Source of the DNA: Gammaproteobacteria bacterium
GTDB taxonomy: Bacteria > Pseudomonadota > Gammaproteobacteria > Xanthomonadales > Wenzhouxiangellaceae
Direction of reading: 5' to 3'
DNA: 32,977 nucleotides
Assembly: GCA_018819105.1 (NCBI GenBank)
Contig: JAHJQV010000010.1
Location: 1 to 32,977 of the forward strand
In this document: piece after piece, positions 1 to 32,977 of the stretch
Numbering within the stretch: position 1 is the stretch's first letter
Layout: each line of letters opens with the position of its first letter
The notes under the pieces: generated by a model
The model's database searches: none
What the model was told of the DNA's origin: nothing
The model's input: only the letters and a program-made list of their open reading frames with translations
Program-made: the position numbers and the translations under genes

Positions 1-191
1 AAGCCCTTGACAAGGATTGCAACGCCGTAATGCAGCCTCAGGTGCGCTCCCGCAGGGCGAGCCGGAAAGCACTCATCCGCTGTGTTATGGCTCTTGGCCA
101 TGGAATGGCCATGACCTGCGAGCCATGCCTTGCGGCTAAGCGCTTTCCGACTCGCTGAACGTTACAGTATTCCCGGCGGGGTACACTAGCC
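1..191. repeat. Copy 1 of a short inverted-repeat (MITE-like) element, cut by the left window edge
   Basis: This stretch matches 4344-4534 with about five single-base differences in 191 bases, counted by eye, and in the same orientation. Its right end carries the same terminal arm as copy 2, ending GGCGGGGTACACTAGCC. Inside it are an imperfect inverted pair (GCGAGCCGGAAAGC against GCTTTCCGACTCGC) and the short palindrome TGGCCATGGAATGGCCA. There is no open frame that looks like a gene. The left arm and boundary lie outside the window. It is most likely a non-autonomous mobile element or a dispersed structured repeat. Confidence 0.8.
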
Positions 192-333
192 ATTATGCCA
201 CGCAGCCAGGCATGGCAACGGCTACGGTCAGCAAGTCGCTTCAAATCAGCGGCGGTCCGAATCCGCAGCGGCTTGAATCTGAGGCTGCCATGGCCATTTG
301 TTACCATGACCTCTGTTCTAAACTGGTATTACC

Positions 334-1581
334 ATGCATGCATACAATCCTGATTTCACTCTCAGCGCGCCGCGCAGCGGCAAAATCGCCCTGCTGGGTT
401 ATCTGATCGAGTCCTTTGAGGCCGCGCACAAGCTGGGGCTGGATTTTGTCGCCGTGGTGCCACCTGGCTTCGAAACCGCCCTGCAGCAGGACGGCATTGA
501 CGCCATCGCCTGGGACTTCGACCGCATCAATGAACATTCCGATGAACTGCTGACCCAGTGTCTGGACAAAAATGTCCGGGTGGCGGTACCGCTGTACGAG
601 GAATGCGTCGAGTGGGCCGGTGCCCTGAATGCAAGGATCCAGGACAAGCCGCGTCTGTTCAACCGTGGTCTGCTGTTTCGCGACAAGGCCATGATGAAGC
701 GCAAGGCGCAGATGAGCGGGCTGCGCGTTGGTGTGTTTGAAGAGGTTTCACACCGTGACGAGGTCAAGCGCTTTTTCCGCCGCGTCAACGAGGCCTTGAT
801 GAACGTTGCTGGCGATGTCGAGGATCCGGTGCATCTGAAACCGACCCGCGCCGCCGGCAGTGTCGGCCATTGCATCATCCGCTCGCTGGCGGACATCGAC
901 GCACTGCCGGACGACGTCTTCCCCTGTATGGTTGAGAGCCATCTTGATGGCCAGGAATTTTCCGTCGAGGCGTTCATCCACAACGGCAAAATCTGGTTCA
1001 TGAACATCAATGAGTACGTGCATCTGGGCTATTCCCAGGTGTTGCCGCCCGGGCCTGAACTGGAGGCCGAGCGCGCCAAGATCCGTCTCGCCGTGGAGAA
1101 GCTGGTCAGCGCCTTCAACATGGACAACGGCGTCATCCACCCGGAATACTTCATAGACAGCGCAGGCGAACTGAACTTTGGCGAAGTGGCCAACCGCATT
1201 CCCGGCGGCCACATCTTCGACCTGATCCAGCGCGCCTATGGCTTTGATCCGTTTGCCGCCCAGTTGCTGTGCGCCGACCCGCAAACCAGCGATGAAGAGC
1301 TGCAGGCGTTTTTCCCGGATGAGGTGCGCGACATCCAGGGCCATGCCGGCAATGTCATGATCTATCCGCAGAAACCCAGGGTCAGCAAACTCGAGGTGCC
1401 GGATGAACTGTTGCAGGATCCACTGTATGAAAAGCACGACATGTTTGAACCTGTAACCCAGAAAGTTGCCGAACGCGTTGGCTTTGGCAACCATTACGGC
1501 AAGATCAACTTCTTCGGCGACGACGCCGAAGCCATCAAACAACGCCTGATCAGGTGGGAAAAATTTGACTTCTATCAATGA
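334..1581 (+). CDS. ATP-grasp family carboxylate-amine/thiol ligase
   Basis: The 415-residue product has the layout of the ATP-grasp superfamily, whose members activate a carboxylate as acyl phosphate with ATP and join it to an amine or thiol. The N-terminal ~110 residues form the pre-ATP-grasp alpha/beta region. The nucleotide-binding lysines are probably K118 (FRDKAMMKR) and K169 (HLKPTRAAGS). The Mg-binding end is IHPEYF (E271) and GEVANR (E284, N287, R288). The protein has no signal peptide and is probably cytosolic. It overlaps the next gene by 17 bases, so the two are translationally coupled and likely work together. No strong ribosome site precedes the ATG at 334, so the start is less certain. 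The substrate is unknown; the family covers carbamoyl-phosphate-like, dipeptide and natural-product ligases. Confidence 0.85.
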   Translation: MHAYNPDFTLSAPRSGKIALLGYLIESFEAAHKLGLDFVAVVPPGFETALQQDGIDAIAWDFDRINEHSDELLTQCLDKNVRVAVPLYEECVEWAGALNARIQDKPRLFNRGLLFRDKAMMKRKAQMSGLRVGVFEEVSHRDEVKRFFRRVNEALMNVAGDVEDPVHLKPTRAAGSVGHCIIRSLADIDALPDDVFPCMVESHLDGQEFSVEAFIHNGKIWFMNINEYVHLGYSQVLPPGPELEAERAKIRLAVEKLVSAFNMDNGVIHPEYFIDSAGELNFGEVANRIPGGHIFDLIQRAYGFDPFAAQLLCADPQTSDEELQAFFPDEVRDIQGHAGNVMIYPQKPRVSKLEVPDELLQDPLYEKHDMFEPVTQKVAERVGFGNHYGKINFFGDDAEAIKQRLIRWEKFDFYQ

Positions 1582-3580
1582 CAGCATGGTCAGCCCGACC
1601 GACGCCACGCCCCCAACCGACCCGGCATCGCTTCCGGCCCGCACCGCCAGTGACTTCACCAAGGCGCTGACTGCGCTGGAGCAGGCAGCAAGCTTCGCCA
1701 AGGCGCGCTATCAGACCGATGTCTACCAACTCGCCGGACAACTGCTGAACAGCGCCGAGGGCATGCAGGAGGTGGCACAGCATGCGCATCGCTTTGATAG
1801 CGCTGGTGTGTTTCACAATGGCCCGTGGAACCAGCCAGAAAAGCTGATCCCGCAACTTGCCGGCGGCGGGCTGCTGGGAGAAGGTGTCTACCCGACGCTG
1901 GAAACGCTCAGCGAGCTGCGCATGCTGGCGATTGCCACCGGGCGGCAACAGCACGATCAGGTCAGCGCCGAGCAGGCGATCCAGTTTCTGCGCGATGTCA
2001 TTATCCAGAATCTGCATCTGCTGTTCGCCGACAGCAGTGAGGCCTCGCGTCAGCGACCGCACATCTACACACGCGCCCAGCGGCTGCTGGCGCTGATCGC
2101 CGAGCAGATCCCGATGGCCGGGTTGCGCGATGAGGTGGTTGCCGAGATCGGCTTCATCCAGGCGCAGCGTCCGATCCTGGTGCAACGCAGCATCGAGTTG
2201 ATCCGCTATGCCGAGCGCCTGCCGGCAAGCGGTACCAGTGCGGCCAGTGACGAACTGCTGGAAACCTATCGGCTGGCGATTGACCAACCTGCCCCGCTGG
2301 CACAACGCTGTGACAGCCTCAGCGAATACCGCAATCGGCTGCGCGATGCCAGTGCGGAGCAGATCGAGGACGAATGTCACGCCTTTGCCTACACTCTGCA
2401 GGAAACCGGGCTCAGCAACCCCTGGCATGCGGTGCTGTTGCGCTTTCTCAGCCGTCGTGAACCTCGCCTGCTGGCGAATGCACTGGGCGTCAACGATTAC
2501 GGCATGGCCAGCATCAATGAAGATCAGGAGCTGGTGGTGGATCTGCTCAGGGTCGGCATCACGCCAGCCACGCACCACGCCATTTACGGCTTTGCCGGTC
2601 TGCTTGAGCGCGGCCTGCTGAACCGTCCCGCGGTGACCGCAGGGCTGCGTCGGCTGGTGGATCTGGACATCCATCCGGAGGTGGCGAAAGTCCTGTTGAG
2701 CAATTACCCCAAAGGTCATGGCCTGACCGCCAACATGGTGCTGCTGGCCGGCATGTTCAGTGTGCTGGGTCAGCCGCTGGGCATCGGCCAGGGCCACAAT
2801 CCGACCTGCCAGGCAGCGCGAGGTATCAGCCTGTGGAGCCGGCACGAACCCAATTATCTGCTGGAGCTGGTGGCCACAGCTGCGCGCAACAATCTGGTGG
2901 AAATCGAGTTTGAAGGCGTGTCGCTGAACTCGGCGGAACTGCTTGGCGGCGTCGCTGGCGGTCACATTGATGAACGTCTGGATCCGGTCTCCAGACTGCT
3001 GGTACCGCATCTGGACCGACTCTACGACGAGTTCATGCGCCGCGCGGCGCTGCGCGGTGAGGACGGGCATAAATGGGTGAACCGGGCACTGTATGGCCGC
3101 CAGATCGCCTCCGGATTCGCCGCCGCAGTGGATGCTGCCGGTATGGTCAGTGCTTATGAGGATTTCGTGCGCCTGTTCTATGCCTCACACCATCCCGATT
3201 ACAACGACGATCACGAGATGATCTACCCGAATCCGGTAGGCCTGCTGATCACCGACATTCATGGCCGCCTGCTGGGACCGCATGCGGTCTCCATCCTGCG
3301 CATCGCTGCTGATGATCTGCATGCGCTGCGGGTGTATTTCTACAACCCCAACAACGAGGGCCGGCAGGACTGGGGGCAGGACATACGCCCCACGGTCAGT
3401 GGACACGGTGAGCTTGCCGGTGAATCCTCGCTGCCATTCGAGCAGTTTGCCAGCAGACTGTATGCGTTTCATTACAGCCCCTACGAAACCGGCGATGCCT
3501 TCGCGGTGGACGCCAGAGTCATCGCGCGCATCGAAGCGCTGGCGCGCAACAGCTGGGGTGAATCCTATACCTGGCTGTAA
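1565..3580 (+). CDS. Uncharacterised protein with a papain-like Gln/Cys/His/Asn signature
   Basis: I do not recognise this 671-residue protein as a named family. The start is TTG at 1565: a ribosome site AGGTGGGA (1552-1559) sits at good spacing inside the upstream gene. The in-frame ATG at 1586 has no such site. Residues ~20-400 look helical and have no motif I know. The C-terminal part contains Q409-G-H-N-P-T-C415, which keeps the six-residue Gln-to-Cys spacing of the papain fold. It also has GPHAV (H573) and YFYNP (N594), about 20 residues apart, as in a Cys/His/Asn triad. This suggests a cysteine peptidase, amidase or acyl/peptidyl transferase of papain or transglutaminase type. There is no signal peptide. 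Coupling to the ATP-grasp gene suggests one pathway. The catalytic assignment is inference. Confidence 0.75.
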   Translation: MTSINDSMVSPTDATPPTDPASLPARTASDFTKALTALEQAASFAKARYQTDVYQLAGQLLNSAEGMQEVAQHAHRFDSAGVFHNGPWNQPEKLIPQLAGGGLLGEGVYPTLETLSELRMLAIATGRQQHDQVSAEQAIQFLRDVIIQNLHLLFADSSEASRQRPHIYTRAQRLLALIAEQIPMAGLRDEVVAEIGFIQAQRPILVQRSIELIRYAERLPASGTSAASDELLETYRLAIDQPAPLAQRCDSLSEYRNRLRDASAEQIEDECHAFAYTLQETGLSNPWHAVLLRFLSRREPRLLANALGVNDYGMASINEDQELVVDLLRVGITPATHHAIYGFAGLLERGLLNRPAVTAGLRRLVDLDIHPEVAKVLLSNYPKGHGLTANMVLLAGMFSVLGQPLGIGQGHNPTCQAARGISLWSRHEPNYLLELVATAARNNLVEIEFEGVSLNSAELLGGVAGGHIDERLDPVSRLLVPHLDRLYDEFMRRAALRGEDGHKWVNRALYGRQIASGFAAAVDAAGMVSAYEDFVRLFYASHHPDYNDDHEMIYPNPVGLLITDIHGRLLGPHAVSILRIAADDLHALRVYFYNPNNEGRQDWGQDIRPTVSGHGELAGESSLPFEQFASRLYAFHYSPYETGDAFAVDARVIARIEALARNSWGESYTWL

Positions 3581-3620
3581 GCCATTGATATTGCTGGACT
3601 CAGCAGCGGTCTTCGTTTTA

Positions 3621-3629
3621 TGTTATAAT
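3621..3629 (+). promoter_or_regulatory. Extended -10 promoter for the GNAT gene
   Basis: TGTTATAAT is a perfect extended -10 element (TGnTATAAT). It lies 30 bases ahead of the GNAT start codon, in a short AT-rich gap. No good -35 box is present, as expected for extended -10 promoters. The third gene of the cassette can therefore be transcribed independently of the first two. Confidence 0.5.
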
Positions 3630-3659
3630 AATCAGTTAGTTATATCTTGAAGGTGAATC

Positions 3660-4205
3660 ATGAACACAGCTGCTGAGCCCGTGAAAACAAGCGCGGACAA
3701 ACCCCAGTTGACCATCAGTCCGGCAAAACTGGAACACATGGAAGATGTGGTCGACATCATCAGTTCCTCGGCAGAATGGTACGAGGGCTTTGTCGATCCG
3801 GAAGACATGACCGAGCACCATGTGGACGCGCAATGGGCGCGCGAGAATTTCGGCAAGCGCGATTTCTATGTGGCGCGGGTGAACGACGAAATCGTTGGCA
3901 CCATCACCATGCAGGATGTCAACGAAGCTTATGTCTATCTAGGCTACGTGTATCTGCATACCGATCATGTCGGCCAGGGCTACGGCGGCATGAAGCTGGA
4001 TTGGGCGGCCGATGAAGCGCGCCGGCGTGGCAAGAAAGCCATGGTGCTGATCGCCCATCCGGAAGCCGAATGGGCCATCCGCGCCTATGAAAAATTCGGT
4101 TTTCGCCGTGTCTTTACCGAGAAAAAAGACATTCTGAACTGGTGCGATGGCTGGATGAAACCCTACTACGAGGAAGGTTTTCACTTCTACCAGTACGACC
4201 TCTGA
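3660..4205 (+). CDS. GNAT family N-acetyltransferase
   Basis: The 181-residue protein is a GCN5-related N-acyltransferase, which moves an acyl group from acyl-CoA to an amine. The CoA pyrophosphate-binding motif is HVGQGYGG, followed by the usual helix. The closing family motif AIRAYEKFGFRRV is also present. The first ~25 residues are a polar extension ahead of the fold. The ribosome site GAAGGTGA precedes the ATG. It is the third gene of the repeat-bracketed cassette, 79 bases after the papain-like gene, and has its own extended -10 promoter. The substrate cannot be read from sequence. A role in modifying the product of the ligase/papain-like pair, or in self-protection, is possible but only inferred. 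Confidence 0.9.
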   Translation: MNTAAEPVKTSADKPQLTISPAKLEHMEDVVDIISSSAEWYEGFVDPEDMTEHHVDAQWARENFGKRDFYVARVNDEIVGTITMQDVNEAYVYLGYVYLHTDHVGQGYGGMKLDWAADEARRRGKKAMVLIAHPEAEWAIRAYEKFGFRRVFTEKKDILNWCDGWMKPYYEEGFHFYQYDL

Positions 4206-4240
4206 GCGACTGCATCAAGAAATAACCGCTCGCCCATCGG

Positions 4241-4549
4241 CATCGACCTGTTAATGTACCCCGCCGGAAATACTGTGACATTCAGAGCGCGTCCTGTGGC
4301 TGCAGTACAAGACGCGGATCGTAGTGTCTGGGCAGTGAATGGCAAGCCCTTGACCAGGATTGCAACGCCGTAATGCAGCCTCAGGGGCGCTCCCGCAGGG
4401 CGAGCCGGAAATCACTCATCCGCTGTGTTATGGCTCTTGGCCATGGAATGGCCATGACCTGCGAGCCATGCCTTGCGGCTAAGCGCTTTCCGACTCGCTG
4501 AACGTTACAGTATTTCCGGCGGGGTACATTAGCCCGGACAGGTCGATGC
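4241..4549. mobile_element. Copy 2 of the inverted-repeat (MITE-like) element, complete
   Basis: The core runs from about 4253 to 4531 and is bounded by inverted arms of ~34 bp. The left arm starts TAATGTACCCGCCGG; the right arm ends CCGGCGGGGTACATTA, with only a few mismatches and a one-base gap. Outside the core the pairing continues: GCATCGACCTGT (4241-4252) faces ACAGGTCGATGC (4538-4549), but the right side carries six extra bases between core and outer arm. An inner pair lies at 4400-4413 and 4485-4498. It encodes no protein. The 191 bases from 4344 to 4534 are shared with copy 1 at the window start. It ends eight bases from the stop codon of the b561-type gene, so its hairpins could also act in transcript termination. 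Confidence 0.75.
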
Positions 4550-4556
4550 TGCTGCG

Positions 4557-5207
4557 TTATTCTGGCAGACGTTTCTTGCGACCGCTCAGCATCGATTTTG
4601 GCAGATTCTCACGATGCCGCCAGGATGAGGCCAGCACACCTAGAATGTGCAGTATCACCAGCGCCAGACTGATGTTGACGAACAGCTCGTGCAGCTCCTC
4701 CCAGAATTCTTCCGCAGCGTCTTCCTCTTCCTCGTCTTCGTGGTCATGCTCGTGACTGCTCTTTGTGGAGGCATCGGGCTGAGCACTGTTTTGTGCGTCC
4801 ATCACTACTGCCAGCGGGCCAGCGCCATGCACACCATGCAGGGCCAGTCCGGTGCCCAGGGTCACACTCAGTGTCAGCACCAGAGCCAGGCTCATGCATG
4901 CTCCGGCCGGATTGTGACCCAGATAGCGTCGTCCATCACCACGCAGCAGGCCGCCAAGATAACCCACAGCCTGGCGTGGCGAACAGAACCAGCCGCGCAG
5001 GCTGGCAAAGCCTGAGCTTAACAGGCCGAGCCCAATGCGCAATAGCAGCAGGGCAATGATCAGATAACCCGACCAGACGTGAATCTGACGATAATCGTCG
5101 CCGGTCAGATAGCTGATCAGGAATGCCGCCACCAGCAGCCAGTGAAAGCAGCGCAGCCACAACGGCCAAACCTTGATGTCATCATTGCGGGATAATGTAT
5201 TGGGCAT
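4557..5207 (-). CDS. Cytochrome b561-type diheme membrane protein with a His/Asp/Glu-rich loop
   Basis: The 216-residue protein has four predicted transmembrane helices, at about 15-35, 43-63, 103-125 and 174-195. The histidines H22, H43, H98, H124/H127, H173 and H187 fit the bis-heme b561 / hydrogenase b-subunit family, which passes electrons across or within the inner membrane. Between helices 3 and 4 is a strongly acidic stretch with three histidines (152-156, HEHDH) followed by a long Glu/Asp run. This looks like a metal-binding or disordered loop and is unusual for the family. The ribosome site GGAG precedes the ATG at good spacing. It is divergent from the LuxR-type gene across a 112-base gap, so the two may share control. 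The electron partner is unknown; supplying AlkB is a possibility, not shown. Confidence 0.85.
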   Translation of the reverse strand: MPNTLSRNDDIKVWPLWLRCFHWLLVAAFLISYLTGDDYRQIHVWSGYLIIALLLLRIGLGLLSSGFASLRGWFCSPRQAVGYLGGLLRGDGRRYLGHNPAGACMSLALVLTLSVTLGTGLALHGVHGAGPLAVVMDAQNSAQPDASTKSSHEHDHEDEEEEDAAEEFWEELHELFVNISLALVILHILGVLASSWRHRENLPKSMLSGRKKRLPE

Positions 5208-5319
5208 GATCTGTCTCCATTGGCGCAGAACGAATTGCTCTGACCAGCAGCATGCGGCAAGCAGGCAACCAGGTCATCGGGCAGTTGTCTGATCGTCATC
5301 ACAATGGTACAAATGACCC
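5208..5319. promoter_or_regulatory. Shared divergent promoter region
   Basis: This 112-base gap separates two genes that point away from each other, so it must hold both of their control regions. I cannot place convincing -35/-10 boxes in it. The start of the right-hand gene lacks a strong ribosome site. Confidence 0.35.
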
Positions 5320-5844
5320 ATGAAAAGCCATCTGCGCCGATTCCCTGAACACCTGCTGCTGCTGACGCTGCTGATCGTGATCATCCTCGCCAGTGGCAGC
5401 GACATTGTGCTGGATCTTGGTCACGGCGCTGACCGCATGCACATCCTGCAGGAAGTGGCCATCACACTGCTGGCCATCGTGGCATTGATCTGGGTGGCGT
5501 ATTCCCTGTATCAGAAAATCCAGGAAATCCATGCTCTGCGGGCCAGTCTGGTGGCGCAGCATCAGGCCAGCGCCGACCATGGTGCTGCCATCAATCGCCA
5601 GCTCGCCGGTGCGCGGCACGAGCTGGCACAGGAGATCGAGCGGCAATTCCAGCGCTGGGATTTGTCACCCAGTGAACGCGAAATAGGCAAGCTGCTGATC
5701 AAAGGCCTGAGCCTGAAAGAAATCGCGCTGCTGCGAGAAACCACCGAAAAGACCGTGCGCCAGCAGGCTTCCAGCATCTATCAGAAATCCGGACTCAATG
5801 GCCGACACGTATTCAGCGCCTGGTTTATTGAGGATTTGTTGTAG
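5320..5844 (+). CDS. Membrane-anchored LuxR-type transcriptional regulator
   Basis: The 174-residue protein has two N-terminal transmembrane helices (about 11-24 and 44-63), joined by a short loop containing Asp, Gly and His residues (SDIVLDLGHGADRMH). A helical, probably coiled-coil stretch (64-110) leads to a C-terminal LuxR/FixJ-type helix-turn-helix (113-172; LSPSEREIGKLLIKG, then SLKEIA and TVRQQASSIYQKSGLNGR). There is no receiver domain, so it most likely senses something at or in the membrane through the loop and helices, then acts on DNA close to the membrane. The stop lies nine bases before the alkB start, so it is coupled to alkB and is its probable regulator. The signal is unknown. 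Confidence 0.85.
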   Translation: MKSHLRRFPEHLLLLTLLIVIILASGSDIVLDLGHGADRMHILQEVAITLLAIVALIWVAYSLYQKIQEIHALRASLVAQHQASADHGAAINRQLAGARHELAQEIERQFQRWDLSPSEREIGKLLIKGLSLKEIALLRETTEKTVRQQASSIYQKSGLNGRHVFSAWFIEDLL

Positions 5845-5853
5845 AGTGTAGCG

Positions 5854-6939
5854 ATGCGACGCTTCGGCTTTTTACTGGCAATGTGCATACCCGGACTGAT
5901 GTTTCTGGCCCTGTGGCTGGCGGCGTCGCTGCACGCACGGGGGCTGGCAGGCGGGGCCGCGCTGGCGCTGTGGCTGCCGCTGATTGTGCTGTACGTGCTG
6001 CTGCCGCTGGCCGATCTGGCATGTGGCCGCGATCGGTGCAACCACCCGGTCGCCGGTCCAGCATGGCTGTATCAAAGCCTGCCGGTGGTCTGTGCCATGA
6101 TTCAGTTTCTGCTGCTGTATGCTTTTCTCGACTTCGCCGCCAGCGCCGACTGGCTGGGGGCGGCGGGCTGGCTTGGCATGATTCTGTCCATGGGCGTGGT
6201 CAGTGGCATCAATGCGATCAACGTGGCACACGAACTGATCCATCGCAAAAACCGCTGGCTGGCCAATCTGGGCGGTGTGCTGTTGTGCAGCGTGGCCTAT
6301 GCCGGCTTCAAGATCGAGCATGTGCGCGGACACCATGTCTGGGTATCGACCCCCCGGGACCCTTCTTCAGCCAAGGCCGGACAGAGCGTGTTTGCCTTTC
6401 TGCCGCGTTCGGTGTTCAACAATGCCCTCAATGCCTGGCGACTGGAAGCCCGCCGCTTGCAACTGTTCGGCCGGCCGGCGTGGCACTGGCGCAACGAGAT
6501 GTTGTGGTGGACTGTGTTGACGCTGGCCATGGCACTGCTGGCATGGAGCTGGGCCGGCAGCCTTGGTCTGCTGGCCTGGGCCGGCCAGGCCCTGATGGCC
6601 ATCGTCTCGCTGGAGATCATCAACTACGTCGAGCACTATGGACTGCGCCGGCAGCAGCTGCCCAATGGCAGGTTTCAGCGCCCCGGTCCACAGGATTCAT
6701 GGAATTCGGATTTCTGGCTGAGCAACCAGCTACTGCTGCACCTGCAGCGCCATTCCGATCACCACGCCCGACCGCGAGTGGATTATCAGAACCTGCAATC
6801 GGTGGCCACAGCACCGCAACTGCCGGCCGGCTATGCCACCATGTTTCTGCTCGCGCTGTTGCCGCCGCTGTGGTTTCGCGTCATGCACGCGCGCTTGCCG
6901 GACACGACAGCTGCCGCAGGCGATCCGATAATCAGCTGA
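5854..6939 (+). CDS. alkB: Alkane 1-monooxygenase (AlkB family)
   Basis: The 361-residue integral membrane di-iron enzyme belongs to the AlkB group, which hydroxylates the terminal carbon of medium-chain alkanes using a rubredoxin electron donor. All the histidine boxes are present: HELIH (126-130), EHVRGHH (155-161) and LQRHSDHHA (298-305). The AlkB-specific motif NYVEHYGLRR (257-266) is there too, so it is not an ordinary fatty acid desaturase. Several hydrophobic helices surround the boxes. It is slightly shorter than the ~400 residues of the classical enzyme. It follows the membrane LuxR-type regulator by nine bases in one transcript, and faces cbpM tail to tail 11 bases away. No rubredoxin or rubredoxin reductase gene is in the window. 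A related substrate, such as a terpene or fatty acyl chain, cannot be excluded. Confidence 0.9.
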   Translation: MRRFGFLLAMCIPGLMFLALWLAASLHARGLAGGAALALWLPLIVLYVLLPLADLACGRDRCNHPVAGPAWLYQSLPVVCAMIQFLLLYAFLDFAASADWLGAAGWLGMILSMGVVSGINAINVAHELIHRKNRWLANLGGVLLCSVAYAGFKIEHVRGHHVWVSTPRDPSSAKAGQSVFAFLPRSVFNNALNAWRLEARRLQLFGRPAWHWRNEMLWWTVLTLAMALLAWSWAGSLGLLAWAGQALMAIVSLEIINYVEHYGLRRQQLPNGRFQRPGPQDSWNSDFWLSNQLLLHLQRHSDHHARPRVDYQNLQSVATAPQLPAGYATMFLLALLPPLWFRVMHARLPDTTAAAGDPIIS

Positions 6940-6950
6940 AAAACAACTGC

Positions 6951-7298
6951 TTACAGCTGCACATGCTGGGCCAGCAGCTGGCGCAGTCTGTCCACCTGAC
7001 GGCGGCTGCGCTGCAGTTCATCCAGCAGGCTCAAAGCCATCGCCAGGCCGGCCGCATCGAGTTCAAAGTCGCGTTGCATGCGGGCTGCGCGTGCCAGCAA
7101 GCCCAGTGCATCGGCACTGAACAGCCACTCGTCACTGCTGGCCGGCACTGGCTCGATAACGCCATGCGCCAGCAGATGTTGCAGATCAGACAGATTCAGT
7201 CCGCAGCGCTGGCAAACTTCGTGCAGGCTCAGCGTCAGTGTCTCCGTAACCACCTCAACCCTGGCGGCATGGCTGTCTGTCGGCAACCGCTCGTTCAT
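6951..7298 (-). CDS. cbpM: Chaperone modulator CbpM
   Basis: The 115-residue MerR-like small protein resembles CbpM, which binds the J domain of CbpA and blocks its activity with DnaK. The N-terminal winged-helix part contains LSLHEVCQRCGLNLSDLQHLLAHGVIEP in outline, followed by a predicted helix ending in LDELQRSRRQVDRLRQLL. The length is close to that of E. coli CbpM (about 100). The start codon overlaps the cbpA stop by four bases, the classic cbpA-cbpM arrangement, so both are made from one transcript and are translationally coupled. Confidence 0.88.
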   Translation of the reverse strand: MNERLPTDSHAARVEVVTETLTLSLHEVCQRCGLNLSDLQHLLAHGVIEPVPASSDEWLFSADALGLLARAARMQRDFELDAAGLAMALSLLDELQRSRRQVDRLRQLLAQHVQL

Positions 7299-8242
7299 GG
7301 CTTGGCCCAGTCTTTGCGCGCATCATACTGGCATTCGTCAGCCAGTTGCTGATACAGTTCCCGCGCCTTGTCGCTGTGCTGTCGCGGCATGCTGATGCGC
7401 AATATGACGATCAGATCGCCGCCGGCGAGTCCCTTGCCGGCCAGACGCAGCTTCTGACCGCCGCTGGAGCCGGGCGGCACTTTGATGTTGATTTCACCAT
7501 CCAGAGTGGGAATGCGGATGGACGCGCCCAGCACCGCCTCCCAGGGGGCGACCGGCACCGTCAATTGCAGGTTTTTGCCATCCACCACAAACAGCGGATG
7601 CGGCGCCAGATCAATCTCGATGAACAGATCGCCGTTGTTGCCACCGCCACTGCCCGGGCCACCCTGACCCTTGAGGCGGATCTGCTGGCCGCGGGTCACA
7701 CCGGGCGGAATCTTGATCTTGAGGGTCTTGCGGCGGCTGCGCAGAAAGCCCTGTGCATCAGGCTCATGCACCTGAAACGAAACTGACTTCTCGCCGCCTT
7801 TATAGGCCTCGTCCAGCAGCAGCGCCAGCTTGCTGTGCACATCTTCACCGCGCTGCCGGTACGGCTGGCGGGCACGCTGCCCCTGCTGGCCGGCACCGCC
7901 GAAGCCACCGAAAATCGAGGAGAAGAAATCACTGAAATCGCCGGCATCGGAAAAGTCGGCCTGGGCACCACCGCCACGTGCCTGCCAGCCCGGTGGCGGC
8001 CGGAAGCTGCCGTCGCGACCGCGCGCACCCAGTTTGCGCAGCTGATCGTACTCGGCGCGCTTGTCCTTGTCCTTGAGCACCTCATAAGCCTCGCCGACTT
8101 CCTTGAAGCGCTGTTCGGCATCGGCCTCCTTGCTCACATCCGGATGATACTTGCGCGCCAGCTTGCGATAGGCCTTGCGGATGGCATCGCTGTCAGCGTC
8201 TTCGCTGACGCCCATGATCTTGTAGTAATCCTTGAACTCCAT
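7295..8242 (-). CDS. cbpA: DnaJ-class co-chaperone CbpA
   Basis: The 315-residue class B J-protein stimulates the DnaK ATPase and can bind curved DNA. Its J domain (1-68) has the HPD triad at 33-35. It is followed by a Gly/Phe-rich linker (about 82-130) and two C-terminal beta-sandwich substrate domains ending in the dimerisation region. There are no zinc-finger cysteines, which separates it from DnaJ. I place the start at MEFKDYYKIMG (ATG at 8242). The frame is open for 50 more codons upstream, but those residues are not part of the family and run through a terminator. It is the first gene of cbpA-cbpM. Confidence 0.93.
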   Translation of the reverse strand: MEFKDYYKIMGVSEDADSDAIRKAYRKLARKYHPDVSKEADAEQRFKEVGEAYEVLKDKDKRAEYDQLRKLGARGRDGSFRPPPGWQARGGGAQADFSDAGDFSDFFSSIFGGFGGAGQQGQRARQPYRQRGEDVHSKLALLLDEAYKGGEKSVSFQVHEPDAQGFLRSRRKTLKIKIPPGVTRGQQIRLKGQGGPGSGGGNNGDLFIEIDLAPHPLFVVDGKNLQLTVPVAPWEAVLGASIRIPTLDGEINIKVPPGSSGGQKLRLAGKGLAGGDLIVILRISMPRQHSDKARELYQQLADECQYDARKDWAKP

Positions 8243-8287
8243 AAGCGCCAATATAGGCCTTTTTGTCGCCGATAAAATAGCGCAGAC

Positions 8288-8320
8288 AAAAAAATCCCGC
8301 TGCGATAGTGGCAGCGGGAT
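8288..8320 (-). terminator. Rho-independent terminator of the small membrane protein gene
   Basis: A perfect 10-bp stem (ATCCCGCTGC / GCAGCGGGAT) with a seven-base loop spans 8294-8320. On the minus strand it is followed by a run of seven T. It lies 34 bases after the stop of the gene at 8355-8768 and separates it from cbpA. Confidence 0.88.
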
Positions 8321-8354
8321 GATGCAGCAAGCCAGCCGGGGCCGGCCAGACTGT

Positions 8355-8768
8355 TTAGCTTTTACCCACGACAGCCCCGAGCACGGCACCAAACACCACG
8401 TGTCCGATCAGACTGCCCATGATCAGCTGCATGTTGCCGCCGGAGAACACACCATTGCCCATCATCGGCATCACCAGCAACTGCGCCATGAGGAAAATCA
8501 CTAGGGCATACAGCACGCCCTGCACGATGCTATTGCCAGGCAGCCTGCCGCGCACCACCGCTGCAAACACCAGCGCCATGACGATGCCGACGACAAAATG
8601 GATCATCCAGCCAGCGGCATAGGGCATGGCCATCATCGGGTTGCCGGTGCCCAGCATGTGGCCGAAATCCATCTTCGGCATGCCCATCATCGGCGCGACA
8701 AACATCGCCACCACCGACATCACTGCGGTGGCGGCAACGCCCGCCACGATTGTTTTGCTTGTATTCAT
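8355..8768 (-). CDS. Small four-helix inner-membrane protein, function unknown
   Basis: The 137-residue protein is almost wholly hydrophobic. It has four predicted transmembrane helices, at about 7-28, 50-72, 82-103 and 113-135. It is rich in Met and Gly (MFVAPMMGMPKMDFGHMLG), with several Met-Met pairs and two His residues that could bind copper or another soft metal; that is a guess from composition. It resembles small conserved DUF-type membrane proteins of proteobacteria, but I cannot name the family. It is a single-gene unit with its own terminator. The upstream gap (8769-9093) must hold its promoter. Confidence 0.75.
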   Translation of the reverse strand: MNTSKTIVAGVAATAVMSVVAMFVAPMMGMPKMDFGHMLGTGNPMMAMPYAAGWMIHFVVGIVMALVFAAVVRGRLPGNSIVQGVLYALVIFLMAQLLVMPMMGNGVFSGGNMQLIMGSLIGHVVFGAVLGAVVGKS

Positions 8769-9093
8769 TGGTTTTGCTCCCGCAAGAAAGGTTTGTGTTG
8801 CCAGTCAGTGCTCAATCGCACTGTATGACATGAATGTTTATACACCTATACACGGGGCCGACACAAGCAATGAGCTGCCTGCGCTGTCACACTAAATCGC
8901 GCACGTCCAGGTCTGCGACAGTGACCACTTTCTTACTTGCGCACTACATCTGTCATCGAATCAATACCTTGCAGCAGATGCGGCAATGTGCGCAGGCCGC
9001 CGGGAGCCCCGGCAGCCAGGTGGTCACAGATTGTCACAGCTGGCCGCGCCGGGCTGCGATGACGAATCTGTTCCGGATTTCAACCTTCTGCGC
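8769..9093. other. Intergenic stretch of 325 bases without a recognised gene
   Basis: This gap lies between two minus-strand genes, so it should contain the promoter of the membrane protein gene at its left end. A G/C-rich hairpin (GCCGGG/CCCGGC) lies near 9000, downstream of the DUF885 gene, but it has no T run on either side. No ORF here looks real. Confidence 0.4.
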
Positions 9094-10926
9094 TCACGCG
9101 GTGGCATTGTCCTGCATGGAATCAACCCAGTCGCGCACCACCCGTTCCAGCAGGTACATCGGCAAGGCACCATGGGTCAGCACCTGATCGTGAAAGGCTT
9201 TCAGATCGAAGCGCTCCCCCAGTGCAGCGCGGGCATACTCGCGCAGCTCAAGTATTTTCATCATGCCGATCTTGTAGGCCAGCGCCTGACCGGGGTTGAC
9301 CAGATAGCGCTCGATTTCCGCCGTGACCTCATCGACCCCCATGCCGGTGTAATCGAGCATGTACTGGATTGACGCTTCGCGACTCCAGCGCTTGTGGTGC
9401 ATGCCGGTGTCCACCACCAGCCGCACGGCCCGGAACATCTCTGCCTGCAGCCGACCGAGATTGTCCAGCGGATCATCCTGATAGCCCATTTCGAAAGCCA
9501 GCTGCTCGGCATACAGCGCCCAGCCTTCAGAAAACACGGTCATCGGAATCAGGCGCCGGAACATCGGCAAATCCTTCAGTTCCTGGGTCAGTGCAATCTG
9601 GAAATGATGGCCGGGAATGCCTTCGTGGTAGGCCAGCGTGCGCATGCCGAATTTGGGGATCTCGCCGACATTGCGCAGATTGGCGAAGAACACGCCTGGC
9701 CGCTCACCATCCAGCGATGGTCCCTGGTAGTAGGCTCCCGGTGCCGTGTCCTGGGAGAATTCCGGCACCCGACGCACTTCCACGCCGGTATCCGGGCGCA
9801 GATTGAAGGCCGCATTCATGCCGGCATCGATCTCATCCAGGATGGTCTGATAATCGGCCAGAATCTGCTCGCGACCGGCCTCGCTGTCGGGATAAAGCTG
9901 ATCCGGACGTTTGGCCAGCTGCTGCACGCGCTCGCCGATGGTGCCTTCTGTCAGCCCCTCGGCGATCAGAATCGCATCCATTTCTGTGGCAATGCGGGCC
10001 ACTTCCTGCAGACCGATCTCGTGGATCTGCTCCGGCGTCATGTCGGTGCTGGTATGGAACGCCACCTGGTTGGCATAGTATTCATCACCGTCCGGCAGAC
10101 GCCAGACACCGTCGTTGCTGGTGGCTTTGGACTCAATCGATTCCAGATAGGCAATCAGCTTACGGTAGGCCGGGTAAATGCTGTCGGCCACGGCCGCGTT
10201 GACTGCGGCAGACAGCTGTTCACGCTCGCCGGCGTCCAGCTGATCGGAAAGTGCATCCATGCGTTCGGCAAAATGCGTCGCCAGCAGATGCTCGGACGCT
10301 GGCTTGTCGATGAATTCACGCATCTGCTTGAGCACCTTCTGCACGGCAAACTGCGGTGGCAGGATGCCGCGCTGCTCGCGCAGCCGCAGCCCTTCGACGA
10401 CCTGGGCAAACACCTCATCGAACTGCTGCAGTCTGGCCAGATAGTGTTCGGCACCGGTCTGGTCTTCGATGACGTGCTGATCCACCATGAAATTGGGCAG
10501 AGAGCTCTGAATGCCGAACATCTGGTTGACCGGGAAGCTGTGATAGAGGAAGCGCTCGCCATCGACCACATACTGCGACATGAAATAATCAAACACGTCA
10601 TAGGACAACAGCGCTTCGTCGCTGTAATCATCGCGATCATAGCGCTGGAACACCTCGTATTCGTTCGCGAAAGTCTGCAGACTCTCCAGCTCCGCCTGCG
10701 GCGAGGCATCACTGAGCCTGGCATTGTGACCACGGATGCCGATGCCATCGAGCAGGCGCAGTGAGGTCAGCAATTCCGGCGAGTCCAGCGCCACCTTGAG
10801 AAACACCCGGCCATAAAACAGGTCGATACTGACCGGTTTGAAGTACCAGACGTTGACGAACAGCAAACCGGCCAGAATCACCAGCACGGCCAGTCCGCCG
10901 CCCAGCCATTTAAGTACTTTTTTCAT
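9094..10926 (-). CDS. Membrane-anchored DUF885 family zinc-peptidase-like protein
   Basis: The 610-residue protein has an uncleaved-looking N-terminal helix (8-28), with the rest probably in the periplasm. It belongs to the DUF885 family. The putative zinc site is H434-E435-G-I-P-G-H440-H441, a gluzincin-like HExxxGHH. The downstream conserved stretch SEGWALYAEQL has E467 as a likely third ligand. The C-terminal third (YMLDYTGM, INPGQALAYKIG-like) also matches the family. Members are thought to be metallo-carboxypeptidases or related hydrolases, but few have been tested. It stands alone, divergent from the SirB2 gene. A second DUF885 protein at 20322-22082 has lost this zinc motif. Confidence 0.88.
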   Translation of the reverse strand: MKKVLKWLGGGLAVLVILAGLLFVNVWYFKPVSIDLFYGRVFLKVALDSPELLTSLRLLDGIGIRGHNARLSDASPQAELESLQTFANEYEVFQRYDRDDYSDEALLSYDVFDYFMSQYVVDGERFLYHSFPVNQMFGIQSSLPNFMVDQHVIEDQTGAEHYLARLQQFDEVFAQVVEGLRLREQRGILPPQFAVQKVLKQMREFIDKPASEHLLATHFAERMDALSDQLDAGEREQLSAAVNAAVADSIYPAYRKLIAYLESIESKATSNDGVWRLPDGDEYYANQVAFHTSTDMTPEQIHEIGLQEVARIATEMDAILIAEGLTEGTIGERVQQLAKRPDQLYPDSEAGREQILADYQTILDEIDAGMNAAFNLRPDTGVEVRRVPEFSQDTAPGAYYQGPSLDGERPGVFFANLRNVGEIPKFGMRTLAYHEGIPGHHFQIALTQELKDLPMFRRLIPMTVFSEGWALYAEQLAFEMGYQDDPLDNLGRLQAEMFRAVRLVVDTGMHHKRWSREASIQYMLDYTGMGVDEVTAEIERYLVNPGQALAYKIGMMKILELREYARAALGERFDLKAFHDQVLTHGALPMYLLERVVRDWVDSMQDNATA

Positions 10927-11011
10927 TGCATGGTCCTGTCATGTGAATGCGAGCAAACAGATATCATAGTGGCATTGTCTGCCATGCGTATGCGCCATAG
11001 GTCACGGCCCC

Positions 11012-11401
11012 GTGCAACTGTATCTGAGCATCAAAGCCATCCATGTCGGTGCTGCCAGCCTCAGCATCGCGCTGTTCTGTGTGCGCCTGTACTGGTCGGT
11101 GCGCGGCATGGCCGTGCTGCAGCAACGCTGGGTGAGGACCGTTCCGCATGTGATCGACACGCTGCTGCTGGCCGCCGGCATCGGCCTGATGCTCATGCTG
11201 CGGGCCTGGCCGCAACAGCAACCCTGGCTGGCGGCCAAGCTGGTGGGGCTGTTGATCTACATTGCATTGGGCAGCGTCGCGATCAAGCGTGGTACCACGC
11301 CTGCCAGGCGCCTGTTGGCCGGCGCGCTGGCCATAGGGGTGTTTGCACTGATCGTTGGGGCTGCCAGAATGCATTCGCCGTGGTCGTGGTGGGGAGCTTG
11401 A
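11012..11401 (+). CDS. SirB2 family membrane protein
   Basis: The 129-residue protein starts with GTG. It has four predicted membrane helices and the SirB2 opening (YLSIKAIHVGAASLSI), the HVIDTLLLAAG segment and a closing helix. SirB2 proteins are small inner-membrane proteins of unsettled role, named from a Salmonella invasion regulator locus but widespread in non-pathogens. It is a single-gene unit that ends at the bidirectional terminator shared with rpmG. Confidence 0.85.
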   Translation: MQLYLSIKAIHVGAASLSIALFCVRLYWSVRGMAVLQQRWVRTVPHVIDTLLLAAGIGLMLMLRAWPQQQPWLAAKLVGLLIYIALGSVAIKRGTTPARRLLAGALAIGVFALIVGAARMHSPWSWWGA

Positions 11402-11457
11402 CGTCAATCAACTGCAACGCGGTGATTGAAGCTTGCGTGCGGCAATCAACTGACAGC

Positions 11458-11485
11458 AAAAAGCCGCGCTGGGCGCGGCTTTTTT
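11458..11485. terminator. Bidirectional Rho-independent terminator
   Basis: An 8-bp perfect stem (AGCCGCGC / GCGCGGCT) with a TGG loop is flanked by a run of A on the left and a run of T on the right. It can therefore end transcripts from both sides: SirB2 on the plus strand and rpmB-rpmG on the minus strand. It lies 57 bases after the SirB2 stop and 22 after the rpmG stop. Confidence 0.9.
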
Positions 11486-11507
11486 ATCGAGCTGGAACAG
11501 CAGATGC

Positions 11508-11675
11508 CTATTTGATCTTGCCTTCCTTGTACATCACGTGCTTGCGTACCACCGGGTCGTATTTTTTCATTTCCATCTTGTCCGGTGTGTTCTTCTTGTT
11601 CTTGTCGGTGGTGTAGAAATGTCCGGTGCCGGCACTGGAAATCATGCGGATCTTGTCTCGTCCTGACTTGGCCAT
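11508..11675 (-). CDS. rpmG: Large ribosomal subunit protein bL33
   Basis: The 55-residue protein reads [20 protein letters not shown] and ends MYKEGKIK. It matches bL33 in length and sequence, including the [20 protein letters not shown] core. It lacks the zinc-binding cysteines, so it is the zinc-independent form typical of proteobacteria. It is the second gene of the rpmB-rpmG operon, 12 bases after rpmB, and is followed by a strong terminator. Confidence 0.97.
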
Positions 11676-11687
11676 GTTGTCTCTCCG

Positions 11688-11924
11688 TTAAACCTTTTCG
11701 CCGCGCTTGCGCATGTCTGCGAGCACAGTGTCAATGCCGCGCTTGTCAATGATGCGCACGCCTTTGGCCGACACCCGCAGCTTGACCCAGCGGTTCTCGC
11801 TGGGCACCCAGAAGCGGTGCTCGTGCAGGTTGGGCAGAAAACGTCGTCGCGTCTTGATGTTGGAATGGGATACATGGTTGCCGACCGCGGGTCGCTTGCC
11901 GGTAACCTGACAGATTCTGGACAT
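11688..11924 (-). CDS. rpmB: Large ribosomal subunit protein bL28
   Basis: The 78-residue protein starts [16 protein letters not shown] and continues through [14 protein letters not shown] and the [17 protein letters not shown] core, as in E. coli bL28, which is also 78 residues. I start at ATG 11924; a TTG two codons upstream would add MS but breaks family agreement. It is the first gene of the rpmB-rpmG operon, with a promoter just upstream. Confidence 0.97.
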
Positions 11925-11962
11925 GCTCAATTTCCAAATGTGTTTGTTAAAGCTAGCCGCCT

Positions 11963-11991
11963 ATTATCGCCAACTCAGCGTCAACAATCAA
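11963..11991 (-). promoter_or_regulatory. Predicted sigma-70 promoter of rpmB-rpmG
   Basis: On the minus strand, TTGATT and GATAAT are separated by exactly 17 bases, close to the sigma-70 consensus. They lie about 40 bases before the rpmB start. Confidence 0.6.
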
Positions 11992-12033
11992 GCGCTGGTG
12001 ATGCGCAACCTGTGGCGCTGACCGACACGATCA

Positions 12034-15000
12034 TCACTGGCCCAACTCGGTGGGCAGCGGTGGTGCCGCTGGCACCGGGTCCTGCCAGCTTTCCAGATCG
12101 GCCAGGATTTCACTGATCGCCGCTTCCAGCTGGCTGTCACTGCCGGCATTGGTGGCCAGCGGATCCAGCTCCACTTCGATGTCCGGTGCCACGCCCTCGT
12201 TTTCGATGCTCCAGTTGCCATCGGCGTCGATAAAGCGGAAGAACGGCACGGTCAGAAAGCCGCCATCGACCAGCTGCGGGTTGGCGGAAATGCCGATCAG
12301 ACCACCCCAGGTGCGGGTGCCCAGCAGCTTGCCGATACCAAGCTGGCGGAATGCATACGGCAGGTAATCACCGCCGGAACCGGCGTCCTGATCAATCAGC
12401 ATCAGCTTGGGACCATGCATGGCACCAGCCGGGGTGTTGGTGTTGAGCCCATCGCGATCCTGCCAGCTGGACAGATGCCTGCGACTGAGCACTTCGACGA
12501 TGTAATTGGCCGCCTGGCCACCACTATTGGAGCGCTCGTCGATGATCAGCGCCTGCTTGTCCAGCTGCGGAAAGAACATGCGATTGAAGAAGGTGTAGCC
12601 GGCACCGGCCGTGTTGGGCAGATAGATGTAGCCGACCCGGCCGTCGCTGGCCTCATCCACCTGGCGGCGATTGCGCTCGATCCACGACCACAACCTGAGT
12701 TCACGCTCGCTGGCGACCGGTTCGATGACGATGTCGCGGGTGTCTTCACCAGCCGGGTTGTCAGCCAGCGTCAGCGCCAGCTGCTTGCCGGTGGTGTTCT
12801 GCAGCCGCTGGAAAATGTTTTCGGTGTGATCCAGCGCGACTGCGTTGACCGCCAGAATGTAATCACCGACCCTGGCCTCGTTGCCGGGCACCGCCAGCGG
12901 ACCCCGCAGGAACGGGTTCCATTGTTCGCCAGAGTAGATGCGGGTGATGCGATAGTGGCCATCTTCGATTGCCAGGTTGGCACCCAGCAGACCGACATCG
13001 ACAGCGTTCTCCTGGTGCACATCACCGCCACCGGCGCGGTTGTGACCGGCCTCCAGCTCACCGATCATCTCCACCAGCAGTGTGTTCAGATCCTCGCGCC
13101 GCCCCACATGCTGCACCAGCGGCTGATACTTGGCATACACCGCATTCCAGTCCAGACCATGCAGGTTGCCGGCGTAGAAATACTCCTGTTCCATGCGCCA
13201 GGCTTCAGCGAAAATCTGCGCCCACTCCTGGCGCGGATCGATGAACATGCGCAGCGCGGACAGATCCAGCGGCTGCAGATCCAGTTTCTTGTCGATCTTG
13301 CCGGCCGACAGTTTGCCGCCGGGCTGCTGCAGCAGGATCTGCCTGCCATCCGCGCTGATGCGAAAGCCGCTGACATTGCGCATGGCGATGTCGCTGTCGA
13401 GTTCATCGAAATCAAACCGCCGCAACAGACCGCCTTCGGGTTCGGCATCCGGCGGCGGCACACTGGCACCGGGCTGCTCGTCTTCGATGTAGAACAGCAT
13501 GCCGTTCTGGGCCACCTGCAGTGAGCGATAGTTGCCCTCCGCCACCGGCAGCCCGACCATGCGCTGGCTCAAGCCGGCGAAGTCTATGCGCACCGGCTTC
13601 GGCTTGTCTTTCTTCGACTTGTCCTGGCCATCATTCTGCTTGTCTGCATCCTTATCGTCTGCAGCGTCCGCGGCTTCGTCACCCGGCTTTGGGGTCAGCG
13701 GCGAGTTGCCGTCAGCAGCCAGCACCAGCGCATACAGTCCGGCCCGATACGGCCGCTCCTGACTGGTCATGTTAAGGCCGAACTGGATCGGCCCGGAGTT
13801 GGTGGATGCGGCAAAGTACAGGTATTCGCCGTCGGCACTGAACGCCGGTGCGGCGACATCGGCCTGACCATCGGTGACGATGCGACTGCTGGCGTCGTTG
13901 AAATCATGCAGCACCAGGTCGCTGTGCAGATTCGGCTGCTCCAGCGTGTGCGCCAGCCAGCGGCCATCCGGCGAGATGGCGATCTCGAAGCCGGCGCGGC
14001 GGGCGTTGGTGGCGATTTCGGTGCGCTCACCGGACTTGACATCAATGCTGTACAGGCGCAGGTGATTGTCGCGGTAAATGATCAGGCCGCGCGGTTGGTT
14101 CCAGGCCATCAGCTCGTAGAAATGCGGGCCCAGCTTGAGCGTGCGGGCGATGGCAGCGCCCTGCTGATCGGCAATTGCCAGCTGCTGACCATCCAGGCCA
14201 TCGATGATCCATGCCACCTGATCTCCGGCCGGTGACCACAGCCCGGTGTATTCACGGCTGCCGTCGGTGTTGCTGAGGTTGCGCAGCGAGCCGTCCTCTA
14301 CCGGCACCGTGAACACCTCACCGCGGGCGGTGACGATTGCGCGCTTGCCGGTCGGGGAAATGTCGATGTTCTGGATGTTGCCGGCTACCGACTTCCAGCC
14401 CGGGCGCAGCTGCGGCAGATCGGGCGCAATGTCGATCGCCAGCGCCTGGCTGTTGCCGGTGGCGAGATCCAGCATGGTCAGACGGCCACCGGCTTCATAC
14501 ACGATGCTGTCACCATGCCCGGCGGCGGCGCGGATGTCCCAGTCTCCGGCGCGGCCATCGTGGCGGGTCAGTGCCGTGATCGCAGCGCTGGCCGGGTCAT
14601 AGCGATACAGGTTGAAGGTCTTGCTGGCATCTCGATCGGAGAGGAAATACAGCTGATCACCCAGCCAGAAGGTGTTGAAATCGTTGACCCGTTCACCGGG
14701 CACTGCGCTCACCTCGTCGGTGTGCAGATTCATGATGCGGATCGACGGGATGGTACCGCCGCGATAGCCCTGCCAGCCGGCGGTGCCACCGAACAGGCCG
14801 TTGTAACCGGAGCCATGATCGATGTATGCCAGCAGGTTGCCGCTGGCGTCATAGCTGCCGCGATAAAATCTGGCCGCCATCTGTTTTTGCGGCAGACCAC
14901 CAGCGAGGCTGACATGGTAGAGTTGGCCGGAACGGCCATGGTCGGTTTCGCGCGCCGACACCAGTGCCACCGCACGGCCATCGCGCTGCCAGTCCACCGG

Positions 15001-15327
15001 AATGTCCTCACCCGGATGCCAGGTCAGCCGCTGCGGCTGCCCGCCGGCGGCGGCAACCACATACACATCCACATTGTCCTCGTAGGCGGCGGCAAAGGCG
15101 ATCTGCGTGCCATCCGGCGAAAACATCGGCGTGTTCTCCTCGGCGGCGGCCGTGGTCAGCCGCCGTGGCTGGCTGCCATCGCGATTGGCAACCCAGATGT
15201 CACCGGCGTAGACAAACGCCAGTTGCTCGGCCGACAGCGCCGGCTGGCGCAGCAACAGGGTTTCCGAACTGGCCTGACCAGACACTGCAGTCAACAGGAG
15301 GATGCTGGCCGTACGCAGAAAATTCAT
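12034..15327 (-). CDS. Tricorn-type periplasmic protease (beta-propellers, PDZ, S41 peptidase)
   Basis: The 1097-residue protein has a signal peptide (MNFLRTASILLLTAVSGQAS). WD40/TolB-like propeller repeats follow (about 30-570; blades such as ISPDGRWLAHT and FSPDGTQIAFA). An acidic, Lys-rich insert lies near 575-600, then a core domain, a PDZ domain (about 800-880) and a C-terminal S41-type catalytic domain. By comparison with Tricorn, the catalytic residues are H762 (GELEAGHNR), S984 (AGSGGDY) and E1042 (ENEGVAPDIE). Such enzymes degrade peptides, and the propellers gate access. The start at 15327 has a GGTGA ribosome site and gives a clean signal peptide; 26 more upstream codons are open but spoil it. 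It is a single-gene unit. Confidence 0.92.
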   Translation of the reverse strand: MNFLRTASILLLTAVSGQASSETLLLRQPALSAEQLAFVYAGDIWVANRDGSQPRRLTTAAAEENTPMFSPDGTQIAFAAAYEDNVDVYVVAAAGGQPQRLTWHPGEDIPVDWQRDGRAVALVSARETDHGRSGQLYHVSLAGGLPQKQMAARFYRGSYDASGNLLAYIDHGSGYNGLFGGTAGWQGYRGGTIPSIRIMNLHTDEVSAVPGERVNDFNTFWLGDQLYFLSDRDASKTFNLYRYDPASAAITALTRHDGRAGDWDIRAAAGHGDSIVYEAGGRLTMLDLATGNSQALAIDIAPDLPQLRPGWKSVAGNIQNIDISPTGKRAIVTARGEVFTVPVEDGSLRNLSNTDGSREYTGLWSPAGDQVAWIIDGLDGQQLAIADQQGAAIARTLKLGPHFYELMAWNQPRGLIIYRDNHLRLYSIDVKSGERTEIATNARRAGFEIAISPDGRWLAHTLEQPNLHSDLVLHDFNDASSRIVTDGQADVAAPAFSADGEYLYFAASTNSGPIQFGLNMTSQERPYRAGLYALVLAADGNSPLTPKPGDEAADAADDKDADKQNDGQDKSKKDKPKPVRIDFAGLSQRMVGLPVAEGNYRSLQVAQNGMLFYIEDEQPGASVPPPDAEPEGGLLRRFDFDELDSDIAMRNVSGFRISADGRQILLQQPGGKLSAGKIDKKLDLQPLDLSALRMFIDPRQEWAQIFAEAWRMEQEYFYAGNLHGLDWNAVYAKYQPLVQHVGRREDLNTLLVEMIGELEAGHNRAGGGDVHQENAVDVGLLGANLAIEDGHYRITRIYSGEQWNPFLRGPLAVPGNEARVGDYILAVNAVALDHTENIFQRLQNTTGKQLALTLADNPAGEDTRDIVIEPVASERELRLWSWIERNRRQVDEASDGRVGYIYLPNTAGAGYTFFNRMFFPQLDKQALIIDERSNSGGQAANYIVEVLSRRHLSSWQDRDGLNTNTPAGAMHGPKLMLIDQDAGSGGDYLPYAFRQLGIGKLLGTRTWGGLIGISANPQLVDGGFLTVPFFRFIDADGNWSIENEGVAPDIEVELDPLATNAGSDSQLEAAISEILADLESWQDPVPAAPPLPTELGQ

Positions 15328-15350
15328 AACAGTCACCGAAGAACGCAATG

Positions 15351-15367
15351 AGTATCCAATGGATACT
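15351..15367. promoter_or_regulatory. Perfect 8-bp inverted repeat upstream of the Tricorn gene
   Basis: AGTATCCA and TGGATACT are separated by one base, 24 bases before the start codon. A TTGATA on the minus strand lies just upstream, so the palindrome would cover the -10/start region of a promoter there. It is a plausible operator; no binding protein can be named. Confidence 0.4.
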
Positions 15368-15476
15368 AGTTTATCAACCGACCACAGGTATAGGCCAAAA
15401 GACACAGCGCTATGCTGGTACGTCAGATGCCCCGGAAGCCTGTTGGCTTTAGCGCAGCAGCTCCGTGCAAAGGATC

Positions 15477-16151
15477 CTAGACCATCCCCATCTCAGCCAT
15501 CGACACCGGCTCGCCGTCGCCAACAATGAAATGATCCAGCAGACGGATGTCCACCAGCGCCAGCGCATCGCGCAGTCTGGTGGTGATGGCGCGATCGGCA
15601 GCGCTGGGCTCGGACACTCCGGAGGGATGGTTGTGGGCAATGATCAGTGCCGCAGCCCGGCACGACAGCGCCTTTTCCACCACCACGCGGGGGTACACAG
15701 CGGCACCGTCGATGGTGCCATGAAACAGCACCTGCCACTGGATCAGACGATGACGATTGTCCAGAAACATGCAGCCGAACTGCTCGTGCACCTGATCGCG
15801 CAGCTGGCTGGTGAGAAACCGGCGTGTGTGCTGCGGGCTGGTGATGGCGTCGCCACGGCTCAGGCTTTCGCTGAGATGGCGCCGGCTCATCTCCAGCACA
15901 GCCTGCAGTTGCGCGTACTTGGCCGGGCCCAGTCCCTTGTGCGTGCAGAACTGCTGCAGATCAGCCGCCAGCAACTCGCGCAGACTGCCGAATTCGTTGA
16001 GCAACTGGCGCGCCAGATCCACCGCCGAACAGCCACTGAGCCCGGTGCGCAGAAAAATCGCCAGCAGCTCGGCATCGCTGAGCTGTGCAGCACCGTGGCG
16101 CAGCAGCTTTTCGCGCGGCCGCTCGCCGGCTGGCCAGTGTTTGATGGACAT
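15477..16151 (-). CDS. radC: RadC family JAB/MPN (JAMM) domain protein
   Basis: The 224-residue protein has an N-terminal helix-hairpin-helix-like part ([30 protein letters not shown]) and a C-terminal JAMM metalloprotease-like domain, with HNHPSG and the downstream Asp in SAADRAIT. RadC was named for a DNA repair phenotype later reassigned to recG; its true role is unsettled. I place the start at [17 protein letters not shown] (ATG 16151). An AGGAG site lies upstream and the length agrees with the family; the frame stays open 14 codons further. It is divergent from coaC, as in Pseudomonas. Confidence 0.93.
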
Positions 16152-16170
16152 GATCTGGTTGCTCCTTGCA

Positions 16171-16195
16171 GCTTGCGTGTACAATTCATGCAAGC
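16171..16195. promoter_or_regulatory. Inverted repeat in the radC / coaC divergent region
   Basis: GCTTGCGTG and CATGCAAGC (one mismatch in nine) face each other across seven bases, about 20 bases ahead of radC. A CATAAT box with TTGCGT 16 bases upstream overlaps it on the plus strand and could be the coaC promoter. An operator controlling both directions is possible; this is inference. Confidence 0.35.
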
Positions 16196-16269
16196 ATAAT
16201 CAACGCGCTACAGCGCAGCTGTAGGAAATGTCCGCAGCCAGCTGTCAGCCATTCACCTGACTTGACACC

Positions 16270-16878
16270 ATGAACAACCCCGGCCAAACCAGGCAACACG
16301 GCGAACCCAAACTGCTGCTGGGCATCAGTGCCGGCATCGCCGCCTACAAAAGTGCCGAACTGACCCGCCTGCTGGTCACCGCCGATGTGGCCGTGCAGGT
16401 GGTGATGACGCGCTCGGCGCAGCAGTTCATTACCCCGCTCACGCTGCAGGCCCTGTCCGGGCGTGAGGTGCGCAGCGAGTTGTTCGATCCGGCTGCAGAA
16501 GCCGCCATGGGGCACATCGAACTGGCGCGCTGGGCCGATCTGATCGTCATCGCACCGGCCAGCGCCGACCTCATGGCAAGGCTGGCGCATGGCATGGCCG
16601 ATGATCTGCTCAGCACCCTGTGCCTGGCCAGCACCGCGCCGTTGTGGCTGGCACCGGCGATGAATCAGCAGATGTGGCAGCATGCGGCGACCCAGGCCAA
16701 TGTTGCCACGCTGCAGCAACGTCAGGTGCGCATGCTGGGGCCGGACAGCGGTGATCAGGCCTGTGGAGAAACCGGTCCCGGACGCATGCAGCAGCCGGCT
16801 GACATCGCCAGCGCGATACTGGCCCATTTCGGCGCAGCATCTGATGCAACCAACGGCTGGCCGGGAGAGCGGCAATGA
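16270..16878 (+). CDS. coaC: Phosphopantothenoylcysteine decarboxylase (CoaC half of a split coaBC)
   Basis: The 202-residue flavoprotein decarboxylates 4'-phosphopantothenoylcysteine to 4'-phosphopantetheine in coenzyme A synthesis. It keeps the HFCD family features: catalytic H82 in GHIELARWAD, the PAMN motif (129-132) and the flap cysteine C165 in GDQACGETGPGRM. In most bacteria this is the N-terminal half of one CoaBC protein of about 400 residues. Here it stops at 16878 and the synthetase half starts at 16875 in another frame, with an ATGA overlap. The ends GWPGERQ and [10 protein letters not shown] fall in the normal interdomain linker, so no domain is damaged. Confidence 0.92.
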   Translation: MNNPGQTRQHGEPKLLLGISAGIAAYKSAELTRLLVTADVAVQVVMTRSAQQFITPLTLQALSGREVRSELFDPAAEAAMGHIELARWADLIVIAPASADLMARLAHGMADDLLSTLCLASTAPLWLAPAMNQQMWQHAATQANVATLQQRQVRMLGPDSGDQACGETGPGRMQQPADIASAILAHFGAASDATNGWPGERQ

Positions 16879-17558
16879 CTGAGCTGCCGCTGTCCGGGCG
16901 CAAGGTGCTGGTCACCGCCGGGCCCACTTACGAAGACATTGATCCGGTGCGCTATCTGGCCAACCGCAGTTCCGGCAAGATGGGCTTTGCCATTGCTGAT
17001 GCGGCGGCGGCAGCCGGTGCCGAAGTGCAGCTGGTGGCCGGCCCGACAAACTGCCAGCAACAGCACGCCGGCATTGTCCGCAGCGATGTGCGCAGCGCAC
17101 TGCAAATGCTCGACGCGGTGCTGGAGAAGCTGCAAGGTGTGGACGTGTTCATTGCCTGCGCCGCCGTTGCCGACTACCGCCCGGCCAGGCTGGCCAGCGA
17201 AAAAATCAAGAAATCCGGCACCCGCATGCAGCTGGAGCTGGTGCGCAACCCGGACATCCTCGCCACCGTTGCCGCCCTGCCACAGCCCCCGATGACCGTG
17301 GGTTTCGCGGCCGAAACCTGTCAGGTCGAAGCGCACGCCCGGCGCAAGCTGCAACAGAAAAACATCCACCTGATTGCCGCCAACTGCGTCGCCGGTGGCC
17401 AGGGTTTCGATCGTTGCGACAACCGCCTGCTGCTGCTGTACGCCGATGGCCGGCAGCAGGATCTGGGCCTGCAATCCAAATCCGCACTGGCAGACGAACT
17501 GATCCAGGTGATCGCCACCGAACTGCGGGCCGGATTGCTCGCCACCGCCACCCCTTGA
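16875..17558 (+). CDS. coaB: Phosphopantothenate-cysteine ligase (CoaB half of a split coaBC)
   Basis: The 227-residue enzyme joins cysteine to 4'-phosphopantothenate using CTP. Conserved parts are [30 protein letters not shown] (30-41), AAVADYRP (96-103), KIKK (110-113) and GFAAET. The family asparagine and lysine that handle the acyl-cytidylate are in place. Translation is coupled to coaC by the four-base overlap. It precedes dut by 16 bases, so coaC, coaB and dut form one operon, with algC probably included. Confidence 0.93.
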
Positions 17559-17574
17559 GCCTGACCCGGACACC

Positions 17575-18042
17575 ATGAGCGAAACCCGAACCAAGCTGCA
17601 AGTCCGCATCCTCGATCCCCGCCTGGGCGATGAGTTTGAACTGCCGCACCACGCCACGCCAGGCTCGGCCGGCATGGATCTGCGCGCCATGCTGGATGCG
17701 CCATTGACACTGCCGCCGGGCGCTGCCGAGCTGATCCCCACCGGCCTCGCCATACACATTGCCGACCCCGGTCTCGCCGGCCTGCTGTTGCCGCGTTCCG
17801 GGCTTGGCCACAAGCACGGCATCGTGCTGGGCAACCTGGTCGGTCTGATCGACAGCGATTATCAGGGGCCGCTGATGATCTCATGCTGGAATCGCAGTGC
17901 CCACAGTCACATCATCGAGGTGGGTGAGCGGCTGGCACAACTGCTGCTGGTTCCGGTGGTGCATGCCGACTGGGAGGTGGTGGACGAGTTTGACCGCTCC
18001 GATCGCGGCACTGGCGGTTTTGGCCACTCCGGTCAGCACTAG
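17575..18042 (+). CDS. dut: dUTP diphosphatase
   Basis: The 155-residue trimeric dUTPase hydrolyses dUTP to dUMP and pyrophosphate, which keeps uracil out of DNA and supplies thymidylate synthesis. All five motifs are present: [10 protein letters not shown] (1), [13 protein letters not shown] (2), [13 protein letters not shown] (3), [11 protein letters not shown] (4) and the C-terminal [10 protein letters not shown] (5). The length is normal (E. coli 151). It sits between coaB and algC, as in Pseudomonas. Confidence 0.97.
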
Positions 18043-18071
18043 CACGTCAACAGTCATTTCCCGAGTCAATC

Positions 18072-19460
18072 ATGCAGCAGCCCATTGATCCCAACATCTT
18101 TCGTGCCTACGACATCCGCGGCATTGTCGATGTCTCCCTGACCGAGGCCACCGTCGAGCAGATCGGCATGGCCGTGGCCCAGCAATCATTGCAGGCCGGT
18201 GTTGCCACTGTGGCGCTGGGCCGTGATGGCCGTCTGTCCGGCCCGCGCCTGATGGCAGCACTGGAGCGCGGCATCCGCGCCGCCGGTGCCGAAGTCATCG
18301 ATGTGGGCATGGTGCCAACGCCACTGCTGTACTTCACCGCCCAGCGCTATGCCGGTGGCAGCGGCATCATGCTCACCGGCTCGCACAATCCGCCGGAGTA
18401 CAACGGCTGCAAGATCATGGTCGCCGGCAACACGCTGGCTGGCGACGAAATCACCGCACTGCATGCGCAGATCAGCGCCGGCATGGCCGTGGCCGACCAG
18501 CCTGGCAACAGCCAGCGGCAGGAAGTCATCGACGACTATCTGGCCGAAGTCGAGCGACTCAACACACTGCAGCGGCCGCTGCGCGTGGTGGTCGATTACG
18601 GCAATGGCGCGGCCGGCGCGGTGGGGCCGGCTTTGCTGCAGCGTCTGGGTGTGGATGCGATCAATCTGTATGCCGAAGTCGATGGCCATTTCCCCAACCA
18701 CCACCCCGATCCCAGCAAACCGGAAAACCTGGCCGAGTTGTGTGCTGTCATGCTGCGCGAAAACGCGCCGCTGGGGCTGGCGTTTGACGGCGATGGAGAC
18801 CGTCTCGGTGTGATCGCCGCCCGCCACGGCCAGACCGAAATCATCTGGGCCGACCGCATCATGCAACTGCTGGCCGAAGATGTGCTGCAGCAGCAACCCG
18901 GCAGCAACATCGTGTTCGACGTCAAATGCAGCGGCCGGCTGGCCCAGCGCATTGCTGAACTGGGCGGCCATCCGATCATGTCACGCACCGGTCACTCGCT
19001 GATCAAACGTGCCATGCGCGAACACCACGCGCCACTGGCTGGCGAGATGAGTGGCCACTTCTTTTTTGGCAAGCCCTGGTATGGCTTTGATGATGCGCTG
19101 TTTGCCGCCGCCAGGCTGCTGTGCATCCTCAGCCGGGTCGATGATCCGGCTGCGCTGCTGCACGCCATCCCCACCGGCATCAGCACCCCGGAGCTGAACA
19201 TCGCCACCGCCGAGGGAGAAAACCACGCCATTATCGAGCTGCTGCAGCAGCATGCCGAGTTTCCCGAGGCGACGCTGAACACCATCGACGGCGTGCGCGC
19301 CGATTACGCCAATGGCTGGGGACTGATTCGCGCGTCCAACACCACCCCCGTGCTGGTGCTACGGTTTGAGGCCGATACCGAGGCGGCGCTGGCACGCATC
19401 CAGCAACAGTTTCGTCAGCAGCTGCGTCGGCATGCACCGCAATTGCAGCTCACTTTCTGA
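18072..19460 (+). CDS. algC: Phosphomannomutase/phosphoglucomutase (AlgC type)
   Basis: The 462-residue alpha-D-phosphohexomutase interconverts the 1- and 6-phosphates of mannose and glucose for lipopolysaccharide and exopolysaccharide precursors. It has the phosphoserine loop TGSHNPPEYNG (S104), the Mg site D239-G-D-G-D243-R, the sugar-binding loop GEMSGHFFF and the phosphate-binding loop RASNTTPVLVLRFE. The length equals that of P. aeruginosa AlgC (463). It follows dut by 29 bases. In Pseudomonas argB comes next; here an opposite-strand oxygenase gene lies nine bases away. Confidence 0.96.
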   Translation: MQQPIDPNIFRAYDIRGIVDVSLTEATVEQIGMAVAQQSLQAGVATVALGRDGRLSGPRLMAALERGIRAAGAEVIDVGMVPTPLLYFTAQRYAGGSGIMLTGSHNPPEYNGCKIMVAGNTLAGDEITALHAQISAGMAVADQPGNSQRQEVIDDYLAEVERLNTLQRPLRVVVDYGNGAAGAVGPALLQRLGVDAINLYAEVDGHFPNHHPDPSKPENLAELCAVMLRENAPLGLAFDGDGDRLGVIAARHGQTEIIWADRIMQLLAEDVLQQQPGSNIVFDVKCSGRLAQRIAELGGHPIMSRTGHSLIKRAMREHHAPLAGEMSGHFFFGKPWYGFDDALFAAARLLCILSRVDDPAALLHAIPTGISTPELNIATAEGENHAIIELLQQHAEFPEATLNTIDGVRADYANGWGLIRASNTTPVLVLRFEADTEAALARIQQQFRQQLRRHAPQLQLTF

Positions 19461-19469
19461 ACGCAGCAA

Positions 19470-20192
19470 TCATAATCTGATCGCCGACGATGGTGCCTGC
19501 GCACAGACCTTTGCCGGCATTTTCAGCGCGATCCAGCTGACCAGCGCATAGCGGGTGCCTGTTGCCACTGGCAGGGCAGTATGCATGTAACGATGATCCG
19601 ATGGAAAAAACACCAGCATCCCGGCTTCCGGCTGTAGCGTGTAATGGAAATTGTCGAAGCGCAGTGCGCCGCCACTGTAGCCCTCATTGAGGTAAAGCAA
19701 CATGCTCACATCGCGATCCAGGGTCTTGCTCCAGGTGCCTGTTTGCGGATCCATATGCTGGCTGTCTGCATGCATGTGGTAATAACCACCCGGGGTATAT
19801 TTCAGCACATGTGGCTTTTCAAACCAGGCCGCCTTGTCTGCAAACTCCGGCTCGATAAAGCGATGCACAACCTGCTGCACAAGCCGATTCAGTTCCGTCT
19901 GGTGAGCATTCATATCGACCCGTTCGGTGACCCGTCGCGGATCAGACATGTATACCGTTTTGGCTGCGGTCGAGCGCTCGGGATCCACCACCTTGAGCCA
20001 GGTTGAAGTGCTTTTTTCAGCGCTGGCGACAAATTGTTTGCAAGCTTCGGCTGACAAAAAGTCGCGGATCACATGCACACCATGCGGCGGTTTGCGGTCA
20101 TCGGCAAAACTGCCACAGCAGTGCTTGAAACGCAGACCACTGCCGCAGAAACACGGCTCACGTCTGTCTGGCTGGAAAGGCTTTTCTTGCAT
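19470..20192 (-). CDS. SEC-C motif plus 2-oxoglutarate/Fe(II) oxygenase (prolyl-4-hydroxylase type)
   Basis: The 240-residue protein has two parts. An N-terminal SEC-C zinc motif, PCFCGSGLRFKHCCG (C14, C16, C25, C26), is a short module that in SecA binds ribosomes or partner proteins. The rest is a prolyl 4-hydroxylase-like oxygenase with iron ligands H141, D143 (HMHADSQH) and H204, and the 2-oxoglutarate-binding R214 (TGTRYALVSW). Such enzymes hydroxylate protein or peptide side chains, and a ribosome- or translation-linked target is suggested by the SEC-C motif. There is no signal peptide. It is convergent with algC and divergent from the second DUF885 gene. Confidence 0.88.
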   Translation of the reverse strand: MQEKPFQPDRREPCFCGSGLRFKHCCGSFADDRKPPHGVHVIRDFLSAEACKQFVASAEKSTSTWLKVVDPERSTAAKTVYMSDPRRVTERVDMNAHQTELNRLVQQVVHRFIEPEFADKAAWFEKPHVLKYTPGGYYHMHADSQHMDPQTGTWSKTLDRDVSMLLYLNEGYSGGALRFDNFHYTLQPEAGMLVFFPSDHRYMHTALPVATGTRYALVSWIALKMPAKVCAQAPSSAIRL

Positions 20193-20209
20193 CAGTCAAT
20201 CAGTTTGAC

Positions 20210-20236
20210 TTGTTACTCAAACGATTATGGTAACAA
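20210..20236. promoter_or_regulatory. Inverted repeat in the oxygenase / DUF885 divergent region
   Basis: TTGTTAC and GTAACAA are perfect inverted arms 13 bases apart, 18 bases ahead of the oxygenase start codon. The position suits an operator on the oxygenase promoter. No regulator can be named. Confidence 0.35.
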
Positions 20237-20321
20237 AGCTGCGGGTCTGCTTCATCCGCAACAATGACCGCGAATCATCTATCATGGCATCTGTCACCGG
20301 CAGCATCCACAGAGGTACACC

Positions 20322-22082
20322 ATGCCCATCAGCCCAGGTCGCAGCAGGACACACTGCAGCAACACCATCCACAGCATGATCATACTGCTGGCGATGGCAT
20401 TGTTCAGCCCCATCAACAGTTTCGGAGAGCAGCCCATGGCAAGCAGCAACAGCTACCAGGATCTGGTGCAGACCTTCGGTGCATGGCGCGAATTCGAACA
20501 ACCGCCGCTGCGGGACGGCGCACCGGATTACACCGCACAGCGCATGCAGCAATTGCGAGCCGGCATCGCCGACTTCCGCCAGCAGCTGGCCGCTTTTGAC
20601 ATCGATGACTGGCCGGTGGAACAGCAGATCGACTGGCATCTGTTGCGCGCCGAAATCAACGGACTGGACTTTCATGTGCGCGTACTGCAGCCCTGGGCGC
20701 GCGATCCGGCCTATTATCAGACAGTCTGGACCTACCAGAGTGATACCCCGGCCCATGAAGGCCCCACTCATCACGCTCTGCTGGAACTGTGGACCTACGA
20801 GTTTCCGCTCAGCACTGCTGCACAGCAGCGGCTGATCAGTGAGCTGAACGTCATTGCGCCGCTGCTGCAGCAGGCACGCGGCAATCTCACCGGCAACGCC
20901 CGTGACCTGTGGCTCAGCGGCACCTACAACATGCGCCAGCAACTCACCGACCTGAACAGTCTGGCGCAGCAAACCAGCGTCACCGACAACCCGGCATTGC
21001 AGCAGGCGGTAAAGACTGCCATCACTGCCACCGGCGAATTCATCACCTGGCTGGAACAGCAGGCCAGCAGCAAGACCGGTCCGTCCGGCGTCGGCATCGA
21101 CGACTACAGCTGGCATCTGCAACAGGTCTGGTATGTGCCCATGGACTGGGCCGATGAACAACGCCTGCTGCAGCGGGAACTGCACCGTGCCTGGTCGGCG
21201 CTGAAGCTGGAAGAACACCGCAACCGCAGGCTGCCCGAACAGCAGGCCGCAGACTCGCCAGAAAGCTATGCCGCCCTGGCCGATGCCTCGGCCACACGGC
21301 TGATGCAGTTTCTTGATCAGCAGGACATCCTCGAGGTCGAAGCATGGATGGAACCGGCGCTGCGCGAGCATCTGGGCGAATACATCCCGCCGCACCAGCG
21401 CAACTTCTTCACCATCGGCGCGCACCTGGATCCAACCCCGCTGTACACCCACTTCTACCACTGGTTCGATCTGGCGCGCATGCGCGAGCAGCCGCACACC
21501 AGCGTGCTGCGCCAGCAACCGCTGCTGTTCAACATTTTCACCTCACGCGCGGAGGGCATGGCCACTGCCTTCGAAGAGCTGACCATGCACGCCGGTCTGC
21601 ATGACGCCCACCCACGCACACGCGAGATTGTCTGGATCCTGCTGGCCCAGCGCGCTGCCCGCGGCCTGGGCTCACTGCAGGCGCACGCCAATGAGAAAAC
21701 CATGACCGAGGCGGCCGAATTCCACGCCCGCTGGACACCCAGACAGTGGATGAACCGCGATCTGGAACAGGTCAACGCCGGCAACCCGGCCGGTGAGGAA
21801 GCCGGCGGCTACATCGATCACCTGAATCTGCTGGCCTTCGAGCAGCAGCTCTACCTGCGTCAGCCCGGCTACGGCAGCAGCTATGTCACCGGCAAATACC
21901 AGCTGGATCAGCTGCTCAGCGTCTATGCACGCCAGAAGCTGGAACGTGGCGAGACCTTTGAGTTGTCCGAATTCTTCCGCGAATTCAACGACGCCGGCAT
22001 GATCCCGATGTCATTGATCCACTGGCTCATGACCGGTGATCGCAGCGGTGTGGATGTCATCATGGCGGCAGCCGAAGAATGA
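20322..22082 (+). CDS. Divergent exported DUF885-like protein lacking the zinc motif
   Basis: The 586-residue protein has an N-terminal export signal: a basic stretch, then MIILLAMALFSPINSFG (19-35). An AGAGG site fits the ATG at 20322; the ATG at 20376 has none. The C-terminal half resembles DUF885: SRAEGMATAFEELTMHAGL (E411) matches the family's EGWALYAEEL position, and RQPGYGSSYVTGKYQLDQLL (near 513) matches the closing motif. The HExxxGHH zinc motif expected about 25-30 residues before E411 is absent; that region reads FYHWFDLARMREQPHTS. It may be a non-catalytic or reprogrammed family member. The paralogue at 9094-10926 keeps the full motif. Confidence 0.8.
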   Translation: MPISPGRSRTHCSNTIHSMIILLAMALFSPINSFGEQPMASSNSYQDLVQTFGAWREFEQPPLRDGAPDYTAQRMQQLRAGIADFRQQLAAFDIDDWPVEQQIDWHLLRAEINGLDFHVRVLQPWARDPAYYQTVWTYQSDTPAHEGPTHHALLELWTYEFPLSTAAQQRLISELNVIAPLLQQARGNLTGNARDLWLSGTYNMRQQLTDLNSLAQQTSVTDNPALQQAVKTAITATGEFITWLEQQASSKTGPSGVGIDDYSWHLQQVWYVPMDWADEQRLLQRELHRAWSALKLEEHRNRRLPEQQAADSPESYAALADASATRLMQFLDQQDILEVEAWMEPALREHLGEYIPPHQRNFFTIGAHLDPTPLYTHFYHWFDLARMREQPHTSVLRQQPLLFNIFTSRAEGMATAFEELTMHAGLHDAHPRTREIVWILLAQRAARGLGSLQAHANEKTMTEAAEFHARWTPRQWMNRDLEQVNAGNPAGEEAGGYIDHLNLLAFEQQLYLRQPGYGSSYVTGKYQLDQLLSVYARQKLERGETFELSEFFREFNDAGMIPMSLIHWLMTGDRSGVDVIMAAAEE

Positions 22083-22183
22083 GCCACAGCAGCGCCGGCT
22101 CTTGTGCCGACGCCCTGCAGAACCCATTTTCTGCTGCACTGACCGGCCTGTTTGCCGTCACCATCAAAACTGGAGATTGACTG

Positions 22184-23065
22184 ATGTTGCGACTGCTGTT
22201 GTTTTTCGGAACCAATATCGCGGTGCTGCTGGTCATCAGCATCGTTTTCCGTGTGCTCGGACTGGAGGAAATGCTGACGCAAAGCGGCAGCGGGATCAAT
22301 CTGGGTGCCCTGCTGATCTTTTCTGCTGCCTTCGGCATGATCGGCTCATTCATCTCGCTGGCCATGTCAAAGTGGATTGCACTGCGCAGCACCGGTGCCA
22401 GGGTGATCAAGGAACCGGCCAACGACACCGAACGCTGGCTGCTGCAGACGGTCAAGCGCCAGGCCCAGGCGGCCGGCATCGGCATGCCCGATGTGGCCAT
22501 CTACCAGGCCCCGGAAATGAATGCATTTGCCACCGGCATGAAGCGCAACAGTGCGCTGGTGGCGGTGAGTACCGGACTGTTGCAGGGCATGCGCAGCAAC
22601 GAGGTCGAGGCGGTGCTGGCGCACGAAGTCAGTCACGTGGCCAACGGCGACATGGTGACCATGGCCTTGCTGCAGGGGGTATTGAACACCTTTGTGATTT
22701 TCTTCTCGCGCGTGGTCGGCATGCTGGTCGACCGGCTCATCTTCCGCAATGAGCGCGGCTACGGAATCGGCTTCTGGATCAGCTCCATCGTCGCCCAGGT
22801 GGTGTTTGGCATCCTCGCCAGCATCATTGCCATGTGGTTCTCCAGATACCGTGAGTTCCGCGCCGATGCCGGAGCGGCCAGGCTGAACGGTCGCGAATCG
22901 ATGATCTCGGCGCTCTCCACGCTGGGCCGGACTTATGGGCAGAGTTCGTTGCCGGAATCGGTTGAGGCGTTCGGCATCAGCGGCCGCGTCGGTGCCGGCA
23001 TGAAAAAACTGTTCATGAGCCACCCGCCGATCGAGGAGCGCATCCAGGCTTTGCGCCAGGGCTGA
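22184..23065 (+). CDS. htpX: Membrane zinc protease HtpX
   Basis: The 293-residue M48 protease of the inner membrane removes misfolded membrane proteins alongside FtsH. Two N-terminal helices (4-24, 40-60) are followed by the catalytic HEVSH (H147, E148, H151), two more helices (158-178, 193-215) and the third ligand region [15 protein letters not shown]. The C-terminal [14 protein letters not shown] is typical. The length is identical to E. coli HtpX. GGAGATTGA precedes the ATG. In E. coli it is induced by envelope stress through CpxR; no such box is obvious here. Confidence 0.96.
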
Positions 23066-23067
23066 GC

Positions 23068-23083
23068 GTCGGCCCCAGCCGAC
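23068..23083. terminator. Hairpin between convergent htpX and the hydroquinone reductase gene
   Basis: A 6-bp stem (GTCGGC / GCCGAC) with a CCCA loop lies in the 30-base gap between two convergent stops. No T run follows, so it is a weak terminator candidate at best. Confidence 0.3.
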
Positions 23084-23095
23084 TGCTTGCTGATT

Positions 23096-24076
23096 TCAGG
23101 CAAATCGCTCGCGATCGTGCGGGCGGGCCAGGTCCAGCGCCGGACCCACCGGCACCACTCCGGTGGGGTTGATGGTCTTGTGACTGCGGTAGTAGTGATC
23201 CTTGCACGACACCAGATCCACCGTCTCCGGCACGCCCGGATGCTGGTACAACTCGCGCAGATAATTCGACAGGTTGGGATAGTCATCAATGCGACGGATG
23301 TTGCACTTGAAATGACCGACGTAGACCGCGTCAAAGCGCACCAGGGTGACAAACAGGCGCCAATCGGCCTCGGTGATCTGCGCGCCGACCAGATAGCGTT
23401 GCTGTCCCAGCCGCTGTTCCAGCATGTCCAGCGTTTCAAACAACGGCAGTACGGCCTCCTCGTAGGCTTCCTGACTGGTGGCGAAACCGGCTTTGTAGAC
23501 TCCATTGTTGACGCGGTGATAAACGATCTCGTTGATTTCGTCAATTTCAGCGCGCAGTGCCTCAGGGTAGTAATCGCCGGGCGCGGCACCTGCCTCGTCG
23601 AACGCCGAGTTGAACATGCGCATGATTTCTGACGATTCATTGCTGACGATGGTGTTGCGCTGGCGATCCCACAACACCGGCACCACCACGCGACCGCTGT
23701 AATCGGATCTGGCAGCAGTGTAAACCTGATGCATGTAATCGGCGTGGTGGATGATGTCCTCGACCACGCCGCGTCCCGGCGCGAAACTCCAGCCCTGTTC
23801 GCCCATGTAACTGTTGACGATGGAAACGCTGACCATGTTGATGAGTTTCTTCAAGCGGCGCATGATCATCACCCGGTGACACCAAGGGCAGGCCAGTGCC
23901 ACATAAAGATGATAACGACCCGGCTCGGCCTTGAAACCGCCTTCGCCTGATGGCCCGGGGCTGCCATCGGCGGTCACCCAGTTGCGAAACGCGCTGTCCT
24001 GTCGCTTGAATCGACCGCCGGTCTTGTCCGTGTCATACCACTTGTCGTGCCACACCCCGTCAACCAGTAAACCCAT
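23096..24076 (-). CDS. Glutathionyl-hydroquinone reductase (Xi-class glutathione transferase, YqjG/PcpF type)
   Basis: The 326-residue cytosolic enzyme reduces glutathionyl-hydroquinones to hydroquinones. The catalytic motif is C63-P-W-C66 in ALACPWCHRV, within the Xi-class N-terminal domain that begins MGLLVDGVW and includes an FRNWVTADG-type region. The C-terminal helical domain holds YLVGAQITEADWRLFVTLVRFD and the end NPTGVVPVGP, both family hallmarks. I use ATG 24076, which has AGGAG at good spacing; an upstream ATG at 24109 adds 11 residues foreign to the family. It is a single gene facing htpX. Confidence 0.93.
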   Translation of the reverse strand: MGLLVDGVWHDKWYDTDKTGGRFKRQDSAFRNWVTADGSPGPSGEGGFKAEPGRYHLYVALACPWCHRVMIMRRLKKLINMVSVSIVNSYMGEQGWSFAPGRGVVEDIIHHADYMHQVYTAARSDYSGRVVVPVLWDRQRNTIVSNESSEIMRMFNSAFDEAGAAPGDYYPEALRAEIDEINEIVYHRVNNGVYKAGFATSQEAYEEAVLPLFETLDMLEQRLGQQRYLVGAQITEADWRLFVTLVRFDAVYVGHFKCNIRRIDDYPNLSNYLRELYQHPGVPETVDLVSCKDHYYRSHKTINPTGVVPVGPALDLARPHDRERFA

Positions 24077-24296
24077 CGCAATAACTCCTGTCATCATGAA
24101 ACAATGCAACAGGGCATGATAACACTGCCGTGCTCAGGACTCGATGGATGAGCACGCCGTGATCAGCACAGAGACACTGGTCATGTCCTGCGCAGCTGCG
24201 CATCACAAGCATGCGTTCAGCCAGATATTTGACTTACAGTTACTTATGATATGCTGGCAGCACCATGAAACAGATCACAAACAGGGCACAACAGAC

Positions 24297-24836
24297 ATGA
24301 AACAAACCATCTTACTGGCATTGGTGTTCGCGGGCATGACCGGAACTGCTGCACAGGCACAAATACACGATCTGGGAACCAACCCAGAGATGCCCACAGC
24401 CAATCAGCCGACTGAATTTGTCGCAACCTTTTCCGGCTGTCCAAACCAGCCGGTGAACAACATCGATGGTATGCCCTATGATTTGCGTGTAAATGGTTTT
24501 GAGATTGATTTATTTTTCGTCATAGCTACCGGGCAGGTCTGCGGCGTTCCACCGGAAGGACCGACCATAGCCTTCAATCTGGGTACACTGCCACAAGGTG
24601 ATTACATTCTGCGTGCTGCCAGCATATTTGACGTAGAACCATTCCCTGATGACATGACTGGGCTTGACCCGCAGATATTCGAATTCAGCGTGGGCGCACC
24701 GACGCCGCAACCGGTTCCAGCACTGAATTCGATTGCAGCGCTGGTACTGGCCTTGCTGATGATGAGCGGCGTGCTGCTGTGGCGAAACCATTCTGTAAGA
24801 GGCACCACCAAGGGCATCAACAATCTGCAACCATGA
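24297..24836 (+). CDS. Exported protein with a CTERM-like C-terminal anchor
   Basis: The 179-residue protein has a signal peptide (1-21, cleavage likely after AQA). A soluble beta-rich middle carries two cysteines (C48, C82) that could form a disulfide. At the C-terminus, PTPQPVPALNS is followed by a hydrophobic helix (145-162) and a basic WRNHSVR tail. That end resembles the IPTL/PEP-CTERM class of sorting signals, which target proteins for removal of the tail by an exosortase or rhombosortase-type enzyme. I do not recognise the middle. I place the start at MKQTILLALVF because it gives a proper signal peptide; the frame is open 51 codons further upstream. No sorting enzyme is in the window. 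Confidence 0.75.
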   Translation: MKQTILLALVFAGMTGTAAQAQIHDLGTNPEMPTANQPTEFVATFSGCPNQPVNNIDGMPYDLRVNGFEIDLFFVIATGQVCGVPPEGPTIAFNLGTLPQGDYILRAASIFDVEPFPDDMTGLDPQIFEFSVGAPTPQPVPALNSIAALVLALLMMSGVLLWRNHSVRGTTKGINNLQP

Positions 24837-24880
24837 CGCCTGGGACATCATCATCAGACCCGCCACGGCAGCATTGGGGT

Positions 24881-24911
24881 AAAAAAAATCCCGACCATTG
24901 CTGGTCGGGAT
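24881..24911 (-). terminator. Rho-independent terminator of the OB-repeat protein gene
   Basis: A perfect 10-bp stem (ATCCCGACCA / TGGTCGGGAT) with a TTGC loop spans 24888-24911. On the minus strand it is followed by a run of eight T. It lies 42 bases after the stop of the gene at 24954-25649, and 45 bases after the convergent CTERM-like gene. Confidence 0.9.
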
Positions 24912-24953
24912 TGCCGATCACTGATTTATGTCAGCAAAAACGATTAAATTGCA

Positions 24954-25649
24954 TCAACTGTTCAGTGTGACGATGGTGTCAGCCTGCAACTCCTGATTTT
25001 CAAACAGGCCGGTATCAATGTCCCCGGTGACACTGACCAAATCACCTTCCTCAATCTGTTGATAGCCTTCATCATCCAGCGGATCGTAGATCATGGATGT
25101 CACATCGACAGTGATCTCTCTCGATCCTGAATTGATGGTAAATTCGTTGACCGCAGGGGCAACACTGGTAACCGTGCCACGCAGCTGGGTTTCAGCTGGC
25201 ACCACAGGCGTGGTGATAACATAATTGTCCACCCAGTCTTCTTCATCAGCAGTGCTGGCATAAAAGGTCGTGCCAAGCTTCTCGACATGAACACTGCTGG
25301 CTTCAATCTTCGTGGCTTCCATAAAGTCATCATCAATCAGGCCACTGACTCTGACTTTGTCACCGTCAATCAGCGCATAGGCATCAGCATCCCTGTCGCC
25401 ATCATCCATCTCTACCGTGACACTGCCCTGACCGTAATCCAGCTCAAACCGATCGGCCATCACATTGGCCACGGTGCCACTGATGCTGATCCAGCTGTCA
25501 TCCGGCATCATATATGGTGAGCTGGTGTCAGACGAGCTATTGTCCGACTTGTGTGAATCAGCGACTGCAGCCAGCGGCAGGCTCAATGCAGCTGCGATGG
25601 CTACGGTCAATGATTTCTTCATCAGTGATGTTTGCTTGAATAATTTCAT
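24954..25649 (-). CDS. Periplasmic protein with two OB-like (DUF5666-type) repeats
   Basis: The 231-residue protein has a signal peptide (1-30, ending AAVA) followed by a Ser/Asp-rich linker. Two copies of a beta-barrel-like module lie at about 56-113 and 150-230. Each begins GTV.xV, carries an acidic middle, and has a gD.V.V.G motif (GDKVRVSGLIDDD; GDLVSVTGDIDTG). The pattern matches OB-fold modules such as DUF5666 or the bacterial YgiW/BOF type. The protein is very acidic, which suggests cation or polycation binding, but no function is known. AGGAGGT six bases before ATG 25649 sets the start firmly. It is a single-gene unit with a strong terminator. Confidence 0.78.
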   Translation of the reverse strand: MKLFKQTSLMKKSLTVAIAAALSLPLAAVADSHKSDNSSSDTSSPYMMPDDSWISISGTVANVMADRFELDYGQGSVTVEMDDGDRDADAYALIDGDKVRVSGLIDDDFMEATKIEASSVHVEKLGTTFYASTADEEDWVDNYVITTPVVPAETQLRGTVTSVAPAVNEFTINSGSREITVDVTSMIYDPLDDEGYQQIEEGDLVSVTGDIDTGLFENQELQADTIVTLNS

Positions 25650-25754
25650 GCAAATACCTCCTGTTTATTGAATTGCTCACAGTCAGCACTAGATCGCAAG
25701 CACTGACCGACTCACAGGTTTATCTGGAGATATAAATAGATATTTCAACACTTT

Positions 25755-25770
25755 GCAATGTTTTCATTGC
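25755..25770. promoter_or_regulatory. GCAATG/CATTGC hairpin upstream of the OB-repeat gene
   Basis: A 6-bp perfect inverted repeat with a TTTT centre lies in the AT-rich gap about 105 bases ahead of the OB-repeat gene. On the minus strand, TTGAAA just downstream of it could be a -35 box. The rest of the gap (25650-25940) holds no recognisable gene. Confidence 0.3.
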
Positions 25771-25940
25771 TGGCATGAATTGTTTCACGCAGCGCCAGGC
25801 CGCATGGCAATGGGCCATGTAACGACTTTAAAATCAATGTTTCACGGCGCCATGATCCTTGTTTACACACTGATTTGACCTGGTTTATTCCGCCACCAAT
25901 ACAACCCTGCCTAACTCACCCACGAGACCAGAGGATGTGC

Positions 25941-26741
25941 TCATTCTTCCGACATCGTCAGCCGGAAACGCAGCAGTGGTGCCATGCGCGCCCGATGGAG
26001 AGACAGTTCACCGCCAGCGATGCTGTAGTTGTCGACTTGCTGCAGGGCAGCGGTAAACTGCCTCGGTGTTTCCATGTCCGGACAGGCCATCATCGTTGCC
26101 GCCAGATTGTCGCCGATGTGCAACCGGTGCATCCTGCCAAGACGGTAATGGCCCATCAGGCGGTTGCAGCCGTCACTGCCACTCAGCCGTCCGGTGGCAC
26201 CATCAAAGCGCAGCGTGGGCGGTCGCTCGGAGGCCACCGGCTTGCCCAAAAGTTCAATCAGCACCCATTCGCGATCCTGCAGATCGGGATCGCCCGGCAT
26301 CATGGTCAGGCGGTAGTTTGCTGCCAGATCATCGGTGATCACATCACCGTTCTGATCCAGATGCAGCAGCACATTCTCACCAACCCGGTAGCGCTGTTGT
26401 GGCTTGCCAGCCACCATCAGGGTGATGATGCCACCGGTTTCATCCCACTCGAATTCACCCTGATCATGCTGTGGCCTTTCGTCTCTGTCCTGATACATCA
26501 CGCTGCGCCAGAAAGTACCGTCTTCCAGCAAGGTGATGCTGATGTCGATGCCGGGGCAGTCTGCACAGGGCAGGGTGCCGGTGTAGACACCGGGCCAGTC
26601 CAGGCTGTTGCGGCTGTTGTGGGCCGGGTCCGGGTTTTGCAGCCCATTAACCGGTGAGGTCATTTCAGGTGCTTCGCCGGTGACCGAACATGCAGCCAAT
26701 ACCAGCAGCAACCAGCCTGTGAAATGCCGTTTTCTGATCAT
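25941..26741 (-). CDS. Lipoprotein with NlpE-like and META (HslJ-like) domains
   Basis: The 266-residue protein starts MIRKRHFTGWLLLVLAACS. The lipobox LAAC puts the lipidated cysteine at 18, and the serine at +2 favours the outer membrane. Residues ~48-145 form an NlpE-like beta-barrel with GVYTGTLPCADCPGI and its CxxC pair (C59, C62). Residues ~155-262 form a META/HslJ domain (WVLIELLGKPV, LSGSDGCNRLMGHY, TMMACPDME, F..AL). E. coli NlpE senses surface contact and copper and signals to Cpx; HslJ is linked to novobiocin resistance. Similar fusions occur elsewhere. Start 26741 has AGGAG; 70 upstream open codons run through a repeat and are not coding. Confidence 0.88.
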   Translation of the reverse strand: MIRKRHFTGWLLLVLAACSVTGEAPEMTSPVNGLQNPDPAHNSRNSLDWPGVYTGTLPCADCPGIDISITLLEDGTFWRSVMYQDRDERPQHDQGEFEWDETGGIITLMVAGKPQQRYRVGENVLLHLDQNGDVITDDLAANYRLTMMPGDPDLQDREWVLIELLGKPVASERPPTLRFDGATGRLSGSDGCNRLMGHYRLGRMHRLHIGDNLAATMMACPDMETPRQFTAALQQVDNYSIAGGELSLHRARMAPLLRFRLTMSEE

Positions 26742-26815
26742 GGTGAAACTCCTGTGTGAGCATCGATGCGGGAGTTGGCATGTATAACATCGCAATATAG
26801 GCCTATGTGAGTGAC

Positions 26816-27130
26816 GCCCCCACCCCAACCCTCCCCCGCTCGCAGGGTAGGGAGCGTCCGAGGCCTTGTTCAAGACGAGATCATCACCGCACCACCATGG
26901 TAACGCGATAGTCTCGCTGTTCGCTAGTGAGCAGTCTCTTCCCCCTTTCACGAGGGCAGAATAGGATGGGGGAAAGCGTAGCCCGGCATATACTCAACTC
27001 GCAAATTCTGCACACATTCTTGACCATTGCAACACGGCGACTTTGGCTGCCAGACGCAATAGACTACGAGTTCAACGCTGCCTGTGAGCAGTCCCTTCCC
27101 CCGTTCGCGGGGGAAGGTTAGGATGGGGGC
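26816..27130. repeat. G/C-rich hairpin repeat cluster (one inverted, two direct copies)
   Basis: The left unit (from 26816, GCCCCCACCCCAACCCTCCC) is an inverted copy of the right unit (to 27130, ending GGTTAGGATGGGGGC). A third unit at about 26928-26978 is a direct copy of the right one; both begin GTGAGCAGTC and contain CTTCCCCC and GGATGGGGG. The right unit holds a perfect 10-bp hairpin with a TTCG tetraloop (27094-27117). Such units are common dispersed intergenic repeats of the REP/BIME type. The 150-base spacers between them hold no gene I can support. The whole 26742-27240 gap is therefore repeat plus the vapB promoter. Confidence 0.7.
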
Positions 27131-27240
27131 GCTGAAGTCCTACAGGATTGTATGTGCTAGTGAATGGCTTTGTCCTCATAGACAGCGGAATCGGACATGC
27201 ATTATATATACCTCTGGCATATGCAGCGTACAATGCCGTC

Positions 27241-27468
27241 GTGGAAACGAAATTGTTTAAAAACAACCGGACGCAAGCGGTCAGGCTGCCGAAAGCCGTC
27301 GCCTTTCCGGACTCTGTAGACAAGGTAGACATCATAGCCATACGCCAATCCAGGCTGATCAGTCCTGCCGATGCATGCTGGGACGAGTGGTTTGAAGCTC
27401 CTCCGGCAAGTGCCGACTTCATGACTGATCGGGATCAAGACATCGAGCAGCAACGCGAAAGCCTCTGA
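27241..27468 (+). CDS. vapB: VapB-type antitoxin
   Basis: The 75-residue antitoxin has an AbrB/SpoVT-like N-terminal DNA-binding part with the VapB signature METKLFKNNRTQAVRLPKAV. Its C-terminal tail (SADFMTDRDQDIEQQRESL) would wrap the toxin. I choose the GTG at 27241 because the family begins there. Upstream codons are open to ATG 27148 but are not family-like. No ribosome site precedes the GTG; TATATA-type AT-rich sequence lies 25-35 bases upstream and may be the -10. VapC starts 12 bases after the stop. The antitoxin is expected to repress its own promoter. Confidence 0.88.
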   Translation: METKLFKNNRTQAVRLPKAVAFPDSVDKVDIIAIRQSRLISPADACWDEWFEAPPASADFMTDRDQDIEQQRESL

Positions 27469-27480
27469 ATCGGACTCTGC

Positions 27481-27879
27481 ATGCTCAAATACCTGCTCGA
27501 TACCAACATCGCCATCTACACCATCAAGCACAAACCCGTCAGCGTGCACGCGCAGTTCAGGCGCAACCATGGTCGCATGGCGATATCAACCATTACCGTG
27601 ATGGAGCTGGTCTATGGCGCCGAGCACTCCACCCATGTAGAGCGCAATCTTGCAGTCATCGAAGGGTTCACCGCCAGACTGGTGGTGCTCGATTATGATC
27701 ACGCTGCGGCCTGGCACAGTGGGCAGATCAGGGCCGAGCTGCGCCGCAACGGCCAGCCCAAAGGGCCGTACGATCAGATGCTGGCCGGGCACGCGCGGTC
27801 ACGTGGTCTGACGCTGGTGACCAACAACACGGGAGAGTTTCAGCACGTGCCGGGACTGCTGCTGGAGAACTGGGTCTGA
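27481..27879 (+). CDS. vapC: VapC-type PIN-domain ribonuclease toxin
   Basis: The 132-residue PIN-domain endoribonuclease probably cleaves initiator tRNA, as its enteric VapC relatives do. The first acidic residue is in YLLDTN (D7). The second is in the MELVYGAE helix, and the third is the Asp of GPYDQMLAGHARSRG. The closing LVTNNTGEFQHVPGLLLENW is a family hallmark. No truncation is seen, so the toxin should be active. It is coupled with vapB in a two-gene operon. Confidence 0.93.
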   Translation: MLKYLLDTNIAIYTIKHKPVSVHAQFRRNHGRMAISTITVMELVYGAEHSTHVERNLAVIEGFTARLVVLDYDHAAAWHSGQIRAELRRNGQPKGPYDQMLAGHARSRGLTLVTNNTGEFQHVPGLLLENWV

Positions 27880-27888
27880 GTTTCTGTC

Positions 27889-28122
27889 TCATGCCCCGTC
27901 GCTGCTAAACCAATGCTTAAACAGGCGCTCTGCTGCCTGCATACCCGGCCCGGTCAGCTGTACCGATTTCGCCTTGCTCGCCGGATTACTGATGTAACCG
28001 TTTCCATGCAGTCTCTGCATGGCATCCCAATCGAACGACTTCCACACCCTGCAACCATCATGCAGGTTCAACCACAAGAGTGCCAATACCACCTGATCTA
28101 TCTTCTCTTCATCAATGTTCAT
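27889..28122 (-). CDS. DUF6429-like small protein
   Basis: The 77-residue protein has the pattern of a small conserved family that I recognise as DUF6429: IDQVVLALLWLNLH, then W..DWDAM.RLH..GYISNP..KAKSV.LT. It probably adopts a winged-helix-like fold; no function is known. The start codon lies within the last 11 bases of the penicillin-acylase-family gene, so it is translationally coupled to that gene. It faces vapC tail to tail. Confidence 0.8.
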   Translation of the reverse strand: MNIDEEKIDQVVLALLWLNLHDGCRVWKSFDWDAMQRLHGNGYISNPASKAKSVQLTGPGMQAAERLFKHWFSSDGA

Positions 28123-30499
28123 TCAAACTCTCCTCCGGCAGCAAGGTCAATGAATGTGTCTCCGCACCGGGCACAAACGACGTCGGTACGCCATCCAGCC
28201 AGTCCTGATGCATGCTGCGGTAGAACGGCGACAAGGGATGACCGCTCTGACCGCCGGGCATGCTCAGATAACTGTCTGCCTCCATTCCCGGGGCTATGGC
28301 CATGCGCTGTGACTGGCCAAAGTCGCTGGTGTGCACCCTTGGCATGTTTTCGTCTCCAGCCATCGCAGTGGCTGGCATGTTGAGCAGTCTGCCCAGCGGC
28401 CCCAGTGCCGAGGCCAGCGGATGGCGCATATCCAATCGATTGTATTCGCCCCAGGTGTGCTCGGCCAGTGTGGGGGTTTCGCTGTCTGCCGAGGACAGCA
28501 GAGCATCCACCTGCGCCAGCAGGAAACTGTCCCAGTCGGCATACGCCGCATCCAGCAGATGCTGTGGCCGCTGCTGCAAAATCTGCCACACCGGTGCTTC
28601 GGCCTGGCGCGTGCCGCTGAAGTTGTCCGGCAGCGCGTCGCAGGCACGGGTCAGGCTTTGCATGATGGCGGTGATGACGCGCAGACGATATTCACGCAGC
28701 CATCGATAACCCGCAGATGCAGCAGCGGCATGACTGGCATCGTTGGCCAGCAACTCCGCCAGTTCGTCATATTTTCCGGTATTCTGTGCGCGCAGCAGGG
28801 GCAGCAGCAGATCGCGCCAGTGTTGCAGGAACAGCGCTTCGTGATCGAGCTGTATGGCATGCATGGCTTGGGCCGTCACCTTTTGGGGCAACTGCTGCAG
28901 ACGCTGCTCAATCTGTTTCGCGCGGGCACCCAAGGCGGGATGACCATAGCCGATCTGTTCCAGCACGACGCCATTGGCCTGGCGCTGGTTGGCGGTGAAC
29001 AGCACGCCATTGTCGGGATTGATCAGACGCGGATAGTCTGTTGCCGGCAGCCAGCCGGGCCAACCCACGCTGGCCGTGCGCCAGTCCAGCGGCGTGCGCG
29101 AGCGGCGGCTATCCTCACGCTGCGGCATGCGTCCCATGATGGTCCAGCCGATGTTGCCGGCGTCATCGGCGACCAGCAGATTCTGCGCAGGTATGCTCAT
29201 CAGCGGTGCCAGCGCCAGCGCCTGACTGACACTGGTTGCGGTTTCCAGCGGCAGCATGCCCGGCGGTGTGAACCACTTGCTGCTGTGCACAATCCAGCGC
29301 CAGGCCAGCGGCTGGCCGGCATGATCGCTGCCGATTACCGGACCCCAGCGCGAATGTCTGACCTCGATGCTTACCGGCTCGGCACCGGCCACCCGAATGG
29401 TTTCCTGCTCAAACTGCAGGCGTTGCAGCCCGGCAGGCACACGATACCAGTCGGGCTTCCCGGCAAGCGGCTGCAGCGGGATCAGATCCAGCCAGTCACC
29501 GTAACTGTTGGTAAAGCCCCAGGCAATGTGGCCATTGCTGCCGGCAACAATGAACGGCATACCCGGCAGGCTGACGCCGCCCACGCTAACCCGTTCCTCG
29601 TCATTGCCATAGTCCAGATGCAGCAGATACCAGATGTGCGGCATGTCCAGGCCCAGGTGCATGTCGTTGGCCAGCCAGGCAGAACCCTGATCACTGCGTG
29701 CCCCGCTAACCGCCCAGCTGTTGCTGCCTGGCAACGTCTCGGTGTGCAGCAATGCCGTGGAGTCACTTTGTGCGAGCGGCGGCATGTCGCGAATGTTCAG
29801 CGCCGCGGCATCGGGCAGTGCAGCAAGAGGCCAGGGTTCGCCACGCAACGGCGCGTCCCACGGGGTGCCGACCGGGGCGAGAAAATCGAACACCGCCGGC
29901 GCATAACACTGTTGCAATGCGCCCAGATCAAGCTCATGGCGGGCATCACTGAGCTGCAGCTGAAAATACATGCCAGCCAGCACCAGCGCGCTGTCGGCCA
30001 TCGCCCAGGGCTGCGGTGTCTGCCGCAGCAGCTGATACTCGAACGGCTTGCCATCCAGCTGCGCCAGGCCGGCATTGACGCCATCAACATAGGCCTGCAG
30101 TAACGTCTGATAGTTTACCGGCAGATTCTGCAGCGCACGCTCGGCACGTCGCCGCATCTGATGCTGACGGCGCTCGCGGTCAAATTTCAGCGCGCGGCTG
30201 CCGAACAGTTCGGCCAGCTCACCGGCAGCAAAGCGTCTGGCCAGATCCATCTGAAAAAAACGATCCTGGGCGTGTACAAAGCCGCTGGCGTAGGCCGCAT
30301 CACTGCGATCATCCGCCCGGATGGTGACGATGCCGCGAGCATCGCGCCGGATGCTCACTGGAGCGTTTACCGCAGCAACCACTTGGCCATCAAGCTGCGG
30401 CAGACTGCTGCGCAACAACAGCCACAACGACAACCCGGCGACAGCGGCGAGAGCCAGCAACAACAGAGAAAGTCTGGACAGCGCAGATTTGACAGTCAT
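28112..30499 (-). CDS. Penicillin acylase family (Ntn-hydrolase) protein
   Basis: The 795-residue precursor has an N-terminal membrane helix or signal (9-30), an alpha-chain region (about 35-240), a spacer, and the self-cleavage site G258 / S259 in LPGSNSWAVSGARSDQGS. S259 becomes the N-terminal nucleophile of the beta chain. The family motif LANDMHLGLDMPHIWY follows, then PGMPFIVAGSNGHIAWGFTNSYGDWLD, all hallmarks of the group. Members split amide bonds of acylated amines, including penicillins, acyl-homoserine lactones and peptides. The natural substrate cannot be read here; quorum-signal or acyl-amino-acid cleavage is possible. It is in one transcript with the DUF6429-like gene. Confidence 0.93.
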   Translation of the reverse strand: MTVKSALSRLSLLLLALAAVAGLSLWLLLRSSLPQLDGQVVAAVNAPVSIRRDARGIVTIRADDRSDAAYASGFVHAQDRFFQMDLARRFAAGELAELFGSRALKFDRERRQHQMRRRAERALQNLPVNYQTLLQAYVDGVNAGLAQLDGKPFEYQLLRQTPQPWAMADSALVLAGMYFQLQLSDARHELDLGALQQCYAPAVFDFLAPVGTPWDAPLRGEPWPLAALPDAAALNIRDMPPLAQSDSTALLHTETLPGSNSWAVSGARSDQGSAWLANDMHLGLDMPHIWYLLHLDYGNDEERVSVGGVSLPGMPFIVAGSNGHIAWGFTNSYGDWLDLIPLQPLAGKPDWYRVPAGLQRLQFEQETIRVAGAEPVSIEVRHSRWGPVIGSDHAGQPLAWRWIVHSSKWFTPPGMLPLETATSVSQALALAPLMSIPAQNLLVADDAGNIGWTIMGRMPQREDSRRSRTPLDWRTASVGWPGWLPATDYPRLINPDNGVLFTANQRQANGVVLEQIGYGHPALGARAKQIEQRLQQLPQKVTAQAMHAIQLDHEALFLQHWRDLLLPLLRAQNTGKYDELAELLANDASHAAAASAGYRWLREYRLRVITAIMQSLTRACDALPDNFSGTRQAEAPVWQILQQRPQHLLDAAYADWDSFLLAQVDALLSSADSETPTLAEHTWGEYNRLDMRHPLASALGPLGRLLNMPATAMAGDENMPRVHTSDFGQSQRMAIAPGMEADSYLSMPGGQSGHPLSPFYRSMHQDWLDGVPTSFVPGAETHSLTLLPEESLNEH

Positions 30500-30638
30500 G
30501 ACAGCTCTTCAACGGATAGTCGACGCTATGGTATCAAGTGCTGGCGGTAGTGTTGTATCTTCCATACGAGTCAGCAGTCTGAGTGATCGCCGTCAGGCGC
30601 TTCGCTTTTAGGACCGGCGTCTTGACAGGCTTCATCAT

Positions 30639-30661
30639 AAAAAAGGCGGCCAGTGGCCGCC
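30639..30661 (-). terminator. Rho-independent terminator of the secreted Tyr-rich protein gene
   Basis: A 7-bp perfect stem (GGCGGCC / GGCCGCC) with an AGT loop is followed on the minus strand by a run of T. It lies 57 bases after the stop of the gene at 30718. Confidence 0.85.
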
Positions 30662-30717
30662 AATATCAAGGAGTGCTTGCAGATTAGCCCGTAGTCTTCC
30701 GTTCTTTCACGTCTGTG

Positions 30718-31278
30718 TCATTTCACTTTGAAGTGCAGACTAAGCCCGCTGCCGTGGGTTCCAGAGCGGTAGCCGATCCCGACCCGGCTGCCGTGACCGC
30801 GATAGCGTCCGTCATGGCCCTTGTCGTAGCCGCCACGACTGTAGCTGGCCAGCTGCCGCTGATAGCGCTGATAGTCGCGCTCGACATCGTGGACAACATG
30901 GCCAAGCTGATTCAGGGCATGGCTGTTGCCGTAGTAGCAGTCACGCAATGCGTAGTAGGTATGTCGCGCCTGCCTGTATGCACGCTGCACCTGATATTCC
31001 GAGCCACCGTGTTTCAACTGGTAGTACAGATCGTCGGCCGCCGTTTGCATCGCACGACCAGCCTGACGCACCTCCCGCGAATAGCTGTACTTGCGGGCAT
31101 AGCGGCGAAACGAATCGGCTTCCTCACTGAGCCGGTAACTGCTGGCCAGCAACTGCTGGTGGCTGTACTGATAGCCATCATCGCCATAGCCATACTCAGA
31201 CCCTGCCCAACTGCTGGTTGCAGGCAGCGCCGTGGCAAGCAGAATCGCGAATAGACTGACAAGTTTGCGTGTGTTCAT
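30718..31278 (-). CDS. Secreted Tyr/Arg-rich helical protein, function unknown
   Basis: The 186-residue protein has a signal peptide (1-25, cleavage likely after SWA). A Tyr- and Gly-rich start (GSEYGYGDDGYQYSHQQ) leads to a long amphipathic helical region (about 40-145) rich in Tyr, Arg, Gln and His, then a Gly/Arg/His-rich tail ending in HGSGLSLHFKVK. I do not recognise a named family. The start at 31278 is fixed by AGGAG and a clean signal; the frame extends 13 codons upstream without support. Four evenly spaced TGAAC-type boxes lie just upstream, so it is probably under a response regulator. It is a single-gene unit with its own terminator. Confidence 0.75.
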   Translation of the reverse strand: MNTRKLVSLFAILLATALPATSSWAGSEYGYGDDGYQYSHQQLLASSYRLSEEADSFRRYARKYSYSREVRQAGRAMQTAADDLYYQLKHGGSEYQVQRAYRQARHTYYALRDCYYGNSHALNQLGHVVHDVERDYQRYQRQLASYSRGGYDKGHDGRYRGHGSRVGIGYRSGTHGSGLSLHFKVK

Positions 31279-31325
31279 GGCTTTGCTCCTGTGGTTGACG
31301 CAGGTGCAGATTAGCAAGGCGGGGT

Positions 31326-31363
31326 TGAACCGGTGGTGAACCGTTGTTGAACGTTAAATGAAT
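31326..31363 (-). promoter_or_regulatory. Four TGAAC-type boxes at exact 11-bp spacing
   Basis: TGAAC occurs at 31326, 31337 and 31348, and TGAAT at 31359, each start 11 bases after the last. This one-per-helical-turn direct repeat is the usual layout of OmpR/PhoB-class response regulator sites. It lies 48-85 bases ahead of the start codon of the secreted Tyr-rich protein, the right place for activation. On the coding strand the boxes read GTTCA. The regulator is not in the window. Confidence 0.55.
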
Positions 31364-31848
31364 GGGTTGGATAGCGTTTTTGGAGTTTGCCCAGTCTCAC
31401 TGCTTACTTGCCTGACTGGGGTTGGACTGGCTTGGTCGGGGTTTACATATTCCAATGTCTAGCGGCTATAGTCTAAGTTAGGCGCGCCTGGAGTTTGGGT
31501 AGTGCAGCCAGACTGGCCGGTACGGGGTGCTATAAGCGTGGTCGATCTCAGAATTTTTTGAGACCACGATTGCCAGGCGGTGTATAGCTTTCACCATTCG
31601 GGTCGTGGGTGTCTTGAGCTACCCTCCTATGCATCGACCTCATCCATGTGTCGAGCCAGGTGATATCTATTCACGTTACACGACCTGACCCCATGGTCTT
31701 TACACATGGTCTTTACACGACCTGACCCCATGTTCTCATGTCAAGACTCTATTGGGGTTTTATTATTAATCCTTTTCAGGTATATTTGCAAGACCTGCCC
31801 AAAATGGAGGATTACGCTTTGGCAGCATCCATTATCCGGCTTCTGCCG
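31364..31848. other. Repeat-rich intergenic stretch before the HTH-brnTA operon
   Basis: This stretch contains no supported gene. The frame of the HTH gene is open back to 31738, but those residues do not belong to the family. The notable content is the nested repeat at 31676-31732. The rest is less GC-rich than the surrounding genes and contains phrases seen near old insertion events, but I cannot assign it. Confidence 0.4.
31676..31732. repeat. Nested direct repeats: 20-bp pair enclosing a 13-bp tandem pair
   Basis: TTACACGACCTGACCCCATG occurs perfectly at 31676-31695 and 31713-31732. Between and partly overlapping them, ATGGTCTTTACAC occurs twice in tandem (31693-31705 and 31706-31718). 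The phrase CCTGACCCC is common in dispersed gammaproteobacterial intergenic repeats. The position, about 120-170 bases before the HTH gene, also suits operators for that gene. Confidence 0.75.
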
Positions 31849-32190
31849 ATGAGCTTTCCGGAGCGACTGACCCAAACCCGCAAATCGCAAGGGCTGATCC
31901 AGCAAAGCCTGGCCGATGCATCTGGCTTGCATATCAATCAGATCCGACGCTACGAGGCAGGGACAGCACAACCAACCCTGGAAGGGCTGATCAAACTGGC
32001 CAAGGCGCTGCATGTCGGCCTCGATGAACTGGTGTTCGATCCCGACGAGCGCGGCCCGACCCAACCACGGCTACGGCTGCTGTTCGAGGCGATTGAGCGG
32101 CTCGACCAGAAGGAACAAGCCGTGATCCAGGAACTGCTCGAGGGCATGATCGTCAAGTATGAAGCCCGGCGCTGGACGGCGACCGGTTAA
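31849..32190 (+). CDS. XRE-family helix-turn-helix regulator
   Basis: The 113-residue protein opens MSFPERLTQTRKSQGLIQQS and has a Cro/C1-type HTH (residues 5-60), with recognition helix near HINQIRRYEAGTAQPT. A C-terminal helical part (FEAIERLDQKEQAVIQELLEGMIVKYEARRW) is probably for dimerisation. I use ATG 31849, where the family begins. The stop codon is directly followed by the brnT ATG (TAAATG), so this is the first gene of a three-gene operon and probably its repressor, with the repeats upstream as possible operators. Confidence 0.88.
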   Translation: MSFPERLTQTRKSQGLIQQSLADASGLHINQIRRYEAGTAQPTLEGLIKLAKALHVGLDELVFDPDERGPTQPRLRLLFEAIERLDQKEQAVIQELLEGMIVKYEARRWTATG

Positions 32191-32499
32191 ATGGCCGGGG
32201 AATTCCACTATCATTTCGAGTGGGACCCGGCCAAGGCGGCCACCAACCGCCGTAAGCACGGCGTCGGATTCGAGCTGGCCGCTACTGTGTTCAGAGACTC
32301 GCTGGCGCTTTCGCGCTTCAACGAAGACCATAGCGAAACTGAAGAACGCTGGGTCACATTGGGACAGGCTGACAACGGCAATCTACTGGTGGTGGTCCAC
32401 ACCTTCCAGGAACTGAACGAGCACAACGCCGTCGTGCGGATTATTTCGGCGCGTGCGGCAACTAAACACGAGCAACGCGACTACGAGAGCAAGCCATGA
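32191..32499 (+). CDS. brnT: BrnT-type ribonuclease toxin
   Basis: The 102-residue protein has the BrnT pattern FEWDPAKAATNRRKHGVGFELAATVF in outline, the conserved central strand region (ERWVTLGQADNGNLLVVVHT) and RIISARAATKHEQRDYE near the end, which holds the catalytic-type Arg and the usual close. BrnT is a small RelE-like RNase that halts translation. It overlaps brnA by four bases (ATGA), in the standard toxin-first order. Confidence 0.93.
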   Translation: MAGEFHYHFEWDPAKAATNRRKHGVGFELAATVFRDSLALSRFNEDHSETEERWVTLGQADNGNLLVVVHTFQELNEHNAVVRIISARAATKHEQRDYESKP

Positions 32500-32696
32500 A
32501 ACAGGATTACGACTTTTCCAACGCCGAACGCGGCAAATTCTACCGGCCTAATGCCACGCTGAACCTGCCCGTATACCTCGATGAGGACGTGCGCGATTAC
32601 CTGGCCGGCAAGGCCAAAAGCAAAAATGTCGAGATCAACGACATTGTCAACGACCTGTTGCGCAAGGATATTGCCCTCATAGAAGTGATGAAGTGA
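32496..32696 (+). CDS. brnA: BrnA-type antitoxin
   Basis: The 66-residue antitoxin has a toxin-binding N-terminal stretch and a C-terminal ribbon-helix-helix (about 22-60: NLPVYLDEDVRDYLAGKA, then INDIVNDLLRKDI). BrnA normally represses its own operon and neutralises BrnT. The start is coupled to the brnT stop. The last 20 bases overlap, on the other strand, the end of a broken rhs reading frame. A hairpin (ATACGGC / GCCGTAT, 32696-32717) begins at the stop codon and could end the transcript. Confidence 0.9.
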   Translation: MKQDYDFSNAERGKFYRPNATLNLPVYLDEDVRDYLAGKAKSKNVEINDIVNDLLRKDIALIEVMK

Positions 32697-32976
32697 TACG
32701 GCTAATCGACGCCGTATATACCGCGCGGCCTGAAGAAAATGAATGGCCGATCACAGTCACAGTTGATCGATGCAGCAAATTCCTAAGCTTCGTCCTCCGA
32801 CACAACCCCTCTTTGCTGTCTTTGCGCTCGTAGAGTTTGTCGATGTACAGGGTTTCTGTGCCTGAGCTGTCTTGCCGGTAGCGCTGCAGATCAGGGCCGT
32901 AGTTGAATGCCTGGGCGATGCTACCACGCTGGATGGTGGTCGGTAGGTTGTAGGCATCATAGCGCACGGTGAGATT
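32677..32976 (-). CDS. C-terminal fragment of an RHS-repeat protein, partial and probably broken
   Basis: The frame enters from the right window edge and reads NLTVRYDAYNLPTTIQRG, then IAQAFNYGPDLQRYRQDSSG and TETLYIDKLYER, clear RHS/YD-repeat sequence of a large secreted polymorphic-toxin or surface protein. After KLYER (near 32830) the similarity stops. The remaining ~47 residues (KDSKEGLCRRTKLRNLLH and on) are unlike the RHS core that should follow. The frame then ends inside the brnA 3' end. It is either a degraded rhs gene interrupted by the HTH-brnTA cassette or a gene with a short unrelated tip. Confidence 0.6.
   Translation of the reverse strand, partial: NLTVRYDAYNLPTTIQRGSIAQAFNYGPDLQRYRQDSSGTETLYIDKLYERKDSKEGLCRRTKLRNLLHRSTVTVIGHSFSSGRAVYTASISRITSSLL
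32696..32717 (+). terminator. Hairpin at the end of brnA
   Basis: ATACGGC and GCCGTAT form a perfect 7-bp stem with an eight-base loop, starting at the last base of the brnA stop. A T run is lacking, so it is a weak terminator or an insertion-boundary mark. Confidence 0.35.
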
Positions 32977-32977
32977 G

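Follow-up and report, generated by a model that had tools for sequence, protein, structure and literature searches.

Papain-fold enzymes carry the catalytic cysteine at the N-terminus of the central helix and the histidine and asparagine on the sheet that follows. In calpain-1, the cysteine and histidine are 157 residues apart and the histidine and asparagine 24, the latter spacing being 21 in staphopain. Phytochelatin synthase, of the same fold class, performs acyl transfer on small peptides. Amide-bond formation, N-acetylation and a third enzyme of the peptidase type come together in the small NAGGN operon of Pseudomonas, which has an osmolyte role and comprises asnO (asparagine-synthase-type), ngg (GNAT) and an aminopeptidase gene (PMC8070244). 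For the N-delta-acetylornithine pathway of Halobacillus, the published proposal consists of ornithine supply followed by an acetyltransferase, has no need of a ligase or of a papain-fold enzyme, and gives the N-delta-acetyltransferase as still unidentified in 2013 (PMC4187189).

Here, we describe PapL (a label coined here), a 671-residue protein with a predicted papain fold, encoded beside an ATP-grasp ligase in a 32,977-nucleotide stretch of a Gammaproteobacteria genome of the family Wenzhouxiangellaceae (contig JAHJQV010000010.1), hereafter the window. Residues 384-637 share with the calpain core (family C2) and staphopain (C47) the predicted fold, the Gln-Cys-His-Asn order and close spacings, whereas PapL differs from both in about 360 helical residues in front, in its ligase partner and in matching no peptidase family by sequence. 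Phytochelatin synthase exemplifies the mechanism proposed below, but PapL has no match to that family either and no glutathione-related gene among its annotated neighbours. The system resembles the NAGGN operon in general composition, but contains separate GNAT and ATP-grasp genes and a papain fold, not an asparagine-synthase-like enzyme, and no Ngg- or AsnO-type model appears among the NCBIfam matches of the three window proteins at E ≤ 1. The ligase remotely matches L-amino acid ligases (4wd3); what sets it apart is that its genome always has PapL in the order tested.

The three-gene locus and its conserved residues

The locus consists of the following features, all on the forward strand.

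334..1581, +, ATP-grasp ligase, partner gene of PapL, 415 residues, matching PF13535
1552..1557, +, putative ribosome-binding site AGGTGG, 7 nt upstream of the PapL TTG, as read from the sequence
1565..3580, +, PapL, 671 residues, TTG start; helical N-terminal part and predicted papain-fold C-terminal domain
1628..2713, +, all-helical N-terminal part of PapL, about residues 22-383, with only helices in the DSSP assignment of the model
2714..3577, +, predicted papain-fold catalytic half of PapL, residues 384-671, from the model and structure search
2789..2791, +, Q409, putative oxyanion-hole glutamine, invariant (94/94 and 55/55)
2807..2809, +, C415, putative nucleophile and first residue of helix 415-427, invariant (94/94 and 55/55)
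3281..3283, +, H573, putative general base within strand 569-582, invariant (94/94 and 55/55)
3344..3346, +, N594, putative third member directly after strand 588-593, invariant (94/94 and 55/55)
3624..3629, +, TATAAT hexamer in the PapL-GNAT gap, a possible promoter of the GNAT gene's own, spotted by eye
3660..4205, +, GNAT acetyltransferase, 181 residues, PF00583 at 57 bits, 79 bp downstream of PapL

The PapL and ATP-grasp genes overlap by 17 nt, and in the nearest relative (locus L017) the earliest possible PapL start is likewise a TTG within the end of the ATP-grasp gene. Translation of the ORF places Q409, C415, H573 and N594 where the first-pass annotation had put them, with the glutamine six residues before the cysteine, the order and spacing typical of clan CA; the cysteine-to-histidine and histidine-to-asparagine spacings are 158 and 21. 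All four residues are kept in 94 of 94 sequences, made up of the window PapL and 93 ORFs from named loci, among which are 13 divergent second copies. Because the candidates had partly been picked by a pattern containing Q409 and C415, the count was redone on homologues found by protein or profile searches of genomes (62 loci yielding 54 distinct sequences, of which the genome of the window supplied one, plus the window), and all four were again identical in 55 of 55 rows, so that the invariance anticipated for them holds in both sets. In alignment A2 (53 rows chosen for diversity from the 93 ORFs and the window), C415 is the sole invariant cysteine among the three of the window PapL; 4 of its 32 glutamines, 3 of its 25 histidines and 3 of its 25 asparagines are invariant, with Q409, H573 and N594 among them, and 11 of the 45 invariant columns precede residue 384. 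Judged from these alignments, the conservation of the four residues exceeds chance.

Predicted fold and database comparisons

AlphaFold2 modelled the whole of PapL with confidence (pLDDT 90.6) and the catalytic half alone at pLDDT 91.1 and pTM 0.88. In the DSSP assignment of the model, C415 starts helix 415-427, H573 lies in strand 569-582 and N594 stands just past strand 588-593, so the predicted secondary structure places these residues in the papain arrangement. With the catalytic half as query, Foldseek returned calpain-3 (6bjd_A; probability 0.97, E 2.4e-3) at a low TM score of 0.39. VIA ranked calpain-3 highest, although its Z of 7.7 (rmsd 4.6 over 199 aligned residues) is middling, as are values of 7-8 generally, and may reflect merely a common arrangement; all 50 VIA matches listed are papain-fold enzymes, phytochelatin synthase among them (6tjl_A; Z 6.2, rmsd 4.7, 155 aligned). 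Unrelated folds such as TCL1A and a BAH domain enter the Foldseek list of the catalytic half from rank 43 (E ≥ 0.36) and are absent from the 50 VIA matches listed. For the whole protein, Foldseek was uninformative (best E 0.46, chiefly helical-repeat matches), and calpains already headed the VIA list at Z 7.3. Clan CA membership is thus indicated, on the predicted model, by DSSP, Foldseek and VIA, and the papain-like reading first proposed from sequence is well supported, residue conservation, predicted topology and fold search being in agreement.

Sequence databases give PapL no family name, whether Pfam, NCBIfam, PADLOC or PDB sequences are consulted, in keeping with its initial description as unrecognised. 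Pfam returned no family at E ≤ 1, the calpain C2 and phytochelatin synthase models included, and the PDB sequences nothing at E ≤ 10 for either the whole protein or a profile built from 53 rows of its catalytic half. The single NCBIfam match was to GRASP_targ_2 and fell below threshold (E 0.1, 12.6 bits against a cut-off of 32). The family is nonetheless large, with at least 584 relatives among the 595 pattern-matching stretches listed. We found no recognisable description of the ATP-grasp/PapL pair in the literature searched, which covered open PMC papers only and makes this a weak negative. PapL thus represents a large and widespread family outside the Pfam, NCBIfam and PADLOC models, with a complete papain-type catalytic set situated, together with a ligase, in an apparent biosynthetic unit.

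The ligase partner and neighbouring genes

The coupling of PapL to the ATP-grasp ligase proved stronger than could be known from the window, where it was first noted: among 244 genomes of one order, the identical 34 encode both proteins and the remaining 210 encode neither (Fisher 2e-42, relatedness ignored). The ligase belongs to the ATP-grasp superfamily by its match to PF13535 (ATP-grasp_4; 32.7 bits, cut-off 27), and its residues 111-307 match the L-amino acid ligase 4wd3_A in the PDB at E 4.1e-5. An ATP-grasp match is present in 74 of the 80 named PapL loci, and most PapL loci consist of the two genes only. Copies of PapL may outnumber those of the ligase (five against two in genome G169), and loci L070, L072, L076 and L094 contain PapL with no ligase within the locus.

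Neighbouring genes were surveyed in 100 loci (the best 80 of those found, which are named, and 20 others), an uneven sample in which some contigs end near the gene. ArgJ, ArgB or ArgC lies within 8 kb in 13 of the 100, so ornithine genes are close by in a minority of loci; 8 of these 13 have ArgJ on the same strand and no more than 5.3 kb away, and the order ArgJ, GNAT, ATP-grasp, PapL is found in L042, L048 and L057. The 13 include four Cyclobacterium loci (L086, L087, L090 and L092) with arg genes on the opposite strand, which count as one lineage. ArgD-like matches in L022-L024 and L069, at 34-35% identity and more than 6 kb away, were not counted as ornithine linkage, and the window's own genome has no ArgJ. 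A route through a LysW-type carrier, in which homologues of ArgB, ArgC and ArgD act with an ATP-grasp enzyme, was dropped because ArgJ occurs in the eight loci.

GNAT relatives adjoin the pair in 6 of the 80 named loci and belong to more than one family: the GNAT of genome G636 has no significant match to that of the window, which itself matches only two PDB chains, weakly (best E 5.9e-5), and a Bacillaceae GNAT scores only 16.6 bits against EctA (cut-off 120.6). Hydrolase genes follow PapL in some lineages. An HDAC-fold gene comes directly after it in 8 of the 14 g6 genomes with PapL, its product being 47% identical to the HDAC-fold protein of G636, and in L057 an M20 enzyme of a general amidohydrolase subfamily follows (216.9 bits, cut-off 153.75), the next-best model, the N-acetyl-diaminobutanoate deacetylase DoeB2, scoring 198 bits, far under its cut-off of 550. 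A racemase-like neighbour need not act on ornithine, since it passes the cut-off for ordinary alanine racemase and its closest PDB chains are alanine racemases. Transport-type neighbours include an MFS protein in L153 and ABC ATPases in L156 and L159. The neighbour clusters found at 24 and 16 of the 80 named loci come from a simple ORF caller that misplaces genes in GC-rich loci, and one member of each was run through Pfam; later calls were made with a codon-usage ORF caller. Among ORFs of at least 80 residues, no gene recurs by the pair across lineages beyond the ornithine, GNAT, hydrolase, racemase and ectoine synthase (EctC) types. The making and remodelling of bonds on an amine or amino acid, close to the pathway suggested from sequence, is consistent with these neighbours, whereas the alternative suggested there, protein modification, finds no support in those examined.

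Four genomes, each of a different family, encode EctC close to PapL or to the ligase. It lies about 60 bp past the PapL match in G490. In G542 and G636 it precedes the ATP-grasp gene and shares its strand, G636 having the order EctC, ATP-grasp, GNAT, HDAC-fold, with PapL elsewhere in the genome; the ATP-grasp relative of G636 scores 25.6 bits, just under the PF13535 cut-off of 27. In G551, EctC and a second ATP-grasp copy lie on opposite strands, 1.8 kb apart. Across the order, all 34 PapL-positive genomes have EctC, as do 91 of the 210 PapL-negative ones, for which reason much of the association may reflect saline habitat, not a shared reaction; among relatives the counts are 12 of 16 and 5 of 85. 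In named PapL-positive genomes chosen from other loci, EctC is present in only 5 of 26, two of the five being Gammaproteobacteria, and in neither genome of the window's genus (the window's own, G000, and G001). PapL thus does not occur only with ectoine synthase, and ectoine is not a required substrate; a reading confined to ectoine was dropped, given the absence of EctC from the other 21 of the 26 and from G000 and G001.

Proposed function and rival explanations

The reading we prefer, with a chance that falls a little short of even, is that PapL founds a new papain-fold acyl-transfer family working with a dedicated ATP-grasp amino-acid ligase, probably to make an osmolyte-like compound. It draws on computed observations, namely the predicted fold, the invariant Gln, Cys, His and Asn, the pairing with the ligase and the recurrent proximity to genes for ornithine synthesis, GNATs, N-acetyl hydrolase families and EctC, from which we infer as substrate an N-acetylated diamino acid, either ornithine or, as in ectoine, diaminobutyrate. 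The window GNAT would acetylate the side-chain amine of the diamino acid, and ATP-dependent activation of a carboxylate by the ATP-grasp enzyme would lead to an amide, dipeptide-like bond. C415 of PapL would then attack the amide or acyl group of the ligase product, H573 and N594 serving as base and Q409 lining the oxyanion hole, and the resulting thioester would pass to a second amine, by transpeptidation or transamidation, or to water. In some lineages HDAC-fold or M20 enzymes would strip the acetyl group, leaving a small charge-masked compatible solute or a related metabolite.

The same setting would also suit a hydrolase that recycles a dipeptide-like solute made by the ligase when salt falls, in the manner of the aminopeptidase of the NAGGN operon, and the closest folds of PapL are chiefly peptidases; we nevertheless regard this as rather unlikely, given that a purely degradative step should, we reason, be lost more freely than the occurrence of both genes in the identical 34 of 244 genomes suggests, and that some lineages already have HDAC-fold and M20 hydrolases. 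It is less probable still that the pair produces or modifies a peptide antibiotic, a siderophore-like compound or a signalling metabolite, with ornithine as a building block and the EctC link reflecting habitat only. GNAT and papain-fold proteins do accompany ornithine-generating enzymes in predicted non-ribosomal peptide operons (PMC2922099), and the transport-type neighbours would be in keeping with such a product, but no NRPS or carrier-protein gene was found among 30 plus two neighbour genes run through Pfam, a set drawn from ORFs of at least 70-80 residues, and the family is widespread.

Two further alternatives carry far less weight. Protein modification or RiPP maturation, in which groups attached by the ligase to a protein or precursor peptide would be taken off or transferred by PapL, is very improbable: its only trace is the sub-threshold GRASP_targ_2 match, which falls within the conserved enzyme domain of PapL, and beyond the types named above no gene encoding 80 residues or more recurs beside the pair across lineages. 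A role in anti-phage defence or a mobile conflict system we disfavour most strongly of all, even though cysteine-protease folds are known in such systems, because the three window proteins have no PADLOC match at E ≤ 0.01, none of the 7 pattern matches in the viral contigs scanned is a PapL relative, and a single record (Halomonas, without annotation) occurs among 72,556 plasmids.

An extension of the preferred acyl-transfer reading is possible but doubtful: a new, widespread compatible-solute pathway in which the ATP-grasp ligase and a papain-fold transpeptidase would assemble ornithine or diaminobutyrate into an acyl-masked peptide, replacing or adding to ectoine, in salt-adapted Bacillaceae, Bacteroidota, Balneolota, Gemmatimonadota, Nitrospirota and Gammaproteobacteria. 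The named genera are those of salt habitats. If the genomic context is read correctly, many salt-adapted bacteria would share a testable new pathway to an amino-acid-derived osmolyte; even without its product, ATP-grasp/PapL is a clear pair for expression and assay. Halobacillus itself carries the pair (L032-L034, L036 and L040), with no ornithine genes found within 8 kb in these loci, and, again if the context reading is true, the linked GNATs would be candidates for the N-delta-acetyltransferase still missing from the Halobacillus pathway in 2013 (PMC4187189).

An uncharacterised gene coupled to an ATP-grasp ligase gene

The 671-residue protein encoded at 1565-3580, here labelled PapL, is the product of a real and conserved ORF that follows an ATP-grasp ligase gene and is followed, 79 bp further on, by a GNAT gene.

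334-1581, + strand: ATP-grasp gene, its end overlapping PapL by 17 nt
1565-3580, + strand: PapL, with a TTG start preceded by an AGGTGG site in the window sequence

The first-pass annotation had described PapL as unrecognised, in agreement with our searches of its sequence, in which no Pfam family and no PDB sequence was matched and no NCBIfam model reached its cut-off. Other gene pairs of the window were tentatively assigned by eye.

16270-16878 and 16875-17558, + strand: overlapping ORFs that resemble a CoaC-like and a CoaB-like half of Dfp/CoaBC, commonly one fused protein; either a split gene or a frameshift
27148-27468 and 27481-27879, + strand: VapBC-like pair
31738-32499, + strand: HTH gene, then a BrnT-like ORF

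Predicted fold and invariant residues

The structure of whole PapL was predicted with confidence (pLDDT 90.6, pTM 0.86), as was that of residues 384-671 alone (pLDDT 91.1, pTM 0.88). In the predicted structure, C415 is the first residue of helix 415-427, H573 lies within strand 569-582, and N594 follows strand 588-593. The top Foldseek match of residues 384-671 was calpain-3 (6bjd_A; probability 0.97, E 2.4e-3, TM 0.39), with unrelated folds starting at rank 43 (E 0.36 and above). No structural match is strong taken singly. The 50 matches listed in a second comparison (best Z 7.7, rmsd 4.6, 199 aligned) are all known papain-fold enzymes, including calpains, staphopains, phytochelatin synthase and cathepsins, which supports a papain-like fold.

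The putative catalytic set, Q409, C415, H573 and N594, is invariant across the 16 rows of an alignment of the window with 15 homologues from the genome search (37-78% identical to the window). The scan of named genomes gave at least 595 pattern matches, 584 of those listed encoding a relative, and 80 loci were retained. Because one of the two scan patterns includes Q409 and C415, biasing this set for both residues, the residues were recounted on homologues from protein or profile searches. The invariance held in both sets, in 55/55 rows of the latter and in 94/94 of the former (the window and 93 PapL ORFs, 13 of them second copies of 30-39% identity). C415 is the sole invariant cysteine, and 34 of the 45 invariant positions fall at or after residue 384.

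Pairing with the ligase across genomes

The proposed coupling to the ATP-grasp enzyme was supported, a homologue being present in 74/80 named loci (in one, L081, downstream of PapL on the opposite strand); the remaining six include L080 and L082, which stop at the PapL start. Among 244 genomes of one order within the window's class, PapL and the ligase each occur in 34, and the two genome sets are identical. In 19 chosen genomes, overlapping partly with this sample, the ligase was found in 15/15 with PapL and 0/4 without. Some PapL genes have no ligase at their locus, and PapL copies may outnumber those of the ligase (five versus two in genome G169).

In 13/80 named loci (L039, L041, L045, L046, L049, L051, L055, L056, L059, L060, L062, L066 and L075), PapL has a divergent second copy nearby that retains all four residues, with no second ligase match in the ORF lists of these loci. 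In genome G691, at C16:39055-40769, an ATP-grasp copy on the minus strand adjoins a short, weak PapL-like match on the plus strand (E 3.4e-4, one stop codon); intact PapL is on a different contig.

Gene neighbourhoods and a putative pathway

Of the enzymes of ornithine synthesis, ArgJ, ArgB or ArgC is encoded within 8 kb in 13/100 loci from roughly seven lineages: Neobacillus/Ectobacillus, an uncultured proteobacterium, Polyangia, a deltaproteobacterium, an unclassified bacterium (ArgC alone), Marinoscillum together with a near-identical MAG, and Cyclobacterium (Arg genes on the opposite strand). The order is ATP-grasp, PapL, ArgC, ArgJ, ArgB, ArgD, second PapL in Ectobacillus (L056) and ArgC, ArgB, ArgD, ArgJ, GNAT, ATP-grasp, PapL, M20 in L057. 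ArgJ was not found in the window's own genome. GNATs near the pair belong to more than one family: the window type adjoins it in 6/80 loci, and a different one (one member checked in Pfam) lies upstream on the opposite strand in 24/80. Directly after PapL, 16/80 loci, mostly of Bacteroidota and Balneolota, carry an alanine-racemase-like gene, scoring over the alanine racemase cut-off in the one cluster member run through Pfam, and 8 of the 14 PapL-carrying genomes of group g6 carry an HDAC-fold hydrolase; in G636 such a gene adjoins the ATP-grasp gene.

Ectoine synthase (EctC) is encoded near PapL or the ligase in one genome from each of four families (G490, G542, G636 and G551), with a chance of about 3e-5 by a rough Poisson estimate in which window, copy numbers and genome size are assumed. 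The proteins of the first three are 42-58% identical and therefore do not reflect one recent transfer. With relatedness ignored, EctC accompanies PapL in the order (34/34 genomes with PapL versus 91/210 without; Fisher 1.2e-11) and among relatives (12/16 versus 5/85; Fisher 7.6e-9). Against a strict link, however, EctC occurs in only 5/26 named PapL-carrying genomes chosen from other loci and in 0/2 of the window's genus, its own genome included.

The combined evidence suggests an intracellular pathway acting on N-acetylated diamino acids, in which the ligase would form an amide and PapL would move or cut an acyl group via a C415 thioester. Acyl transfer is tentatively favoured for PapL, since the pairing has no exception in the sampled order and separate hydrolases are already present in some lineages. 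The fold class and ligase class of the pair are already known; no description of the PapL family, its ligase pairing or its genomic context was found in the open PMC papers searched.

Among minor observations, a contig of G521 carries EctC (C19:18966-19346) about 18 kb from a PapL gene; this EctC shares 77% identity with the G542 copy, which adjoins the ligase. Genes for a 331-aa product adjoining PapL (L149:6019-7011, minus strand) and a 272-aa product adjoining the racemase-like gene (L083:11095-11910, plus strand) matched nothing in Pfam or NCBIfam at E<=1e-5. A mechanosensitive-channel gene (L091:11164-12084) and a glutamine cyclotransferase gene (L085:5775-6653) each adjoin the unit at one locus.
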